Under the pieces are notes generated by a model. That model was given only the letters and a program-made list of their open reading frames with translations, did not search any database and was not told the DNA's origin. Both the position numbers and the translations under genes were made by a program. A DNA stretch of 64,000 bases from Bacteroidales bacterium (GTDB taxonomy: Bacteria; Bacteroidota; Bacteroidia; Bacteroidales; FEN-979): the NCBI GenBank assembly GCA_030681475.1, contig JAUXWT010000035.1:130428-194427 (forward strand). Direction: 5' to 3'. Positions 1-64,000 of the stretch are shown one piece after another. Positions within the stretch are counted from its first letter, which is position 1; each line of letters starts with the position of its first letter.

Positions 1-776
1 GCTCCTGCCAGCATGAACTCGATGGCATCGGTGGCATTCATGATACCTCCAAGACCGATAACGGGTACACTTACTGCTTTATGTACCTGCCAAACCATGC
101 GCAAAGCGACCGGTTTGATGGCAGGGCCTGACAGACCGCCGGTTATGGTGGAGAGGACCGGCCGGCGGCGTTCGGCATCAATGGCCATTCCCAACAGCGT
201 GTTGATGAGGGTGATCACATCGGCGCCACCGTCAACCACGGCTTTGGCGAGGTCGGTAATGCTGGTGACATTGGGGGAGAGTTTCACCATTAATACCTTC
301 TTGTAAACTTTACGTACTTCGGCGGTGACTTCGGTAGCCATCTCCGGGACAGTGCCGAATGCCATTCCACCCAGTTTCACATTGGGACAGGAGATGTTCA
401 GTTCGATGGCCGGAATGTTGTCCAGTTCATTGATCCGTTCTGCCACTTCGATGTATTCTTCAACTGTTGACCCTGAAACATTTACGATAATATGGGTGTT
501 GAAATCCTTGATCCTGGGATAGATTTCTCGACAAAAATGGTCAACACCCTTGTTCTGCAAGCCAACTGAGTTCAACATCCCTGCCGGAGTCTCCGCCATG
601 CGCGGATAGGCATTTCCATCGCGGTTTTTACCCGTGACTGCCTTGACAAAAATGCCGCCCAACCTTCCCAGGTCTATAAAATCAAGAAACTCATCGCCAT
701 AGCCAAAAGTTCCCGATGCGGTGGTCACCGGGTTTTTGAAATGAAGGCCTGCGATATTGATGGAGAGATCTGGCAT
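1..776 (-). CDS. pyrD: Dihydroorotate dehydrogenase B, catalytic subunit (3' end cut by window)
   Basis: FMN enzyme that oxidises dihydroorotate to orotate in pyrimidine synthesis. The frame is open from the ATG at 776 to the left edge (258 codons). About 45 C-terminal residues should lie outside, judged from the usual length near 300. Seen: the N-terminal [13 protein letters not shown] segment, the substrate loop [15 protein letters not shown] with the expected catalytic-base cysteine at residue 130 (class 1 enzymes), and [19 protein letters not shown] near the edge, the FMN phosphate region. The cysteine base and the adjacent pyrK identify the NAD-linked class 1B type. It is transcribed leftward after pyrK; the 99-bp gap is filled by short tandem repeats. 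Identification is firm. Confidence 0.95.
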
Positions 777-782
777 ATTTAA

Positions 783-866
783 ATAGCGAAATGGTGAAAT
801 AGCGAAATGGCGAAATGGCGAAATGGCGAAGTTACAAATTTGTAACTTGTAACTTGTAACTTGTAA
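783..866. repeat. Array of 8-bp then 7-bp tandem repeats between pyrK and pyrD
   Basis: Six 8-bp units of the form ATRGYGAA (783-830) are followed by the perfect 16-bp palindrome GTTACAAATTTGTAAC (831-846) and then three TTGTAAC-type 7-bp units (847-866). The array fills the gap between the pyrK stop and the pyrD start, where coupled expression would be expected. The ATGGCGAA unit recurs in reverse orientation at 43753-43776 and, degenerate, inside a gene at 48402-48425. Confidence 0.9.
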
Positions 867-875
867 TTTCTATTA

Positions 876-1652
876 TTACCATTTAAGTTTGTTAATATTA
901 AAAACTGGTCCTTCAACACACACCCGTTCGTTTCCTTTGTCGGTGGGGGTGATGCAGCAAAGACATACGCCGAATCCGCAAGCCATTGTGTTTTCGAGGG
1001 AGACTTCACAGTCGGCATGGTGCATCCTTGCAATTTTTGCCACTGCTTTCATCATGGCATCGGGACCACAGCAATAGATTTTTTTAAACTGAATTTGTTC
1101 CCGCTGGAAAATGGAATGGTCGGTTACGAGTCCTTTTTCGCCCTCGGTCCCATCATCAGTAATCACCAGCGTTTTCCCGCACCGGGAATAATCTTCAATT
1201 TCTGAGACCTCCTCTTTGGTACGGAATCCAAGGAGGATGGTGGGATGAATATTGTTCTGGTTTAGAAATTTAGCCAGGAAAAGCAGCGGGGCCACACCGC
1301 ATCCGCCGCCAACGAGCAAGACATTTTTGGTGACCGGCAGGGAAAATGAATTTCCAAGGGGATAGATGAGGTTTAGCTCATCACCGGTTTTCAGTTCAGC
1401 AAGATGCCGCGTTCCCTCTCCTTTGATCTGGATCAGCAGCCGCAGGGTGTTTTTAATATAATCGACCGAATGAACGGAGAAGGGGCGGCGAAGAAATGTT
1501 GATGGGGAGTCTTTGACAAGCGCTTGTACAAACTGCCCCGGAAGGATCAAGGGAAATTTTTCAGGGGCCAGCAACTCAAGTATAAAATGACGTTTGTTCA
1601 AACGCACATTTTCAACCACCTTCAGATCCTGAACAACTTTTTTTAACTCCAT
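876..1652 (-). CDS. pyrK: Dihydroorotate dehydrogenase B, electron transfer subunit
   Basis: FAD and [2Fe-2S] subunit that passes electrons from PyrD to NAD+. The 258 residues match the family length. Seen: a flavin-binding FLRRPFSVHS motif in the N-terminal beta barrel, the nucleotide-binding loop GGGCGVAPLLFL in the middle, and a C-terminal cysteine cluster (C225, C230, C233, C245) with the spacing expected for the iron-sulphur site. It lies upstream of pyrD on the same strand, which is the usual pairing. The ATG at 1652 is used because the protein there begins directly with the domain. Confidence 0.95.
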   Translation of the reverse strand: MELKKVVQDLKVVENVRLNKRHFILELLAPEKFPLILPGQFVQALVKDSPSTFLRRPFSVHSVDYIKNTLRLLIQIKGEGTRHLAELKTGDELNLIYPLGNSFSLPVTKNVLLVGGGCGVAPLLFLAKFLNQNNIHPTILLGFRTKEEVSEIEDYSRCGKTLVITDDGTEGEKGLVTDHSIFQREQIQFKKIYCCGPDAMMKAVAKIARMHHADCEVSLENTMACGFGVCLCCITPTDKGNERVCVEGPVFNINKLKW

Positions 1653-1702
1653 GGATGACAGGAATTTATCCCCGGTGGCTGGTTGAATTTCATAGGGTGT
1701 TT

Positions 1703-2170
1703 TTAGTTTCCCGGTTCATCTGAGCCAGCCTCGGGCGTGGTGGGATCAGAAGGAGTTTCATCGGTTTCCGGTTCTGTGATCTCTTCTTTGAAATCGAGAA
1801 GTTCATGTTCCACCAGGGTGTTGTACCAGCTCACAATCTTTTTGATATCAGAAACATACACACGGTCACGGTCAAACTCGGGTACCATCTCGAGGAAGAA
1901 TTTCTTCAGGGTGTTGTTGTCCGATTTATGATCGATGGCAGGTTTTCCCTCCAGTTTTTCATGGAAAGCTTTAAATACATCTTTTAATGAAAGGTCGTCG
2001 CCGGTGGTAAATACGCTGATCTCCTGCAACGAACTCATCTTTTCATGGCCAAAGGCCGGGAAACGTTTTTTGTCATTGAGTGATTCTACGATTACCGTAT
2101 TCTTGCCCTGTGAAACAACTTGAAACAATCCGTTTTTTCCTGAAATCGATAAGATCTTACTTAAATCCAT
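1703..2170 (-). CDS. DUF5606 domain protein
   Basis: 155-residue cytoplasmic protein. The N-terminal stretch MDLSKILSISGKNGLFQVVS, a small SH3-like fold, and the following VESLNDKKRFPAF segment match the DUF5606 family, which is found in Bacteroidota and has no established function. The C-terminal 25 residues are acidic and proline/threonine rich, probably disordered. No signal peptide is seen. A TATCTTTG promoter element lies 18 bases upstream. The 50-bp gap to pyrK downstream could allow co-transcription. Confidence 0.8.
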   Translation of the reverse strand: MDLSKILSISGKNGLFQVVSQGKNTVIVESLNDKKRFPAFGHEKMSSLQEISVFTTGDDLSLKDVFKAFHEKLEGKPAIDHKSDNNTLKKFFLEMVPEFDRDRVYVSDIKKIVSWYNTLVEHELLDFKEEITEPETDETPSDPTTPEAGSDEPGN

Positions 2171-2187
2171 TTTCTGATAGTTTTATG

Positions 2188-2195
2188 CAAAGATA
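2188..2195 (-). promoter_or_regulatory. Candidate -7 element for the DUF5606 gene
   Basis: Read on the minus strand, TATCTTTG fits the Bacteroidota -7 consensus TAnnTTTG, and the start codon follows 18 bases later. No clear TTTG -33 element is seen at the right distance, so this is moderate evidence only. Confidence 0.4.
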
Positions 2196-2218
2196 GAAAA
2201 GAATTAGAGATTTTGACG

Positions 2219-3163
2219 TCAGCATATCTGCTTGTCTGCTTGTCCGCTTGTTCGCTTGTCCCCTTGTCCCCTCGTCCCCATGTCCCCTCGTCCCCTTACT
2301 AACTTGAAATTCCTGTATTCCCCAACTCGCCAGCCGGTTCTCTTTTCAATGAAATGAAGAACGGCTGTTTTTAACGAATGGCTTGTGTTTAGCCGTGCGG
2401 GGGCGAATTCCCAGTCCTGGCGCTCAATGCGTTCGTGCATCACATTGGGGTGAGATTTAGTGAACGGGGCAAGAAAATCCATCCCGGAATAGTCGTAAAT
2501 TTCCGATTCCGACACACGCTGTTCGATCCACCGGTCGGTATGCCAGTATCGGTTAAATGTTTTCTGTTTGGCTTGCTGGGCCTGAGGTGGTTTTACCCAG
2601 CCATAATGATAAACAGAGGCATTGGCCGGGGCTACAAATAATTTTCTGCTCTCTTTCCTGAAACCCTGGGCGTCGCGATAGGACCGGATCAGCTTGTCAT
2701 TTCGGATAACCCTTACTTCATGCCGGTACCATTTGCGTGAGTCGCCAATGTACTGGTATGAACCCCAGAAGTGGGTATAATTAAAAACCAGCCCTTCAAC
2801 CTTCGGGTCAGACTGCCATTTCTCCATGGCAGCCTGGATCTCAGGAAGATATTTTTCATGAACTACCTCATCCGCCTGAAGATAAAAAGCCCAGTCGCTG
2901 TCGGGCGAGATGGCATCAAATGCCTTGTTGGTCTCGACCGCCAGTACTTTCCCGCCTTCACGCAGGGTTTCGTCCCAGGTGGTGTCAATGATCCTGATCT
3001 TAGGATCGCCGATTGATGCCACCAGGTTGCGGGTATCATCCTCCGAATTACCCACAGCCACAATAAACTCATCGCAAACGGGTAATATAGACATGATGGA
3101 TTCCACCACCGGATAGTCGTATTTTATGGCATTGCGGACGAACGTAAATCCTGAAACTTTCAC
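2219..3163 (-). CDS. Glycosyltransferase family 2 protein with repeat-encoded tail
   Basis: GT-A type glycosyltransferase of 314 residues, cytoplasmic or membrane-associated. Seen: an N-terminal FVRNAIKYDYPVVESI segment typical of family 2, SEDDTRNLV in the nucleotide-binding half, and the metal-binding-like LQADEVV at about residue 95. Sugar donor and acceptor cannot be read from sequence. The fold appears to end near NFKLV. The last 26 residues (R, G, D, K, Q and T rich) are encoded entirely by an array of 8-bp repeats, so the stop codon lies just beyond the array. Because 8 is not a multiple of 3, gain or loss of a unit would change the tail and its stop. The gene stands alone, away from the polysaccharide locus at 6518-17134. 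Confidence 0.82.
   Translation of the reverse strand: MKVSGFTFVRNAIKYDYPVVESIMSILPVCDEFIVAVGNSEDDTRNLVASIGDPKIRIIDTTWDETLREGGKVLAVETNKAFDAISPDSDWAFYLQADEVVHEKYLPEIQAAMEKWQSDPKVEGLVFNYTHFWGSYQYIGDSRKWYRHEVRVIRNDKLIRSYRDAQGFRKESRKLFVAPANASVYHYGWVKPPQAQQAKQKTFNRYWHTDRWIEQRVSESEIYDYSGMDFLAPFTKSHPNVMHERIERQDWEFAPARLNTSHSLKTAVLHFIEKRTGWRVGEYRNFKLVRGRGDMGTRGQGDKRTSGQADKQIC
2228..2299. repeat. Nine 8-bp tandem repeats inside the 3' end of a glycosyltransferase gene
   Basis: Units run CTGCTTGT, CTGCTTGT, CCGCTTGT, TCGCTTGT, CCCCTTGT, CCCCTCGT, CCCCATGT, CCCCTCGT, CCCCTTAC. The fifth position onward is almost constant while the first bases drift. The array is in frame with the glycosyltransferase on the minus strand. 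A purer array of the same unit (CTGTCCCC) lies at 44296-44327. Confidence 0.9.
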
Positions 3164-3287
3164 CTCATATCTGATTCAGATCACAATATTAAGAAACATT
3201 ATTCAACCGGATGGTTTTTTCATCATCGCCGGGCATACTTAAAAATAGGATTTCCTGTAGCAAAAGGGCTGAGGGTGTATCAAGAGT

Positions 3288-3367
3288 TTCTTATTTACCG
3301 CTGAGACGCAGAGACGCAGAGAAATAAGAATTGATAATGATCCCTTTGCGCCTCTGCGCCTCTGCGG
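3288..3367. repeat. Solo inverted array of GAGACGCA-type 8-bp units
   Basis: The left arm 3298-3321 (GAGACGCA repeated) and the right arm 3345-3367 (reverse of GAGGCGCA repeated) form an imperfect hairpin, about 20 of 23 positions pairing. A perfect 9-bp inverted pair, TTCTTATTT at 3288-3296 and AAATAAGAA at 3322-3330, brackets the left arm. The units resemble the terminal repeats of the GxxExxY unit at 46246-46687, but only 23 bp lie between the arms and there is no gene inside. Confidence 0.8.
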
Positions 3368-3411
3368 CTATTATTAAATATTGCTTGTTAATACATCCAC
3401 ATGTATGTTGG

Positions 3412-3419
3412 TAGATTTG
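3412..3419 (+). promoter_or_regulatory. Candidate -7 element upstream of marC
   Basis: TAGATTTG fits the TAnnTTTG consensus and lies about 100 bases before the start codon. The expected TTTG -33 box is not clear. Confidence 0.35.
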
Positions 3420-3519
3420 CATAGAAACCACTTTTAGGAGTGGATTCAATATTATTATCCACTTTATATCAAAATTATTTCGAACTTTAACTTCTTAAAC
3501 CAAATCAAATCAAAGGGTG

Positions 3520-4188
3520 ATGACAAACTACCTGCATCCATTTATTCATCTGGTATTCATCGGGTTGATTGCCTTGTTTCCGGTTGTTAATCCCATCGGA
3601 ACGGCATTTATGGTGAACCCCTATTTTTCAGAATTAACCCGGAAGGAAAGAATAAGAGTTGTCAAACGGATTGCGTTCTTTGCGTTTTGCATCTCAGCCT
3701 TAACTTTGTTTACAGGTCACTGGATATTGGAGTTGTTTGGCTTGTCTGTTCCTGTTATCCAATTGGCAGGAGGCATCATGATCTGTAAGATCGGATGGGA
3801 ATTTCTCTCTTCCGACAAACCGGCGGTTACCACGGCCACAATACCCGAAAAGGAATCAAACCCGATGGCGCGACTTGAAAACAAGCTCTTCTACCCGATT
3901 ACATTTCCGATGACCACCGGAGCAGGCACCATTGCCGTGCTATTTACTCTAAGTGCACATGGCGAAGCCAAGGACTTATCCCAGTATTTATACAACACCG
4001 GAGCGCTGTTGGTTTCGATTATCGGGATATGCATCCTTATCTTTATTTTTTATATAAATGCCGACCGGTTAATCAAGTACCTTGGTTCCCGTAATGAAAT
4101 TATAGTCAACCGGTTGATGGCTTTTTTGATCTTTTGCGTGGGATTGCAGATTGCCATAGGTGGAATTACCCATTTGATAAAAGGGTAA
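3520..4188 (+). CDS. MarC family integral membrane protein
   Basis: 222-residue inner membrane protein with about six hydrophobic segments. Seen: LVFIGLIALFPVVNPIGTAF near the N-terminus, with the conserved NPIG, and FPMTTGAGTIAVLF in the middle, both hallmarks of the MarC/UPF0056 family. The transported substrate is unknown, and an early link of the family to antibiotic resistance is not generally supported. The ATG at 3520 is preferred to the GTG one codon earlier (3517). The gene is followed at a short distance by a rightward SRPBCC gene. Confidence 0.9.
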   Translation: MTNYLHPFIHLVFIGLIALFPVVNPIGTAFMVNPYFSELTRKERIRVVKRIAFFAFCISALTLFTGHWILELFGLSVPVIQLAGGIMICKIGWEFLSSDKPAVTTATIPEKESNPMARLENKLFYPITFPMTTGAGTIAVLFTLSAHGEAKDLSQYLYNTGALLVSIIGICILIFIFYINADRLIKYLGSRNEIIVNRLMAFLIFCVGLQIAIGGITHLIKG

Positions 4189-4218
4189 GCGAACGTAAAT
4201 AAGTTAAACAAGAATAAT

Positions 4219-4674
4219 ATGAAAAGCGAAAAAGTAATTAAAAACACAATCTTAATTGAAGCGCCTGTTTCCAAAGTTTGGGACGCATTGACAAACCCGG
4301 AAAAAACCAGGATTTACATGTTCGGCTGTGAAACTGTTTCTGATTGGCAGGTTGGCAGTGAATTGTTGTGGAAGGGAAATTTTGAAGGCCGCGAAATGAT
4401 CTTCGTGAAAGGACACATAGTCAGTTATCAGCCCGGTACCAAACTGGTTTATACGACTTTTGACCCAAACTCAGCCATGGCGGATATTCCCGAAAATTAT
4501 TTAACCGTAACTTATCTGCTGGAAGAACAAAACGGACAAACCCTTTTAACCGTAACACAGGGTGACTACGCAATAGTCGCAGATGGAGAGAGACGGTATA
4601 ATGAAAGTTATAATAACGGTGAAGGCTGGAATCCGATTTTAGTTGAGATTAAAAAATTAGTTGAATCAGAATAA
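4219..4674 (+). CDS. SRPBCC domain protein, AHSA1-like
   Basis: 151-residue small ligand-binding-fold protein. Seen: the opening strand with TILIEAPVSKVWDALTNPEK, a central WKGNFEGREMIFVKGHI segment, and the C-terminal helix NNGEGWNPILVEIKKLVE, the usual pattern of Aha1-C-like (START superfamily) proteins. The ligand is unknown. It is cytoplasmic with no signal peptide and begins 30 bases after marC, so co-transcription is plausible. Confidence 0.85.
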   Translation: MKSEKVIKNTILIEAPVSKVWDALTNPEKTRIYMFGCETVSDWQVGSELLWKGNFEGREMIFVKGHIVSYQPGTKLVYTTFDPNSAMADIPENYLTVTYLLEEQNGQTLLTVTQGDYAIVADGERRYNESYNNGEGWNPILVEIKKLVESE

Positions 4675-4768
4675 CAGGCAGTTGCCTGCGCCGGGGTTTT
4701 AAACCTTGTATTGTAATTTTGACAGGATTTTGCGTAAAACAGAACAATAATAGCTACAAACACTTTAT

Positions 4769-5230
4769 ATGGCCTTTTTTCAATTTCAACGGGAACAATC
4801 CATAAATACCTCCGTAGAGGAGTTATGGGATTTTATATCCAATCCTCAGAATCTCAAAAAAATCACCCCCGAAAACATGGGCTTTGAAATCAGGACCCCA
4901 AACCTGCCTGATAAAATATATGAGGGAATGATCATCAGGTACATTGTCCGGCCATTGCTGGGGATTAGCACAACCTGGGTAACAGAGATCACTCATGTTT
5001 CAGAGAAATTCTATTTTGTGGATGAGCAAAGGGTTGGGCCTTACTCCTTGTGGCATCATCAACATATAATTGTACCTGCTGAAACAGGTGTGATCATGAG
5101 GGATATTGTGAGTTATCAGCCACCTTTCAGAATACTGGGCAGCCTCGCCAACAAAATTATCATTCAGAACAAACTGAAGGAGATCTTTGATTACCGCACA
5201 AAGGTCCTTGAAAAAATATTTCCAGTATGA
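4769..5230 (+). CDS. SRPBCC family protein, cyclase/dehydrase-like
   Basis: 153-residue START-superfamily protein distinct from the preceding one. It begins with FQREQSINTSVEELWDFISN and carries WHHQHIIVPAETGVIMRDIV, a pattern shared with ligand-binding SRPBCC proteins often annotated as coenzyme Q-binding or polyketide cyclase-like. The ligand is unknown. Its stop overlaps the start of the next gene by 4 bases (ATGA), so the two are almost certainly translated together. Confidence 0.82.
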   Translation: MAFFQFQREQSINTSVEELWDFISNPQNLKKITPENMGFEIRTPNLPDKIYEGMIIRYIVRPLLGISTTWVTEITHVSEKFYFVDEQRVGPYSLWHHQHIIVPAETGVIMRDIVSYQPPFRILGSLANKIIIQNKLKEIFDYRTKVLEKIFPV

Positions 5231-5655
5231 GAATCTGGTCGTTGCATCCTAAATATCTCGATGTAAAAGGGTTAGTGGCTCTTTGGCGGGAGGCCTTGCT
5301 TGCAAAAAATGTATTGGAAGGCAAAACCACAGGGTATAAAAATCATCCGCAATTGACCCGGTTTAAAAATTCCGCTAATGGGCAAAATGCCATCAATCAT
5401 TATCTGGCTGTTGTATACGAGGAATCATCTTTGCGCGGATACAATTTCAGCCGCGATAAATTCAAAGCAATTGATGATTCACCTCAAATACCTGTAACCA
5501 CGGGACAGATAAATTATGAAATACAGCATTTGCTGAAAAAGCTGAAGACGAGGGATCCGGATAGGTTCATTAAACTATCGGAAGAAAAAGAAATTGAAAC
5601 TCATCCGTTGTTTATGCTGACAGAAGGAGAGATCGAAGAATGGGAAATTGTTTAA
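5227..5655 (+). CDS. Pyrimidine dimer DNA glycosylase/endonuclease V family protein
   Basis: 142-residue cytoplasmic protein of the Pyr_excise family, whose phage T4 member excises UV-induced pyrimidine dimers. Seen: MRIWSLHPKYLDVKGLVALW at the N-terminus and GYKNHPQLTRFK at about residues 37-48, both typical of the bacterial branch. In T4 the nucleophile is the N-terminal threonine left after methionine removal. Here residue 2 is arginine, as I recall for the bacterial branch in general, so the chemistry should not be assumed identical. It is translationally coupled to the SRPBCC gene before it. Confidence 0.82.
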   Translation: MRIWSLHPKYLDVKGLVALWREALLAKNVLEGKTTGYKNHPQLTRFKNSANGQNAINHYLAVVYEESSLRGYNFSRDKFKAIDDSPQIPVTTGQINYEIQHLLKKLKTRDPDRFIKLSEEKEIETHPLFMLTEGEIEEWEIV

Positions 5656-5797
5656 GTTTCGCCAGCTTGATCTGGTATCTCAGGAATAGAATCTAAATAG
5701 GGTTCCGGGGAAGCAAGGTTTCTTTGTTGAAAATGATAATGTTAAAGGAATTACTAATCATTGCTGTTCAAAAGTAATTTAAACTAATATAAATCCT

Positions 5798-6367
5798 ATG
5801 TATCTGTTTTTTGACACGGAGACCACCGGATTGCCGCGAAATTGGAAAGCGCCGGTGACCGATCTGAACAATTGGCCAAGACTTGTACAACTGGCATTTT
5901 TATTTTATGACGGGAAGGGCAATAAAATTTCCGGAGGCGACCATATCATCAAACCGGATGGATATTCCATTCCGGCAGATGTCGCCCGTATCCATGGTAT
6001 CTCAAATGAAAGGGCAGTGAGAGAAGGAAAACCCATTGCCGGAGTTTTGATGGATTTTCAGGCGCTTATAAATGAAGCTGAGGTATTGGTTGCCCATAAT
6101 ATGAGTTTTGACGAGAAGATTGCCGGAGCTGAATTCCTGAGGGCAGGAATGAAAAATCCGATTCCCTCAAAAACAAAGATATGCACCATGCAAAGTACGA
6201 CAAATTTTTGTGCGATCAATGGCCCTTATGGCTATAAATGGCCGAAATTATCTGAATTGCATTACAAATTGTTCCGTACCGGATTTGATGAAGCCCATAA
6301 TGCTGCTGTTGATATTAATGCCACAGCAAAATGTTTCTGGGAATTGATGAGGATCGGAAAAATTTGA
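5798..6367 (+). CDS. 3'-5' exonuclease, DnaQ-like (DEDDh)
   Basis: 189-residue exonuclease domain protein. Seen: the Exo I motif YLFFDTETTGLP at residues 2-13, a middle motif with VAHNMSFDEKI (Exo II), and HNAAVDINATAKCFWEL near the C-terminus (Exo III, HxAxxD). All four acidic residues and the histidine of the DEDDh class are present, so activity is likely. It is a stand-alone domain without polymerase or helicase fusion, so a repair or proofreading-accessory role is an inference. A separate transcript is likely, given 142 bp before it. Confidence 0.9.
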   Translation: MYLFFDTETTGLPRNWKAPVTDLNNWPRLVQLAFLFYDGKGNKISGGDHIIKPDGYSIPADVARIHGISNERAVREGKPIAGVLMDFQALINEAEVLVAHNMSFDEKIAGAEFLRAGMKNPIPSKTKICTMQSTTNFCAINGPYGYKWPKLSELHYKLFRTGFDEAHNAAVDINATAKCFWELMRIGKI

Positions 6368-6517
6368 CAAAATTGTCAGGACGTTTTTTTTTCATTATTT
6401 TGGTTTATCACAATAATGCTTACCTTTATTTCATGCGGAGCGTGTTTCAAAAGTCCTTTGCGGTTATAGTTTTTCACCTTTTGAGACACCCTCCAATCAA
6501 TCCAAGGAAGAAAGGGA

Positions 6518-7123
6518 ATGATCAATAGGATTATTAAATATCTCTTCGACAGGTTGGTGGCCTTAATTGCCCTGGCTTTATTGGTGCCCGTGTTCACCCT
6601 GATCGCTGCCGGGATCAAAATCACCTCGAAGGGGCCGGTATTTTTCAGGCAGAAAAGGGTCGGGAAGGATGGAAAGTTATTTACAATCATCAAGTTCAGG
6701 ACCATGGCGGCCAACGACGGGATCAATACGGTTACGGCATCCAATGATAACCGGATCACGAAATTTGGCGCATTTCTTCGGAAGTGGAAATTCGACGAAC
6801 TGCCCGAATTGATCAATGTCCTTACCGGGGAAATGAGTTTCGTGGGGCCGCGGCCTGATGTTCCGGGATATGCTGATCAGTTGAAAGGCCACGACAGGAA
6901 AATCCTGTCACTCAGGCCCGGAATAACAGGTCCGGCATCGCTGAAGTATTATAATGAGGAGGAGATACTGGCCGGGGTTGAAAATCCGAAGGAATATAAT
7001 GATCGGGTTATTTTTCCGGATAAGGTCAGGATAAACCTGAAATACATGGAGAGAATCTCTTTGATGGAGGATTTGAGAATTATTGTCAATACTATTTTAC
7101 GAAAACAGGATAATGAATACTAA
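6518..7123 (+). CDS. Undecaprenyl-phosphate sugar phosphotransferase
   Basis: 201-residue initiating glycosyltransferase of the bacterial sugar transferase family. It loads the first sugar phosphate onto the lipid carrier for surface polysaccharide. Seen: one N-terminal hydrophobic segment (about residues 10-32), then KGPVFFRQKRVGKDGK and FTIIKFRTM, the LRKWKFDELPELINVLTGEMSFVGPRPDVP catalytic stretch with the paired acidic residues, and the RPGITGPASL region. It is the short form, without the extra N-terminal membrane domain. It heads the polysaccharide locus and overlaps the next gene by 11 bases. Confidence 0.93.
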   Translation: MINRIIKYLFDRLVALIALALLVPVFTLIAAGIKITSKGPVFFRQKRVGKDGKLFTIIKFRTMAANDGINTVTASNDNRITKFGAFLRKWKFDELPELINVLTGEMSFVGPRPDVPGYADQLKGHDRKILSLRPGITGPASLKYYNEEEILAGVENPKEYNDRVIFPDKVRINLKYMERISLMEDLRIIVNTILRKQDNEY

Positions 7124-8249
7124 GATATGGTTGTCGCCTCCCCACATGAGTGGTTTGGAAGAAAAATATATCAGGGAGGCGTTTGAGACGAACTGGATCG
7201 CGCCGCTTGGACCAAATGTTGACAAATTCGAGCGTGAACTGTCGCGATACCTGGATGGTCATGATATTGCCGCGCTGAGTTCAGGGACTGCCGCCATCCA
7301 CCTTGCCCTGATACTGTTGGGCGTCGGATATGAGGATGAAGTGATCGTATCTGATTTTACCTTTGCTGCCACCGTTAACCCGATCCTTTACCAGGGGGCC
7401 GTGCCGGTGTTTGTTGACAGTGAATTGGAAACCTGGAATATGGATCCGGAACTTCTTGAACTGGCGATCATCGACAGGATTCGAAACCATAAGAAGCCGA
7501 AAGCGATCATAGTGGTTGATATTTATGGAATGCCTGCCAATATGGAGGCTATCCTTGAAGTATCAGCAAAATATGATATCCCTCTGATCGAAGATGCAGC
7601 AGAAGCGCTTGGGAGTAAATATAATGGACGGCATTGCGGAACGTTTGGTGAAATGGGGATTTTGTCGTTTAACGGCAACAAAATCATTACCACCTCGGGT
7701 GGAGGGGCGCTGGTTGCAGGGAACAGTGAGTTGACCGATAAGGCAAGATTTCTGGCATCCCAGGCAAAGGAGAATGAACTGCACTTTGAACATTCGCAGG
7801 TTGGCTACAATTACCGGATGAGCAATGTACTGGCCGGGATCGGGCGTGGTCAACTGGAGGTTATTGAAGATCGGGTGGCCGCACACAGGAACAACCGGCA
7901 ACGTTATCTTGAATTGTTATCGGAGATTCCCGGATTAACCTTCCAGTCTGAACCCGACGATAGGTATTTCTCCAACTTCTGGCTGACATCCCTTGTGATC
8001 AGCAGAGCCGATAATCATTTTAACTCCCGGTCAGTCATCCGTGCGTTAGGAGCAGACAACATAGATTCCCGCCCGTTGATGAAGCCCATGCATTTGCAAC
8101 CTGTATTTAAAAACCAGCCGGCTTATCTGAACGGGAATTCAGAATATCTGTTCAACCATGGCCTGTGTTTACCTTCGGGATCAAACCTTTCTGACCAGGA
8201 TATCGAAAGGATTGCCGGAGGGGTCAGGTCGGCAAGAGGCATAAAGTAA
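7113..8249 (+). CDS. DegT/DnrJ/EryC1 family sugar aminotransferase
   Basis: 378-residue PLP enzyme that aminates a nucleotide-linked keto-sugar. Seen: LSSGTAAIHLAL near residue 55, the AEALGSKYNGRHCGTFG segment, and the PLP-lysine motif LSFNGNKIITTSGGG at about residue 190. The ATG at 7113 is chosen over an upstream in-frame ATG because it begins the family's typical IWLSPPHMSGLEEKYI start. It overlaps the sugar transferase by 11 bases, so the pair probably makes and loads an amino sugar. Its 3' end overlaps the convergent O-antigen ligase gene by 69 bases. Confidence 0.92.
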   Translation: MNTKIWLSPPHMSGLEEKYIREAFETNWIAPLGPNVDKFERELSRYLDGHDIAALSSGTAAIHLALILLGVGYEDEVIVSDFTFAATVNPILYQGAVPVFVDSELETWNMDPELLELAIIDRIRNHKKPKAIIVVDIYGMPANMEAILEVSAKYDIPLIEDAAEALGSKYNGRHCGTFGEMGILSFNGNKIITTSGGGALVAGNSELTDKARFLASQAKENELHFEHSQVGYNYRMSNVLAGIGRGQLEVIEDRVAAHRNNRQRYLELLSEIPGLTFQSEPDDRYFSNFWLTSLVISRADNHFNSRSVIRALGADNIDSRPLMKPMHLQPVFKNQPAYLNGNSEYLFNHGLCLPSGSNLSDQDIERIAGGVRSARGIK

Positions 8250-9467
8250 TGCATTGAACGCAGCATAAAATATTACACCGGCCTGGACTTCAAACATCGA
8301 TTCAACCAGGATGTTGAACGAGAATATCACAAGAAAGATAAAGTAGATATAGTATTCCTGCCGAAACGATCGGATGGCAGGGTAGGCAAGTACGTAAACC
8401 AGAGCAATAATTCCAATAATACCGAGTGAAATAAAGGTTTGTATATACTGGTTGTGTGCATTCAGCTTCTGATCCAGGACTTTGGTCTGACTATTTGCTT
8501 TATATTGCTCCATCAGGGCATCTTTAACATCGCCTGTTCCTACCCCGAAAACCGGATGATCGCGGATGATCTGCACCGCCGATTTCCATATCGCTATCCG
8601 CTCCCCCGTACTTTTCGGATCATTATCCCTGGCATCTCCCGACTGAAGCTCCATTCCGGCCTGCTTCAACCGTTCGCCGGAGTTGGGGAACAATGTAAAA
8701 CATAAAAAGAATAGCGACACCGTAATAACCAGCGTACCTGCTCCAAGAATCAGGTTGCGCCGGTAAACCACAAGAAAATGCGCTTGCAAAACAGCTACGA
8801 TTACGACAGAGAGGATCCCTGCTTTAGAGTTAAGCAGTACGATAAATATGAAGAAGTTGATGATCAGGATGAGAGTCAGGGAGATCTGGTACCGGTTAAA
8901 CATACGGTATCCTTCGGTTAGCCAAAAGGTCAGGATGGCGATCGCAAATGCAAGGTACATGGCCAGGTATGAAGGATGGTTGAACCAGGAGAGTTCCGTA
9001 TAAAAAAATGTGTTTTCACGCTGACCCGAAAGCATCGTATAGATCGAATGCCCATATAGAAGCATTGTGGTTGTCAAACATCCGGCAATATAGGAGACCA
9101 GTATAACAGTCGTTTTTTTTCTTTCCCTGAAGAAAGGTTCCGAAGTCGCAAATATTAACGGGAATATAAATAACGACAGTTTTACCTCCAGATCAAACCA
9201 ACCGTAGGTCATGTTCGATGAATGGAACAATCCAAGGCAGTACAATAAATACAAAAGCAAGAATGAAGCAAGAACACCGCGGTTGCGCTCTTTGAAAATC
9301 AGGGGAAACGTTCTGATATAGTTCCCTTCGATCAGCCAATTGAGAATCAGTAAAACGATCAGAAAGGGAAGTATCCTTCCGTAAACCGGGATAAAAAACG
9401 CTATTGAAATGATCAGGAGATGAAATATCTGCTGATGGGCCAACTTTCGTTTATCGGGTCTAATCAT
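8181..9467 (-). CDS. O-antigen ligase family protein (Wzy_C)
   Basis: 428-residue polytopic membrane protein with about ten hydrophobic segments. Seen: a large periplasmic loop with the conserved region VFGVGTGDVKDAL and NAHNQYIQTFISLGIIG, characteristic of O-antigen ligases and polymerases. It may join O-antigen to lipid A or polymerise repeat units; sequence alone does not decide. It is transcribed opposite to the aminotransferase before it, and the last 69 bases overlap that gene. The C-terminal residues after the last helix are not conserved-looking. Confidence 0.87.
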   Translation of the reverse strand: MIRPDKRKLAHQQIFHLLIISIAFFIPVYGRILPFLIVLLILNWLIEGNYIRTFPLIFKERNRGVLASFLLLYLLYCLGLFHSSNMTYGWFDLEVKLSLFIFPLIFATSEPFFRERKKTTVILVSYIAGCLTTTMLLYGHSIYTMLSGQRENTFFYTELSWFNHPSYLAMYLAFAIAILTFWLTEGYRMFNRYQISLTLILIINFFIFIVLLNSKAGILSVVIVAVLQAHFLVVYRRNLILGAGTLVITVSLFFLCFTLFPNSGERLKQAGMELQSGDARDNDPKSTGERIAIWKSAVQIIRDHPVFGVGTGDVKDALMEQYKANSQTKVLDQKLNAHNQYIQTFISLGIIGIIALVYVLAYPAIRSFRQEYYIYFIFLVIFSFNILVESMFEVQAGVIFYAAFNALLYASCRPDPSGNPFDILVRKV

Positions 9468-9531
9468 CTTGCAACGGGTATTTCCATCATTTATCTCGTA
9501 TAAATCGAAAGCATCTCAATTGCAAATTTTC

Positions 9532-10557
9532 CTACCGCGACGAGGGAATTGTATTCATCCGTCTTTTTATCAGAACAAAGTTAATGATCCCGTTCAGATA
9601 TCCAACCCCGTACGCCAGATGCTGCAGGAAAAATATCCATGGCAGAAAGAAGATAAGGTAGCCCTTACGGTGATCCATGATGCATTTTAAAGTGAAAAAC
9701 AGATTGGACAAAAGGTATAAGCCTGCACCGGCAAAATAAACGGGTAGCAGCAAGGGGGTGATAAATTGTACGGTCCATCCGAGGAGTAAGAAGATTACAA
9801 AAAGGGGGGGGATGAATTGCCTGATGGTGGCAGGTTTCTTCAATTTAAGGTTGACCAGGGGTTTGAAAAAGGCATATTGATAGAACATTTTTACCAAAGA
9901 TGAAATATTTGGCCGGGCAAAGTAGGTTATTGCGATACCCGGGATCAAATAGATCGAACCCCCATTTTCGATGATCCGTGCATTAAATTCATCGTCCTGG
10001 TTGCGCAGCAATTCTTCGTCAAACAATCCGATCCTGTCAAACAGAGATCGGTGGAAACATCCGTACGGGACCGTATCCACTTTGCGTATTTCATTAACAC
10101 CCAGCCGGTAGTGTGAATCTCCAACGCCAAATGCCGAGGAGGAGGCAATGGCAATGGCAACCGCCTTGGAGGAATTATTGGCGGGTTTGGTAATCCATGT
10201 CCCGCCAACATTTTCGGCTTCAAGTGAAAAAAGGTGGCTGACCAGTGCGCTGACATAATTGTCGGGGTACCTGGAATGGGCATCCATCCGGATAATCACC
10301 TCCCCGTTTGATTTTATTATTCCTTCGTTAAGGGCAAAAGGCACATAACGCTGCTCATTCACCAACAACTGAATAAAAGGGTGCCGCTGATGATATTCCC
10401 CGACGATCTCTGTAGTCCTGTCAGTGCTCCGGCCATCAATGATAAAAACCTCAAGCCTCTCCCTGGGATAATCCTGAGTCAGTATGTTGTCAATCAACGA
10501 AGCCATATACTTTTCTTCGTTAAAACTGGGTATAATTATGGTGACGAACGGATTCAA
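9532..10557 (-). CDS. Glycosyltransferase family 2 protein with C-terminal membrane segments
   Basis: 341 residues. The N-terminal GT-A domain shows TIIIPSFNEEKYMASLIDNI, IIDGRSTDRT, the DxD-like IRMDAHSRYPDNYV and LRNQDDEFNARI. Two or three hydrophobic segments follow (about residues 250-325), as in processive membrane-bound family 2 enzymes such as succinoglycan glycosyltransferases. It belongs to the leftward part of the polysaccharide locus and lies 64 bp from the O-antigen ligase. Confidence 0.9.
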   Translation of the reverse strand: MNPFVTIIIPSFNEEKYMASLIDNILTQDYPRERLEVFIIDGRSTDRTTEIVGEYHQRHPFIQLLVNEQRYVPFALNEGIIKSNGEVIIRMDAHSRYPDNYVSALVSHLFSLEAENVGGTWITKPANNSSKAVAIAIASSSAFGVGDSHYRLGVNEIRKVDTVPYGCFHRSLFDRIGLFDEELLRNQDDEFNARIIENGGSIYLIPGIAITYFARPNISSLVKMFYQYAFFKPLVNLKLKKPATIRQFIPPLFVIFLLLGWTVQFITPLLLPVYFAGAGLYLLSNLFFTLKCIMDHRKGYLIFFLPWIFFLQHLAYGVGYLNGIINFVLIKRRMNTIPSSR

Positions 10558-10622
10558 TATTGCTGGTTATTTCGTAAATCGCAGGTGGTGTTATTATTTA
10601 TGTGTCGGTAAATTGCATAGGT

Positions 10623-11366
10623 TTAGTTTGTTGCATGTTTATAAATTAAACCTGCGGCAATTGCAATGGAGAAACTTAAAAGAGTTCCGATGATGATATA
10701 TTCTGTTTTTTTATATCCCGATGAGTCTTTTAAATCACCAAACCGAAAAACCGATTTTGCAGCAAGCAAGAATCCAATAGCGCTTAACTCATTGATTATA
10801 ATAAATGTAAATATTAATAATCGTTCTAAAATCCCAATCCATTTACCTGCATCTTTCAAACCATTGTTGTTTCCTTCTTTAGTTGTCCCATCCAATTCAT
10901 TGGTCCATCTTTGAGTCATTTTTCCAATCAATACAGATGAAGGAATGCCAAGAATGATGTAGAAAAATAACAAGCCCCAATATCTTTGAATATTAAATAA
11001 TTCTGAAGTCAGATTGATAAAAAGTTGGAATTGACCTGTGAAACCCAGCCAAACTGCGACAATAACAAGTATGTGCAAAAGCTGATCGGTTAAAAATACC
11101 CAAACGCCTGAATTTGGTACTTTTGTTTTAAGTGCATCAATGATTAAATGTCCTATACCAACGAAAAGCAGTACAGACCAATATTGAATATCCCCCAGCA
11201 TAATTGCCGTTAAACCCGTTGTAATGGCGATATGATACCAGAAACAGGGCGATTTTATTCCTTTCCCGTCTTTCTCCTTTGCCCATGAAGCAGGCTGAAA
11301 AAGAAAATCGGATAAAAAATGAGCGATAAAAATTCGCAATAACAATCCAAGACTTAACAATTCCAT
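10623..11366 (-). CDS. DUF3307 integral membrane protein
   Basis: 247 residues with about six hydrophobic segments. The N-terminus IAHFLSDFLFQPASWAKEKD and the VGIGHLIIDALK segment match DUF3307, whose function is unknown. It starts 6 bases after the stop of the SatD-like gene, so the two form one operon. This pair has no visible link to polysaccharide synthesis although it sits inside that locus. Confidence 0.85.
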   Translation of the reverse strand: MELLSLGLLLRIFIAHFLSDFLFQPASWAKEKDGKGIKSPCFWYHIAITTGLTAIMLGDIQYWSVLLFVGIGHLIIDALKTKVPNSGVWVFLTDQLLHILVIVAVWLGFTGQFQLFINLTSELFNIQRYWGLLFFYIILGIPSSVLIGKMTQRWTNELDGTTKEGNNNGLKDAGKWIGILERLLIFTFIIINELSAIGFLLAAKSVFRFGDLKDSSGYKKTEYIIIGTLLSFSIAIAAGLIYKHATN

Positions 11367-11372
11367 GTTTTC

Positions 11373-12059
11373 CTATTGTATCATTAGTTTTTGGTATCGC
11401 TTAATAAAAGCCTGGATACCGGTTAGATTTCCATATAGTATCAGTCTTTTATGCACTCCCGGCTGACTTATTTCAAATTGTGTTGCCAATTCCTGTTGAT
11501 TTTTGCCAAAAAGTAAATGATGGTACATCGCTTCTGCGGTGCTTGCGGTCCATTTTTTGATAATTGCATCGGTTAATTTACAGGCAACATCAAACTCCTG
11601 ATTGATATTATCCCATGGAGTGTTGATGGCAAGGCATTCATTGTTTTTAATGATGGTATCATAGGCATGCCCTGATTTTACGAATGCTTCACCCTGAGAT
11701 TCGGTAATTCGGGCAGAGTTATAACTTATTGCACCAACACCTATCGCAACCCTTGCATCAGTATAAGAATGTATTATGGGTTTGATGTTTTTATGCTTCC
11801 CGGAAACAGAAGATGATGGTACATAGGTGCGAAGCCTGGCACGGATAATTATAGCCGCCAATAATGCCAATTCCGGCTTTGGAATGATTGCCTGAAAACT
11901 ATCACCACGATAAATATCAAAACTGCCTTTTTGGTCAAGTATAATTTCATTGATCATATTGAATGTTTCTTTCAATGATTCAATCACCGGAGCAATGTCA
12001 GTTTCAATTATTTTACGTGATTTTACAAGATCGCCTGTAATAACTGCATTTATATCCAT
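11373..12059 (-). CDS. SatD family protein with C-terminal helix-turn-helix
   Basis: 228-residue protein. The N-terminal two thirds (MDINAVITGDLVKSRKI, SFDIYRGDSFQAII) match the SatD family, named after a streptococcal acid-tolerance gene. The C-terminal part, about residues 175-215 (QQELATQFEISQPGVHKRL), reads as a helix-turn-helix. That makes it a candidate DNA-binding sensor, which is inference. Directly upstream lie three 29-bp-phased ATTATAACC repeats, plausible binding sites for its own regulation. It is followed at 6 bp by the DUF3307 gene. Confidence 0.82.
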   Translation of the reverse strand: MDINAVITGDLVKSRKIIETDIAPVIESLKETFNMINEIILDQKGSFDIYRGDSFQAIIPKPELALLAAIIIRARLRTYVPSSSVSGKHKNIKPIIHSYTDARVAIGVGAISYNSARITESQGEAFVKSGHAYDTIIKNNECLAINTPWDNINQEFDVACKLTDAIIKKWTASTAEAMYHHLLFGKNQQELATQFEISQPGVHKRLILYGNLTGIQAFIKRYQKLMIQ

Positions 12060-12119
12060 CTTATTAACTTTATTACTACTTTTCCTATATGTGTTACATT
12101 ACGCTCAGCCGTATTGATA

Positions 12120-12206
12120 ATTATAACCCCACCGGGTAATATTGTATTATTATAACCCTTACAAGTTATAAGTGCCGATTATAACCTTTAGAACTTATAT
12201 GCATCA
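12120..12206. promoter_or_regulatory. Three 29-bp-phased ATTATAACC repeats upstream of satD
   Basis: ATTATAACC occurs at 12120, 12149 and 12178, exactly 29 bp apart. Units two and three also share an internal TTATA(A/T)G half-site (12166-12173 and 12193-12200), partly an inverted match to the first half. The repeats lie 60-150 bp upstream of the SatD start, in the 204-bp gap before the next gene. Even phasing of a partly palindromic site suggests an operator array. The HTH in SatD is the obvious candidate binder. Confidence 0.55.
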
Positions 12207-12263
12207 TAATGATCACTATTATCAGAACTATTACTAAAACATTTATCAAAACTATACTCAATA

Positions 12264-13127
12264 TCAGATTCCTCCATGAACGCTACCATTATATAGTGCC
12301 AGAATTGATTTAATGGACTCTTTGTAATACCTGTTGATCTTGCGTGTAACAAAAAAACCAATGGACGCATGTTCATGATCATGAATGACCAACGAGGGAT
12401 GGTACACAATGTCAAGCTTCAGTTTCAATGCGGTTTCAGCTACCATGATCTCCTCCCCGAATAAGAATTGTGGGATATCCAGGGTTCCCCCTCTGGTGAA
12501 ATAGTTCCTGTGGAATACCAGGCATGATCCATGAGGAGCATAGATACTCCTGCCGGTTTGGTCAGGGGCTGCTTTATCATCATCTCTTTTTCTGAACTTG
12601 CCGTACAGCCATTTTTTTAAATATGCGCCGGCAAGAAAGGCGTTATGAATGAGAAAATTCGAATATAGAAACCGGTAAATTGTCAATTTCCATTGGGGGA
12701 TCCGCCCCAATAATTGAGGATTGTAATCCGTATTCCACCTGTTGGAGATGATTGCAGGCGCAACGATCCCAAGATCGTTTGAGTCGATTACTTCCCTTAG
12801 CATTATAAAAAAATCAGGGGTAAAAATGATGTCAACATTGGTTACAAGGATCCATTTCGGGCAGACGGGATGTTCCCTCAGAAAGTATTTCAGACCTTCA
12901 CGGGCGCCACCGAAGTAGCCAAGGTTTTTACCCGTTTCAAGGTACCTGACAAAGTGATAATCATTGATCCTGATCAGAAATTCAGGAGAGGGAACACCGT
13001 CACTGTTGTCAACCAGGATGAGCATGATATCATCGGATGGCTTGGGTGCAATACTTTCCAGGTACCGGAGCGTTTCCGGATATGTATTATAAATTACGCC
13101 TATGATCAGTATATCGGATTGATCCAT
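12264..13127 (-). CDS. Glycosyltransferase family 2 protein, rhamnosyltransferase-like
   Basis: 287 residues with a GT-A fold: LIIGVIYNTYPETLRYLESI at the N-terminus, LVDNSDGVPSPEFL, GKNLGYFGGAREGLKYFL, and WILVTNVDIIFTPDFF carrying the NVD metal motif at about residue 100. These match the family 2 subgroup annotated as rhamnosyltransferases, though the donor is not certain. It lies in the leftward polysaccharide block, 9 bp after the flippase stop, so the two are probably co-transcribed. Confidence 0.9.
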   Translation of the reverse strand: MDQSDILIIGVIYNTYPETLRYLESIAPKPSDDIMLILVDNSDGVPSPEFLIRINDYHFVRYLETGKNLGYFGGAREGLKYFLREHPVCPKWILVTNVDIIFTPDFFIMLREVIDSNDLGIVAPAIISNRWNTDYNPQLLGRIPQWKLTIYRFLYSNFLIHNAFLAGAYLKKWLYGKFRKRDDDKAAPDQTGRSIYAPHGSCLVFHRNYFTRGGTLDIPQFLFGEEIMVAETALKLKLDIVYHPSLVIHDHEHASIGFFVTRKINRYYKESIKSILALYNGSVHGGI

Positions 13128-13136
13128 TCATTGCAT

Positions 13137-14378
13137 TTATTGAAGCAAACCAAGTTTACGGAACCTGAATAAAAAGGCGAAAATAACAATAATATAGGTA
13201 ATGACAGAGGCCAGCGAGACAACAGCCGCTGCAGGATATCCATATAAAGGGACAAAGATCAGGTTAGCCAACGTATTCACCGCAAGGGCTATGATTATTG
13301 CCACGAGCATGAGCCTCGGTTTCAACAATAATTCCAGGGGTTTATGCAACAACATGGCCGCCTGCCACAGGAAAGCTGAACCAATCAAGGATAGCGATAC
13401 CAGAAACTGTTGAGTTACCTCAAGATGTAATATCCTGGTATAAAAAATATTTTGAAATATCATGAAAACTGCGAACACCACAACAGCTATCAGAATACAA
13501 AAATTCAATCCCTCCCGTATCAGTTTGATCGCCTCCTTTTTACGGTTGTCATTCCACTTTTCCACGATCGTTGGATGGTACGCCAAAAGGATGGGGATCG
13601 TCGTGAAGGTGGCGATCTTTATTATAAAATCCTTGATGGCTGAATAGGTTCCCACATCTTCATAACTTGTGAACTCTTTGATGATAAAGCGGTCGTAGAT
13701 ATTCAGCAGGTAGGAGAGGAAGAGCCAGATGGTGATTGGGAATCCAAAATTAAACACCTTTTTACTAAATCCCGCATTAAAATAGATACGTGAAGGATCA
13801 AGACCGACTCTTCCTTCAGGGAGTATTGTTACACGCAAGACCTCGGTCAACACGAGGCCTGCCAGCATGGCAATAAAAAGCACAATAAACAACTTATTAT
13901 TAAATGCAAATACCAGCAGGAGGAACAGTATAAAAAAAATCAGATAGTAGGAGCCTTCAAGAATGGCATAACGCATTGATTTTCTTTTTGTTTGATTTAA
14001 GGTAAGATGAAAGAGAAAAACATTGTACATGAAAAGGTAGGAAACCACGATCACGGTTTCCGTCCAGGGCAGGTGGAAGTACAGTATGCACATCAATATC
14101 CCGATAATTACTGCCGACAGGGTACTTAACAATGTAAGGAAATAGAAACGGTTGATCACCAGGACCTGTTCTCCGGGATAAGCGCTCAGAAAGCGGAGAA
14201 TACCCTGTTGGATCCACCCTAAGGTAAGCGTGCTGAGCAGCATGACGGCATAAAAGATGAGTGAATACTTGCCGTATTCTGCCTGTCCAATATAGCGCAC
14301 AGCGAGGATGATCACAGCCAGGTTGACCCCGGCCGGGATGATCTTACCTGCAAAATATATCAGGACATCTTTTCTCAT
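13137..14378 (-). CDS. Polysaccharide flippase (Wzx-like, oligosaccharide flippase family)
   Basis: 413-residue polytopic membrane protein with about twelve hydrophobic segments. The N-terminal YFAGKIIPAGVNLAVIILAVRYIGQAEYGKYSLIF is the standard opening of the flippase/polysaccharide transport family. It would move lipid-linked repeat units across the inner membrane and so partners the sugar transferase at 6518 and the O-antigen ligase at 8181. Family membership is clear; substrate specificity is not. Confidence 0.9.
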   Translation of the reverse strand: MRKDVLIYFAGKIIPAGVNLAVIILAVRYIGQAEYGKYSLIFYAVMLLSTLTLGWIQQGILRFLSAYPGEQVLVINRFYFLTLLSTLSAVIIGILMCILYFHLPWTETVIVVSYLFMYNVFLFHLTLNQTKRKSMRYAILEGSYYLIFFILFLLLVFAFNNKLFIVLFIAMLAGLVLTEVLRVTILPEGRVGLDPSRIYFNAGFSKKVFNFGFPITIWLFLSYLLNIYDRFIIKEFTSYEDVGTYSAIKDFIIKIATFTTIPILLAYHPTIVEKWNDNRKKEAIKLIREGLNFCILIAVVVFAVFMIFQNIFYTRILHLEVTQQFLVSLSLIGSAFLWQAAMLLHKPLELLLKPRLMLVAIIIALAVNTLANLIFVPLYGYPAAAVVSLASVITYIIVIFAFLFRFRKLGLLQ

Positions 14379-14424
14379 TCAAGCGCTTCTCATTTTTTTA
14401 GCGAAAGAATTCGGCTGTTATAAC

Positions 14425-15576
14425 TTATAAGAGTAGATCCAGGTTCTTTTCCAGAAGAGCCACTACACGTTCAGGATGCGTCGTGTCTGTCGGAATATTC
14501 AGAACATGATTTGCAATGTATGCTGAAACAGGAACATTTTCAACTGACAGATGCCATTTCTCAAAATCTTTTTCTACCGGATGCAATGGAGATACAAACC
14601 AGTCGCCCAGGTCAACGCGCTCTCTTCTGGCGCAATCTTCGAACTTCTTTTTATTTGTGACAAGAACCGGATATTTAAGGAAACTATGGTTTTGATGGAG
14701 ATCGGGGCTGACATGGTACTTTCCGTGTTCTGCCAATACGTGGGTATAGATTGCCGCATTCTTTTTTCTCAGGGATAAAACCATGTCCAAAGTTGCAATT
14801 TCATGAATTCCTGCATTTACCTGGGTTTTACCCATGGCTTTAAAGTAGGAGACAGGCATCAATGGATCTCTCAATTCATCTCCGGATGAAGATCCGATGG
14901 TCAGGTTGAGTTTGCTCAATAATCTGTAGAAACTTCGAAGTGTATAGTAGGTTGCCGGAGTTAAAAGATATTTCCTGCTCATGATAAGGCCGCGGAGCAT
15001 TGCATCGTCGTACCATCCGGGCAGAATGAGTGATTTGGCCACCTCGGTAAGGCTTTCCTGAAGTTTGGTGTTAAAAACAGCGGAAAATCCGCCGATTCCT
15101 GTCGAAAACGGCTTGTTCCACTGGGTGGAAAAGAAAGCGGCGTCACAAAATGTTCCGTTTGGCCTGCCCTTGTATTTCCCGCCGAACCCATGGGTGCAAT
15201 CCTCAATGGTCAGAACTCCATTCGCTGCCGCCCATTCTGTAATTAACTCAAGATCAGAGGATAGTCCAAATGTGTTTTGAAGAACGATAACCCGTGTTTT
15301 TTGCGTAACCGCCCCACGAATATCCTCAAAGGATGGATTCAGACTTTTTCGCTGAATATCTGTATAAACCGGAATTGCTCCTGAGTATATAATGGCATTC
15401 GGAACCACAACACAGGTAAAACCCGGGATGATCACCTCATCTCCGGCTTTAATCCCGGCTGCTTTGAGCATTGCAAATAAAGCAACCCGGCCTTTCCAAT
15501 ACAGGTGGATCCGTTGAGGATCCGTGTCTAAAACCGAGGCGATCTGCTCTTTGAATCGTTTGTCGTTCTTATTCAA
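14425..15576 (-). CDS. DegT/DnrJ/EryC1 family aminotransferase
   Basis: 383 residues, the second PLP sugar aminotransferase in the locus and clearly divergent from the one at 7113. Seen: KAGDEVIIPGFTCVVVPNAI, EDCTHGFGGKYKGRPNGTFCD, and FFSTQWNKPFSTGIGGF, where the lysine takes the PLP position. The glycine pair after it is retained, so an active enzyme is likely. It overlaps the next gene (15569) by 8 bases, indicating one transcript with the GT-C enzyme. Confidence 0.88.
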   Translation of the reverse strand: MNKNDKRFKEQIASVLDTDPQRIHLYWKGRVALFAMLKAAGIKAGDEVIIPGFTCVVVPNAIIYSGAIPVYTDIQRKSLNPSFEDIRGAVTQKTRVIVLQNTFGLSSDLELITEWAAANGVLTIEDCTHGFGGKYKGRPNGTFCDAAFFSTQWNKPFSTGIGGFSAVFNTKLQESLTEVAKSLILPGWYDDAMLRGLIMSRKYLLTPATYYTLRSFYRLLSKLNLTIGSSSGDELRDPLMPVSYFKAMGKTQVNAGIHEIATLDMVLSLRKKNAAIYTHVLAEHGKYHVSPDLHQNHSFLKYPVLVTNKKKFEDCARRERVDLGDWFVSPLHPVEKDFEKWHLSVENVPVSAYIANHVLNIPTDTTHPERVVALLEKNLDLLL

Positions 15577-17134
15577 TTTTACTGTTATAAAAAGCTTTAT
15601 TCCGGTATATATATATCTTATTCGCCTTATTGACCGGGTTCAACCGGTGCATGAGTTTGTCGATAAAAGCAGGTTCGATGGTGGTTTCATAAACGAGCAA
15701 CGGAAAGCTCTTCCTGGCCAGGGTAACCCGTTTATCCAGATTTTTACTTCCGGAGAAGAGAAAAAATTGTGGGTGGTAAAACCTTGCCTGTGCCGCGATC
15801 GCAGTAACTCTTTGGTAAACAGAGGTGTCCTTAGGCAGTGTTTCGGGATAATCGGGCCATTTCCCGGTATAGAACAACGGGGGCATGGGCACATTTCCAT
15901 TTTCATCCTCGATGATAAACTCCTTTACATAGGGATATTTTGAAAGATAATACATCGATTCAACCTGGGCGCGCTTTGAATACATAAAGGTCAAACCGGT
16001 CAACAGTACAAGGTTTACCCCCCAGAAGAAGATCCAGCAGCCCTGAAGCAATTTTTTTCGCCGTGACCAGAATCCCGATGGAACCATATATTGGTAATAC
16101 CCCATTGATCCGACAATGATAAAAAAGGGAATAAAAGGGAGGATGAACCGTTCCTGCTTGTTCGGGAAAAAAGAATGAAATGCAAAAAAAAGTAAGGCCG
16201 GAAAAAAGATCAGGAAATAGCGTTTCCAGCCGCGGAAAAATCCGTAAAAAAGGAACAGGCTGACGGGGGGCAACAATATGCCTCCAACCGTAAGGAAATA
16301 ATTGTACCAGGGTAAATTGAAATAGGAGTCACGATCGGTGATATTTACCTTGATATAACCGATGAACTCAGCAAAAGGATATCCCCATATGAAAAGATCG
16401 ATCAGTGTTTGAACGACCAGGAATGAGCAGATCATCCCTATGGCAATTCCGGCAGTTTCTTTCCATTTTCCCTGGAACAGCAAAATAAGGGAGAGTCCTA
16501 AAGGGAATAATACCGATTGGTAGCGAATATCTGTGGCCAGACCGAAGTAGATCCCTGCCAGAAACCACGTCCGAAAAGGTGTTGGCCGGATGCGGGGCTT
16601 GATGATCTGCCAGAAACCCAGCAACAGGAAGGGGATGCAAACCGATTCAACCAGATTCCTGACACCGGACCAGGGCATGAAGAAATAGATGGCAAGCAGG
16701 AGCCCGGCTAATTTTGCGGATCTCGTATCTCCAAGCTTTTCAACGATACGATAACCGTAATATACCGTCAGCAGCGAAAATGCACTATGTAAAATTCTTA
16801 CAATCAGCATTTTAATTTGAGGATCAACGATTTGAAGCCATTTCGTCAAAGTGAAAAGCAGGAAATGGATCCCCGGATAAAAGAAATTGTGGCCGCTGGG
16901 GCCGGTATTGCCTTTGCTTTGTGGCAGCCAGTCGTTATAATCATATCCGAAGACCCACGATTGAGGCGCTTCAATGACCAGAAAATGATCATCGAGCATC
17001 CCATACCCTTTAGCAAATATAGCAGCAAGCAGGCGGAATAAAATAGCCAATCCCATGATAATGACCAACGGCCGGTCATCCCATAACTTCATTATTTTTA
17101 AAGATATCCGGTTTGTTTTAAAAAGGTTGGCCAT
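15569..17134 (-). CDS. GT-C membrane glycosyltransferase, mannosyltransferase-like
   Basis: 521-residue polytopic membrane protein with about eleven hydrophobic segments. The first periplasmic loop carries DDH (residues 48-50) after GYGM, the acidic pair expected of lipid-sugar-dependent GT-C enzymes. SGVRNLVESVCIPFLLLGFW and FFPNKQERFILPFIPFFI resemble ALG9/PIG-B-type (GT22) mannosyltransferases. The start at 17134 is used; an internal ATG 14 residues later is also possible. It would transfer a sugar from a lipid carrier in the periplasm. Confidence 0.78.
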   Translation of the reverse strand: MANLFKTNRISLKIMKLWDDRPLVIIMGLAILFRLLAAIFAKGYGMLDDHFLVIEAPQSWVFGYDYNDWLPQSKGNTGPSGHNFFYPGIHFLLFTLTKWLQIVDPQIKMLIVRILHSAFSLLTVYYGYRIVEKLGDTRSAKLAGLLLAIYFFMPWSGVRNLVESVCIPFLLLGFWQIIKPRIRPTPFRTWFLAGIYFGLATDIRYQSVLFPLGLSLILLFQGKWKETAGIAIGMICSFLVVQTLIDLFIWGYPFAEFIGYIKVNITDRDSYFNLPWYNYFLTVGGILLPPVSLFLFYGFFRGWKRYFLIFFPALLFFAFHSFFPNKQERFILPFIPFFIIVGSMGYYQYMVPSGFWSRRKKLLQGCWIFFWGVNLVLLTGLTFMYSKRAQVESMYYLSKYPYVKEFIIEDENGNVPMPPLFYTGKWPDYPETLPKDTSVYQRVTAIAAQARFYHPQFFLFSGSKNLDKRVTLARKSFPLLVYETTIEPAFIDKLMHRLNPVNKANKIYIYRNKAFYNSKIE

Positions 17135-17153
17135 TCATATCGTTATAGTTGGC

Positions 17154-17220
17154 AGTCTGCAGTCTGCAGTCTGCAGTTCGTAGTCTGTAGTTTGCACTTT
17201 GCATTTTGCACTTTGCATTT
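17154..17220. repeat. 7-bp tandem array (AGTCTGC type) between a GT-C gene and purB
   Basis: About nine 7-bp units: AGTCTGC three times, then AGTTCGT, AGTCTGT, AGTTTGC, ACTTTGC, ATTTTGC, ACTTTGC. Neighbouring units differ by one or two bases. The array fills most of the 95-bp gap. Related units (AGTCTGC, AGTCCGC) open the array at 18614, on the other side of purB. Confidence 0.9.
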
Positions 17221-17229
17221 TTTTTCGGA

Positions 17230-18585
17230 CTATCCCAGGTCAGCAATGATCCCGGTATAATTTTCAGGTGTGATTGCTTTCAGTTCATCTTTCACCTTTT
17301 TTGATACTTTCAATCCATCGATAAATTTAACCAGCTCCGGTTGTGTCATTCCGCCTTTGCCGCGGGTAAGCGTTTTCAACGCTTCATAAGGGTTGGGGTA
17401 ATTTTCGCGGCGGAGGATGGTCTGAATAGCTTCTGACACCACCGCCCAGTTATCGTTGAGATCTTTTTTTATTTTTGATTCGTTGAGGATCAGTTTGTTC
17501 ATGCCTTTCAACAACGATTTGTATGCGATCATCGAATGGGCAAGGGGAACTCCCATGTTGCGGATTACCGTGGAGTCTGTGAGGTCGCGTTGCAATCGTG
17601 ATACAGGCAGTTTTGCCGACAAATGTTCAAAAATCGCGTTGGCCATCCCCAGGTTCCCTTCGGAGTTTTCAAAATCAATGGGATTGACCTTATGAGGCAT
17701 TGTTGATGACCCGGTTTCGGTCGATTTGGTCTTTTGCTTGAAATAATCCATTGAAATGTAGGTCCACATATCTCGGTCAAGGTCAATCAGGATGTTGTTG
17801 ATGCGTTTGAGGTTGTCGAAAAAAGCTGCGAGGTTGTCGTAATGCTCAATCTGCGTGGTGGTTTGGCAGCGTTCCAGGCCAAGGGTCTCGTTCACGAATT
17901 TGTTGGCGAATTTAACCCAGTCAATACCGGGATATGCCACATGGTGTGCGTTGAAATTGCCCGTTGCCCCTCCGAATTTGGCTGAAATTGGAATTGTGTC
18001 CAGTAAAGCAAGTTGCATTCCCAAACGTTCTACGAACACATATATTTCTTTGCCGACCGTGGTGGGTGAAGCAGGTTGACCATGGGTGCGGGCAAGCATC
18101 GGAACATGATTCCACTCTCCCGACCTGGCCAGGAGGTCGGAGTAAATATGGTCATGCAATGGTTCAATGATGTCGTGCCAGGCATCCCTCAACGCCAATG
18201 GAAATGCAGTGTTATTGATGTCCTGGGAGGTTAGCCCGAAATGGACGAACTCCCTGAAAGCGCCAATGCCTAGCATGTCGAACTGTTCTTTCAGGAAATA
18301 CTCCACGGCCTTCACATCATGGTTCGTCTCCTTTTCGATCTCCTTTATCCGGAAGGCGTCTCCCGGATCAAAATTTTCATAAATGTCCCGTAGTTTGGGA
18401 AACTTTTTTTTATCAAACCCGCTGAGCTGAGGCAACGGAAGTTTACAAAGCGCTATGAAATATTCCACTTCAACCAATATGCGGTATCGAATGATGGCAG
18501 CTTCAGAAAAATAGGCCGCCAAAGCCTCCGTGCTTTTCCGGTACCGGCCATCAACCGGAGAAACTGCATTTAAGGAGAGTTCCAT
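17230..18585 (-). CDS. purB: Adenylosuccinate lyase
   Basis: 451-residue enzyme of purine synthesis, acting twice (SAICAR and adenylosuccinate cleavage). Its length is close to the E. coli enzyme. Seen: the opening LNAVSPVDGRYRKSTEAL, RTHGQPASPTTVGKE in the middle, and the fumarase/aspartase signature SSTMPHKVNPIDFENSEGN with the catalytic serine loop. Identification is firm. It stands alone, bracketed by 7-bp repeat arrays on both sides (17154 and 18614). Confidence 0.97.
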   Translation of the reverse strand: MELSLNAVSPVDGRYRKSTEALAAYFSEAAIIRYRILVEVEYFIALCKLPLPQLSGFDKKKFPKLRDIYENFDPGDAFRIKEIEKETNHDVKAVEYFLKEQFDMLGIGAFREFVHFGLTSQDINNTAFPLALRDAWHDIIEPLHDHIYSDLLARSGEWNHVPMLARTHGQPASPTTVGKEIYVFVERLGMQLALLDTIPISAKFGGATGNFNAHHVAYPGIDWVKFANKFVNETLGLERCQTTTQIEHYDNLAAFFDNLKRINNILIDLDRDMWTYISMDYFKQKTKSTETGSSTMPHKVNPIDFENSEGNLGMANAIFEHLSAKLPVSRLQRDLTDSTVIRNMGVPLAHSMIAYKSLLKGMNKLILNESKIKKDLNDNWAVVSEAIQTILRRENYPNPYEALKTLTRGKGGMTQPELVKFIDGLKVSKKVKDELKAITPENYTGIIADLG

Positions 18586-18613
18586 ATGAAAAATAATTTA
18601 AAAATGAGTTACC

Positions 18614-18711
18614 AGTTCGCAGTCTGCAGTCCGCAGTCCGTAGTTCACTTGTCACGCGTCACGCGTCACTTGTCACTTGTCACTTGTCACTTGTCACGCG
18701 TCACGCGTCAC
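18614..18711. repeat. Fourteen 7-bp tandem units upstream of purB
   Basis: Exactly 14 contiguous 7-bp units: five AGTYYGC-type followed by nine of TTGTCAC and GCGTCAC in blocks (TTG, GCG, GCG, four TTG, GCG, GCG). Only the first three bases alternate in the second half, as if two unit types had been amplified in blocks. It lies in the gap between purB and the Omp28-like gene, 29 bp before the purB start codon. Confidence 0.92.
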
Positions 18712-18792
18712 AAAGATATGTATAAATCAGCATCCTCCTGCTTCGTTTTTCATCCATGGATTCTGCTCAAGGGGTTTTTAAGCTAATTACGC

Positions 18793-18823
18793 TTTACTTC
18801 AGGAATTATTTTTCATATATTTG
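18793..18823 (+). promoter_or_regulatory. Bacteroidota-type promoter for the Omp28-like gene
   Basis: TTTA at 18793-18796 and TATATTTG at 18816-18823 are separated by 19 bp, matching the -33/-7 spacing of the Bacteroidota primary sigma factor. The start codon follows 34 bases downstream. Confidence 0.6.
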
Positions 18824-18857
18824 TAATATGATATGTTTCTAACCTAATTCATGCACC

Positions 18858-20960
18858 ATGAAAACGATCATTACCACCATATTGATCTTAGTAGCCGGTA
18901 TCTTTGCGGCTCAATCGCAAACACTGGTTACCACCCAAACGCTGAATAAGAATGTTGTGCTGGAAGACTATACGGGGATCCATTGCCAATATTGTCCGGA
19001 GGGTCATGCCATTGCGGCGGCTATCCTGGCGAATAATCCCGGAAGGGCAGCAACTATTGCCATACACCAGGGCTCCTTTGCCAATCCAAGTCCCGGAGAA
19101 CCAGATTACCGCACGCCTTTCGGCGATCCGCTTGCCGCCCAGACTGGCCTGACCGGTTATCCCTCCGGAACGGTTAACAGGCACGTTTTTACCGGAACAA
19201 CGACGGCTTTGAGCAGGGGTGACTGGACCGCCAGTTCGGAAATTATTCTGCAACAGCCCTCTCCGGTCAATGTAGGGATCGAAACATCTTTTAATGCTGC
19301 GACCCGCGAATTGACCGTTCATGTTGAACTTTATTATACCTCAAACAGCAGCGTATCAACGAATTATATCAATGTCGCCCTGATACAGAACCATGTATTT
19401 GGCCCTCAAACTGGGGGCGGTGCCGGAAATAATTACGAGCACATGGATATGCTCAGGTATCTTATCACCGGGCAATGGGGAGACCCGGTCACAACAACCA
19501 CCATGGGTTCACTGGTTGACAGAACTTACAACTACACGATTCCGGCAGATTATATCAGCGTACCATGTATGGTGGAAAACTGTGAAGTTGTCGTTTTTGT
19601 TTCCGAAGGTCACCAGGAGATACTTTCCGGGGATGTCGTGCCTGCCATTGACGGGACCAACCTCTATGTCGGCGACATCAGCGCCGGCGACAGTGTGATG
19701 AAACTGGGACAACCCTCCATGGTCACTGATTTTGATTTGATGGCGAACAGCAATCTCACCGGAACCGAGCCATTCAAGATAAAGCTGGTTTCTGCGCCCC
19801 CCGCTGACTGGAGTTCTGTTTTCGAAATAGATGGCAGTACCTTCACCGACAGCGCCATGGTCAACCTTGTCAAAGGCACGCCAAAGCCAATAATACTGCA
19901 TGTTACACCCGGAAACACCGCCGGTTTTGAAGACTTTACTTTTGAACTTTCTTCGATCAATAATCCAAACGCGCCAATTAAATATTTTACAGCCCGCGTA
20001 ATCTCCAATGTGCACACGCTTCTTGTAAATGCCGCCGGCGACAACTATGCAACCCAATATCAGAATGTCTATATTGCAGGACTTGAAGCCGCCGGATGCG
20101 ATCGCCTGGCTGTGATGAAATCAAATGTTTTTGTTCAGGCAAAAAATGCGGGAATCCTCACCGGGATATTGAACATTTTTTATAATTGCGCCTGGACATT
20201 CCCGGCATTCACCGACCCCGAAGCCAATGCCGTGAAATTGTTGGTGGATGCCGGTAAACACCTGTTTGTTGCAGGTCAGGATATCGGCTGGGATATCATG
20301 AGCGCCGCCGCCGGAAGCCATGGCACGATTGCGACCAAGGATCTGTACACCAATTACCTGAAAGCCGCGTACCTGGATGATGGCAATACGACGAACAACA
20401 AACTGATCGCGAACGCCGCCGATCCGATCTATGGAACTGTGGCCACATCAAGTATCATCGATGTTTATGGCGGCAACATGTACCCCGATCAGATCAATCC
20501 GGTGCAGAATGCAACGGCCATTTTTTATTATAACACCGCACTGACAAAAATAGGAGCGGTGAAATCCACCAAAGATGAGTCAAAGGTTGTTTACTTTGGG
20601 GTAGGTTTTGAAATGCTCCAAAATGTAACGGTCAGAGACGACATCCTGGGTAAAACTTATAACTGGTTTATGGAAGGGGTCGGGATCAATGAAAAAACTT
20701 TGTCTCACCGCGCACACCTGGGCCAGAATTTCCCAAACCCTGCCAATTCGGAGACTGTCATTCCACTTTACGCTATTGATCAGGATATGGCGCTGGAAAT
20801 TTCCGACATCACCGGACGAACTCTTTCATCACAGCCCGTGCAAGCAGGCGATGAAATGATTCGCATATCAACAGCCTCGCTGAGTAATGGACTATATCTC
20901 TACAAACTTGTCGATGGGGGAAAGATAATCGATACAAGGAAGTTGAATATTCAGCGTTAA
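18858..20960 (+). CDS. Omp28-like secreted protein with T9SS sorting domain
   Basis: 700 residues. A signal peptide (about 1-20, ending AAQSQ) leads into a thioredoxin-like Omp28 domain: VVLEDYTGIHCQYCPEGHAI has a CxxC (CQYC), and YPSGTVNRHVF follows. Residues about 300-620 hold further beta-rich sequence of unclear type. The C-terminal 80 residues (LGQNFPNPANSETVIPLYAI and GRTLSSQPV, ending in NGLYLYKLVDGG) are a type A T9SS signal. The protein is therefore exported to the cell surface or medium by the machinery encoded at 32314-43722. Its role there is unknown. Confidence 0.87.
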   Translation: MKTIITTILILVAGIFAAQSQTLVTTQTLNKNVVLEDYTGIHCQYCPEGHAIAAAILANNPGRAATIAIHQGSFANPSPGEPDYRTPFGDPLAAQTGLTGYPSGTVNRHVFTGTTTALSRGDWTASSEIILQQPSPVNVGIETSFNAATRELTVHVELYYTSNSSVSTNYINVALIQNHVFGPQTGGGAGNNYEHMDMLRYLITGQWGDPVTTTTMGSLVDRTYNYTIPADYISVPCMVENCEVVVFVSEGHQEILSGDVVPAIDGTNLYVGDISAGDSVMKLGQPSMVTDFDLMANSNLTGTEPFKIKLVSAPPADWSSVFEIDGSTFTDSAMVNLVKGTPKPIILHVTPGNTAGFEDFTFELSSINNPNAPIKYFTARVISNVHTLLVNAAGDNYATQYQNVYIAGLEAAGCDRLAVMKSNVFVQAKNAGILTGILNIFYNCAWTFPAFTDPEANAVKLLVDAGKHLFVAGQDIGWDIMSAAAGSHGTIATKDLYTNYLKAAYLDDGNTTNNKLIANAADPIYGTVATSSIIDVYGGNMYPDQINPVQNATAIFYYNTALTKIGAVKSTKDESKVVYFGVGFEMLQNVTVRDDILGKTYNWFMEGVGINEKTLSHRAHLGQNFPNPANSETVIPLYAIDQDMALEISDITGRTLSSQPVQAGDEMIRISTASLSNGLYLYKLVDGGKIIDTRKLNIQR

Positions 20961-20965
20961 CCCAG

Positions 20966-22411
20966 TCACTTCTCCACATTCTTCTCCAGCCATTTACCAA
21001 TTAGGTCAAGTGCAATGGGGGAGATGGTCTCTTCTATTTTGGCATATTCTGTGGGACTGCCGGTGGTTGCTGTCTGGAACAGATGGTTCAGCCCTGGAAG
21101 TTCTTCAACCACATAATTTGAATTTCCGCCGAAGATCAGCGCTTTTTCAATGGCCTGCAGGTTTTCTTTTGACGGTACCTGGAGGTCAAGGCTCCCGTTG
21201 ATGGCCAGTAACGGGCAGGAAACTTCTGACAGATATTTTTCGGGATTGAGTGTGAGAAAAGACCGGAACCAAGGTGAGGTAAGGGATTCAATCTGAGCAT
21301 TGATCACGGTTTCAGACACCGGATGATAACTGGTGTCTTTTGCATTTTTCTTATTAAAATCAGCCATCAGGTTTCTGATTTTCTGTCCGGCTTTTGCATT
21401 GTCCTGGTTCTTTTTCAGCGCCGAATATATATCCCTGCTGAGTTTTTCGTTGGATTTTATGGTTGCTTCATTCACACCTACAGCCCTGGAAATGAGGGCA
21501 GACTGCAGCAACAGGATCTGCTCGCCCGGAAGGCCGGTCCCGGCCATCAGCACGGTAAAGGCAATATCTTTCCGATGGGAGGCAACAACAGAGGAAATTA
21601 GTCCCCCTTCGCTGTGACCGATCAGACCAATTTTTGATGTGTCAATTTCAGAATGTTTTTTTAAGAAGTCGAGCGCCGATTCTGCATCTTTGGCAAAATC
21701 GAGTGAAGTAGCCGTTTTAAAATCACCTTTCGACTGTGCCACACCCCGGTCATCATAGCGCAGTACTGCAAATCCCTGGCGGGTAAGATAATCGGCAAGG
21801 ACCAGGAAAGGTTTATGCCCCAATAATTCTTCATCACGGTTTTGCGGACCCGACCCGGTGATCAGTATGGCAGCCGGGTAACAGCCGACCGCTTCCGGAA
21901 GGGTAAGGGTACCGGCCAATTCAAATCCGCCTTCAACATTGGTAAAGACCACTTCTTCGCTTCGGTAGGGGAAAGGCGGCTTAGGCTCCTGGGGACGGTT
22001 TATCGTGAATTGCTTTCCCTGCCGTTCCATCACAAGCGGAAAGGCCATTCCACCCTGTTTCCATGATCCTGCAATTGAATTGGCATCCTTGTTGATTTTG
22101 CCTCCAAATTCCCCGCCAATAGCTTTTAAGGAAACAACCAGTGAATCCTCTGTCAGCGTTACTTTGTCGGTAGGCAGATCCAGGATTCCCTGATCCGGGC
22201 TGTCGAAAGTGACGATCAAACTGTCGGCCCCATTGAATGATATGTTCATATCCAAACGGAGTTGGGTACTTTGAATCTTAAGCTTGCCAGACCAGCTTCC
22301 TGCCAGGTCTTTCATGGTCAGCTGTCCATCCTGGGCTTGATTTGCCATCGGGATCAGCAGGGCGGCTACGAAAATTGATCTTATCCGGTTGGGTAATCTG
22401 AGTTTTGTCAT
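20966..22411 (-). CDS. Secreted alpha/beta hydrolase (S9/S33-like)
   Basis: 481 residues from the ATG at 22411, which starts a signal peptide (MTKLRLPNRIRSIFVAALLI, then PMANQAQ). The frame stays open further upstream, but only through an 8-bp repeat array, so that extension is rejected. An N-terminal beta-rich domain (about 25-135) precedes the hydrolase fold: ILITGSGPQNRDEEL, YDDRGVAQSKGDF, and the nucleophile elbow GHSEGG. The aspartate and histidine of the triad lie near INGSLDLQVP and LPGLNHLFQ. It is probably a periplasmic or outer-membrane esterase or peptidase; the substrate is unknown. Only 5 bp separate its stop from the convergent Omp28-like gene. Confidence 0.88.
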   Translation of the reverse strand: MTKLRLPNRIRSIFVAALLIPMANQAQDGQLTMKDLAGSWSGKLKIQSTQLRLDMNISFNGADSLIVTFDSPDQGILDLPTDKVTLTEDSLVVSLKAIGGEFGGKINKDANSIAGSWKQGGMAFPLVMERQGKQFTINRPQEPKPPFPYRSEEVVFTNVEGGFELAGTLTLPEAVGCYPAAILITGSGPQNRDEELLGHKPFLVLADYLTRQGFAVLRYDDRGVAQSKGDFKTATSLDFAKDAESALDFLKKHSEIDTSKIGLIGHSEGGLISSVVASHRKDIAFTVLMAGTGLPGEQILLLQSALISRAVGVNEATIKSNEKLSRDIYSALKKNQDNAKAGQKIRNLMADFNKKNAKDTSYHPVSETVINAQIESLTSPWFRSFLTLNPEKYLSEVSCPLLAINGSLDLQVPSKENLQAIEKALIFGGNSNYVVEELPGLNHLFQTATTGSPTEYAKIEETISPIALDLIGKWLEKNVEK

Positions 22412-22428
22412 GGTGGTTTGTATTAAGT

Positions 22429-22548
22429 AACAGGGTAACTGGGTGACAGGGTAACAGGGTGACAGGGTAACTGGGTGACAGGGTGACAGGGTGACAGGGT
22501 GACAGGGTGACAGGGTGACATGGTGACAGGGTAACAGGGTGACAAAGT
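22429..22548. repeat. Fifteen 8-bp tandem units (GACAGGGT type)
   Basis: Fifteen contiguous 8-bp units, mostly GACAGGGT, with AACAGGGT, AACTGGGT, GACATGGT and GACAAAGT variants. This is the longest array in the window. It occupies the upstream side of the secreted hydrolase gene (17 bases before its start codon) in the divergent gap to the PLP enzyme at 22694. Confidence 0.93.
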
Positions 22549-22638
22549 AACGAAGAAATTTCAATACTTCCATATTCAATTCAGGGCAATATGTTTCAGA
22601 TAAACTTATCCTTTGTGAAAAGTTTAACGTTTTTTTTC

Positions 22639-22646
22639 TACTTTTG
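22639..22646 (+). promoter_or_regulatory. Candidate -7 element for the Cys/Met-threonine cluster
   Basis: TACTTTTG fits TAnnTTTG. A TTTG lies 23 bp upstream (22612-22615), slightly further than the usual 19-21 bp, so the promoter is plausible but not ideal. The start codon is 47 bases downstream. Confidence 0.42.
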
Positions 22647-22693
22647 ATACCGTAAACTCTTCTTCCTTCTCAGAAATTCTAAATACACTATAT

Positions 22694-24166
22694 ATGGACC
22701 CAAACGGAATGAACCACTACCTTGAAGCTGCCAACCGTGCCTTTCAATGGCACCGGGAGTACAAAACCAAAATGAAAGAATGTCGTTTCGATACTATTGC
22801 GACCCATGGCATCTATTCCATGCAGGAGGCGCTTGACTTCAATCAGGGGTCAATTATCGAGCCGGCGTACTTGTCGTCGTCTCAGACCTACCGTGACTCG
22901 GATGAAATGGAAGCGGCCCTCGGATACCAGATTCCGACCTGGTGCTACTCCCGCATTGCTAACCCGACGATGTATTACCTTGAAGGTGTGCTTGCGTTGC
23001 TCGACGGGTATGGCTCCGATGTCGAAACCTCCTGCATTGCCACTGCATCGGGGATGGCAGCCATCCAGAGTGCGGTGGATCCTTTTCTGGTAACCGACCC
23101 CAAAAATCCTCACGCTCCAATGAATTTTGTTGCGACAGCACAGGTTTATGGAGGAACCTATCAGCAATTTTCGATGAGGAAAGACCTGGAGCGAAGTGTT
23201 GAATGGCGCAAGGTTGTTCATTCGACCGACCTGTCGGAATGGGAATCGCTGATCGATGAAAATACGCGATTCCTTTATGGCGAAATGCCCAGCAATCCGG
23301 GTTTGGCTTTTTTTGATCTTGCCAGGGTGGCCGAACTTGCCCATAAATACGGGATACCGCTGATCATTGATTCAACCGTTGCGACTCCGGCCCTGTTGCG
23401 TCCCATTGAGCATGGCGCCGACATCGTTGTTCAGTCGGTTACAAAGTCGCTGGCTACCAGTGGGTTTGGAATTTCAGGGGCGATCATTTCGAGGAAAAAC
23501 CTGGTGTCAAAAATCAACAACCCGGAGATGAAGGCCGATTTCGCCACCTATCTGAAACTGCTCCCCAACCGTGACAACGGACCAAATATCTCGCCGCTTA
23601 ATGCCGTACTGGCCATTAATGATATTCGTACGATCCGGATGAGGATGGACCAAATGAGCAGAAGTACCATGAAGGTGGCCGAATACCTTTCCAGTCATAA
23701 GCATGTCGAAAAAGTTGAATATCTTGGGCTTAAGGATCATCCTTTGCATGAACTTGCATCGAAATATATGTATCTGGTTGATGCTGAGTATGATAAACAG
23801 TATGGTAAGCCTGTTAACCGTTATGGCCACCTGATGTCATTCCTCGTAAAAGGCGACGCAAAACAAACACGCGATGTGTTTGATGCCTTCACCCGGATCT
23901 GGCGTGCTACCGACCTGGGCCGGATCAAGTCTGTTGCAACCATCCCGGCAATATCGACACATTCGCAGCAAGGACCTGAGGGGAGAAGACTTGCCGGAAT
24001 ACCCTCAAACCTGATCCGGCTTTGCGTCGGGGTCGAACATCCTGATGATATCATCAACGACATCGACCAGGCTATAGGTGTGCTGGATGGTAAAAAAGTG
24101 AAGGTCACCGCGCCCGAATACTCTGCAGGGGGGGCCTCGTCAGCCAGATTAAGAAATATTTATTAA
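22694..24166 (+). CDS. PLP-dependent Cys/Met metabolism enzyme (gamma-synthase/lyase family)
   Basis: 490 residues, longer than the roughly 400 usual for the family because of an N-terminal extension of about 40 residues and a longer middle. Seen: SCIATASGMAAIQSAV, EMPSNPGLAFFDL, and the PLP-lysine motif VQSVTKSLATSGFGISGA. It is one of two tandem paralogues. Given thrC and thrH downstream, a role in homoserine-derived sulphur amino acid metabolism (cystathionine synthase or lyase, or a sulphydrylase) is likely. The exact reaction cannot be read from sequence. Confidence 0.87.
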   Translation: MDPNGMNHYLEAANRAFQWHREYKTKMKECRFDTIATHGIYSMQEALDFNQGSIIEPAYLSSSQTYRDSDEMEAALGYQIPTWCYSRIANPTMYYLEGVLALLDGYGSDVETSCIATASGMAAIQSAVDPFLVTDPKNPHAPMNFVATAQVYGGTYQQFSMRKDLERSVEWRKVVHSTDLSEWESLIDENTRFLYGEMPSNPGLAFFDLARVAELAHKYGIPLIIDSTVATPALLRPIEHGADIVVQSVTKSLATSGFGISGAIISRKNLVSKINNPEMKADFATYLKLLPNRDNGPNISPLNAVLAINDIRTIRMRMDQMSRSTMKVAEYLSSHKHVEKVEYLGLKDHPLHELASKYMYLVDAEYDKQYGKPVNRYGHLMSFLVKGDAKQTRDVFDAFTRIWRATDLGRIKSVATIPAISTHSQQGPEGRRLAGIPSNLIRLCVGVEHPDDIINDIDQAIGVLDGKKVKVTAPEYSAGGASSARLRNIY

Positions 24167-24187
24167 CCATTCAAAAAGGAGACTATT

Positions 24188-25423
24188 ATGCCAAACCGTG
24201 GATTTAATACCAAAGCCATTCATGCCGGAAAATCAGATTTTCACCCTGATTCCATGTCGGTACCCATTTATCAGTCGGTTGCCTATCCATACCTGGATGC
24301 CCAGGAAGCCGCCGCCATTTTCACCGGAGAAAAACCCGGTTTTACCTACGGCCGCTGGGATAACCCGACGGTACAAGTGTTTGAAAACCGAATGGCGGCG
24401 CTCGAGAGCACTGAAGGAGCGATTGCTGCAGCTTCCGGCATGTCGGCCATTTTTTTACTGGCCCACCATTTACTCAACCCCGGAGACAATGTTGTCTCCT
24501 CAAACAGGGTGTACGGCGGCACTTTCGGTTTGTTCAATGTTGGACTTCCCAAGATGGGGGCAGAAGTTAATTGGGTAACGAATCCGGAATCCATTGATGC
24601 CTGGGCTGCCGCCATCACACCAAAAACGAAGTTCCTTTTTGTGGAGAGTCCAAGTAATCCATCTCTTTTTATTGCCGATATCCCTGCCCTGGCGGTACTT
24701 GCAAAATCAAAAAACCTGCCTCTGGTCGTTGACAATACGATCACGACACCTGCCTTACAGCAGCCAATACTGCTTGGCGCCGATGTAGTGGTGCATTCTA
24801 CCACCAAATATATCTGCGGGAATGCCACCAGCCTGGGTGGGATCATTTGCGGGTCAAAATCGCTCGTTGAAGGTATCCGTCAGAGCGGAATCAGATACCT
24901 CGGGCCTGCCATGGCGCCGTTCAATGCCTGGCTGAACCTGAATGGTCTTGAAACCCTTTCGTTGCGTATGGACAGGCATTGTCACAATGCAATGGCGGTT
25001 GCGACCTATCTTGAATCTCATCCAAAGGTGAGTCAGGTGAATTATCCCGGACTAGAATCCAATCCATACCATAAGATGATCAAGTCACAAATGAAAGGAT
25101 GCAGTTCGCTCATGTCGTTTGAACTGGATGGAAATTATGAGCAGGCAACCCGGTTTATTGATGCCTTGCGGGTTTTGACGCACGCAACCCATCTGGGAAC
25201 CTGCAGGTCAATTGTCACGCACCCTGCCTCGACGACCCATTCGGCGATGGGTGAAGTGGAAATGCGCAAGGCCGGGATCTCTCCATCCATGATCCGCTTC
25301 TCCATCGGAATTGAGGATGAAAAAGATCTTATCGATGACCTTGCACAGGCTTTTGAAAAAACAGACAGTGAACCGATCATTAAAGATGATTATAAATCCG
25401 GTAAATATCCGCAGGCCTATTAG
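24188..25423 (+). CDS. PLP-dependent Cys/Met metabolism enzyme
   Basis: 411 residues, a standard-length member of the cystathionine gamma-synthase/methionine gamma-lyase family. Seen: GFNTKAIHAGKSDFHPDSMS at the start, YGRWDNPTVQVFENRMAALE, VESPSNPSLFIADI, and the PLP-lysine motif VVHSTTKYICGNATSLGGII. An AAGGAG ribosome-binding site at 24176-24181 precedes the start, unusual for this phylum. It is followed after one base by thrC, so the genes are co-transcribed. Candidate activities are methionine gamma-lyase, cystathionine gamma-lyase or O-acetylhomoserine sulphydrylase. Confidence 0.88.
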   Translation: MPNRGFNTKAIHAGKSDFHPDSMSVPIYQSVAYPYLDAQEAAAIFTGEKPGFTYGRWDNPTVQVFENRMAALESTEGAIAAASGMSAIFLLAHHLLNPGDNVVSSNRVYGGTFGLFNVGLPKMGAEVNWVTNPESIDAWAAAITPKTKFLFVESPSNPSLFIADIPALAVLAKSKNLPLVVDNTITTPALQQPILLGADVVVHSTTKYICGNATSLGGIICGSKSLVEGIRQSGIRYLGPAMAPFNAWLNLNGLETLSLRMDRHCHNAMAVATYLESHPKVSQVNYPGLESNPYHKMIKSQMKGCSSLMSFELDGNYEQATRFIDALRVLTHATHLGTCRSIVTHPASTTHSAMGEVEMRKAGISPSMIRFSIGIEDEKDLIDDLAQAFEKTDSEPIIKDDYKSGKYPQAY

Positions 25424-25424
25424 C

Positions 25425-26795
25425 ATGAAAGAAAAACTGCTTTATTACTCTACAAACCTGAAAGCGGAAAAAGTCTCATTCAGTCAGGCTTTGCTTCAGG
25501 GCCAGGCTCCTGATCGCGGGCTTTACTTACCGGAATCAATCCCGCAAATACCGCTTGATGTTATCTTCGGTTATTCGCAACTACCTTATTATCAGATTGC
25601 TTACGATGTAATGCGCAGGTTTTTGACCGGGGAAATTGAAGATGGAGAACTTGCTGCGCTTGTCGAAGATGCCTATGATTATCCTGTCCCGCTTGAAAAA
25701 GTATGTGACCGGAAATTTATTATGCGTCTCGACCAGGGGCCGACTGCCTCTTTCAAGGACTTTGCCGCACGTATGATGGGGCGGTTGATGCAATATTACC
25801 TGAAACTGAACGGTCAAAAACTGCTGATACTTACGGCAACTTCAGGAGATACCGGGAGCGCCGTTGCAAACGCATTTTATGGGCTGGATAATATCCAGGT
25901 GGTGGTTCTCTTTCCGGGGACGGAGGTCACAGACCGGCAACGCAAGCAGATGACCACACTGGGGAACAACGTTCATGTGCTCGCATTGGATGCCAAATTC
26001 GATGATTGCCAGGCGCTGGTGAAACAGGCTTTTTCCGATCCGGATCTTGAACATTTAAGCCTCTCCTCGGCCAACTCCATCAACATCGGACGGTTGATCC
26101 CGCAAATCGTTTACTATTTCTACGCCTTCTCACGGCTGAGGTTGGAAAACCATCCTGAAGAGGTTATTTTTTCAGTCCCGTCCGGAAATTTTGGCGATAT
26201 GATGGGCGGGATCCTGGCCATGAAAATGGGACTTCCGGTAAAAAAGTTCATTATAGCCACCAACGAAAATGATGAGTTCCCAAAGTATCTGGCATCTGGT
26301 CATTACGATAAAATAGAGCCATCGAAAAATTGCATCTCCAGTGCGATGAATGTCGGGCACCCAAGCAACCTGGCCAGGCTGGTAGCGCTGTATGGCGGGC
26401 AGATGGATGAAAAAGGCATCATTCATCAGGCGGCAGATATGGATATGATGAGAAAAGAGATCTTTTCCGTCAGTGTTACCGACCAGCAAACCAGGGAGAC
26501 CATCCGGAAGACATACCAGGATCATCATATACTCCTCGAACCTCACGGCGCTGTTGGATGGGCAGGTTTGCTGGCATATTTTAAAGAATATCCTCATGAA
26601 GCCGATCAGGCTCAACTGTGTGTATCCCTGGAAACCGCGCATCCGGCGAAATTTCCGGAAGAGATTCAGCGGCTTATCGGGTTAAACCCGCCATTGCCAA
26701 AGAGCCTCGAAGGACTTGACGGCAAGGCTGAATTCGTTAAGAATTTGCCGGTGGATTACCTTGATTTTAAGAAATTCCTTTTAGATACTTTTTAA
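25425..26795 (+). CDS. thrC: Threonine synthase
   Basis: 456-residue PLP enzyme converting O-phosphohomoserine to threonine. The ATG at 25425, one base after the preceding stop, gives the expected start KEKLLYYSTNLKAEKVSFSQAL. A longer frame upstream only reads through the previous gene. Seen: DRGLYLPESIPQIPL, TASFKDFAARMMGR (with the PLP lysine), LTATSGDTGSAVANAF and SANSINIGRLIPQ. Identification is firm. The neighbouring thrH supplies its substrate. Confidence 0.96.
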   Translation: MKEKLLYYSTNLKAEKVSFSQALLQGQAPDRGLYLPESIPQIPLDVIFGYSQLPYYQIAYDVMRRFLTGEIEDGELAALVEDAYDYPVPLEKVCDRKFIMRLDQGPTASFKDFAARMMGRLMQYYLKLNGQKLLILTATSGDTGSAVANAFYGLDNIQVVVLFPGTEVTDRQRKQMTTLGNNVHVLALDAKFDDCQALVKQAFSDPDLEHLSLSSANSINIGRLIPQIVYYFYAFSRLRLENHPEEVIFSVPSGNFGDMMGGILAMKMGLPVKKFIIATNENDEFPKYLASGHYDKIEPSKNCISSAMNVGHPSNLARLVALYGGQMDEKGIIHQAADMDMMRKEIFSVSVTDQQTRETIRKTYQDHHILLEPHGAVGWAGLLAYFKEYPHEADQAQLCVSLETAHPAKFPEEIQRLIGLNPPLPKSLEGLDGKAEFVKNLPVDYLDFKKFLLDTF

Positions 26796-26808
26796 TTCAA
26801 ATAGAAAA

Positions 26809-27408
26809 ATGCATATCCTCTGTTCCGACCTCGAAGGCGTTTTCGTTCCTGAAGTATGGATCAACGTAGCCGATAAGACCGGCATCAGTGAACTACGCCG
26901 TACGACCCGCGATGAACCCGATTATAACCTGCTGATGCGCAGCCGGATGAAAATCCTCGATCAGCATGGTTTAAAACTGCATGACATCCAGAATGTTATT
27001 GCACAGATCAAGCCACTGCCCGGCGCCAATGAGTTTATTGCCTGGGTAAAGGAGAGAACCCAGTTGATCGTGGTTTCCGACACTTTCATCCAGTTTGCCG
27101 ACCCGCTGATGAAACAGCTTGGCCGGCCAACGCTTTTCTGCCATACCCTCGTGATGGATGAAACCAACCGGATCATTGATTACAAGTTGCGTCAGCCGGA
27201 TCCAAAGCGAAAGACTGTAGAGGCGCTGCAGGGACTCACCTACAAGGTCATCGCCATGGGCGATTCCTATAACGACATCAGCATGCTCAAGCAGGCCGAT
27301 GTTGGTATTCTTTTCCGCCCGCCCCAAAACGTGATTAACGACTATCCTGAATTTCCGGTGGTAACGGAATATGCTGATTTGCAGAAGATCCTGGCCGATT
27401 ATATCTGA
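26809..27408 (+). CDS. thrH: Phosphoserine phosphatase/homoserine phosphotransferase
   Basis: 199-residue HAD-superfamily enzyme. In Pseudomonas, ThrH transfers phosphate to homoserine and replaces homoserine kinase. Seen: the HAD motif I CSDLEGVFVPE (DxE in place of the usual DxD), VSDTFIQFADPLMKQLGRPT, LRQPDPKRKTVEAL, and MGDSYNDISML as motif III/IV. It begins 13 bases after thrC, the enzyme that uses O-phosphohomoserine. No thrB is seen in the window, which supports the homoserine phosphotransferase role, although the rest of the genome is not visible. Confidence 0.92.
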   Translation: MHILCSDLEGVFVPEVWINVADKTGISELRRTTRDEPDYNLLMRSRMKILDQHGLKLHDIQNVIAQIKPLPGANEFIAWVKERTQLIVVSDTFIQFADPLMKQLGRPTLFCHTLVMDETNRIIDYKLRQPDPKRKTVEALQGLTYKVIAMGDSYNDISMLKQADVGILFRPPQNVINDYPEFPVVTEYADLQKILADYI

Positions 27409-27437
27409 AAACTCAGTGGCCTTACCCTGTCACCCCT

Positions 27438-28733
27438 TCACACCACCTCCGCAACCACAAACATACTTCCCCCGACAAAAATCAGGTCGTCTTCACAGGC
27501 ATTAGTTTGTGCGGCATGTAGCGCTGCTTGTACAGATTCGTAGGATTCGCCCTTTAGTCCGGCCTTATTGGCATCACGCATAAGCACGGCTGCATCAAGT
27601 CCGCGCGGAATATCGGGTTTACAAAAATAGTATGTAGCATCCCGGGGTAGCATGGCAAGAATGGGTGCGAGATGTTTGTCATTCACCACACCGAAAACGA
27701 AGTGCAGATGATGGTGCGGTGTGGTGGCGATCTGTACAAGCGCTTCGCTCATGCCACCTTCATTATGACAGGTGTCGCAAATGGTGAGCGGATTCCGGCT
27801 AAGGATTTGCCACCGGCCAGCCAGGCCTGTACGTTTCACGGTTTCCTTTATACCGGTAGATATAATTGACGGGGATAATCCGAACCCTTGTTTATTAAGT
27901 TGTTCACAAACACCCATCACCGTAAGGATATTTTTTCGCTGGTAATTTCCTGCCAAAGGAGAGATCAGTTGTTTGATGTAGTTTATCCCATCGCGGAAAA
28001 TATCCATGGAACTATGTTTAAGCGTCATTTTATCCAACCTGAAATCAATAGCATGAAAGAGCTTATCTGCAAAAAGGATTTCAGACCGGCACATATCAGC
28101 TTTTTGACGAAAAACAGATTCAAGACCTTGTTGTGTTTCCCCGATCACAACCGGTACGTCCGGTTTAATGATGCCGGCTTTTTCTGCGGCAATTTTTTCC
28201 AGGGTATCTCCCAAAAATTGCATGTGATCAAAACTCACATTGGTTATGACCGATACCAACGGAGTGATGATGTTTGTTGAATCAAGTCTGCCGCCCATGC
28301 CTGATTCAACAACAGCAATATCAACATTTTGCTCCCGGAAATATTCGAAAGCCATGCCAACTGTAAGTTCGAAGAACGAGGGTTGAATTGGAATAAAACG
28401 ATCCCTGTACTTTTGAACAAAAGCCTTGACAAATCGTTTATCAACCATCTTCCCGTTAACCCGGATCCGTTCCCGAAAATCTTTTAAATGAGGAGAGGTG
28501 TAGAGTCCGGTTCGAAATCCCGCAGCATGTAATATGGAAGCCACCATGTGTGAAACAGAACCTTTTCCATTTGTACCGGCGATATGGATCGACGGGAAGG
28601 AATTTTGCGGATTACCCAGCATGTCGCAAAGCCGGATCGTGTTGGCGAGGTCAGCCTTATAGGCCTGCGCACCCACCCTTTGGTACATTGGCAGCCGGGC
28701 ATACAGATAATCAAGCGTTTGCTGATAGGTCAT
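27438..28733 (-). CDS. folC: Folylpolyglutamate synthase/dihydrofolate synthase
   Basis: 431-residue Mur-ligase-family enzyme adding glutamate to dihydropteroate or folate. Seen: HIAGTNGKGSVSHMVASIL (the P-loop), TSPHLKDFRERIRVNG, ESGMGGRLDSTNII, and FDHMQFLGDTLEKIAAEKAGIIK. Identification is firm. It is convergent with thrH with a 29-bp gap and no obvious terminator. It starts 26 bases after the stop of the upstream lipoprotein gene, so co-transcription with it is possible. Confidence 0.95.
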   Translation of the reverse strand: MTYQQTLDYLYARLPMYQRVGAQAYKADLANTIRLCDMLGNPQNSFPSIHIAGTNGKGSVSHMVASILHAAGFRTGLYTSPHLKDFRERIRVNGKMVDKRFVKAFVQKYRDRFIPIQPSFFELTVGMAFEYFREQNVDIAVVESGMGGRLDSTNIITPLVSVITNVSFDHMQFLGDTLEKIAAEKAGIIKPDVPVVIGETQQGLESVFRQKADMCRSEILFADKLFHAIDFRLDKMTLKHSSMDIFRDGINYIKQLISPLAGNYQRKNILTVMGVCEQLNKQGFGLSPSIISTGIKETVKRTGLAGRWQILSRNPLTICDTCHNEGGMSEALVQIATTPHHHLHFVFGVVNDKHLAPILAMLPRDATYYFCKPDIPRGLDAAVLMRDANKAGLKGESYESVQAALHAAQTNACEDDLIFVGGSMFVVAEVV

Positions 28734-28759
28734 TTAGGCGCCAGATACAAGATTGCATC

Positions 28760-29425
28760 TCACTGTTTCCGGTAGCACTCCGTAAATGCTTTCCATTGCT
28801 TTGCCGTGAGTGCTGATTTCAGTTCGCCAAGGAATTCCCGGTAACATTTCGCGAATGCATTGTCAAGTTTTTCTTTAAGGTGCAGTTTCCTGAGTTCATG
28901 TTTAAATGCGATGCGGAGTTTTTCGACCTGATTTTTAAATTCCTGTTGCGTGATAGATCCAGTCAGGTAGGCCTGGTAAATCCGTTCATACTTTTTCTTA
29001 TAGGTCGCCTGCAGTTCAAGGTAGATAGCTTTGGCACGCTTAACAGCGTGGTCTTTGCAGGCATCATAGCTTTGAAGTGATTTTTTTACGGCTGATGCCT
29101 GAATTTCTGTCAGTGAAAGTTGCTTTAGACACTTTATCAACCTGTGTTTGCGGATATTCGGGCGGATGGCATCATCGCCTGCAAAGTCAGATTCGTCGGC
29201 GAGAAAAACCGGCGCAATACCATCATCATCCATATAAATCCCTGTTCCGGGATCTCCCGCGTATGCCTCCTTGCCTTCCATATCAGCCAGGGCTTGGTTT
29301 GTCATGGCAAGAATAACATCATCAGTTACCGGGGTCTCTATCGAAGTTGTTCCCTTTTTGCAGCCGGATAATCCCATGACCAGGATCATCAGGGTCAGGA
29401 AAAAAATCATAGGTAAATTTTTCAT
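28760..29425 (-). CDS. Putative lipoprotein with LTxxQ-like repeats
   Basis: 221 residues. A lipobox GLSGC places the lipidated cysteine at residue 22. The mature N-terminal part is acidic and low in structure. The C-terminal half is helical and basic and shows LTEIQ and LTAKQ, which resemble the LTxxQ motifs of Spy/CpxP-type periplasmic chaperones; a third helix has ITQQEF. A chaperone or stress-sensor role is only suggested by these motifs. Anchored to a membrane, side unknown. Confidence 0.7.
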   Translation of the reverse strand: MKNLPMIFFLTLMILVMGLSGCKKGTTSIETPVTDDVILAMTNQALADMEGKEAYAGDPGTGIYMDDDGIAPVFLADESDFAGDDAIRPNIRKHRLIKCLKQLSLTEIQASAVKKSLQSYDACKDHAVKRAKAIYLELQATYKKKYERIYQAYLTGSITQQEFKNQVEKLRIAFKHELRKLHLKEKLDNAFAKCYREFLGELKSALTAKQWKAFTECYRKQ

Positions 29426-29498
29426 GGCGCTTTAATTTGAGTTGTTTATTCAATTTGTGTTATCACCTTGCATCTTTATTAGGGTTCGGCGTCTCTGT

Positions 29499-29813
29499 TT
29501 ATTTTAGAAATAATGCAAGGATACCCACCATTATTCCTGTTTGACCTGCCCAGAAAATGAACATCCATTTTATAAGTTCAGACTTGCTCTTCTCGATTTT
29601 TATTTCCAGTTTCGCTATATCCTCTTTAATACCAGATTTTGTTGAAATCAGGTCAGCCTTAGTGGCCAGCCCGACAACCTCAGCTTCAATTTGCATTGTA
29701 ACTTTCTGTTCCACAAATTCTACCAGGGTTTTCGCCTCTAGTTCTCCAATTTTTAATTTAAGGATGTTGTACAAATCCAATGTTGTGACTGTCATATCGT
29801 ACTTTTTTGCCAT
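29499..29813 (-). CDS. Coiled-coil protein with C-terminal membrane anchor
   Basis: 104 residues from the ATG at 29813 (MAKKYDMTVTTLDLYNILKL). The upstream in-frame extension is not protein-like. Residues about 45-85 are heptad-like (KEDIAKLEIKIEKSKSELIK) and a single hydrophobic segment ends the chain (about 85-103). This architecture matches small DUF1640/CCDC90-like proteins common near mobile or repair genes in many bacteria. Its function is unknown. Confidence 0.6.
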   Translation of the reverse strand: MAKKYDMTVTTLDLYNILKLKIGELEAKTLVEFVEQKVTMQIEAEVVGLATKADLISTKSGIKEDIAKLEIKIEKSKSELIKWMFIFWAGQTGIMVGILALFLK

Positions 29814-29879
29814 ATTGATATAGGTTAATCGGATTTTCCACTCAAAGGTAATGATAAAAAGGGGAAAAGTTATCAACAA

Positions 29880-30932
29880 TTAAAAATAAATTGCTCCGCC
29901 TGATGAATCCTTTGTCGCGCCGGTAACGCTTTGAAGGCAGTTTGGTTCATTGCGTCGGCGCAATACCCCCAGGAAGGCAAAGATAAGCGCCTCCTTGAAG
30001 TTAATGGTGTTCGCATCAGGGATGATGATCTCCGGTACTGAATGGTGGCGGATCCGTTGCATCAGGAACTTGTTGAAGGTACCTCCCCCGGTGACGAGCA
30101 TTTTTGTGTTTTTATCATTTCCCGATGCGTGTGAAACCTGAATGGCAATATGTTCGCAATAGGTGGAAAGGAGGTCGGGTATGGTTAAGTCTGAGACTGA
30201 TAATAAAGGCTGGATATGTTCAGTAACCCACTCTTTGCCAAGTGATTTTGGCGGTGGCTGTGTATAGAAGGGGAGTGCATTAAGCGAATTCAGCAGGTTT
30301 ATATTTGCCGTTCCGGAGGCAGCCATAAGTCCATCGTGATCGTAAAGACTGCCCGCCATTGAAGCCAGATGGTTCATGACGATGTTGGCAGGGCAGATGT
30401 CGTAAGCGATCCGGTTACCGTCCTTTTGGCTAGAGATGTTCGCAAATCCTCCGATATTCAGGCAAAAATCATATTCGGTGAAGAGCAGCTCATCACCAAT
30501 CGGAACAAGCGGGGCGCCCTGACCGCCTAAGGCAACATCGAGGGAACGGAAATCACAGATCACATTCAGGCCGGTCTCTGCAGCAATGGCTGAACCACTG
30601 CCGATCTGGCTTGTGATGCCCTTTTCAGGCTGGTGAAATATCGTGTGACCGTGTGAAGCGATAAAATCGGGAACAACGTTGTTCCTGTTTATAAAATCGC
30701 GGGTCAAACTGCCCAACAGGTGTCCAAATCCGGTATCTGTTTTTACGAAATCAAAGGCCGACCCCGATTCCAGGATGGACAGTTTATCCTTCCAGTGGTC
30801 AGCATATGGTACTGTCTCCGCACAATGAATCTTGTAGGTCCAGTGGTTTCCTTCATCACTGAATTCACAAAATGCGATATCGAGCCCGTCAAGGCTCGTC
30901 CCCGACATCAATCCTATGACATGGTATTTCAC
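29880..30932 (-). CDS. anmK: Anhydro-N-acetylmuramic acid kinase
   Basis: 350 residues. The enzyme phosphorylates and opens 1,6-anhydroMurNAc during peptidoglycan recycling. Seen: the opening VIGLMSGTSLDGLDIAFCEF, SHGHTIFHQPEKG, CDFRSLDVALGGQGAPLVPIGDELL in two parts, NIGGFANIS, and MLVTGGGTFNKFLM. Identification is firm. It lies 31 bp downstream of murF, so the two are probably one transcript and both act on cell wall. Confidence 0.95.
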   Translation of the reverse strand: MKYHVIGLMSGTSLDGLDIAFCEFSDEGNHWTYKIHCAETVPYADHWKDKLSILESGSAFDFVKTDTGFGHLLGSLTRDFINRNNVVPDFIASHGHTIFHQPEKGITSQIGSGSAIAAETGLNVICDFRSLDVALGGQGAPLVPIGDELLFTEYDFCLNIGGFANISSQKDGNRIAYDICPANIVMNHLASMAGSLYDHDGLMAASGTANINLLNSLNALPFYTQPPPKSLGKEWVTEHIQPLLSVSDLTIPDLLSTYCEHIAIQVSHASGNDKNTKMLVTGGGTFNKFLMQRIRHHSVPEIIIPDANTINFKEALIFAFLGVLRRRNEPNCLQSVTGATKDSSGGAIYF

Positions 30933-30963
30933 CGGTTATTGCTGTTTTAATACGAATATAGTC

Positions 30964-32259
30964 CTATAACACATCCACAAGTTGTTCGAGCGTGATCCCG
31001 CGCGATCCTTTTATGAGCAACGTTGCATTTTCAATCCTGTGATGTTCAAACCACAACTTAGCCAGGAGGCTATCCTGAAAACAGATATTTTCACGGTTGG
31101 TATTTAAACGTGTAAATATGGGACCCACAAGGTAAACGTTTTTAAATGTAAGTTGAGCGAGCAGATCCAGAATTACCTGGTGTTCATGATCGGAATCAAT
31201 GCCAAGTTCGAGCATATCGCCAAGGATAACCATTTTTTCCGGGTAGTCGGATGTAGTGAAGGCTTCGATTGCAGCTTTCATGCTGGTTGGATTAGCGTTA
31301 TATGCATCAAGGATCAACAGGTTTCGCCGGGTCCTCGTAACCTGGGAGCGGTTATTGCCGGGTTGGTATTCCTCGATAGCCGATCTTATCGCATCCCGTG
31401 GAACCTTAAAATGCTGGCCGATACACGCTGCTGCTAAGATGTTACCTTCATTATAACGGCCAAAAAGGTTGGATTCGACCCTTAAAGAGCTGCTATCATT
31501 CAGTTGCATGTCAATCGTCACACATGGGGTCGCCGAAGTGTTGATCGCCGCAAGATCGGCCGGCGACTCCCCATAGGTGATTGCAGTGATCCCTGCTGCA
31601 TGTTGTTTCAAAAGATCATCTTCATTGTTCAGGAAAATCGTTCCTCCGCTGTTGCGTATGAATTGATACAACTCGGTCTTTGCCCTGATCACCCCTTCAA
31701 ATCCACCAAATCCCTCAAGGTGTGCCTTGCCGATGTTGGTGATGAGGCCGAAGCCGGGTTGAGCGATGTTGCAGAGAAAATCAATTTCACCGCCATGATT
31801 TGCGCCCATCTCAATGATGGCGATCTCCGTTTCACTGGTTATATGGAGTAAGGTCAGCGGTACGCCAATGTGGTTGTTCAGGTTGCCACGGGTCGCCAGC
31901 GTATTAAATTTAGTTGAAAGTACTCCGTAAATAAGTTCCTTCGTGGTTGTTTTTCCATTGGAGCCTGTAACAGCGATCACGGGGATGTTGAACTGCCGGC
32001 GGTGGTGTTGTGATAATGTCTGCAGTGTTGAAAGTACATCATCAACCACGATACAGGAGGGATTCACGGCTAACTCCGGTTCATCAACAACGGCATACGA
32101 CGCTCCCGATTCCAGTGCTCGAACTGCGAATTCATTGCCGTTGTAGGTTTCACCCCGCAGCGCGAAGAAGATCGAGCCGGGTTTAACTTGGCGACTGTCG
32201 GTGGATACAACCGGGTGAGCAAGTAACAGGGGATAAATGTGGCGGATCTCGTTACCCAT
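30964..32259 (-). CDS. murF: UDP-MurNAc-tripeptide:D-Ala-D-Ala ligase
   Basis: 431-residue cytoplasmic Mur ligase that adds D-alanyl-D-alanine to the peptidoglycan precursor. Seen: VSTDSRQVKPGSIFFALRG near the N-terminus, the P-loop IAVTGSNGKTTTKELI, NLNNHIGVPLTLL, and ILDAYNANPTSMKAAI. Identification is firm. It follows the gldJ-like gene on the same strand but a strong hairpin at 32266-32311 separates them. Confidence 0.96.
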   Translation of the reverse strand: MGNEIRHIYPLLLAHPVVSTDSRQVKPGSIFFALRGETYNGNEFAVRALESGASYAVVDEPELAVNPSCIVVDDVLSTLQTLSQHHRRQFNIPVIAVTGSNGKTTTKELIYGVLSTKFNTLATRGNLNNHIGVPLTLLHITSETEIAIIEMGANHGGEIDFLCNIAQPGFGLITNIGKAHLEGFGGFEGVIRAKTELYQFIRNSGGTIFLNNEDDLLKQHAAGITAITYGESPADLAAINTSATPCVTIDMQLNDSSSLRVESNLFGRYNEGNILAAACIGQHFKVPRDAIRSAIEEYQPGNNRSQVTRTRRNLLILDAYNANPTSMKAAIEAFTTSDYPEKMVILGDMLELGIDSDHEHQVILDLLAQLTFKNVYLVGPIFTRLNTNRENICFQDSLLAKLWFEHHRIENATLLIKGSRGITLEQLVDVL

Positions 32260-32265
32260 ATAAAT

Positions 32266-32311
32266 AAAACCCCGTCTCTTTTGCGAAACGGGGTTTATTT
32301 TTTTTTTTTTT
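32266..32311. terminator. Bidirectional intrinsic terminator between gldJ-like gene and murF
   Basis: A perfect 9-bp stem, AAACCCCGT (32267-32275) with ACGGGGTTT (32288-32296), has a 12-base loop. A T-rich tract (32297-32311) follows on the plus strand and TTTTATTT on the minus strand. On the minus strand it ends the gldJ-like transcript just before murF. Confidence 0.85.
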
Positions 32312-32313
32312 GA

Positions 32314-33789
32314 TTATCTTCCTGCAATGGAGCCGCCAACACGGGTCATGGCACAACGGAAACCTATTGCATCGGAAGCTTCGTTTTCATCCAGGAAACG
32401 TCGTGTACCAGGGCTCATGTAAAAAGCCTGATCTCTCCAACTGCCACCTTTGTAAACGCGGGCATGGTCGGTGATCAGAGAACTTATCCCGTACTGGTAC
32501 ATCATGTTCGTGGAGCTGGTATCTTTGGCGCCCTCTTTCCAGGCGTTGTTGTCGATGCTGGATGCATAATCGCCATCGAGGTAGTTGATGTTATCGGCAT
32601 GGCGATAGTTTTTACGGTTCATGGCCTCAGCAGTCGTGATATCGCGGTACTTCATGCGACCAAGACTATCTTTTTCAGCCAGGAATCCTTCTGCGTCACG
32701 CACAGGTGTTTTAAAAACATTACCACGGAATGGGCGGAGGTCGGCGACTTCATAAGAATTCAGCGGCCGGTAAACGTCAAGAACCCATTCGCTTACGTTG
32801 CCTGCCATGTTGTAAAGGCCATAATCGTTCGGAAAAAAGGAGCCACAGGCGGCAGGAATGTCGGCGCCATCGTTCAGATTGCCGGCTACCCCCATATAGT
32901 CGCCTTTCCCGCGTTTGAAGTTATCCATGAATCCTCCGTAATATCTTGATTCATTGGTACGCACGTAGTTCCCGTTCCAGGGATAATTCCTGCGCTCAAC
33001 AACTCTTTCATAAAGCGTGTTCCCGATAAGGCCAAGCGCTGCATACTCCCACTCTGCTTCGGTCGGGAGCCTGTATTTCGGAAGAAGGATGCCGTCTTCC
33101 ATTTTCACTTTCCGCGTGCCTGTTCCGTTCGGGTTGAGGTCGGGCAGTTGCCTGTCGGGCAGTCCCTCATACTGGCCTGCCAGGTATGCTTCGGTGTTAA
33201 AATTGTTTTCGTTCTTTTGTGCCGGGTCCATGGCAAGAATTCCACGCTGGATGAGGAGCATTTCGTTGACACGATCTGTTCTCCATTGGCAGTAATCATT
33301 GGCCTGAACCCAGGAAACGCCAACAACCGGATAGTTCCGGTAGGCGGGGTGACGGAAATAATACTCCAGAAGAGGTTCATTGTAGGCCAGTTTCTGGCGC
33401 CAGACCAGTGAGTCGGGAAGCGCCTTGCGATAAACGCCGGGATAATCAGTGGCATAAACACGGCTTAGCCAGTAAAGATACTCGAGGTAATCGAGGTTGC
33501 ACACCTCGGTCTCATCCATGTAAAAACTGGTGACTGTCACCCGGCGTGGACTGTTATTCCATTCAAACATCACATCATCCTGGGTGTTGCCCATGGTGAA
33601 TGTTCCTCCTTCGATGAACACCAAACCTGGCCCCGTTTGCTGATTTGTAAACTCGCGTTTTTCAAATCCCCCGTTTTTGGGATTGTTATATTCCCATCCG
33701 GTAGAACGTGATGCTTCTTTCTTACATCCGGTGAACATAAGAATGGCTCCTGCAAGGGCGCCTACCTGAAATAATCGGTTAATTCTCAT
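32314..33789 (-). CDS. gldJ: GldJ/GldK-type gliding and T9SS lipoprotein (SUMF1 domain)
   Basis: 491 residues. A lipobox MFTGC sets the lipidated cysteine at residue 22. The rest is a formylglycine-generating-enzyme (SUMF1/EgtB) fold: LVFIEGGTFTMGNTQDD, YMDETEVCNLDYLEYL, VVGVSWVQANDYCQW, YRLPTEAEWEYAALG, AGNVSEWVLDVYRP, YKGGSWRDQAFYMSPGTR. GldJ and its paralogue GldK both have this fold. GldJ is preferred because murF follows and the PorU/PorV genes are adjacent, which is the arrangement I recall for gldJ. Its role would be in T9SS and gliding-type machinery of the outer membrane; gliding itself is not implied. Confidence 0.82.
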   Translation of the reverse strand: MRINRLFQVGALAGAILMFTGCKKEASRSTGWEYNNPKNGGFEKREFTNQQTGPGLVFIEGGTFTMGNTQDDVMFEWNNSPRRVTVTSFYMDETEVCNLDYLEYLYWLSRVYATDYPGVYRKALPDSLVWRQKLAYNEPLLEYYFRHPAYRNYPVVGVSWVQANDYCQWRTDRVNEMLLIQRGILAMDPAQKNENNFNTEAYLAGQYEGLPDRQLPDLNPNGTGTRKVKMEDGILLPKYRLPTEAEWEYAALGLIGNTLYERVVERRNYPWNGNYVRTNESRYYGGFMDNFKRGKGDYMGVAGNLNDGADIPAACGSFFPNDYGLYNMAGNVSEWVLDVYRPLNSYEVADLRPFRGNVFKTPVRDAEGFLAEKDSLGRMKYRDITTAEAMNRKNYRHADNINYLDGDYASSIDNNAWKEGAKDTSSTNMMYQYGISSLITDHARVYKGGSWRDQAFYMSPGTRRFLDENEASDAIGFRCAMTRVGGSIAGR

Positions 33790-33805
33790 CCGTTGAAAAT
33801 TTTTG

Positions 33806-33837
33806 CAAACCTACGTGAATTACTCAAATTACGCAAA
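33806..33837 (-). promoter_or_regulatory. Bacteroidota promoter for the gldJ-like gene
   Basis: On the minus strand TTTG (33834-33837) and TAGGTTTG (33806-33813) are separated by exactly 20 bp, an excellent match to the Bacteroidota primary consensus. The start codon follows 16 bases after the -7 element, so the leader is very short. Confidence 0.75.
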
Positions 33838-33850
33838 TAATAATAGATAA

Positions 33851-34843
33851 CTAAAACCTCGGGCATTTTATTGCCCTGATATGTCTTCTTTTTTCAGGAC
33901 ATGGGAATTGCCAGGAGGCCGACACTTCGTGTGCTCCGCCTGACGCGCTTTTTAACTTGCTTAATGTATAATCATAACTGTATCCGACCTGTAAATTTTT
34001 ATAATGAAGGCCAAGCATCGGAATGATGGCATCGGAATTCTCGAAGTTATGCCTGAACCAGACGCCTCCGATAAATGGTTCAATGGTAAGGTACACGCCG
34101 ATGTTCAATTGGTGAAATTTGAATTGCTGCTGATATAAGATATTGGGAGAGAGAGAAAATTCCCGATCTTCGCTGGTACTGCCACTCTTGTGCAGATTGA
34201 TCACAGAACCAACATGCAGCGTATATTTCATATGAAGTTGCGTTGCATTATCTGCATAAAATCCCACTTTTGGTTGTGTCAGGTGATCAACGGCGATACC
34301 GCCATAGATCAGGTCATCGTAAGCAAGAAAGACCCCGGTTGAGAAATCCGGAACTCCAACACTTAGATTATCAGGTTGTTTTTCCGAGGTAGGGAGGATA
34401 AAGCCTCCGACCGGATCGATCATGTCTTCAAACTTCAGATTGTCCCACACGAGGCGGCGCTGGTAATAGCCCACTTTCAGGGCGCCGCTGGCTTGTAGGT
34501 GCTGACTGAGGTTAAATTTGTAGGCATACATCACGTCAATGGCCGTAGTGTTCAGATTCCCGCTCCCTGCCCGGTCAGCCGTGATCAAAACACCTACGCC
34601 GCCATGTAAAAATTTGACGTACTGGTCGTAGGAAATATTATAGGTGATGAATGCCTTCCCGATCCCGGGCCATTGGTTTCGGTAAGTTGCGTTTGCCTTC
34701 GGACAAATGGTCACCCCGGCAAGCGCCGGATTCAAATAGAGGGGATTGGCATAAAATTGCGAGAACTCCGGGTCCTGGGCATAGACTTCCACGAACAAGA
34801 ACGGAATGGCAAACAATACGATAACCGTTAATCGCCTGATCAT
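33851..34843 (-). CDS. PorP/SprF family T9SS outer membrane protein
   Basis: 330 residues with a signal peptide (about 1-22, ending VEVYAQ) and a beta-barrel body. The opening QDPEFSQFYANPLYLNPALAG is the family signature, followed by GGVGVLITADRAGSGNLNTT and AYKFNLSQHLQASGALKVGY. PorP/SprF proteins are outer membrane partners of T9SS or of individual secreted adhesins. A purine-rich AGGAG lies just upstream of its start. Whether this is the core PorP or an adhesin-specific SprF is not resolvable here. Confidence 0.9.
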   Translation of the reverse strand: MIRRLTVIVLFAIPFLFVEVYAQDPEFSQFYANPLYLNPALAGVTICPKANATYRNQWPGIGKAFITYNISYDQYVKFLHGGVGVLITADRAGSGNLNTTAIDVMYAYKFNLSQHLQASGALKVGYYQRRLVWDNLKFEDMIDPVGGFILPTSEKQPDNLSVGVPDFSTGVFLAYDDLIYGGIAVDHLTQPKVGFYADNATQLHMKYTLHVGSVINLHKSGSTSEDREFSLSPNILYQQQFKFHQLNIGVYLTIEPFIGGVWFRHNFENSDAIIPMLGLHYKNLQVGYSYDYTLSKLKSASGGAHEVSASWQFPCPEKRRHIRAIKCPRF

Positions 34844-35040
34844 GATTGCTCCTCTATCCTGATTAAATTAAGGTGTACAATATTACAAAATAAATAGATA
34901 TACAGAACCATATGCCGACAATATTAACTGACAGCAAACGTTAAAAATGAGAATAATCATATAGAAATAAAAAATAAATGTTTCCGGCAGCAACTATTCT
35001 GTTAGAAATATTGTCTGTTTATTAATATTGACACCTGCAT

Positions 35041-38000
35041 ATGTATATAAAAAAACAATATTCCGCACTGATCTTCTTTGTTTTTTTGGCTTTTATCCCG
35101 GTAATTTGTCTGCCGGCAACCGGCCCGGCAACAATAAAAAAGTTTTCAATCTCCTGGAATGAACGCAGGGTTATCCAGCAATTAGAGACTCCGGTTGAAA
35201 GTTTTTTCACATTTGAAGGGTCAATTTTTCGTGAAGGATTTGGACTTTTACCGTTGTTCATGACTTCATTTCCTGCTGATCCTGAAAATGATTCTCTTGC
35301 TGAAGTGAAAATCGGTAATCATGTTTATGAACCCGTGAATGATGCGGATCTGTTGTTGGTGAATGATTTGGATAAACTCTCGGCGGATATTCAGCTTTTT
35401 CATCAAGTATCGATAACCCGGAAAAAGCCGTCGTTGGAGATCTGCCTGCTTCCCTTGCGCCGTAATCCGGCAACCGGGCGCGTTGAGCGGTTGATCTCCT
35501 TCGATATTGGATTACGATTTGTGGAGGTTGCGGACGGGCCATCACAAAAATCTGTTATAACTTATGCTGCCAATTCAGTTCTCTCCACCGGTGTGTGGTA
35601 TAAATTTGCAACCGGATCAAAGGGAATATACCGGCTTACTTATGATGATCTGAAAAACTCAGGCGTAGCTGTCGGGCAAATCGATCCGCGCAAGCTGCGT
35701 ATTTATGGCAATGGCGGAGGTATGCTTCCGGAGGCCAATGCAGCAGAGCGCATTGATGATCTGATGGAGAACACAATTTTTGTAGCAGGTGAAGAGGATG
35801 GGCGATTTGATCCCGGTGACTACATCTTGTTTTACGGTCAAAGTCCCGACCGATGGGATTACAACAAAACAGACAATCTGTTCCAGTGCCGGAAGAATAT
35901 TTATTCCGACCGGATGTATTATTTCTTAAACTTCGATATTGGCCCGGGAAAGCGGATTGCCTCCGAACCTTCTGTAACAGAAACCCCTACATTCTATGCC
36001 GGCAAGTTTGAAGATTATGCTTCCTATGAAAAAGATGACGTCAACCTGATCAAAACCGGCCGTGAGTGGTGGGACAGGCAGAATTTCGATATCACAACTG
36101 AACGCAACTACTCCTTTAATTTCCCGAATATTGACAACCAGAGTCCGGTAACTGTCAAAGCCTATGTGGCTGCCCGATCCATCTCCGGAAATACCTCCTT
36201 TGTCATATCCGCACAGGGTATTCCCATCATGACACTCGACATCAACAGGGTTATCGAGGGATTTGAAAATGTATTCGCGAACATTAAAACAGGAACCGCC
36301 ACCTTCACTACCGCCAGTCCATTGATTGAAATGAAATTGAAATATAATAAATTTTCTTCCAGTTCGGTCGGATACCTGAACTATCTTGAGATAAATGCCA
36401 TGCGATCACTGGCCATGAATGGATCACAGATGTCATTCCGTTGTGCAGCCGGAACTGCGACTGACGGTGTGACTCAATTTACCATGAATGGGAATAGTCA
36501 GAATCTTCAGATTTGGGATGTCACCAACGGCGGTGATGTCCGGCTCATTGAGACAAGCCGGAGTGGGAGCAATTATTTGTTCAGGCTTCCAACTGACGTG
36601 CTGAGGGAGTTTATCGCCTTTGATGGCAGTTCGTTTAATTTACCCGAATTCAAGGGCCTTGTTGAAAATCAGAACCTCCATGGAATGGATATTGCCGATT
36701 ACCTGATCATCTGTCACCCGCTGTTTTTAGCTGAAGCACAAAGGTTGGCTGTTTTTCATCAGACAAACTCAGGACTGTCTGTTGCCATCATCACGCCCGA
36801 TAAAATCTATAACGAATTTTCCTCGGGCGCTCAGGATATTTCCGCCATCCGTGATTTTGTAAGGATGCTGTACAACAAGGCAGAGCCGGGAAATGAACCC
36901 CGGTACCTCTTGCTCTTTGGCGATGCTTCGTATGATTTTAAAAACCGTATTGCAAATAACACCAATTTCATACCTTCTTATGAATCCGGCGAATCTCTCT
37001 CTCCGGTATCCTCATTCGTGTCGGATGACTTCTTTGGTTTGCTTGATCCCAACGAAGGCCAGTCGGCCAATGGCACTCTTGATATCGGCATAGGCCGGTT
37101 TCCTGTTTATAACCTTCAGCAGGCGAAAGTAGCGGTGGATAAGGTGATCAATTATTGTTCGCAAAACGAAGGTGTGAAGAACGACTGGCGGAATGTGGTC
37201 ACCTTTGTCGGCGATGATCAGAATGAGGGCGGGAACTTGTTTATCAATGATTCCGAAGATCTGGCGCGCATCATTGAAAATTCCCATAAGAAATATAACG
37301 TTGATAAAATTTACTCTGATGCTTACCCGATGATTGCCACTCCCGGCGGAGCGCGTTACCCCGAAGTCAATGAGGCGATCAACAAACGGGTGAGCAAAGG
37401 TACCCTGATCATGAACTATGTCGGACACGGAGGCGAAGTAGGGTGGGCTCACGAACGGATTCTGGAGGTTCCGGACATTAAAAACTGGCGGAACTATAAT
37501 AACCTGTCTGTTTTTGTTACTGCTACCTGCGAATTCAGCCGCTATGATGACCCTGGCCGGGTGTCGGCAGGCGAATGGGCTTTTTTGAATGACCAGGGAG
37601 GAGGGATCGCACTTTTCACGACCTCGAGGCTCACCTTTGCCGGTACGAACAAATCGCTGTTAGTCAAGTTTTACAACAACTTATTTAAAAAGTCCGGCGG
37701 CAGTTATTTGAAACTGGGCGACCTGTTGGTAGCTGCCAAACTCGGGATGGGAAATTCCCCGAATATTCACGCATTTGTATTGTTGGGCGATCCTGCCATG
37801 CAGATGGCTTATCCCGATCTGGATGTTGTTACCACCTCCGTCAATGGTCACGATCCGTCCATTGTGTCCGACACGCTCAAGGCGCTTTCAGAAGTGACCA
37901 TCACCGGTGAAATCCTTGAGCTATCGGGAGACAGGGCGGTTAACTTTTCCGGAACCATTTTTCCGACGGTATATGACAAGGAGTCAGAGATCTGGACAAA

Positions 38001-38898
38001 AGCAAATTACGGGGAATATCCGCCGGTGCAGTTTTTCTTACGCAAAAACCCTGTTTACAAGGGGCAGGTTGAAGTGACCAATGGCACGTTTTCGTTTTCG
38101 TTCGTCGTCCCCAAAGATATTGCCTATAAAGTCGGTCTGGGAAAGATTAGCTATTATGCAAGGAGCGCCGAAACCGATGCCAATGGATATGACGATTTGA
38201 TCAAGGTAGGCGGATACAACAACGAGGCTATGGATGATGATGAAGGTCCCCATATCGCATTGTATATGAACGACCGGAATTTCCGCTCAGGCGGGATCAC
38301 CAATCAAAACCCCGACCTTTTGGTTGATGTCAGCGATTTGTCAGGAGTAAATACTGTTGGCAATGGCATCGGCCATGATATTACCGCCGTACTTGACGGC
38401 AAGTCAACCACTCCCATGATCCTGAACGATTACTATGTTTCGGACCTGAATACCTTTAAAAGCGGGGAGATCAGCTATCCGTTGAGTACACTCAGCGATG
38501 GTTCGCATCAGATCACTGTAAAAGTGTGGGATGTCCATAACAACTCCTCCGAGGCATCCATTGAATTTATCGTAGTATCCTCGGCTGAATTTGCGCTTCA
38601 GCATCTGTTAAACTATCCGAATCCGATGAAGGATCAAACCACCTTCACATGGGAAACAAACCAGATCAACCAGCCGGTTGAAGTGGAAATCCGGATTTTT
38701 ACCCTCAACGGGAACCCGGTAAAGACATTACGTCAAAACTTTTATTCACAAGGCTACCGTTCTGCGTCTGTGAAATGGGACGGAACCCAGGACGATGGCA
38801 GGAAAATCAGTACAGGCATGTATGTTTACTCTGTACAACTGATGATCCCTGACGGTACGGTCAAACGACAGACTTCGAAGTTGGTGGTTATCCGATAA
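35041..38898 (+). CDS. porU: T9SS sortase PorU (C25 family)
   Basis: 1285 residues, a surface sortase that removes the C-terminal signal of T9SS cargo and attaches it to lipopolysaccharide. Signal peptide about 1-25. An N-terminal domain (to about 170) precedes a segment shared with the next gene (VLSTGVWYKFATGSKGIYRL). The gingipain-like C25 catalytic domain has RYLLLFGDASYDFKN, the histidine H796 in NYVGHGGEVGW and the cysteine C830 in TATCEFSRYDDPG. The C-terminal about 90 residues (LNYPNPMKDQTTFTWET, TSKLVVIR) form a T9SS-type domain. Identification is firm. It stands divergent from the PorP gene. Confidence 0.95.
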   Translation: MYIKKQYSALIFFVFLAFIPVICLPATGPATIKKFSISWNERRVIQQLETPVESFFTFEGSIFREGFGLLPLFMTSFPADPENDSLAEVKIGNHVYEPVNDADLLLVNDLDKLSADIQLFHQVSITRKKPSLEICLLPLRRNPATGRVERLISFDIGLRFVEVADGPSQKSVITYAANSVLSTGVWYKFATGSKGIYRLTYDDLKNSGVAVGQIDPRKLRIYGNGGGMLPEANAAERIDDLMENTIFVAGEEDGRFDPGDYILFYGQSPDRWDYNKTDNLFQCRKNIYSDRMYYFLNFDIGPGKRIASEPSVTETPTFYAGKFEDYASYEKDDVNLIKTGREWWDRQNFDITTERNYSFNFPNIDNQSPVTVKAYVAARSISGNTSFVISAQGIPIMTLDINRVIEGFENVFANIKTGTATFTTASPLIEMKLKYNKFSSSSVGYLNYLEINAMRSLAMNGSQMSFRCAAGTATDGVTQFTMNGNSQNLQIWDVTNGGDVRLIETSRSGSNYLFRLPTDVLREFIAFDGSSFNLPEFKGLVENQNLHGMDIADYLIICHPLFLAEAQRLAVFHQTNSGLSVAIITPDKIYNEFSSGAQDISAIRDFVRMLYNKAEPGNEPRYLLLFGDASYDFKNRIANNTNFIPSYESGESLSPVSSFVSDDFFGLLDPNEGQSANGTLDIGIGRFPVYNLQQAKVAVDKVINYCSQNEGVKNDWRNVVTFVGDDQNEGGNLFINDSEDLARIIENSHKKYNVDKIYSDAYPMIATPGGARYPEVNEAINKRVSKGTLIMNYVGHGGEVGWAHERILEVPDIKNWRNYNNLSVFVTATCEFSRYDDPGRVSAGEWAFLNDQGGGIALFTTSRLTFAGTNKSLLVKFYNNLFKKSGGSYLKLGDLLVAAKLGMGNSPNIHAFVLLGDPAMQMAYPDLDVVTTSVNGHDPSIVSDTLKALSEVTITGEILELSGDRAVNFSGTIFPTVYDKESEIWTKANYGEYPPVQFFLRKNPVYKGQVEVTNGTFSFSFVVPKDIAYKVGLGKISYYARSAETDANGYDDLIKVGGYNNEAMDDDEGPHIALYMNDRNFRSGGITNQNPDLLVDVSDLSGVNTVGNGIGHDITAVLDGKSTTPMILNDYYVSDLNTFKSGEISYPLSTLSDGSHQITVKVWDVHNNSSEASIEFIVVSSAEFALQHLLNYPNPMKDQTTFTWETNQINQPVEVEIRIFTLNGNPVKTLRQNFYSQGYRSASVKWDGTQDDGRKISTGMYVYSVQLMIPDGTVKRQTSKLVVIR

Positions 38899-38932
38899 AC
38901 AGGTACCTTTGCAATTAAAGCTATCCTTGCTG

Positions 38933-41900
38933 ATGAAAAAAATATACATATTCTTTGTCTTCCTTCTGCCACTGATCGTTTCAGGTGCGATACCACACAA
39001 TGATTCGTCTGTGTTGGCCAATGGCCGGTGGTTCAGACTTGTGATCACTAAATCCGGGTTGCATCAGATCACATGGCAGAATTTGAAATCCATGGGGATC
39101 GACCCTTCGGAAATTGACATTACAAAAATTCGTTTGTTTGGAAACGGGTCAGGGATGCTGCCGGAGGTCAATATGGCCCCGCGGATCGATGATTTGCGCG
39201 AGATTGCCATACAGGTCAATGACGGCGGCGATGGCCATTTTGATGCAACAGATTATATACTTTTTTATGGGGAGGGTGCTGATAAATGGAATTTTGACAA
39301 ATTTTCTCGGTTTTACTCACATCAACGAAACCTCTATTCCGATTCCACTATCTATTTTCTGAATTACGACCAGCATGCCGGCAGGCGTGTCCTGCCTATG
39401 CCGGCAGAACCTGCAACGCCAAACAGCTTCGCATCCGCATTCGATGATTTTTTATTGCATGAGTTGGACCAATTGAACCTGATCAGGTCAGGGAAAGAGT
39501 GGTATGGCGAAATATTCGACAACCAGGTGAGTGAGCGAAATTTCCCGTTTTACTTTCCGAATATTGATTCCACGGCGCCTGTCAGAGTAAAATGGTATGT
39601 GGCCGCAAATGCTCCGGTACCACATTACTTTTACCTTTTGCAAGGCGGAAATAAGATCGATTCTCTTAAAATTGATTCCACTAATCCCAAAGAGTTTACC
39701 CTGGCCGGAAACTCGAAATTCAAGTTAACAAATATTCCGGCTCCCGGGCCTGATCAAACAATAACCCTGCGTTACGGCATGCCCACCACCAATGCAAGAG
39801 GATGGCTGAACTTCCTGGAGGTAACCTGCCGGCGCAACCTGATATGGGTTGAGCCGCAGATGATATTCAGGGATGTCAGCACCATGGGGCCAGATAAAAT
39901 TACTGAGTTTTCACTAAGTAATGCCAATAATTCTATACAGGTATGGGACGTGACTAACCCTTCCATGATCAGGTCAATGCAGACTTCGCTGAGTGACGGT
40001 ATCCTGCGATTCACACGTGCTACAGACACCCTGCGTGAATTCATCGTCTTTGACGGTTCTTCATTTTATCCGGTGACCTGTTCCGGGGAGATCCCAAATC
40101 AGAATCTCCATGCCCACCAACCGGTAGCCCTGGTTATTGTCACCAACCCGTTGTTTCTGACCCAGGCGGAACAATTGGGTGAATTTCACTACCAGCACAA
40201 CGGTCTTTCGGTACAGGTAGTTTCATCAACCCAGGTTTTCAATGAATTTTCTTGCGGACAACCTGATCCCACTGCCATCCGTGATTATATGAAAATGTTG
40301 TACGACCGAGGCGCCGCAGGCAACCGCCCGAAATATTTATTATTGTTTGGCGATGGATCGTATGATCCCAAAAACCGGGTTCCGGGTAACAACAACTTTA
40401 TTCCGACATTTCAATCCCTCGAATCGATGAATTCGACCAAATCCTATGTCACCGACGACTACTTTGGCATCATGGCTGATAATGCAGGCTATGAATCAAA
40501 TGGTTCGATCGATATCGGAATTGGCAGGTTCCCGGTGTCAACAGTTGCAGAGGCTCAGATCATGGTCGATAAAATCATCCATTACTCGTCAAATACCTAT
40601 CCGGTGGCCTCCGACTGGCGAAATACCATCACCTTTGTTGCCGATGATGAAAATCAGAATCTACACTTTTACCAGGCAGAGGAATTATGCAACATTGTCA
40701 ACACGAAATATCCGGCGTTCAATGTCAATAAGATATATTTTGATGCATACCAGCTTGTTAAAGTCCCCGGGGGAGAACGTTTTCCGGATGCCAACCGGGC
40801 GCTCAACAATACTGTTGACAAAGGTTCACTTGTAGTGAACTATACCGGACATGGTGGAGAAACAGGCTGGAGTTTCGAGCAGGTACTGACCACGGCCGAC
40901 ATTCTATCATGGAAAAACAAGGATAAACTTCCTGTCTTTGTTACAGCTACTTGTGAATTCAGCAGGTTTGATAATCCTGAACGATATACCGCCGGAGAGA
41001 TGCTGATCATGCAGCCGAACGGGGGAGCCATTGCGCTTTACTCAACGACCCGCCTTGCGTTCGCCGGATTGAACATCATGCTGAATACCAGCTTTTTCAG
41101 GCACTTCATGGATAGAACCCCCGATGGGGATTACATTAAAATGGGAGACCTGATAAGGCTGTCGAAGAATGACATACTCAATAATTTCCAACTGCGTAAT
41201 TTCGTACTGCTTGGGGATCCTGCACAGAACATCGCCTTTTCAGCCTACAATGTGAAGACAACAGCGATCAACGGCAAGCCGGCGAACATTCCTGATACGG
41301 TTAAAGGATTATCGACCGTAAATGTACAAGGGCAGATTGAAGACTGGCAGGGGCAAAAGATCAACGCCTTCAACGGTGTGGTGAATTGCAAAGTGTATGA
41401 TAAACCGGTGAAAAATACCACGCTCGGAAACCGTCCCGACAACTATGAATCCTATCCTGCTGATTTTAATATGCAGAACAGTTTGCTTTTTAAAGGGGAT
41501 GTTCCCGTAGATTCAGGCGCCTTCAGTTTCTCTTTCGTGGTTCCAAAAAATATTTCACTTCAATATGGAAAGGGCAAACTCAGTTATTTTGCTTACAATG
41601 ACGACACCGAAGCGTCAGGTTACAGCAATCAGATCGTCATTGGCGGGCGTGATGAATCCATCGACCCTGTAAACCAGGGACCTGATGTAGCGCTTTACAT
41701 GGATGACAGGTCATTTATCAGTGGAGGAACAACCGGAAGTGCAGCCATCCTGCTGGTGGACCTTTTTGATACCAATGGGATAAACAGTCTGGGATTGGGC
41801 ATCGGTCATGAGATCGAGGCAGTTCTGGACAACGACCGGGCCAATGCCATGGTGCTGAACGATTATTATTCGCCCGAGTTCAATTCTTACACACGCGGAA

Positions 41901-42334
41901 CGATAGCTTACCCGCTTAATGGCCTCTCTCCCGGCATGCATACCCTGAGCCTGAAGGCCTGGGATATGTTTGATAATTCGTCCTTGACAACGATCAGTTT
42001 CTATGTCCCAGACCATAAAGAGCTGATGGTGAAAAATGTTATGAATGCCCCCAATCCGTTGATTGAATATACCAATTTTATATTTCAGCCACAACAAATT
42101 AACGGAGGCGGACTTGAAGTCAAGATCAGTATTTATAACCTGAAAGGGATCCAGGTATATACCCTGTTCAAAAGCTATCCTGAAAACGTGACAGTCACGC
42201 CAAAAATTTACTGGGATGGGACTGACTTCAACGGGAATAAACTCAGCAACGGGATCTATCCTTATAAAATTATTTTTAAGGCTAAGAGCGGCGCCTATAC
42301 AGAAACATCTCAAAAAGTGGTGATTGCAAGGTAA
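38933..42334 (+). CDS. Second PorU-like C25 sortase, short N-terminus
   Basis: 1133 residues from the ATG at 38933, which opens a signal peptide (MKKIYIFFVFLLPLIVSGAI). A TTG 24 bases upstream is less likely. It is a paralogue of the preceding PorU but begins directly at the shared VLANGRWFRLVITKSGLHQI segment, so about 150 N-terminal residues of PorU are absent. The catalytic pair is present: H640 in NYTGHGGETGW and C674 in TATCEFSRFDNPE, 34 residues apart in both proteins. The C-terminal domain (MNAPNPLIEYTNFIFQ to TSQKVVIAR) is intact. The gap from PorU is only 34 bp. It may have different cargo or be a regulatory copy; this is inference. Confidence 0.9.
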   Translation: MKKIYIFFVFLLPLIVSGAIPHNDSSVLANGRWFRLVITKSGLHQITWQNLKSMGIDPSEIDITKIRLFGNGSGMLPEVNMAPRIDDLREIAIQVNDGGDGHFDATDYILFYGEGADKWNFDKFSRFYSHQRNLYSDSTIYFLNYDQHAGRRVLPMPAEPATPNSFASAFDDFLLHELDQLNLIRSGKEWYGEIFDNQVSERNFPFYFPNIDSTAPVRVKWYVAANAPVPHYFYLLQGGNKIDSLKIDSTNPKEFTLAGNSKFKLTNIPAPGPDQTITLRYGMPTTNARGWLNFLEVTCRRNLIWVEPQMIFRDVSTMGPDKITEFSLSNANNSIQVWDVTNPSMIRSMQTSLSDGILRFTRATDTLREFIVFDGSSFYPVTCSGEIPNQNLHAHQPVALVIVTNPLFLTQAEQLGEFHYQHNGLSVQVVSSTQVFNEFSCGQPDPTAIRDYMKMLYDRGAAGNRPKYLLLFGDGSYDPKNRVPGNNNFIPTFQSLESMNSTKSYVTDDYFGIMADNAGYESNGSIDIGIGRFPVSTVAEAQIMVDKIIHYSSNTYPVASDWRNTITFVADDENQNLHFYQAEELCNIVNTKYPAFNVNKIYFDAYQLVKVPGGERFPDANRALNNTVDKGSLVVNYTGHGGETGWSFEQVLTTADILSWKNKDKLPVFVTATCEFSRFDNPERYTAGEMLIMQPNGGAIALYSTTRLAFAGLNIMLNTSFFRHFMDRTPDGDYIKMGDLIRLSKNDILNNFQLRNFVLLGDPAQNIAFSAYNVKTTAINGKPANIPDTVKGLSTVNVQGQIEDWQGQKINAFNGVVNCKVYDKPVKNTTLGNRPDNYESYPADFNMQNSLLFKGDVPVDSGAFSFSFVVPKNISLQYGKGKLSYFAYNDDTEASGYSNQIVIGGRDESIDPVNQGPDVALYMDDRSFISGGTTGSAAILLVDLFDTNGINSLGLGIGHEIEAVLDNDRANAMVLNDYYSPEFNSYTRGTIAYPLNGLSPGMHTLSLKAWDMFDNSSLTTISFYVPDHKELMVKNVMNAPNPLIEYTNFIFQPQQINGGGLEVKISIYNLKGIQVYTLFKSYPENVTVTPKIYWDGTDFNGNKLSNGIYPYKIIFKAKSGAYTETSQKVVIAR

Positions 42335-42452
42335 TCGTTTACATCGTCCACGCATGAGATCATCCTTCCCTTTTTAGAGAAGGATTCCGGATGGAGACAT
42401 GTCAATACATATCTATTTTCAATTTGAAGCAATATCCTAAAAGTAAAAGCGT

Positions 42453-42460
42453 TAATTTTG
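42453..42460 (+). promoter_or_regulatory. Candidate -7 element for porV
   Basis: TAATTTTG matches TAnnTTTG 47 bases before the porV start. No -33 TTTG is seen at the correct distance, so porV may also be read from upstream. Confidence 0.4.
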
Positions 42461-42507
42461 CTGCCTTTTAACTTTTTAATATCATTACTTACTATACAAA
42501 TCAACAG

Positions 42508-43722
42508 ATGAAGCTCAGATTATCATTTCTCTTATTTTTTGCCCTGGCTATGACCCATACGTTTGGACAGGATAGCGAACCTTCGGATGGCAGCCGGGTT
42601 ATTTCGACTGCGGTACCATTTTTAACCATTTCGCCCGACGCTCGTTCAGGTGGTATGGGCGACCTTGGAGCTGCAACGACTCCCGATGCCTATTCCATTT
42701 TCTGGAATGCTGCAAAATATCCATTTATTGATAAAACATTTGGTTTTGGAATTGGTTATGTTCCGTGGCTGAGGAACCTTGTCAACGACATCGGACTTGC
42801 TTCAATTGTCGGATACGGAAAAATAGGAGACAAACAAGCCATCGCCGCATCACTCAGGTTTTTTTCGATGGGAGCAGTCATGTTTACCAACGATGTTGGC
42901 GATGAACTCGGTGAAGTAAAACCGAACGAATGGACCATTGACGCCACCTATTCACGGAAATTTTCAAGGGAGTTTGCAGGCGCCGTGACAGGCAGATTTA
43001 TATATTCAAACCTGGTGCCGGTTAACTATGGCCCCATCGAAGTCCGTCCCGGAACTTCTGTGGCTGCCGATGTGGCCGTTTATTATCATCATGAAATGGA
43101 GGTCAAGGGACTTTCCAACGCTTATCTCGACTTTGGGCTTAATATTTCCAATATAGGGGCGAAGATGTCATACAGCAGCACTTCAATTGTACGGGATTTT
43201 ATTCCGACCACATTACGCCTCGGACCCTCCTTTACCATGGATATTGATGACTTCAACAGAATTTCCATCTCGCTCGATCTGGCCAAGTTGCTTGTTCCGA
43301 CACCTCCTGTTTATGCCATTGATTCTTTAGGTAACACTTATACCGGCCCTGATGGCAGAAAGGTGATCGAAAAAGGCAAGGACCCCGATGTGTCGGTAGT
43401 TAAGGGTATGATCCAGTCATTTTATGATGCCCCGTACGGGTTCAAAGAGGAGTTGCAGGAAATCAACGTAACCCTTGCTGCCGAATATTGGTATAACAAG
43501 TTATTTTCGATCCGTGCCGGATATTTTTATGAGTCAAAATACAAGGGCGATCGCCAGTTTTTCACACTGGGAGCCGGTTTACGCTACAACGTATTCGGCC
43601 TCGATTTTTCATATCTGGTTCCCGTCAGGCAGAACAACCCGCTGCAAAACACATTGCAGTTTACCCTGCTCTTTAATTTCGACAACGTCAAAAAGCCCGA
43701 CAAACCAGGCGGCGCCAATTAG
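42508..43722 (+). CDS. porV: T9SS outer membrane protein PorV
   Basis: 404 residues with a signal peptide (about 1-20, ending TFGQD) and a FadL-like beta-barrel. Seen: ISTAVPFLTISPDARSGGMG and GDLGAATTPDAYSIFWN at the N-terminus, strongly typical of PorV (LptO), and a C-terminal barrel ending NTLQFTLLFNFD. PorV shuttles cargo from the translocon to the PorU sortase. Its position after the two PorU-like genes fits that role. Confidence 0.95.
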   Translation: MKLRLSFLLFFALAMTHTFGQDSEPSDGSRVISTAVPFLTISPDARSGGMGDLGAATTPDAYSIFWNAAKYPFIDKTFGFGIGYVPWLRNLVNDIGLASIVGYGKIGDKQAIAASLRFFSMGAVMFTNDVGDELGEVKPNEWTIDATYSRKFSREFAGAVTGRFIYSNLVPVNYGPIEVRPGTSVAADVAVYYHHEMEVKGLSNAYLDFGLNISNIGAKMSYSSTSIVRDFIPTTLRLGPSFTMDIDDFNRISISLDLAKLLVPTPPVYAIDSLGNTYTGPDGRKVIEKGKDPDVSVVKGMIQSFYDAPYGFKEELQEINVTLAAEYWYNKLFSIRAGYFYESKYKGDRQFFTLGAGLRYNVFGLDFSYLVPVRQNNPLQNTLQFTLLFNFDNVKKPDKPGGAN

Positions 43723-43752
43723 TTTCGGCACAATATTTTGTGCAGCAACCTG

Positions 43753-43776
43753 ATTTCACTATTTCGCCATTTCACT
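43753..43776. repeat. Three 8-bp units (ATTTCACT type) before ispF
   Basis: ATTTCACT, ATTTCGCC, ATTTCACT lie end to end, 4 bases before the ispF start codon. They are the reverse complement of the GCGAAAT-type units at 783-830, showing that one unit type occurs at distant loci. Confidence 0.8.
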
Positions 43777-43780
43777 AATT

Positions 43781-44257
43781 ATGATTCGCATCGGTTTCGG
43801 CTTCGACACGCACAAGCTTGACCCGGTTTGCGAATTCTGGCTGGGAGGAATCCTTATACCGCATATAAAAGGCGCCACTGGCCATTCCGATGCCGATACC
43901 CTGATTCATGCCATCATCGATGCATTGCTCGGAGCTGCCGGTTTAAGAGATATCGGAAACCAATTCCCTGATACTTCACCCGAATTCAAAGGAATAGACA
44001 GCAAAGCGCTACTTTCACGGACTATGGAGTTGATCAGCGCCAAAGGATATGTAATTGGCAATATTGACAGTACTATTGTCCTTCAGAACCCAAAGATTAG
44101 CGGTCATATCCCCGGCATGATCGAAGCCCTGACGGCGGTGATGAAAATCGGTTCAGATCAGCTTTCAATCAAGGCAAAAACCAGTGAAAAACTGGGATTT
44201 ATCGGCCGCGAAGAAGGCATCTCAGCCTATGCAACCGTGCTGTTACTGAAAGAATAA
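43781..44257 (+). CDS. ispF: 2-C-methyl-D-erythritol 2,4-cyclodiphosphate synthase
   Basis: 158-residue trimeric enzyme of the non-mevalonate isoprenoid pathway. Seen: GFGFDTHKL with the metal-binding DxH, GHSDADTLIHAIIDALLGAA, GNQFPDTSPEFKGIDSKALL, and the C-terminal KTSEKLGFIGREEGISAYAT. Identification is firm. It starts 58 bp after porV on the same strand and may be co-transcribed. Confidence 0.97.
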   Translation: MIRIGFGFDTHKLDPVCEFWLGGILIPHIKGATGHSDADTLIHAIIDALLGAAGLRDIGNQFPDTSPEFKGIDSKALLSRTMELISAKGYVIGNIDSTIVLQNPKISGHIPGMIEALTAVMKIGSDQLSIKAKTSEKLGFIGREEGISAYATVLLLKE

Positions 44258-44263
44258 AATTTG

Positions 44264-44286
44264 GATTTACGATTGGACGATTTACG
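44264..44286. repeat. 23-bp dispersed repeat, copy 1
   Basis: A 23-bp segment made of GATTTACG-type 7-8 bp units recurs in inverse orientation at 50186-50208 with 22 of 23 positions equal. Both copies sit just after stop codons of rightward genes. Confidence 0.75.
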
Positions 44287-44295
44287 CTTTACGAC

Positions 44296-44327
44296 TTGTC
44301 CCCCTGTCCCCCTGTCCCCCTGTCCCC
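44296..44327. repeat. Four 8-bp units (CTGTCCCC type)
   Basis: TTGTCCCC followed by three CTGTCCCC. The array ends at the stop codon of the leftward membrane protein gene (stop 44328-44330). The unit is the same type as the degenerate array inside the glycosyltransferase tail at 2228-2299. Confidence 0.9.
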
Positions 44328-46169
44328 CTACTTCCTGCCATAAACCTCCACCCTGAAATCATCTACCAGCATAGGTTTCCCCTGTGTATTCCAAATGTAA
44401 ACCTTGAGTATTCTTTCAGGATCCGAAATCTCAGGCAGCATCAGGGAGAATTTACATTGCCGCCATACTTTAGCATCCTCACGGGGAATATCGTTCAGCC
44501 GGAATCCATGCCACCAGTTTTCGCCGGGATGAATTGAATCCATGCTCAGAACCACCAAAGCGCCGTTGCTTGCTCCTGCCACGCTATCCCAGACCATCAG
44601 TTCTCCTGTAACAAAAAAACTATCTGGCAACCTGCCGAATTGGCCGGCTCTGACAGCGATCCCAGGACTATACTGATGCAGGGAATCAAGGTATCCGGCA
44701 TGACTGCCTGAAAACGTATAGGCTGTTTCAATAATTGCATTTGTACTCCAGTCACTTGAGGGTCGTTCAAAATCATTTTCATACACGTTGACAGGCTTTT
44801 GCAGGTTGATGTTGTAATTGGCGATCTCCTCATTGCCTCCAAGGCAATCGATCACGGCTGAATCGGTCCGCATGAAGATGTGATGGTATTTTATCGCATT
44901 CATGCTGTTGGGCTGTATCACCCGGTGGGTATATTGCCATGTTTGCACCAGGTTCAGGGCAACGAAAGGGGTAAGGCAAAGGATGATGAGAATAACGGCT
45001 GTTTTCGACCTGCCGATGTTCATCGCCATGGCCATCAGGATGGCGAAAATCCCATAAAAATCGATAAATGCGCGTAAGCCGAACCCATCACCGTAGTACC
45101 AGTTCCACCAGCTCGCAACAACATAGGCGCTTAATATCAAAAAGCCGGTGATGCTGAAAAACTGCATCCATTTCCGTCGTATCAGGGTGAATAACCCTAA
45201 TACGGAAACAAGCAGCAATGGCGTATATAAGAATAATCCTTTTCTATAGCCGAACAGTACATTGACGATCTCCGGGTTGCCGAAGTTAAAACCCTCATCC
45301 TGATAAGACCAGATTATAAAATGACCCGTCTGGATGTACCAGAGCAACCCCTGGATCGAAACAATTGTAAGGCAGATCGTTACAAATAAAAGAAGGGTGA
45401 GTAAATTTTTCCGGATAGACCTTAGAAAATGAAAAAGGCGGGGTTTGGTTTCCGCCAGAAAGGGGATTAAGATCACAATCAACATATTGGTTGGCCGGAT
45501 CAGGCATACCACCCCAAGGAAAAATCCCATACATCCGGCTGTTTTCATGTTCCAGCCCTGGATTCCCCTGATGGTGAACCACAGGAATCCATTAATGGCG
45601 AAAAAGGAAAAGACATGCGACATGGTCGGCTGCCACAAACTATAATAGAACAGGTTTGTGCCAAACAGGATCACGACAAGCGTGATCGCTGTTACTGAAG
45701 CCCTGATCCTCATGGATTCCAGGATCCGCTGAAGGAATATCAGACCCGAAAAGAGGTAAAACAGCGCCCCCAGTCCGGTAAAGATCTGGAAGAAAAAGGA
45801 AAATCCGTTGATCTCAACTCCGGCGATCCACGAAAACAGGGTGCCAAAGAGAAAAAACGGTAACAGCAGAAGCGCCTCTCCTGCAAAATATTTGTTGAAG
45901 GGATGATCGCCTGATTTCACAAGGTAACTGGGCTTGTAGTGCGGATATCCAAGGAGTTTGGCTTCCTTTTCAGCAACACTGGCAAAGGTTGGATCGTGGT
46001 CGAGAAGCATGGCCGGCAGATAAGCATAATACCCGCGTCCATCGCTGGTGATGATGTGTTTCCAGCCCGGCGCTCCGTCATTGAATACCCTGATGCTGAT
46101 AAAAAAGGCCAGCATAAAGCTGATCAGGCAAACCATCGTTCGCATATTCGTCATACGCATATTCGTCAT
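44328..46169 (-). CDS. Large polytopic membrane protein, GT-C-like
   Basis: 613 residues with about eleven hydrophobic segments and a soluble C-terminal domain of about 170 residues. The first loop DGRGYYAYLPAMLLDHD has the acidic residues seen in lipid-sugar-dependent glycosyltransferases of the GT-C fold (ArnT/PMT-like), but no precise family is recognised. The C-terminal part (VYENDFERPSSDW and following) is beta-rich, like a carbohydrate-binding module. The start is uncertain: a 15-bp direct repeat encodes MTNMR twice, and the ATG at 46139 or later may be used. It stands alone. Confidence 0.68.
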   Translation of the reverse strand: MTNMRMTNMRTMVCLISFMLAFFISIRVFNDGAPGWKHIITSDGRGYYAYLPAMLLDHDPTFASVAEKEAKLLGYPHYKPSYLVKSGDHPFNKYFAGEALLLLPFFLFGTLFSWIAGVEINGFSFFFQIFTGLGALFYLFSGLIFLQRILESMRIRASVTAITLVVILFGTNLFYYSLWQPTMSHVFSFFAINGFLWFTIRGIQGWNMKTAGCMGFFLGVVCLIRPTNMLIVILIPFLAETKPRLFHFLRSIRKNLLTLLLFVTICLTIVSIQGLLWYIQTGHFIIWSYQDEGFNFGNPEIVNVLFGYRKGLFLYTPLLLVSVLGLFTLIRRKWMQFFSITGFLILSAYVVASWWNWYYGDGFGLRAFIDFYGIFAILMAMAMNIGRSKTAVILIILCLTPFVALNLVQTWQYTHRVIQPNSMNAIKYHHIFMRTDSAVIDCLGGNEEIANYNINLQKPVNVYENDFERPSSDWSTNAIIETAYTFSGSHAGYLDSLHQYSPGIAVRAGQFGRLPDSFFVTGELMVWDSVAGASNGALVVLSMDSIHPGENWWHGFRLNDIPREDAKVWRQCKFSLMLPEISDPERILKVYIWNTQGKPMLVDDFRVEVYGRK

Positions 46170-46209
46170 CTCTTTTCTTGGCTAATTCGTTATTTGATGT
46201 GCCGGATTG
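46165..46209. repeat. Left outer repeats of the GxxExxY region
   Basis: A 15-bp direct repeat GTCATCTCTTTTCTT (46165-46179) is followed after 3 bases by a 27-bp inverted repeat (46183-46209). The right partners are the inverted repeat at 46795-46821 (26 of 27 equal) and the direct repeat at 46822-46836 (15 of 15). Confidence 0.85.
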
Positions 46210-46245
46210 ATTTTATTATAATTTCAGTGGCTCGTTTGATATAGG

Positions 46246-46687
46246 ATTTTTCACCGCGGAGACGCGGAGACGCAGAGATTAAAAATTGTTCACATACCGT
46301 TTGAATCCATTTTTCAAGACACCAACATTAAAATTAACCAGAAATCCCAGTTTCTTATTGGTTAACTTCAGATAGGAAATTAATTGAGCTTCGTAAACAG
46401 GATGCATTATTTCAGCGGATTTTAATTCAAGGATTATTTCATTTTCAACAAGAATATCAACTTTAAGTTCTCGTGATAACTCGTATCCCTTATACAGCAA
46501 GGATATGGGAACCTGATTTATAGCCATTACAGTTCGTAATTCAATTTCTTTCATTAGGCATTGTTCATAAATTGATTCAAGAAGACCTGGCCCCATGATC
46601 TTATGCACGGTGATGCACGCATCGAGAATTACCCCCGAAATTTTGTTAATAAATCCTCTGCGTCTCCGCGTCTCCGCGGTGAAAAAT
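46246..46687. mobile_element. 442-bp unit with perfect 32-bp terminal inverted repeats around a GxxExxY gene
   Basis: The arms 46246-46277 and 46656-46687 are exact reverse complements of each other over 32 bp. Each holds CACCGCGGAGACGCGGAGAC, built of 8-bp GAGACGC-type units. The pair encloses nearly the whole GxxExxY gene: its stop is one base inside the left arm and its ATG just outside the right arm. No transposase is encoded. Whether it moves is inference. The same kind of unit, without a gene, occurs at 3288-3367. Outer inverted and direct repeats at 46165-46209 and 46795-46836 bracket it. Confidence 0.6.
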
Positions 46688-46692
46688 TGCAT
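46279..46692 (-). CDS. GxxExxY family protein
   Basis: 137-residue protein. The family motif is seen in GPGLLESIYEQCL (about residues 34-46), followed by IELRTVMAINQVPISLLYKG and VDILVENEIILELKSAE, a pattern resembling PD-(D/E)XK nuclease folds (acidic D, E-x-K). Function is not established, but nuclease-like activity is suggested by that pattern. The first 12 codons (MQFFTAETRRRR) come from the terminal inverted repeat and its immediate flank. No other ATG lies in between, so repeat and gene are physically fused. Confidence 0.85.
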   Translation of the reverse strand: MQFFTAETRRRRGFINKISGVILDACITVHKIMGPGLLESIYEQCLMKEIELRTVMAINQVPISLLYKGYELSRELKVDILVENEIILELKSAEIMHPVYEAQLISYLKLTNKKLGFLVNFNVGVLKNGFKRYVNNF

Positions 46693-46794
46693 TTTTTTCC
46701 ACTAAGGCATGAACCACCGAATACCTGCATCTATTTCTCTCTAACCTGCACTCATTGTTTAACATCGTTTCTGTCCAGTTTCAAAGGACATCAC

Positions 46795-46836
46795 CAATCC
46801 GGCACATCAAATAACGGATTAGTCATCTCTTTTCTT
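46795..46836. repeat. Right outer repeats of the GxxExxY region
   Basis: A 27-bp inverted repeat (46795-46821, 26 of 27 pairs with 46183-46209) is directly followed by GTCATCTCTTTTCTT (46822-46836), an exact direct repeat of 46165-46179. Together they could mark the ends of an older 640-bp insertion with a 15-bp target duplication. Confidence 0.85.
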
Positions 46837-46864
46837 ACGTGCTTCAAATTTAGAAAAGATACCA

Positions 46865-46896
46865 TTTGGTAGTATGATTAATTTTTCCTAATTTTG
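46865..46896 (+). promoter_or_regulatory. Bacteroidota promoter for the rpsF operon
   Basis: TTTG at 46865-46868 and TAATTTTG at 46889-46896 are separated by 20 bp, an exact consensus match. The rpsF start follows 44 bases downstream. Confidence 0.78.
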
Positions 46897-46940
46897 CAGC
46901 CCTTATGAAAAAACCATATATTAATTAAATTCAACGAGAA

Positions 46941-47294
46941 ATGTTAAAACAGTACGAAACCGTTTTCATTATGACTCCCGTTTTGTCTGATGAACAGATG
47001 AAGGAAACGGTAGATAAGTATCAGAAATTCCTCGTCAGCAAAGGCGCTGAGATAGTTCACGAGGAGCATTGGGGATTGCGAAAACTCGCCTATCCCATCC
47101 AGAAAAAGGCAACCGGATTCTATCATTTGATCGAGTTCAAGGCTGAACCGACCCTGATCAGGGAGTGGGAAGTGACCTTTAAACGTGATGAGCGGATACT
47201 CCGCTTTTTAACGGTAGTTTTTGATAAGCACATGCTTGCCTACAGCGAGAAGAAACGTGCGAGGTCTAAGGCTGCAAAGGAAGAAAAAGAGTAG
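46941..47294 (+). CDS. rpsF: 30S ribosomal protein S6
   Basis: 117 residues, normal length. Seen: YETVFIMTPVLSDEQMKETV at the N-terminus, WGLRKLAYPIQKKATGFYHL in the middle, and a lysine/arginine-rich tail ending KAAKEEKE. It binds S18 and the central domain of 16S rRNA. It is first in the rpsF-rpsR-rplI operon. Confidence 0.97.
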   Translation: MLKQYETVFIMTPVLSDEQMKETVDKYQKFLVSKGAEIVHEEHWGLRKLAYPIQKKATGFYHLIEFKAEPTLIREWEVTFKRDERILRFLTVVFDKHMLAYSEKKRARSKAAKEEKE

Positions 47295-47318
47295 TAACCA
47301 TCCAAAAACTGTTTGATC

Positions 47319-47591
47319 ATGGCAACACAACAACAAGGTGAAATAAAGTATCTGACCCCGATCGCGGTCGATACCAAGAGAAAAAAATATTGCCGTTTCA
47401 AGAAAAGCGGCATCAAGTACATCGACTTTAAGGACGCTGACTTTCTGCTTAAGTTCGTCAACGAACAAGGCAAGCTGCTTCCACGCCGTATTACCGGTAC
47501 ATCCACGAAGTATCAGCGGAAAGTGGCACAGGCAGTTAAACGGGCCAGGCACATTGCCCTCATGCCCTATGTTGGTGATTTATTAAAATAA
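47319..47591 (+). CDS. rpsR: 30S ribosomal protein S18
   Basis: 90 residues from the ATG at 47319 (a TTG two codons earlier is not needed). Seen: [40 protein letters not shown] and [12 protein letters not shown], the S18 core. It lies 24 bp after rpsF. Confidence 0.97.
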
Positions 47592-47596
47592 GGAGG
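47591..47596 (+). promoter_or_regulatory. Strong Shine-Dalgarno site before rplI
   Basis: AGGAGG ends 8 bases before the ATG at 47605 and overlaps the last base of the rpsR stop. Canonical sites are uncommon in Bacteroidota, so this one is noteworthy. Confidence 0.8.
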
Positions 47597-47604
47597 CACG
47601 AACC

Positions 47605-48054
47605 ATGGAAGTAATTTTAAAACAAGACGTCCTCAACCTGGGCTATACGAACGAAAAGGTAAATGTAAAACCCGGTTATGCCAGGAACTATCTCATCCCT
47701 CAGGGTTATGCCATCCTGGCCACCGAGTCAAATAAAAAAGTGCTTGCGGAAACGCTGAAGCAAAAAGCGCATAAGGAGGCCAAGATCAGGAGATCGGCGG
47801 AAGATCTTTCGGACGGGTTGAAAAACCTGGTCGTAAAGATCGGCGCAAAAGCGGCAGAGAGCGGCAAGATATTCGGATCGGTGAATGCCATCCAGGTCGC
47901 ACAAGCTTTGAAAGACCAGTTCGATTTCGATGTTGACCGGAAAAAAATCCATGTTGATCACGAACATATTAAAGAACTTGGAACCTATAAAGCAAGGGTC
48001 CATCTGCATAAAGATGTTCAGGTTGAGATCACACTCGAGGTTTTTGCCGAATAA
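47605..48054 (+). CDS. rplI: 50S ribosomal protein L9
   Basis: 149 residues, normal length. The N-terminal EVILKQDVLNLGYTNEKVNV and KPGYARNYLIPQGYAILATE, a long central helix, and the C-terminal HEHIKELGTYKARVHLHKDV identify L9. It ends the operon; an intrinsic terminator follows 25 bp downstream. Confidence 0.97.
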   Translation: MEVILKQDVLNLGYTNEKVNVKPGYARNYLIPQGYAILATESNKKVLAETLKQKAHKEAKIRRSAEDLSDGLKNLVVKIGAKAAESGKIFGSVNAIQVAQALKDQFDFDVDRKKIHVDHEHIKELGTYKARVHLHKDVQVEITLEVFAE

Positions 48055-48079
48055 CGCTATTTTTAAAATTTGTAATTTT

Positions 48080-48111
48080 ATCCCGGAAACCAAAATTTCC
48101 GGGATTTTTTT
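48080..48111 (+). terminator. Intrinsic terminator of the rpsF operon
   Basis: A 10-bp stem ATCCCGGAAA (48080-48089) and TTTCCGGGAT (48096-48105), 6-base loop, then seven T (48105-48111). The ATG of the next gene follows at 48112 without a spacer. Confidence 0.9.
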
Positions 48112-48897
48112 ATGCTGTCAAAAAGCCGGATCAAACATATAACCTCTCTCAAAGTAAAGAAGTTCCGCGATGAACACAATCAGTTTATTGCCGAAGGAGA
48201 AAAGCTGGTGATGGATCTGGCAGCCGGTAAATTCACCATGGCCGGAATCTATGCCTCCCCAGAGTGGATCGATTCAAACACCGGTTTGATCCGGTCCAAA
48301 AGCGCTCCTGTTTTTGAAACATCTCTTCCTGAGATGACTCGGATCACAGCGTTGTCAAGCCCCAGCCCGGTATTGGCCGTCATCAACATCCCTGATCCGG
48401 TTTTCACCATTTCGCCATCTCACGATTTTACCAAGTCCCTTTCGCTCGCGCTCGACGATATCCGTGACCCGGGCAACCTTGGTACCATCATCCGCATTGC
48501 AGACTGGTTCGGCATTGAAAATATATTATGTTCGGAAAGCTGTGTGGATATTTATAACCCTAAGGTAGTGCAGGCCTCCATGGGCTCTATTGCAAGGGTC
48601 AACATGGTCAGTTGCAACCTGCCAGAAAAGCTGGCCGCGCTCCCGGGATGTCCGGTATATGGCGCTTTCCTCGAGGGGGATTCGATATTCACGCAAACGT
48701 TTGATGATCATGGCATCATTGTGATCGGGAACGAGTCGCATGGCATTTCGCCTGAACTTGTTCCATTCATCACCAGAAAGCTCTTTATCCCATCCTTCGG
48801 GTCATCAGAGTCCGGAAAAGCCGAGTCGCTCAACGCTTCAATTGCCACAGCCATCATTTGTGCTGAATTCCGCAGAAATCAACAAAAAATACAATGA
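48112..48897 (+). CDS. TrmH/SpoU family RNA 2'-O-methyltransferase
   Basis: 261 residues. It methylates ribose in tRNA or rRNA using S-adenosylmethionine. Seen: an N-terminal KIKHITSLKVKKFRDEHNQF-type RNA-binding segment, LALDDIRDPGNLGTIIRIAD (motif 1), IVIGNESHGISPEL (motif 2), SLNASIATAIICAEF (motif 3 of the knot fold). The target site is unknown. The start codon touches the preceding terminator. An 8-bp-type repeat (48402-48425) encodes about eight residues, FTISPSHD, just before motif 1. It overlaps the next gene by 4 bases (ATGA). Confidence 0.9.
   Translation: MLSKSRIKHITSLKVKKFRDEHNQFIAEGEKLVMDLAAGKFTMAGIYASPEWIDSNTGLIRSKSAPVFETSLPEMTRITALSSPSPVLAVINIPDPVFTISPSHDFTKSLSLALDDIRDPGNLGTIIRIADWFGIENILCSESCVDIYNPKVVQASMGSIARVNMVSCNLPEKLAALPGCPVYGAFLEGDSIFTQTFDDHGIIVIGNESHGISPELVPFITRKLFIPSFGSSESGKAESLNASIATAIICAEFRRNQQKIQ
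48402..48425. repeat. Three 8-bp units inside the SpoU gene
   Basis: TTTCACCA, TTTCGCCA, TCTCACGA: three 8-bp units of the same type as at 43753-43776 and 783-830, here in coding sequence between the RNA-binding and catalytic domains. 24 bp equals eight codons, so the frame is kept. Confidence 0.6.
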
Positions 48898-50183
48898 CTT
48901 TTTCCAAAACCTTGATCATACGTTCGGCCTTTAGCTTCCTGTTGGTTCTTTCGGCCCTTGGATGCCTTGCCGCTGATTTTCCGAATGAGAACATCTGCTA
49001 TGATCCTTCAATAAAAACGATACAGGTCTTCAAAGAGGGATTTGAATTGTCGTCACCGGTTATTCAATTGAACTCCACAGACAGGCTCTCTGTCCAGTTC
49101 GATGACCTTGATGCCTTTATAAAGAGGTATAAGTTTACAATACTGCACTGTGAATCGGACTGGCAGACTTCGACCGACCTGACTGTTTCAGATTATATCG
49201 ATGGTTTCAGGGAGGAGAATATTGATCAGTACGATTATTCATATAGTACGACCGTGAAATATACCCATTTCAAAGCAACATTCCCGACCCAAAACATGAG
49301 GCCCAGGCTCTCGGGAAATTATATGCTCGTTGTTTATGAAGATGATCCGTCGCAATTGGCCTTTACAGCAAGATTCATGGTAACAGAGGCTTCACCGCTG
49401 GCCATCACGGGCAGGGTAGTACAGAGTTCACTGATGGCTGAACGGTCAACACGACAGCAGATCGACTTTGCGATCCGGTTAAATGGGTTCCAGGTGCTGG
49501 ATGTCGGGCGCGAAATGAAGGTCGTCCTGATGCAAAATGGCCGTACCGATAATCTGCTCCGGTTGTCGCGACCCCGTTTTGCCCGGACCGATGAACTTGA
49601 TTACCGTTATGATGAATCAATATCCTTCAGCGGTGGCAACCAGTTCCGGAATTTTGATATTAAAAGTCTGCAGTACCAGTCTGAACATATTGCAAGAATT
49701 GATTATGACACTTCCAACCAGGTGTATCTGGTTCCGGACCAGCCCCGTACTTTCAAGCAATACGCTTATGAGAAGGACCTCAACGGACGGTTTTTTATTA
49801 AAAATGAGGACCACGCCGATAACAGCAGCATAGAAGCGGATTATGCATGGGTCCATTTCTTTTTGCCCTATCCTGTGATATTAAAATCCGGCACTTTTCA
49901 TGTATTGGGTGAACTTACCTCCTGGCAATTGAACGACGCCAGCAGGATGTTTTTCAACCCCAGGCATGGAGGATATGAGCTCAACCTTTTTCTGAAACAA
50001 GGCTACTACAACTATATGTACGTAATGAAGGAAAATGGAAAATCGTATGGAGATGAATCGCTGATCGAAGGAAACCACTGGGAAGCGGAAAACGAATATA
50101 CCATTTTCGTTTACTTTCGTGAAACCGGTTCATTGTATGATCGGTTGCTCGCCGTAAGCATCCTCAACTCCATCCAACCCTAA
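48894..50183 (+). CDS. T9SS plug protein, DUF5103 family
   Basis: 429 residues with a signal peptide (about 1-27, ending LGCLAAD). Seen: ICYDPSIKTIQVFKEGFELS, FKFTILHCESDW-like KFTILHCESDWQTSTDL, and a C-terminal domain with WVHFFLPYPVILKSGTFHVL. These match the DUF5103 family, now named T9SS plug protein because the Flavobacterium homologue closes the periplasmic side of the T9SS channel. It is translationally coupled to the SpoU gene. It adds a sixth T9SS-related gene to the window outside the main cluster. Confidence 0.87.
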   Translation: MTFSKTLIIRSAFSFLLVLSALGCLAADFPNENICYDPSIKTIQVFKEGFELSSPVIQLNSTDRLSVQFDDLDAFIKRYKFTILHCESDWQTSTDLTVSDYIDGFREENIDQYDYSYSTTVKYTHFKATFPTQNMRPRLSGNYMLVVYEDDPSQLAFTARFMVTEASPLAITGRVVQSSLMAERSTRQQIDFAIRLNGFQVLDVGREMKVVLMQNGRTDNLLRLSRPRFARTDELDYRYDESISFSGGNQFRNFDIKSLQYQSEHIARIDYDTSNQVYLVPDQPRTFKQYAYEKDLNGRFFIKNEDHADNSSIEADYAWVHFFLPYPVILKSGTFHVLGELTSWQLNDASRMFFNPRHGGYELNLFLKQGYYNYMYVMKENGKSYGDESLIEGNHWEAENEYTIFVYFRETGSLYDRLLAVSILNSIQP

Positions 50184-50185
50184 AT

Positions 50186-50208
50186 CGTAAATCGTCCAAT
50201 TGTAAATC
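50186..50208. repeat. 23-bp dispersed repeat, copy 2
   Basis: Inverse-oriented partner of 44264-44286 (22 of 23 equal), lying between the stop of the plug protein gene and the convergent TamL gene stop. Confidence 0.75.
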
Positions 50209-50213
50209 GCAAA

Positions 50214-52577
50214 TCAAAACGGATATCCTATCCCAAAATTCCAGATGATATCCTTGACCTGCATTTTATTAAAGTACCAGCGATCGTTTTTAGGATAACT
50301 GGGCACACGCAACCGGATTGCCGGATCAAACCTGAAGATGAAAAAGTCAAAATCGAGTCTGATCCCGATACCTGCATCCAGGGCAATCTGATCAATGAAT
50401 CCGGGAAAGGTGAACTGTCCTCCCGGCAGGTCCTGCGACTCCTGTAGCACCCAGATGTTCCCTGCATCTAAAAACACAGCTCCCCGGATCCAGTTATAAA
50501 CCGGGAAACGGTATTCGATATTTGCTTCAAGTTGAATATCGCCGATCTGATTGAAGGTGGCGCTGGCATCTGCATTGTTGTAACGACCCGGACCGAGCGA
50601 GTACATCTTCCATCCCCGCATTCCATTGGCGCCACCAGAGAAAAATGCCTTTTCAAACGGCAACAGTGAAGCATTGCCATAAGGGATCCCAATGCCGCCA
50701 TAAAACCTGTAAACCAATGAAAGCTTGTTTGGGAAAAGATTGTAATAACGGAAATCAATGTCGGGTCGCACATATTGCGCATACGGCAGACCGAAAAGCT
50801 TGTATGCGTCCGCTCCCCGCTTGTTGGTTTTTAACATCTCATTGAAAAGATAGATGAGATTGCCACCTGTTTCAAAATTGGCCCGGATATAGGTAAAGTT
50901 TTTTATTTTATTGATTTTCTGATTGTTGAAGGTAAAAGTGTATTTTAAACCCGCCACCATATGATCGGAATATTGGTTTTTTAACCTGTTATCCTGTTCA
51001 TTGTTCAGTACCGAATCGAAATAGGCATCCGTTGACACCTTAACCAGTGAAATTTCAACAGGGTTCAGCACATGTTTGATCGTTTCGTTTTGTTCCCACG
51101 AATATCCAAAAGTAATGTTGGATATGTGCTGATCGTAATGTTGCTGGTGTTGGAAATTGTAACCCACACTTACGGTGGTTTTTGGTTTAAAGCTCTTGGG
51201 TAAAGTTTCAGGCCTGATAGGGATGAGGAATTGGGGAAAGGTGATGCCGGCATTCATGCCCAGTTCAAAGGTGTTGAAGAATGCATTGCCCGACGACCCT
51301 GCCGTTGCCTGCATCTGCAGCGATCCGCTCAGATTGAGCCGTAAGAGCTGAGCGCCCCTGAAGATGTTGCGGTTCTGATATCCAAGGTTTCCCTGTACAC
51401 CAAAAGCGCCACCAGAATTTGTACCATCCGTGGTCACCGAAACAGATTGCGCGGGAGCGCGGGAGAGCTCTACATGGCAATCGACAACGTCCCTGTTGCG
51501 TGGTTTTGACTCCTTTCCATCCCCCACCTCCCTGAACTGTATGTTAATGTATTTGAAAACCGGCAGACTATTTAGTTGTGCATAACTTTGGTTAACGTCC
51601 AGCAGGTTATAGTTGGACTTGGGGGTGATAAATATTGACTGGGCAATGGTGCGTGGTTTAACCCTGAACTGATCCTGATAAAGGAAATAGTAAGTATTCG
51701 GAGGTTGTCCTCTTGTAGAACTTTGATAGGATTTTACCAGGGTATCATAGGTGCCGGAATAAGTTACGAGATGGTCAAATTCCGGATAAATATAGATCTT
51801 GTTGATAAAATAACGCTTATGCGGCAATTGCTGGATGGTCGTAAAATTATCGAATGATGGCATCACCCTGTTAACGATCTCGAGGGTGATGTCGCATTGA
51901 TACTTTTGGAAACTGGTATCAACCACATATTTGATATAGATGTTTGAAAACCGGAAAAAACCATGGTTCTTCAGATTATTGGTAATTCGTGTACGCTCGT
52001 CGTCAAGTATGTACGAATCGAAATTACTCCCACGCCTGATCAGGCATTTCGAAGTGTCCTTATAAACAAAACGTGCCAGTTGAGTGTCTGCAATTGCATA
52101 AACCAGGCTTCTGATCAGGTAAGGTTTTGGGGTAATGATCCTGTATTGAACGATGGCCTTTTTCTTTTTATAGATGATCGTATCGCTGATGTTCGAATGA
52201 AAATAGCCTTTATTGCTCAGATAGAGGTTCATTTGTTTAATCGAGACAGCATTGAGGCTGGTATCTAAAACGACCGGTTCCTGGCCGGCCTTAGTGCGTA
52301 ACCACTTTTTGAATTTAGACTCCTTGCCTTTCATCCCCCAGTTGTACAACGCGATGTTGGTACGGAACAATCCAATTAGTTTTGTGTTGGGTTTTTGTTG
52401 AATATAGGGTTCGACCTCTTCGGTCAGAATACTCCGGTTGGAAATCTTTATTTTATTTTTAATCAGAAGGTATTCGCCAGATTCCATTTTCCTGGTTACA
52501 CTACAGCTACTCAGGAGTATAAACGCGAGCATGAACCAACAAATACCGGTTAAAGAGTTTGTCTTCAGGTTTCTCAT
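50214..52577 (-). CDS. TamL-type BamA/TamA family outer membrane lipoprotein
   Basis: 787 residues. Lipobox LLSSC puts the lipidated cysteine at residue 25, as in the Bacteroidota TamL version of TamA. POTRA-like segments span about residues 40-360. The rest is the Omp85 beta-barrel, with SGGANGMRGWKMYSLGPG (the conserved barrel loop) and ALDAGIGIRLDFDFFIFRFD near the end. It assists outer membrane protein or autotransporter assembly with TamB, which is not in the window. It is convergent with the plug protein gene. Confidence 0.9.
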   Translation of the reverse strand: MRNLKTNSLTGICWFMLAFILLSSCSVTRKMESGEYLLIKNKIKISNRSILTEEVEPYIQQKPNTKLIGLFRTNIALYNWGMKGKESKFKKWLRTKAGQEPVVLDTSLNAVSIKQMNLYLSNKGYFHSNISDTIIYKKKKAIVQYRIITPKPYLIRSLVYAIADTQLARFVYKDTSKCLIRRGSNFDSYILDDERTRITNNLKNHGFFRFSNIYIKYVVDTSFQKYQCDITLEIVNRVMPSFDNFTTIQQLPHKRYFINKIYIYPEFDHLVTYSGTYDTLVKSYQSSTRGQPPNTYYFLYQDQFRVKPRTIAQSIFITPKSNYNLLDVNQSYAQLNSLPVFKYINIQFREVGDGKESKPRNRDVVDCHVELSRAPAQSVSVTTDGTNSGGAFGVQGNLGYQNRNIFRGAQLLRLNLSGSLQMQATAGSSGNAFFNTFELGMNAGITFPQFLIPIRPETLPKSFKPKTTVSVGYNFQHQQHYDQHISNITFGYSWEQNETIKHVLNPVEISLVKVSTDAYFDSVLNNEQDNRLKNQYSDHMVAGLKYTFTFNNQKINKIKNFTYIRANFETGGNLIYLFNEMLKTNKRGADAYKLFGLPYAQYVRPDIDFRYYNLFPNKLSLVYRFYGGIGIPYGNASLLPFEKAFFSGGANGMRGWKMYSLGPGRYNNADASATFNQIGDIQLEANIEYRFPVYNWIRGAVFLDAGNIWVLQESQDLPGGQFTFPGFIDQIALDAGIGIRLDFDFFIFRFDPAIRLRVPSYPKNDRWYFNKMQVKDIIWNFGIGYPF

Positions 52578-52658
52578 GCAATTAATCAGTTCATAGTTTG
52601 TTCTCCGGGGATTATGTCGTCACGACTGTGTAGGGATCAGCCAAAACAATCCGGACAA

Positions 52659-52666
52659 CAAAAATA
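52659..52666 (-). promoter_or_regulatory. Candidate -7 element for the TamL gene
   Basis: On the minus strand TATTTTTG matches TAnnTTTG, 82 bases before the start codon. No clear -33 box is seen. Confidence 0.35.
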
Positions 52667-52774
52667 GGGATTATAATTCAATTACCTGTGGTTCTGAAAC
52701 GAGGAAGGGGAGCCTCTTCTGGTTGAATGATGTTTATTTTGGAAAGGGTATGTATAATATATCAAATTGGAGCA

Positions 52775-52782
52775 TATCTTTG
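52775..52782 (+). promoter_or_regulatory. Candidate -7 element for the phosphoesterase-fibre gene
   Basis: TATCTTTG matches TAnnTTTG, 51 bases before the start codon at 52833. A -33 TTTG is not obvious. Confidence 0.4.
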
Positions 52783-52832
52783 CAATCCGAATTTAGGAAC
52801 TCCAATATTTTATTCATGAATTAAGTCGGGAT

Positions 52833-55421
52833 ATGAGGAAACTTTGCATGATCGTGGTAATATGCATGATAAGTACGGTTGCTGTAGTTGGACAAGTAGG
52901 GATCAACACTGATGGAAGTCTGCCGGATTCATCGGCCGGTCTGGATGTGAAATTCAGTAACAAAGGATTTTTACCTCCCCGCATTGCATTATCCTCGGTC
53001 AATGAGGCTGCGCCGATAGTAAATCCCGCGACAGGATTGCTGGTATTCAATACTTCCAATACCGGCCATACCGTAAACGATGTTCAAATGGGATATTATT
53101 ACTGGAATGGTGCAAAGTGGATCCCGTTGGTCAGAAATAGTGAAACGGTAACTGGAACTGAAGTATCTGATTCGGGCATTTGGATTAAGTCGGTGAGCAA
53201 TGTCGAACTCAGGGTCAGAACAGATACCCTCAGGATGCCAAAAGTTACTGCCGGCCCCCGATCGCTGAATAATGATCCTGATTTTACCATGGTATTGATC
53301 CCTGATGGACATATGTGGATAAATACAGACAAGTGGTGTGTGGCATCAAATTCAATAACCCGATGGATCAAGGCACACAAATCGGAACAAAACATAGTTG
53401 CCGTGATGCAGGTCGGAGATATTTCAGAAGATAACCTTTACTGGCCATCCGTTGTAAGGGGGCTGGATACGCTTAAAGCATCAGGAATACCCTATGTCGT
53501 CACGATCGGCAATCACGATTATACCAATATGGGCACAAGAAATGCGGCTGATTGGAATGCCAACCTGCCTGTGTCAAGATTTTATGGAGAAACGTGGTAT
53601 GGCGGCGCGTACGGAGCCTCTACAACGAACATGTATATTAAATTCAGTGTCGGCGAGCGGAAATATTTAATTTTTGGCATAGAGATATTTCCCCGCGACC
53701 ACATCATTGCCTGGATGAACAGCATCATTGCCGCCAATGCCGACCGGGAGGTCATTGTTGCCACGCACGATCATTTAAGACCCAATGCACAGCGATCAAC
53801 AAGGTTTGACATTTACAACATCGGTTATTACGGAGGCATGGCAGGAAACGATGCGCAACAGTTATGGGACAAGTGCCTTAAAAAGCACGCGAATGTGATC
53901 ATGGTTGTAAACGGGCACCAGATTGACGGTGATCGAACCGCAGTGTTGACCAGTATCGGGGAAAAAGGAAACATTGTAAACCAGATATTCAATAATTACC
54001 AGCAGGTTTACTCCGGGAACATGGTAACAGAGGTCATGTTGCTGAAATTCTCACCATCAACCGGAAAAATATTCACAAAAACATATGCACCGTTTACAAA
54101 CACTTACGATTCGGTTGGGAATTATTCATTGCCCTATACGGCGCCTCTGTTTGATATGGATTTGAAAACCTCCGGAAACCTGATGGTAACGGGTGCGATT
54201 ACATCCAGCGGCGAGATCAGCACAAACGGCAGTATCATCGCAAGCAAGGATATTATTTCGGCCGGAAATATCAGGGCAGGCCAAAATGTAACCATCGACA
54301 ACAGTCTTTCGGTGAAGGACAACCTTTCCATTAACAAAAACCTGACCGTTAATGATACAGTTAAAGCCCGGATATACAGAGGGTTGGGAAGCACTCCGGC
54401 GTTATTTGTAAATAATCCGACGATTTCTGACACGCTCGTTGTCAACCGCATCAAAACATCAGGAACCAGTCCGGTGATGATGATGAATGATAAAAATACA
54501 GCTTCACTTCATCTGAATCATTATGGATTCAACCCCACCATTGCAGGTACCCGGTATAACGGGTCCTTTAAATATCCTTCAAAAGTACTTGCAGGAAACG
54601 TCATACTGGATATTACCGGTAACGGCTATGTAGAAACACAACCGGCAGGTCTGGTCTATAACAAGGCCGGTATATCGTTTAAGGCAGCAGAAGATTTTAC
54701 GCGTACAGCCAGCGGAACCTATATGAGTTTTAGTACAACGGCGCTGGGGACAAGCAATGCTGTGGAAAGAATGCGCATCAAAGACAATGGCAATATCGGG
54801 GTTGGAACTTCGAATCCATTGTCCGCTTTGGATGTAAATGGCATGATCACGGCCACCGGGGGGAATTCCTCCGATTGGAATATTGCTTACAACTGGGGGA
54901 GCCATGCTTTGGCAGGGTATGCACAAACCGCTTCTCCGACATTCACCGGTACGGTCACACTGGCAAATTATACATTAGACAATTCTCCGCCTGATATTAC
55001 ATCCTCCGGGGAACTTTTGAGAATTAATGCAGGAGAGGCTGTCAACATTGGCGATGTGATATATATCGGCTCAACCGGCAGCGCCATGTTGTGCAAGGCA
55101 GATACCATTATCAATTGTCCTTATGCTTTTGCCATAGCCACCGGTCCAACCCCTCAGAATTCGACAGGAATATTTATGACCAGGGGGGTGTTGCGCAGTG
55201 ATAAATGGCCGGATTGGACGGTTGGCGGATTGTTATACGTCAGTACAACCGGAACAACCACAAATACCCTGACCCAAACCCCACCCGGCGCCCTGAACAA
55301 TATTATCATTCCTGTTGGCGTGGCTTTGGCGCCAAAGATCATCTACTTTTTTGGAAATTTTAATGGGGTGGTGAATAAAAACCCCACAGGCACATACATG
55401 ATCAGTCAAATAACTAATTGA
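52833..55421 (+). CDS. Secreted metallophosphoesterase fused to tail-fibre-like repeats
   Basis: 862 residues, signal peptide 1-20. Three parts are seen. Residues 21-100 (VGINTDGSLPDSSAGLDVKF and GFLPPRIAL) resemble the N-terminal head of Bacteroidota fibre-like surface proteins. Residues about 150-420 form a calcineurin-like phosphoesterase: D158/H160 in IPDGH, VGDIS at about 194, GNHD at 226-229, THDH at 311-314, NGHQ at 360-363. Residues about 440-862 are repetitive beta sequence (LMVTGAITSSGEISTNGS, GNIGVGTSNPLSALDVNG, ASPTFTGTVTL) typical of phage tail fibres and trimeric adhesins. The metal-binding residues are all present, so a nuclease or phosphatase carried on a fibre is plausible. 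Substrate and any trimer state are unknown. Confidence 0.8.
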   Translation: MRKLCMIVVICMISTVAVVGQVGINTDGSLPDSSAGLDVKFSNKGFLPPRIALSSVNEAAPIVNPATGLLVFNTSNTGHTVNDVQMGYYYWNGAKWIPLVRNSETVTGTEVSDSGIWIKSVSNVELRVRTDTLRMPKVTAGPRSLNNDPDFTMVLIPDGHMWINTDKWCVASNSITRWIKAHKSEQNIVAVMQVGDISEDNLYWPSVVRGLDTLKASGIPYVVTIGNHDYTNMGTRNAADWNANLPVSRFYGETWYGGAYGASTTNMYIKFSVGERKYLIFGIEIFPRDHIIAWMNSIIAANADREVIVATHDHLRPNAQRSTRFDIYNIGYYGGMAGNDAQQLWDKCLKKHANVIMVVNGHQIDGDRTAVLTSIGEKGNIVNQIFNNYQQVYSGNMVTEVMLLKFSPSTGKIFTKTYAPFTNTYDSVGNYSLPYTAPLFDMDLKTSGNLMVTGAITSSGEISTNGSIIASKDIISAGNIRAGQNVTIDNSLSVKDNLSINKNLTVNDTVKARIYRGLGSTPALFVNNPTISDTLVVNRIKTSGTSPVMMMNDKNTASLHLNHYGFNPTIAGTRYNGSFKYPSKVLAGNVILDITGNGYVETQPAGLVYNKAGISFKAAEDFTRTASGTYMSFSTTALGTSNAVERMRIKDNGNIGVGTSNPLSALDVNGMITATGGNSSDWNIAYNWGSHALAGYAQTASPTFTGTVTLANYTLDNSPPDITSSGELLRINAGEAVNIGDVIYIGSTGSAMLCKADTIINCPYAFAIATGPTPQNSTGIFMTRGVLRSDKWPDWTVGGLLYVSTTGTTTNTLTQTPPGALNNIIIPVGVALAPKIIYFFGNFNGVVNKNPTGTYMISQITN

Positions 55422-55511
55422 TGGTCAGGGTTTACTGCATTGAGGTAGTTAAAAGCGCTGTTTCGGTTTATACGATACAAAAACAGCAACGAACCGATAA
55501 ATATTATAGAC

Positions 55512-55646
55512 ATGAAATTGATTAAAAAGGCCATGGAGATCTCTATCGCACAGCTCGAAGAGATGTATCATCCCAGGCCGGGTGATTTGAAATATCTGCT
55601 CGCCAGCGCCAAGTGTCATAGTTGCCGGACTGAACTTTTTAGTTAA
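55512..55646 (+). CDS. Small hypothetical protein with CHSC motif
   Basis: 44 residues: it begins MKLIKKAMEISIAQLEEM and ends KCHSCRTELFS. CxxC near the C-terminus could bind a metal. It lies between the phosphoesterase-fibre and DUF1028 genes on the same strand. Codon use is ordinary and the frame is clean, but no family is recognised. It could be a remnant rather than a gene. Confidence 0.4.
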   Translation: MKLIKKAMEISIAQLEEMYHPRPGDLKYLLASAKCHSCRTELFS

Positions 55647-55699
55647 ATTTGGAAGGATTATTAAATTGATTAAACCGGGGTTATCTTATTATAAAAACT

Positions 55700-56779
55700 A
55701 TGGAAACTTTAAGCCATTATCTGAAGGTATTTCAATTCAGCGCAAAATCATTTTTAATAAATTCTGGCGCAGCGCTGTTATGCGTTATTATTTTGATAAG
55801 TCATGGCAAAGCCCAGGACACTTTTTCAATTGTTGCCGTCGACACCTTAACCGGGGAGATCGGGAGCGCCGGCGCATCGTGCGTCACTTCAAGTACCACC
55901 TATCCCCATGGGGCTGCCATACTGAGCGATTTGATCCCCGGAATCGGTGCAATACATACCCAGGCTGCATGGAACAGCGTTAACCAAACCAATGCCCATG
56001 CCAGGATGATAGCAGGCGATTCGCCGCAGGAGATCATAGACTGGCTGGTTGCCAATGATGCCCAGGGAAACCCAACCACCCGGCAGTATGGTATTGTGGA
56101 TTTCCGCAACAACCTGCCCCGGGCCGCTGCATACACCGGGATTAATTGTCTGAGTTATAAAAACGATACGGCTGGCATTTTTTATTCTATCCAGGGGAAT
56201 ATCCTTTTGGGACAAAGTATCATTGATTCGATGCAGGACAGGTTTCTTACCACCCAGGGAACGCTCGGAGACCGGTTGATGGCAGCTTTACAGGGAGCAA
56301 AGGTGATCGGCGCCGATACCCGCTGTGCGCCCCGCAACAGTTCATCCCTTTCTGCATTTCTTCGTGTGGCCCGGAAGACCAACAGCCCTGACAGCCTGTA
56401 CATCGACCTGTGGATGGCCTATCCTCAGGGATTTTCAGGCCTGGCGCCGGTGGACCCGGTTGATTCGCTGCAAACGCTTTACGATCAATGGAAAACGATC
56501 ACCTCAGTCATTGCGGGCGGAGACGGTTCCGGAAATTGTGTGAGAATTACCAAAGGCAATGACGGCAATACTGCACTCGATTTTTCATGTTTCCCCGATC
56601 TTCAAAAACTGAAACTTGTCATATTCGACTTCACCGGCAGGATTGTCCTGAACATGCCGGTCACCAGTCCGGTTATTCATCCATTTTCAACAAGTCAACC
56701 TCGTCACGGATTGTATTTTTATCAGGTCTTGAACCAGGATAAAAGAATGGTTGCCAGGGGGAAGTTTTTTTCGCTTTGA
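55700..56779 (+). CDS. Secreted DUF1028 protein with T9SS-like C-terminus
   Basis: 359 residues with a signal-like hydrophobic stretch (about 18-35, ending HGKAQD). Residues about 40-250 are DUF1028 (FSIVAVDTLTGEIGSAGASC, GAIHTQAAWNSVNQTNAHAR), a fold related to N-terminal nucleophile hydrolases with unknown substrate. The C-terminal about 70 residues (LKLVIFDFTGRIVLNM, HGLYFYQVL) resemble a T9SS type A sorting domain, so export through the neighbouring T9SS is likely. The start was chosen to keep the signal peptide. Confidence 0.83.
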   Translation: METLSHYLKVFQFSAKSFLINSGAALLCVIILISHGKAQDTFSIVAVDTLTGEIGSAGASCVTSSTTYPHGAAILSDLIPGIGAIHTQAAWNSVNQTNAHARMIAGDSPQEIIDWLVANDAQGNPTTRQYGIVDFRNNLPRAAAYTGINCLSYKNDTAGIFYSIQGNILLGQSIIDSMQDRFLTTQGTLGDRLMAALQGAKVIGADTRCAPRNSSSLSAFLRVARKTNSPDSLYIDLWMAYPQGFSGLAPVDPVDSLQTLYDQWKTITSVIAGGDGSGNCVRITKGNDGNTALDFSCFPDLQKLKLVIFDFTGRIVLNMPVTSPVIHPFSTSQPRHGLYFYQVLNQDKRMVARGKFFSL

Positions 56780-56815
56780 TCCCGACAATATAAGCTGATT
56801 GAATTGCCTTACACT

Positions 56816-57598
56816 TCATTCAGGGGGCTGGGGTCCCTTTGATGTACTGTTTTTTATTGTACGCCATGTCCAGGAACTCAAATCAACAGTACTTTCAATG
56901 ATCTGCTGCTGATCTTTGGGCATCTGGTAAAAGAAATCGATACCCGTCACGCTTTCCACACTATCAATGGTCACAACAAAGTGTTGCAATGGTTCATCTG
57001 ACCCCTTGTTGGGCATGATGAAACCGATTCCCTTGATAACGGGTTCGGTATAATCGAGGATTACCTTATAAAAGAATGCAGGGACAGTTATCCTGTGCGA
57101 ACCGATCGTGGGCATTCCACTGGTCAAAACCGGTCCTGTGACCACAAAAACCGCATTATCAACATTTGCCCATTGCCGCACCTGCTCTTCCAAATTTTTC
57201 CAGATACCACGGTTAAATGCCGGGACCTGGGGAGCCATATTTGAAAGATAAAAGGATTCAGCCATGGCCTGGTATGAATAGCACATATCGGCTGATGGCG
57301 CCAGATGTCCCCTGTCGTAACCAGATTTGATGTAGTCAGAATTCGATGCTGACACAGACGACAGCAAAGGATCCGGAATGAAGCGATTGTTGCGTTTCAC
57401 TACCGGGATTGTCTCTTCTGCAGTGAGTTCGTACGCGACCCATTCGGCCACGTTAAAAACCGGATTGTATGAAAGGGTATATCCCTGGTGGGTAATGACC
57501 TGGCTGCCCGTATTGGGTTCCGGCAATCCTATCTGCTGGGCAATCATTGACCAGGATGAAAATAAACAGGATAAAAGAAGAAACCATGATTTTGTCAT
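56816..57598 (-). CDS. Secreted DNA/RNA non-specific endonuclease
   Basis: 260 residues, signal peptide about 1-22 (ending SMIAQQ). The NUC-family catalytic motif YDRGHLAPSADM is at about 94-105 with H98 as general base, followed by SFYLSNMAPQVPAFNRGIW with the metal-binding asparagine. Related to Serratia-type nucleases. It is probably exported and degrades nucleic acid in the periplasm or medium. It is convergent with the DUF1028 gene and lies 41 bp from the cargo fragment. Confidence 0.9.
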   Translation of the reverse strand: MTKSWFLLLSCLFSSWSMIAQQIGLPEPNTGSQVITHQGYTLSYNPVFNVAEWVAYELTAEETIPVVKRNNRFIPDPLLSSVSASNSDYIKSGYDRGHLAPSADMCYSYQAMAESFYLSNMAPQVPAFNRGIWKNLEEQVRQWANVDNAVFVVTGPVLTSGMPTIGSHRITVPAFFYKVILDYTEPVIKGIGFIMPNKGSDEPLQHFVVTIDSVESVTGIDFFYQMPKDQQQIIESTVDLSSWTWRTIKNSTSKGPQPPE

Positions 57599-57639
57599 CT
57601 CACATGCATTAAGATTACGAATTTAGTAAAATTTCTGTC

Positions 57640-58440
57640 CTAATATTTAATGAGCTTTACCATTTCAACTTTTGCTCCGGATATTACATGAATGCAATAA
57701 ATCCCTGCCATCCTGCCTGTGAGGGAGAATCCATATTCGCCATCTGTGTACAAATTGCCTGACATGGTTCTTTCGCCCCATATTCCGTACACCTCGAATG
57801 CAACGTTATAGCCTGGAAAAGTTCCTTGCACTACGAGTTTAACATTTCCCGATGTAGGATTTGGGAAGACCTTAATAAATAGCTGTTCCCGATTTTTCAA
57901 TGTCTCATCTTTTTGGGCATTCACTGCCGGTATCGTACCGGTCACGGAAGAACTTACGGGTAACTGGATTACCGTTATCGCCAGTGTGGAAACGGCGCCA
58001 TTTCCTGACTGTTTATTTCCTTTTACCGTGATGTTGCCTGAAGCAGCCGAACTTCCATAATCAACAACAATACTGTTTGTGGCGCTTGTTCCTGTAACGC
58101 CATCGGGCAAAGTCCAGGTATAGGTTATGGCATTGGGAATTGAAGGAACTGTATAGGTTACAGACTGTTGACCCTGGCAAACAGTTGTTTCCCCTGAAAT
58201 CGCGCCGGCATTACCAGGTAAACCCGACTGGTTGATGAATATCCCTGTACTCATGTTGAAATACGAACCTGACGAGGTAACCTCAAATTTAACAGCCCTG
58301 ACCATATATAAATTGTTGGCCAGTATGTTCGGCGCGTTATCCGTGTAACTGATAAGGGTAACCGGGGCGCCGTTAAGGCGGACAAAATTGCCTGTAACAG
58401 TATCTGACCGGTACCGCTTTGAGTACCCTTTTTTTATGGA
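57640..58440 (-). pseudogene. 5'-truncated T9SS cargo gene (C-terminal fragment)
   Basis: An ATG-started reading gives 221 residues (from 58305), but the homologous frame continues upstream without a start: GYSKRYRSDTVTGNFVRLNG then APVTLISYTDNAPNILANNL, fibronectin III-like, until an in-frame stop at 58441-58443. Then come a PKD-like domain (GETTVCQGQQSVTYTVPSIP) and a T9SS type A domain (IKVFPNPTSGNVKLV to MVKLIKY). This is the tail of a much larger surface protein whose 5' part is lost. The break lies about 70 bp from the old tRNA terminator, so loss through element insertion or recombination at the att site is possible. Confidence 0.72.
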
Positions 58441-58512
58441 TCAAGTATAAAATATCTCATCTGACACAATGGCCGGTGACTCCGGTTGTAGGCACATTTG
58501 TAGCCACATGTC

Positions 58513-58547
58513 AAAAAAAAAAAGGCTTCAGAAATCCTGAAACCTTT
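58513..58547 (-). terminator. Intrinsic terminator of the former tRNA
   Basis: On the minus strand an 11-bp stem with one mismatch (58521-58531 with 58537-58547) has a 5-base loop and is followed by a run of T (A at 58513-58523). It sits 9 bases past the tRNA 3' end at 58556, the position of a normal tRNA terminator. Confidence 0.8.
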
Positions 58548-58555
58548 GATTTTAC

Positions 58556-58580
58556 TGGTGGGAGCAACAGGATTCGAACC
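58556..58580 (-). other. tRNA 3' end fragment: attachment site of an integrative element
   Basis: On the minus strand the 25 bases read GGTTCGAATCCTGTTGCTCC followed by CACCA: the T-loop TTCGAAT, the 3' acceptor strand TGCTCCC, discriminator A and CCA. Upstream (58581 on) the sequence does not pair with the T-stem or continue as a tRNA. So only the 3' end is present, which is what remains at one junction when an element integrates into a tRNA 3' end. The complete tRNA would be at the other end, outside the window. Confidence 0.78.
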
Positions 58581-59127
58581 GTCTCCCGGATGGGTTGATT
58601 TTATTGGTGTTTCAAAACGACTTTCAAAAACTGTGGCAACTTTTTAGGCGGGAAATTGGAACGAATCCGACAGGTGTGTTAATAAGTTAATCTTTGTATT
58701 CTCTTTTCTAAGGCCGTAAACCCCGGTTAATTTCATTTCCCATCCAAAGTTAATTCAGGACGCCAAGGTACAAAATATCTTTCCCTGGCCGGCTCCTCTA
58801 TTCAGAATCATTTTACAGATCATTCCATTTTCATTATGGATCATACGGTTAAAATCAATTACCGCAAAATCTTTATTGGGACCCTAACAAATAATACTTC
58901 CCGGCAATGATTTATTTTTCAGTTTTTCTCAAATCTTTTCCAAAAATTTCCACTCTCATAATTGATTAGATTATAGTCAATTTGGTGTTACGAAGGTTCA
59001 TAACAGGTTACTTTCTATTTACTCTAAGGTTACTATAACGTTAATAATCAAATAGTTGTTAATATCTTTTTCATTCCCGTAACAATCGGTTTGATATTTT
59101 TGCCACTTGTAAATTTTAACAAATGCC
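58581..59127. other. 547-bp non-coding stretch at the start of the element
   Basis: No credible gene is seen. The base composition is more AT-rich than the chromosome to the left. At about 58990-59045 GGTTACT occurs twice with ATAAC/GTTAT half-sites, a possible protein-binding region before the HTH gene. The integrase is not here and would have to be further right. Confidence 0.6.
59095..59102 (+). promoter_or_regulatory. Candidate -7 element for the excisionase-like gene
   Basis: TATTTTTG matches TAnnTTTG 26 bases before the ATG at 59128. No good -33 box is visible. Confidence 0.4.
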
Positions 59128-59307
59128 ATGAACGAGAAATCAATTATCGAAAAACCGGTTACCGCCCCTTACATCTGCAATATGATAGGGGTCAGCCGAC
59201 CTGCACTCCATAAATGGAGCAAGGCAGGCATTGTCCGCTCCCATAAGATCGGGGGCAAATTGTTCTATTTTGAAAGCGAAGTGATGGAGGACTTGAAAAA
59301 ATGCTAA
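59128..59307 (+). CDS. Excisionase-like helix-turn-helix protein
   Basis: 59 residues. VTAPYICNMIGVSRPALHKW then KAGIVRSHKIGGKLFYFESE is the winged MerR/excisionase-type DNA-binding pattern. Such proteins control excision or early transcription of integrative elements in Bacteroidota. It is the first gene inside the attachment site, a common place for it. It is too small for domains beyond the HTH. Confidence 0.8.
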   Translation: MNEKSIIEKPVTAPYICNMIGVSRPALHKWSKAGIVRSHKIGGKLFYFESEVMEDLKKC

Positions 59308-59379
59308 AGAATCCATCAAACCCAGCTAATGCCGTCAAGGCATTTTTCATAATCAATCAACTTAAATTCATTAACACTC

Positions 59380-59652
59380 ATGACAAACAGAAAGAAATCA
59401 GTTGGAGAACTGAGAAAAAAACTGCCGTATGGAAGCTTTACCCAAATCAGAGTCAGACTGCGGGAAAAGGAAATAAAATTTTCCCTTCAATACATATCCC
59501 ATTGCCTGAGTCCGGACCATCCTGCTTATAACAGCGAGATCACCGAAGAAGCGATCCTGGTTGTCCAGGAAAATGACCAGATGATGAAAGAGATGCATAA
59601 ACGAATTGAAAATCTTAAAAACGATACAGAATGCGGACCTTCTCAAGCATGA
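59380..59652 (+). CDS. Small element protein, possible HTH
   Basis: 90 residues. LPYGSFTQIRVRLREKEIKF and SLQYISHCLSPDHPAYNSEI resemble a Cro-like helix-turn-helix with an insertion, followed by a helical, charged tail. I do not recognise a named family. It overlaps the next gene by 4 bases (ATGA), indicating translational coupling. A frame that overlaps its start at 59301 is rejected. Confidence 0.6.
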   Translation: MTNRKKSVGELRKKLPYGSFTQIRVRLREKEIKFSLQYISHCLSPDHPAYNSEITEEAILVVQENDQMMKEMHKRIENLKNDTECGPSQA

Positions 59653-59852
59653 GCCAGCCGGACCTGAAACTGAACCTGGAGGCCATGGAATGCCTCCGGG
59701 ACTGTCTTGAAATCAAATTGAAAGAAACTTACTCAAGTAATGAAACCGCCTTCACAACCCAGCGGGTCAAGGAAGGTGGCCTTCTCAATACCAAATTGAT
59801 CCGTGTGAACGAATTGATCGAGGCGATCGATCAGGAAATTATTGAATACTGA
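59649..59852 (+). CDS. Small element protein, hypothetical
   Basis: 67 residues from the ATG at 59649, which overlaps the preceding stop as ATGA. An upstream ATG six codons earlier is less likely. Helical and charged, without a known domain: MSQPDLKLNLEAMECLRDCL then LNTKLIRVNELIEAIDQEII. Small helical proteins of this kind often accompany primase genes in Bacteroidota elements. The function is unknown. Confidence 0.6.
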   Translation: MSQPDLKLNLEAMECLRDCLEIKLKETYSSNETAFTTQRVKEGGLLNTKLIRVNELIEAIDQEIIEY

Positions 59853-59931
59853 CTATTCCCATCCTCAGGGATTACACTACCTTTTTATCTAAATCTAGTT
59901 ATCCAATGCTTAAAGAAAGAAGTAAATCAGC

Positions 59932-62900
59932 ATGATATCAAACGCTGAAGAAATAAAGGATGCCACTCAAATCGCCGATATCCTTGGCGATTTTATCACG
60001 CTGAAAAGAAAAGGTTTCAACTATACTGCCTGCTGCCCTTTCCATAATGAAAAAACACCAAGCTTTATAGTGAACCCTGCAAGGGGATCATATAAATGTT
60101 TCGGCTGTGGGAGGTCCGGCGATACCATTGAGTTCCTTCGGGATAACGAAGCAATGAGTTACAGCGAGGCACTTACTTATATTGCCAACCATTATGGCAT
60201 TCCAATCAAATTTAATGGAACTGATCCAGAATACACCGATGCCCAGAAGCACCGCGATGGCATCTTTGCTTCTCTTAAATGGGCGCAGCAATGTTTTTCA
60301 CGGAACTTGCAGAAAAATCCATCAGCGCTTTCTTACTTGCAGGATCGGAAGCTTGATAAAGCCATTGACCTGTTTTCAATAGGATATGCCGGCAGCGGCA
60401 ATGATCTGATGCGTGAGGCCCATGGGGCAGGTTATTCCAATGAAATATTATTTGGTGCCGATTTGATTAAAAAAAATGACCAGGGACACTATTATGATGC
60501 ATTCAGTAAAAGGATCATCTTTCCGTTTTTTGATCGATCCGGCAGGGTGATCGGTTTCACCGGAAGGCTTCTTACCCCTGAAAAGGATAAACCAAAATAC
60601 CTGAACAGCGCCGAAACAGAGGTCTTTAAAAAGAGCAAATTCCTTTATGGACTATTCCAGTCCAAAAAGGAGATCATGAAAGAGAACGAATGCCTGCTGG
60701 TTGAAGGTCAGACCGACCTTATCAGCTGGCATCTGGCCGGGATCAGGAACGTGGTGGCCGGTTCAGGGACAGCTCTGAGCGAGGATCAGGTTAAGATGAT
60801 ACTATCTTTCACCAATTGCCTTACGATCGTTTATGATGGCGATCCGGCCGGGATAAAGGCCAGCATTGCAAACATCAAAATCCCCTTGCAGTTAGGCCTG
60901 GATGTTTACCTGGTTGTGTTGCCCGATGGCGATGACCCTGATTCGTATGTCAGAAAGCATGGTGCGGAAACACTGAAGGCTTTTATCGAAGATAACCGCA
61001 AGGATATCGTTTCGTTCCGCATCGCAATGGTACAGGAAGCAGTGGCTCGGGATCCGCTTCAAAAGGCTAAACTGGTCAAAGAACTTGTTTCCCAGATTTC
61101 GCTCATCGGTGATGAAGAGACAAGAGGCTACCTGATCAGTGACATCGCAAAGAAACTCGGTGTAGACCGGGATGATCTTGATCGCAACCTCAAAAAGCAG
61201 CTTCCTAAAATTGAGAAACAGGAAAAAGGATTCTTCGGCTTTGAAGCTTCCGAGGAAATGATTAAGGAAACCGGCTTTGCCATCCTTCTTTCAAACCCCG
61301 GGGGAGTTGTTTCATATCACGCCGAAGGAAAAGAAAACACCATCAGTCTGCCGGATGGACAACTGAAGAAAGATGATATTTTCCGCCTGGCCAAACTCAC
61401 CAGGAACGTTAAAGTTGAAGGCCTATCACTTGTGGTCGATGAAAATGATGTTGAATTCCCTCTGGCCGAAGCTGGCCGGTTGCTTACCGAACAGGGACTG
61501 CGGGTTGAAGTGCGGGAAGATGGTTCAAAGGATGAGACCAGTGATGATCCCAAATCAACTGTTTATATTGATTTCTTAGATTTCTATGTACGAGGTTTAA
61601 GTTACAGGCTGATTTGCCAACCCGATACAAAGCGATCCAAAAAGTTTGTGGAGATGGTTGCCGAATTTCTTTCAAAACTCGACAATACGATCATCCACAT
61701 CAAGACCAATGAGATAGCCAAAAAATTCGGTCTTAACCAGGGATCCTTTTCAAAGGTGCTACGACCTTTTGTTGAGAAACGAAAGAACCTGGCCGTGCAG
61801 CAGCAGGAACATGTGATTATCGATGACCAGCAATTTGTTTTCGATATTGCCCACCTTCCGGATTATGTTGATCAGAATTTCTTCCAGCGTTACGGGTTCT
61901 TTCCGGCACAAAACAAAGTGGGGAATAAAATATTCTACGTTTTCCGCACCCTGGACAATACGCTGGTGAAGGTTGGGAATTTCTTCCTGGAACCCTTATT
62001 CCAGGTCTATGATCTTGACCCGATAAAGAATAAACGAATCGTAGAACTTTTTCATTCAGAGCTTAACACGGCGGAGTATGTTGAGTTCAAGAGTGGCGAC
62101 ATGGTTGAATTGCAGCAGTTCAAGAAATTCCTTTGGAACAACGGGGGATATATCTTTACCAACGGCAAACCGTTTCATCATGAGAAAATCCTTGAAAGCA
62201 TCGCTCTTCAATTCCCAAAATGCTGGGAATTTTCGACATTCGGGTGGCAGCCTGAAGGGTTCTTTGCGCTTGCAAATGGCATCATTGCTGATGGCTCATT
62301 TACCCATGTTGATGAACTCGGGCTGGTAAAGTTCAAAAACGTAACTTATTATTCACCATCCTTCAGCAAGATATACAAAGATCAACGTGCCGATAATGAC
62401 CGATACGAGTATGACCGGTTTTTAGTATTCAAACCGGAGCACAGAACTTCCTGGAAAGAATGGTCGGAACTGATGCACAAAGTCTACTCGTATAACGGCA
62501 ATGGAATGTGGGCGCTGCTTTTCACGATCCTTTCAGCTAACCGTTCAATAATCTTTCCGATCGAACGGTTTTTTACCTCGCTGTTTTTCATAGGTCCTAC
62601 CGAATCAGGAAAATCAAAAATTGCCGAAAGCATCCGGGCGCCATTTATGCATGGCGCTCCACTATTCAACCTGAACTCAGGCACCGATGCTGCATTTTTT
62701 ACCAGTCTTGAACGCTTTCGCGACATCCCGGTGATATTCGAGGAGTATAATGATTACCAGATATCCGATGTGAAATTCCAGGGATTGAAGGCCGCTGTTT
62801 ATGACAATGAAGGAAAGCAGAAACGTAAGGATGCAACCAGCAAGGATATCGATGTTTCGAAAATAAACGGTTGTCCGCTTTTATTGGGGCAGGAAGGCCC

Positions 62901-63825
62901 CGAACGTGACGATGGCGCATTGGGTAACCGGGTTGTACAAAAGCACGTTCCTAAAAAGGATAACTGGACCGATGAAGAAGTAACAATGTATAAAGACCTG
63001 AAAGACCGTGAAAATGACGGGCTGAGCAATATCGCCCTGGAGATCATCAAACGCCGTGGTATTGTGCAGAAACACTTTGCAGCTTACATGCGTGATGCCC
63101 AGCGCCAGGTTAAGATAGATATTCAAAAAGAAGGTGGCTCGTATCAGACCCGGATCATCAATACCGTAAGTCTGTTTATTGCCATGGCCAAAATGTGGGA
63201 CGAACATGTAAAAGAACTTCCGCTCCCGTTCACATTTGTAGAGTTTTACGAGGATGCCAAGCGACAGATCACCCTGCAGAGCGAAGAGCTAAGCAGCAGC
63301 AACAGATTGTCAGTGTTCTTTAACACGATCAGTATGTTGTATACCCAGGGACATATCATCACCGGAAGAGAATTTGATATTTCTACCGAAAAAGAGATAA
63401 CTATTCAAAAATCCAAGACAGAAACGGAAGGATTGCACTGGAATGGTCAGGAGAGAAAGGTGTTATTCCTGATCGTAAATGATGTGATTCAAGCATATCA
63501 GAAGATGCACACAACCGAGAGTTTGAAACTCAATTCTCTGCGGATGTACCTGAAAGACCACCCTTCCTATTTTGGGCAGATAAGAAGCCACCGGTTTATC
63601 TACCAGGTTGAATCATGGAGAACTGATCCTGTAAGCGGCATTAACCAAAGGGTCATCGAAAAAGCCGAGCGCAATACCAGTTGCATTGCCCTGGACTATA
63701 AAATTATTGAAGCCATGGGAATCGACCTTGAACGGTTTAAAATACCCGAGCAAACTTCTTTGGAACTTGACCCACCTGCAATTATGTCACAACCGGATGA
63801 TGAGCAAAAAGAGCTGCCGTTCTAA
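59932..63825 (+). CDS. Fused DNA primase-helicase of a mobile element
   Basis: 1297 residues. N-terminus: a CHC2 zinc finger (C35, H38, C56, C59), then the DnaG-like core and TOPRIM domain with E258 (EGQTD) and D302/D304 (YDGDPAG). Middle (about 430-830): no family recognised, with an HTH-like KKFGLNQGSFSKVLRPFVEK. C-terminus (about 850-1150): an ATPase with Walker A GPTESGKSK, Walker B-like VIFEEYND and a candidate arginine finger in LGNRVVQ, similar to DUF927-type element helicases. It is likely to start and unwind replication of the element. It is about twice the length of a chromosomal DnaG. Confidence 0.88.
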   Translation: MISNAEEIKDATQIADILGDFITLKRKGFNYTACCPFHNEKTPSFIVNPARGSYKCFGCGRSGDTIEFLRDNEAMSYSEALTYIANHYGIPIKFNGTDPEYTDAQKHRDGIFASLKWAQQCFSRNLQKNPSALSYLQDRKLDKAIDLFSIGYAGSGNDLMREAHGAGYSNEILFGADLIKKNDQGHYYDAFSKRIIFPFFDRSGRVIGFTGRLLTPEKDKPKYLNSAETEVFKKSKFLYGLFQSKKEIMKENECLLVEGQTDLISWHLAGIRNVVAGSGTALSEDQVKMILSFTNCLTIVYDGDPAGIKASIANIKIPLQLGLDVYLVVLPDGDDPDSYVRKHGAETLKAFIEDNRKDIVSFRIAMVQEAVARDPLQKAKLVKELVSQISLIGDEETRGYLISDIAKKLGVDRDDLDRNLKKQLPKIEKQEKGFFGFEASEEMIKETGFAILLSNPGGVVSYHAEGKENTISLPDGQLKKDDIFRLAKLTRNVKVEGLSLVVDENDVEFPLAEAGRLLTEQGLRVEVREDGSKDETSDDPKSTVYIDFLDFYVRGLSYRLICQPDTKRSKKFVEMVAEFLSKLDNTIIHIKTNEIAKKFGLNQGSFSKVLRPFVEKRKNLAVQQQEHVIIDDQQFVFDIAHLPDYVDQNFFQRYGFFPAQNKVGNKIFYVFRTLDNTLVKVGNFFLEPLFQVYDLDPIKNKRIVELFHSELNTAEYVEFKSGDMVELQQFKKFLWNNGGYIFTNGKPFHHEKILESIALQFPKCWEFSTFGWQPEGFFALANGIIADGSFTHVDELGLVKFKNVTYYSPSFSKIYKDQRADNDRYEYDRFLVFKPEHRTSWKEWSELMHKVYSYNGNGMWALLFTILSANRSIIFPIERFFTSLFFIGPTESGKSKIAESIRAPFMHGAPLFNLNSGTDAAFFTSLERFRDIPVIFEEYNDYQISDVKFQGLKAAVYDNEGKQKRKDATSKDIDVSKINGCPLLLGQEGPERDDGALGNRVVQKHVPKKDNWTDEEVTMYKDLKDRENDGLSNIALEIIKRRGIVQKHFAAYMRDAQRQVKIDIQKEGGSYQTRIINTVSLFIAMAKMWDEHVKELPLPFTFVEFYEDAKRQITLQSEELSSSNRLSVFFNTISMLYTQGHIITGREFDISTEKEITIQKSKTETEGLHWNGQERKVLFLIVNDVIQAYQKMHTTESLKLNSLRMYLKDHPSYFGQIRSHRFIYQVESWRTDPVSGINQRVIEKAERNTSCIALDYKIIEAMGIDLERFKIPEQTSLELDPPAIMSQPDDEQKELPF

Positions 63826-63860
63826 AAATTCACATGGAAATGTCTGGCGGAAAAGTCGGG

Positions 63861-63979
63861 TCCAACGCTCCAAGGTTCCAACAAACAGGGTAATAAAATA
63901 TTATAATCTTATAAATCAATATATTATGTTTCTGTACTGCTGTTGGAACGTTGTTTTATTGTTGGAACCGGTTGGAACC
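63861..63979. repeat. GTTGGAAC repeats around an AT-rich block, origin-like
   Basis: GTTGGAAC occurs at 63942, 63961 and 63971 and reversed at 63875, with a degenerate TCCAAC at 63861. The last two are 10 bp apart. Between them lies a 38-bp stretch (63891-63928) with only three G/C. Iterons plus an AT-rich block right after a primase-helicase gene resemble a replication origin, but no protein for it is known here. No gene is seen in 63826-64000. Confidence 0.5.
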
Positions 63980-64000
63980 ATCATCAGGACTTTTTATACC

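Follow-up and report, generated by a model that had tools for sequence, protein, structure and literature searches.

The stretch of DNA analysed here, hereafter the window, is 64,000 nucleotides in length and comes from a Bacteroidales bacterium. At positions 46165–46836 it carries a compact unit of two layers: an outer inverted-repeat unit and, inside it, one GxxExxY gene located between inverted CRCNRAG arrays. The gene (46279–46692, minus strand) encodes a 137-residue protein of the PD-(D/E)XK nuclease family. It is bracketed by the left inner arm (46246–46277, plus strand) and the right inner arm (46656–46687, minus strand); as stated in the preliminary description of this DNA, the two arms form an inverted repeat that is exact over 32 bp. 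Each inner arm is an array in which an 8-bp unit (CGCGGAGA / CGCAGAGA) occurs three times; the left arm reads ACC, followed by CGCGGAGA-CGCGGAGA-CGCAGAG. This array make-up had not been noticed in the preliminary description, which had correctly observed that the repeat forms the first codons of the gene: the right arm falls within them (MQFFTAETRRRRG...), and the Pfam and NCBIfam matches begin only at residues 17–18. The gene occupies the place of a palindrome's loop.

The outer layer consists of a left (46179–46209, plus strand) and a right (46795–46825, minus strand) inverted repeat. The pair, previously given as 27 bp with 26 matches, is present and extends to 31 nt at 94% identity. Identical 15-bp direct repeats, also reported before, lie outside it at 46165–46179 and 46822–46836; they are probably the target duplication of the outer unit, which we took as 46180–46821. 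The outer inverted repeats around arrays, seen in the window and in several gene-less copies, could be the substrate of another enzyme. The window contains one further palindrome of the inner-arm unit, which is gene-less (L037; 3271–3398, outer limits approximate); its arrays, at about 3297–3321 and 3344–3368, are enclosed by another, imperfect outer inverted repeat. PF13366 and TIGR04256 are the only profiles that match the gene flanked by the inner arms, and a HUH/Y1 transposase gene is absent from the unit. No CRISPR or repair genes were seen as neighbours of the window gene, and an Rfam search of 43000–50000 matched no known RNA.

Copies and empty sites in the source genome and its congeners

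The preliminary description regarded the locus as a small mobile unit, or one nested in another, carrying a nuclease-like gene, and proposed a genome search with the arm and an alignment of orthologous loci; an arm found nowhere else, with all orthologous loci alike, was to indicate a fixed feature. Both comparisons bear out its mobile reading. In all 11 congeneric genomes that have both neighbouring genes, the orthologous site is without the unit. The arm unit recurs in the source genome, where a strict 17-base array pattern has 39 matches (reversed control 0); when 16 bases and at most two mismatches are allowed, there are 103 matches against 52, and 22 of the 103 are exact. Because the arm unit recurs in its own genome, the inverted repeat is above chance. 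One of the 17-mers also occurs in a paper on fish eDNA.

In the same genome, left-end relatives are found at C65:33120 and C3:37541 and a right-end relative at C23:20512, and several places carry copies of one GxxExxY unit with internal deletions. Eight flank pieces were searched; two (L010 and L013) matched nothing beyond their own genome, leaving six other sites. Of the 61 congeneric loci looked at for these sites, 45 had both flanks; 40 of the 45 were without unit pairs, and five carried another variant. Taken together, these sequence comparisons support insertion here and at other sites, with dispersed copies.

The GxxExxY protein

The window protein scores 125.5 bits against TIGR04256 (cut-off 35) and 122.6 bits against PF13366 (cut-off 22); both curated cut-offs are exceeded, placing it in the GxxExxY / PDDEXK_3 family. 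Its fold and its catalytic D and E-x-K place it in the PD-(D/E)XK superfamily. E39, D79, E89, K91 and Q103 are invariant, and Y107 nearly so, in 52 aligned sequences, which comprise the window protein, three copies from its own genome and 48 of the 80 sampled loci described below; L109 and L110 were left out for stop codons and L100, L120, L122, L126 and L128 without a test, and the other loci of the 80 never entered. The structure of the 137-residue protein is predicted with a pLDDT of 94.3. Its best match among solved structures is SSO0001, which we take to be a Cas4 protein (Foldseek E 5.5e-3, probability 1.00; no match at 0.001 or below); structure alignment to SSO0001 gave a VIA Z of 9.0, every other row being below 8. 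When solved structures were searched by sequence with the family profile, none matched. A PADLOC defence search returned weak matches only, the best at E 6.1e-4 (a candidate family) and Cas4 at 0.017; a PHROGs search returned a single weak match of unknown function.

In the three pairs of near relatives with measurable dS, dN/dS is 0.09–0.12. The comparison supports purifying selection on GxxExxY sequences in near relatives. Phage or plasmid cargo was considered and rejected: the protein matched 0 of 50,697 phage records, 8 of 72,556 plasmid records and 6 confirmed viral contigs. Of the plasmid records, one (Bacteroides finegoldii) was inspected; thrA and radA are among the surrounding genes, and arms could be seen by eye. 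GxxExxY is seldom named in the literature searched, though its genes are common; one paper mentions it in passing, as the domain present where a cas4 gene was expected (PMC8934634).

Association of the gene with the arrays across phyla

The arrangement of GxxExxY gene and arrays is found again in many phyla, both bacterial and archaeal, and the array unit, CRCNRAG with a period of about 8 bp (8–10 bp), is recognisable across phyla. Adjacent units were found in a flank at 66 of 76 GxxExxY loci from many phyla, compared to 16 such pairs in 275 control windows. The loci are the best 80 of 567 confirmed ones, a choice that favours relatives of the window protein, less four that lie too near contig ends; the unit rule used for the pair counts misses deviating variants such as GGCACAATAG. 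Gene-less arrays are dispersed in carrier genomes and are often palindromic. Among the matches listed, arrays that are close neighbours are inverted in 34 of 34 cases, in four of the five genomes with listed places.

Gene and arrays also go together at the level of genomes. In the window's phylum, 152 of 296 sampled genomes have a GxxExxY match (149 above the family cut-off). The strict array pattern has 600 matches in these 152 carriers (reversed control 11) and 23 in the 144 non-carriers (reversed control 17); it is absent from 81 of the carriers. In 37 carriers of other groups, 1111 array matches were found against 6 in the control. In the phylum of a cyanobacterium, 40 of 194 genomes have a match (38 above the cut-off); the pattern occurs 1466 times in these 40 carriers (control 8) and 243 times in the 154 non-carriers (control 18). 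The cyanobacteria follow the trend, but there are clear exceptions: nine genomes without the gene hold 3–105 pattern matches, and 20 sites inspected in four of the nine are single arrays without a gene remnant. A missed gene was considered for these nine and rejected, as a PF13366 search of eight of them (leaving out G501, which has three matches) gave one borderline match (22 bits, G563).

Unit variants track the protein tree, also inside GC classes; 154 of 155 loci were used, and the 123 of them with at least two clustered units entered these tests. Within genomes, the flank units resemble the genome's other arrays moderately, with a mean rank of 5.4 of 17 that is poor in several genomes. 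This ranking used 29 of 40 flank stretches, of which 20 were left after removal of nine without clustered units, and compared them only with pattern places among the matches listed; the 11 further stretches belong to genomes with no listed places. These sequence comparisons support the joint occurrence of gene and arrays within genomes and the agreement of unit variants with the protein tree. No description of the arrays or of a link between them and GxxExxY was found in the literature searched, which mostly lacks subscription journals and preprints; the arrangement has the appearance of a very small mobile element of a kind not yet described.

Models of mobility and comparison with known systems

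We consider the chance somewhat better than even that the inner unit, composed of array, GxxExxY gene and inverted array, is a minimal nuclease-driven mobile element, nested here in the outer unit. We infer that GxxExxY recognises the arrays, cuts there and is the driver of the process. A Cas4/RecB-type PD-(D/E)XK nuclease, the sole protein of the element, would recognise the periodic CRCNRAG arrays, most plausibly where they form hairpins or are single-stranded; after cutting, repair or replication would multiply the gene-bearing units as well as the gene-less arrays, as RAYT is thought to do for REPINs. The location of the gene between two same-direction palindromes, seen at some loci, would fit entry at a pre-existing palindrome. 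In the window, such a unit lies inside the larger inverted-repeat unit, whose insertion upstream of rpsF probably produced the 15-bp duplication. A tentative extension, to which we give slightly less than even chances, is that palindromic array elements in many bacterial and archaeal phyla have in GxxExxY their dedicated mobility enzyme; they would move without HUH or DDE transposase and leave gene-less arrays in carrier genomes.

The preliminary description noted the lack of a transposase and expected help in trans. For the outer layer this may be right, but it is not supported for the inner one: as GxxExxY and the arrays are linked across phyla and genomes, the nuclease is itself the more probable partner. 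An alternative makes GxxExxY the cargo of MITE-like units, with unrelated transposases acting on the outer repeats and the arrays being carried hairpins. The outer inverted repeats and 15-bp direct duplication of the window unit would fit, as would the gene-less palindromes of the window's unit (L022, L023, L026, L036 and L046) that lie within another outer inverted repeat, GAGGGTGTCTCAAAAG. However, it is the array motif, rather than the outer repeats, that is common to GxxExxY loci across phyla and that tracks the gene across genomes and along the protein tree. Short direct repeats at the array edges are also not above chance: within 25 bp outside the arms of 102 loci their mean is 4.39, compared to 4.52 for mismatched pairs, and none is 8 or more, while duplications farther out would escape. 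We regard the cargo explanation as unlikely.

Slightly less credit is given to homing, in which the nuclease cuts gene-less palindromes, repair copies the gene in, and the arrays are independently spreading targets. The gene at the loop position in the window would fit such an event. At 23 of 76 loci, array sequence flanks the gene on either side in direct orientation (by eye, the whole palindrome in about nine), as might result from insertion of the gene into a palindrome, and units are located within or next to other arrays at L020 and L014. However, homing leaves unexplained how gene-less arrays spread, and why non-carriers of the window's phylum show only background levels; at the sites compared, we found no palindrome in one congener that was matched by the same palindrome with the gene in another. 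That the arrays are regulatory or terminator hairpins of the gene, and their dispersed copies unrelated low-complexity look-alikes, is very improbable; the window gene does share its first codons with an arm, but reversed-pattern controls are near zero, the dispersed copies form inverted pairs and copies at one site differ between congeners. A fixed local feature without mobility is effectively ruled out by the empty congeneric sites and the arm unit elsewhere in the genome.

If the link between nuclease and arrays is causal, it would assign a role to the widespread GxxExxY family, account for a large class of repeats between genes and represent an independent arrangement of REPIN/RAYT type with an unrelated enzyme. 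The idea lends itself to direct testing, since only a small protein and a short motif are involved.

Among known systems, Rpn recombination-promoting nucleases, TnsA and the PD-(D/E)XK homing endonucleases belong to the same superfamily and are tied to DNA movement; they are families other than GxxExxY, and we know of none with such flanking arrays. Cas4, RecB and lambda-exonuclease nucleases share the fold and catalytic residues with GxxExxY, which is here a stand-alone 137-residue protein inside a repeat unit. MITEs and other non-autonomous DDE derivatives are alike in terminal inverted repeats, multiple copies and internal deletion derivatives, and the outer unit of the window also shows a direct duplication; different from them, the inner unit has its own conserved gene, and short direct repeats within 25 bp outside the arms are not above chance, though longer direct copies of array sequence are present at 23 of 76 loci.

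The closest likeness is to REP/RAYT. REPs and REPINs are short palindromes that occupy intergenic regions in many copies and are frequently arranged as inverted pairs; in REPtrons and TIRtrons, the gene of a small DNA-cutting enzyme is flanked by such repeats, singly or as dimers; one genome may hold several repeat variants with different genes, and some genomes hold repeats without the gene (PMC3733652). The present system resembles REP/RAYT in all these traits, with dispersed short palindromes, many of them inverted pairs, a flanked enzyme gene, unit variants and gene-less genomes. Different from REPtrons, it has no HUH/Y1 tyrosine transposase between the repeats; the enzyme is of PD-(D/E)XK type, and the repeat is an array of the 8–10 bp CRCNRAG unit. 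We read the inner layer as a REPIN/RAYT-like system in which a Cas4-like nuclease replaces the HUH transposase.

The window element and its insertion site

In the window, the GxxExxY gene (46279–46692, minus strand) is the only gene between two exact 32-bp inverted arms (46246–46277 and 46656–46687), each composed of three 8-bp units of the CRCNRAG type. These inner arms are enclosed by an outer inverted pair (31 nt, 94% identity) and by exact 15-bp direct repeats at 46165–46179 and 46822–46836; inner arms, outer pair and direct repeats had all been proposed in the preliminary description and were borne out by the sequence check. The first codons of the gene come from the right arm, and the conserved domain begins after them. 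The protein matches TIGR04256 with 125.5 bits and PF13366 with 122.6 bits, and belongs to the GxxExxY family and the PD-(D/E)XK superfamily. A near-identical 15-bp tandem duplication (46136–46165) is located where the upstream gene starts, adjoining the insertion site.

The rpsF neighbour was matched in 15 of 18 congeneric genomes, and in 11 of these 15 the second neighbour (window 44328–46169) lies beside it. The unit is absent from all 11, whose intergenic region is ∼110–190 bp by coordinates, compared to 771 bp in the window; upon removal of 46180–46821 and one direct-repeat copy, the window region becomes similar to that of the congeners. The short, unit-free region and the resemblance after removal indicate that the window site is an insertion of the unit with its outer repeats, as judged against empty sites in congeners rather than in the same species. 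This insertion probably made the 15-bp duplication. The duplication would have been left by the outer unit, and the inner unit was either carried along by an outer unit or landed in one.

Relatives in the same genome and at orthologous sites

The genome contains 10 GxxExxY matches, nine of them above cut-off. By eye, unit arrays border all 10 loci, nine of them on both sides and the remaining one on a single side. The array variants differ among them: CGCGGAGA is found at the window locus and at C65:33229 of the same genome, CACGAAG at four loci, and GGCACAATAG (locus L011), CCACAGAGA and the types CACGAAGGACACAAAG and AACGCAGATGA at others. Three CACGAAG loci have a single internal gene deletion in common, and additional shortened copies were found elsewhere in the genome, which looks like the expected outcome of spread after deletion. 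Gene-less palindromes of the window variant are dispersed across the genome, one of them inside the window at ∼3271–3398. A second outer inverted repeat, GAGGGTGTCTCAAAAG, encloses several gene-less window-unit palindromes (3271–3398 and loci L022, L023, L026, L036 and L046), as if a second MITE family carried the same arrays.

For six further sites of this genome, we examined 61 congeneric loci, 45 of them with both flanks. Unit pairs were absent in 40 of the 45 and present in five, each time as a variant other than that of the own genome. The own genome holds the gene-bearing GGCACAATAG unit at L011; the corresponding site carries a CACGAAG unit plus GxxExxY gene in one congener, a tandem pair of such gene-bearing units in another, a GxxExxY gene lacking recognised unit pairs in a third and a short array fragment alone in a fourth. 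The left neighbour of locus L009 adjoins, in another congener, a GxxExxY gene with a different one-sided array; the right flank was not found there. Because congeners hold different variants or GxxExxY genes at three orthologous intergenic sites (L282/L284/L287 for L011, L253/L279 for L009 and L303 for L026), some intergenic sites look like repeated targets.

Arrays and GxxExxY genes across phyla

Among the best 80 of 567 confirmed relatives on one-genome-per-species contigs, 76 loci were usable. Two adjacent CRCNRAG units were present in a flank of 66 loci, and on both sides, pointing inward, in 35; the control gave 16 unit pairs in 275 windows of the same loci. Several of the 10 loci without match (e.g. 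L103, L112 and L120) carry arrays of deviating units by eye. In 48 of 76 loci, the left arm resembles the reversed right arm more closely than do 95% of pairs drawn from mismatched loci (99% of such pairs in 31 loci), against a null that is itself elevated, as the loci have the motif in common. The 123 loci used in the unit tests span 16 named phyla, archaea included (55 of the 123 have no phylum name). Judged from these flanks, the array-flanked GxxExxY gene is a general arrangement.

Two layouts were observed. In the first, that of the window, a single palindrome encloses the gene, with one inverted arm on each side. In the second, the flanks match in direct orientation too, above 99% of mismatched pairs in 23 of 76 loci, with a score of at least 80 in 12 of the 23. 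By eye, the whole palindrome is duplicated on both gene sides in about nine of the 12; the gene lies between direct copies of the whole or nearly whole palindrome at L109, L126, L099, L111 and L112, for example, and at L049, L098, L105 and L079. This layout is like that of the RAYT gene between REP dimers; alternatively, it resembles a palindrome doubled by the entry of a gene.

On a tree of 154 proteins, with unit type scored in 123 loci, the CGC/CAC unit type requires 26 changes, compared to a shuffled mean of 41.2 and minimum of 32 (500 shuffles); the next two unit bases require 42, compared to a mean of 57.8 and minimum of 50. The result is unchanged when shuffling is restricted to GC quintiles (none of 500 shuffles comes down to the observed counts). 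The arrays evolve together with the protein. The within-genome unit match is moderate: for 20 loci, the other arrays of the own genome rank on average 5.4 of 17 and first in six, and the rank is poor in several multi-gene genomes.

We also searched 296 genomes, evenly drawn from the window's phylum, with a strict array pattern (17 bases, two units) and with the same pattern reversed as control. A GxxExxY match was found in 152 (carriers; above cut-off in 149). The carriers contain 600 pattern matches (control 11), whereas the 144 non-carriers contain 23 (control 17) and are therefore at background. At least two matches occur in 51 of 152 carriers versus 2 of 144 non-carriers; permutation within families, repeated 5000 times, yielded 42.5 on average and 50 at most, against the observed 51. 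Gene and pattern counts correlate (Spearman 0.48 overall, 0.40 among carriers). No match was present in 81 of the 152 carriers, and several families have zero in all carriers; therefore, the strict pattern captures only part of the unit variants. In 37 carrier genomes of other groups, there are 1111 matches (control 6), with at least two in 30. The densest genome seen is a Verrucomicrobiales MAG, that of locus L058, with 406 matches in ∼3 Mb (control 0).

The cyanobacterial phylum of locus L113 follows the trend but provides exceptions. Among its 194 genomes, 40 carriers contain 1466 matches (control 8) and the 154 without the gene contain 243 (control 18). In genomes of at least 4 Mb, at least two matches occur in 28 of 37 carriers versus 8 of 29 non-carriers (Fisher p = 1.5e-4). 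Nine gene-less genomes have at least three matches (G563, 105; G469, 50; G495, 30; G531, 23; five with 3–7); PF13366 search in eight of them found no clear gene and one borderline match, in G563. Twenty pattern sites in G438, G495, G490 and G377 are one-direction arrays only, not palindromes, and hold no GxxExxY remnant. The gene of G495 may have been lost to assembly, as several matches are close to contig ends; such loss is unlikely for G438, whose matches are all on one 4.87-Mb contig. These exceptions indicate that arrays can outlive the gene or be spread by other means.

The predicted nuclease and its comparison with known systems

The AlphaFold model of the window protein is confident (pLDDT 94.3). 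The best solved matches are SSO0001, with a Foldseek E of 5.5e-3 (probability 1.00) and a VIA Z of 9.0, and lambda exonuclease, the latter by Foldseek; none of the solved structures reached a Foldseek E of 0.001, and the remaining VIA rows are under Z 8. Across 52 sequences, E39, D79, E89, K91 and Q103 do not vary. The protein is very probably an active nuclease of predicted Cas4/RecB type. Among relatives, rather than for the window's own gene, dN/dS is 0.09, 0.09 and 0.12 in the three of nine low-divergence pairs with measurable dS; dS is saturated in the other six.

Across 102 loci, the arm edges show no excess of short direct repeats over chance (longest 7 bp; mean 4.39 versus 4.52), which speaks against ordinary DDE transposition ending at the arms; duplications further out, as in the window, would escape this comparison. 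Among the matches listed for four genomes, each of the 34 neighbours lying no more than 160 bp apart is inverted, with ACC outermost in 28 and innermost in six; REPINs show the same inverted arrangement. The lack of an excess of edge repeats and the inverted array pairs favour an array-recognising nuclease. Such a nuclease would recognise the arrays, probably as hairpins, and cut at them, and would promote copying of the arrays plus its own gene.

Within the literature searched, there was no description of the arrays or of their link with GxxExxY. The way of working would be similar to that of REP/RAYT, but the repeats here enclose no tyrosine transposase gene, so the system is not REP/RAYT. 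Nor is the inner unit simply a MITE, because its conserved gene tracks the arrays across phyla.
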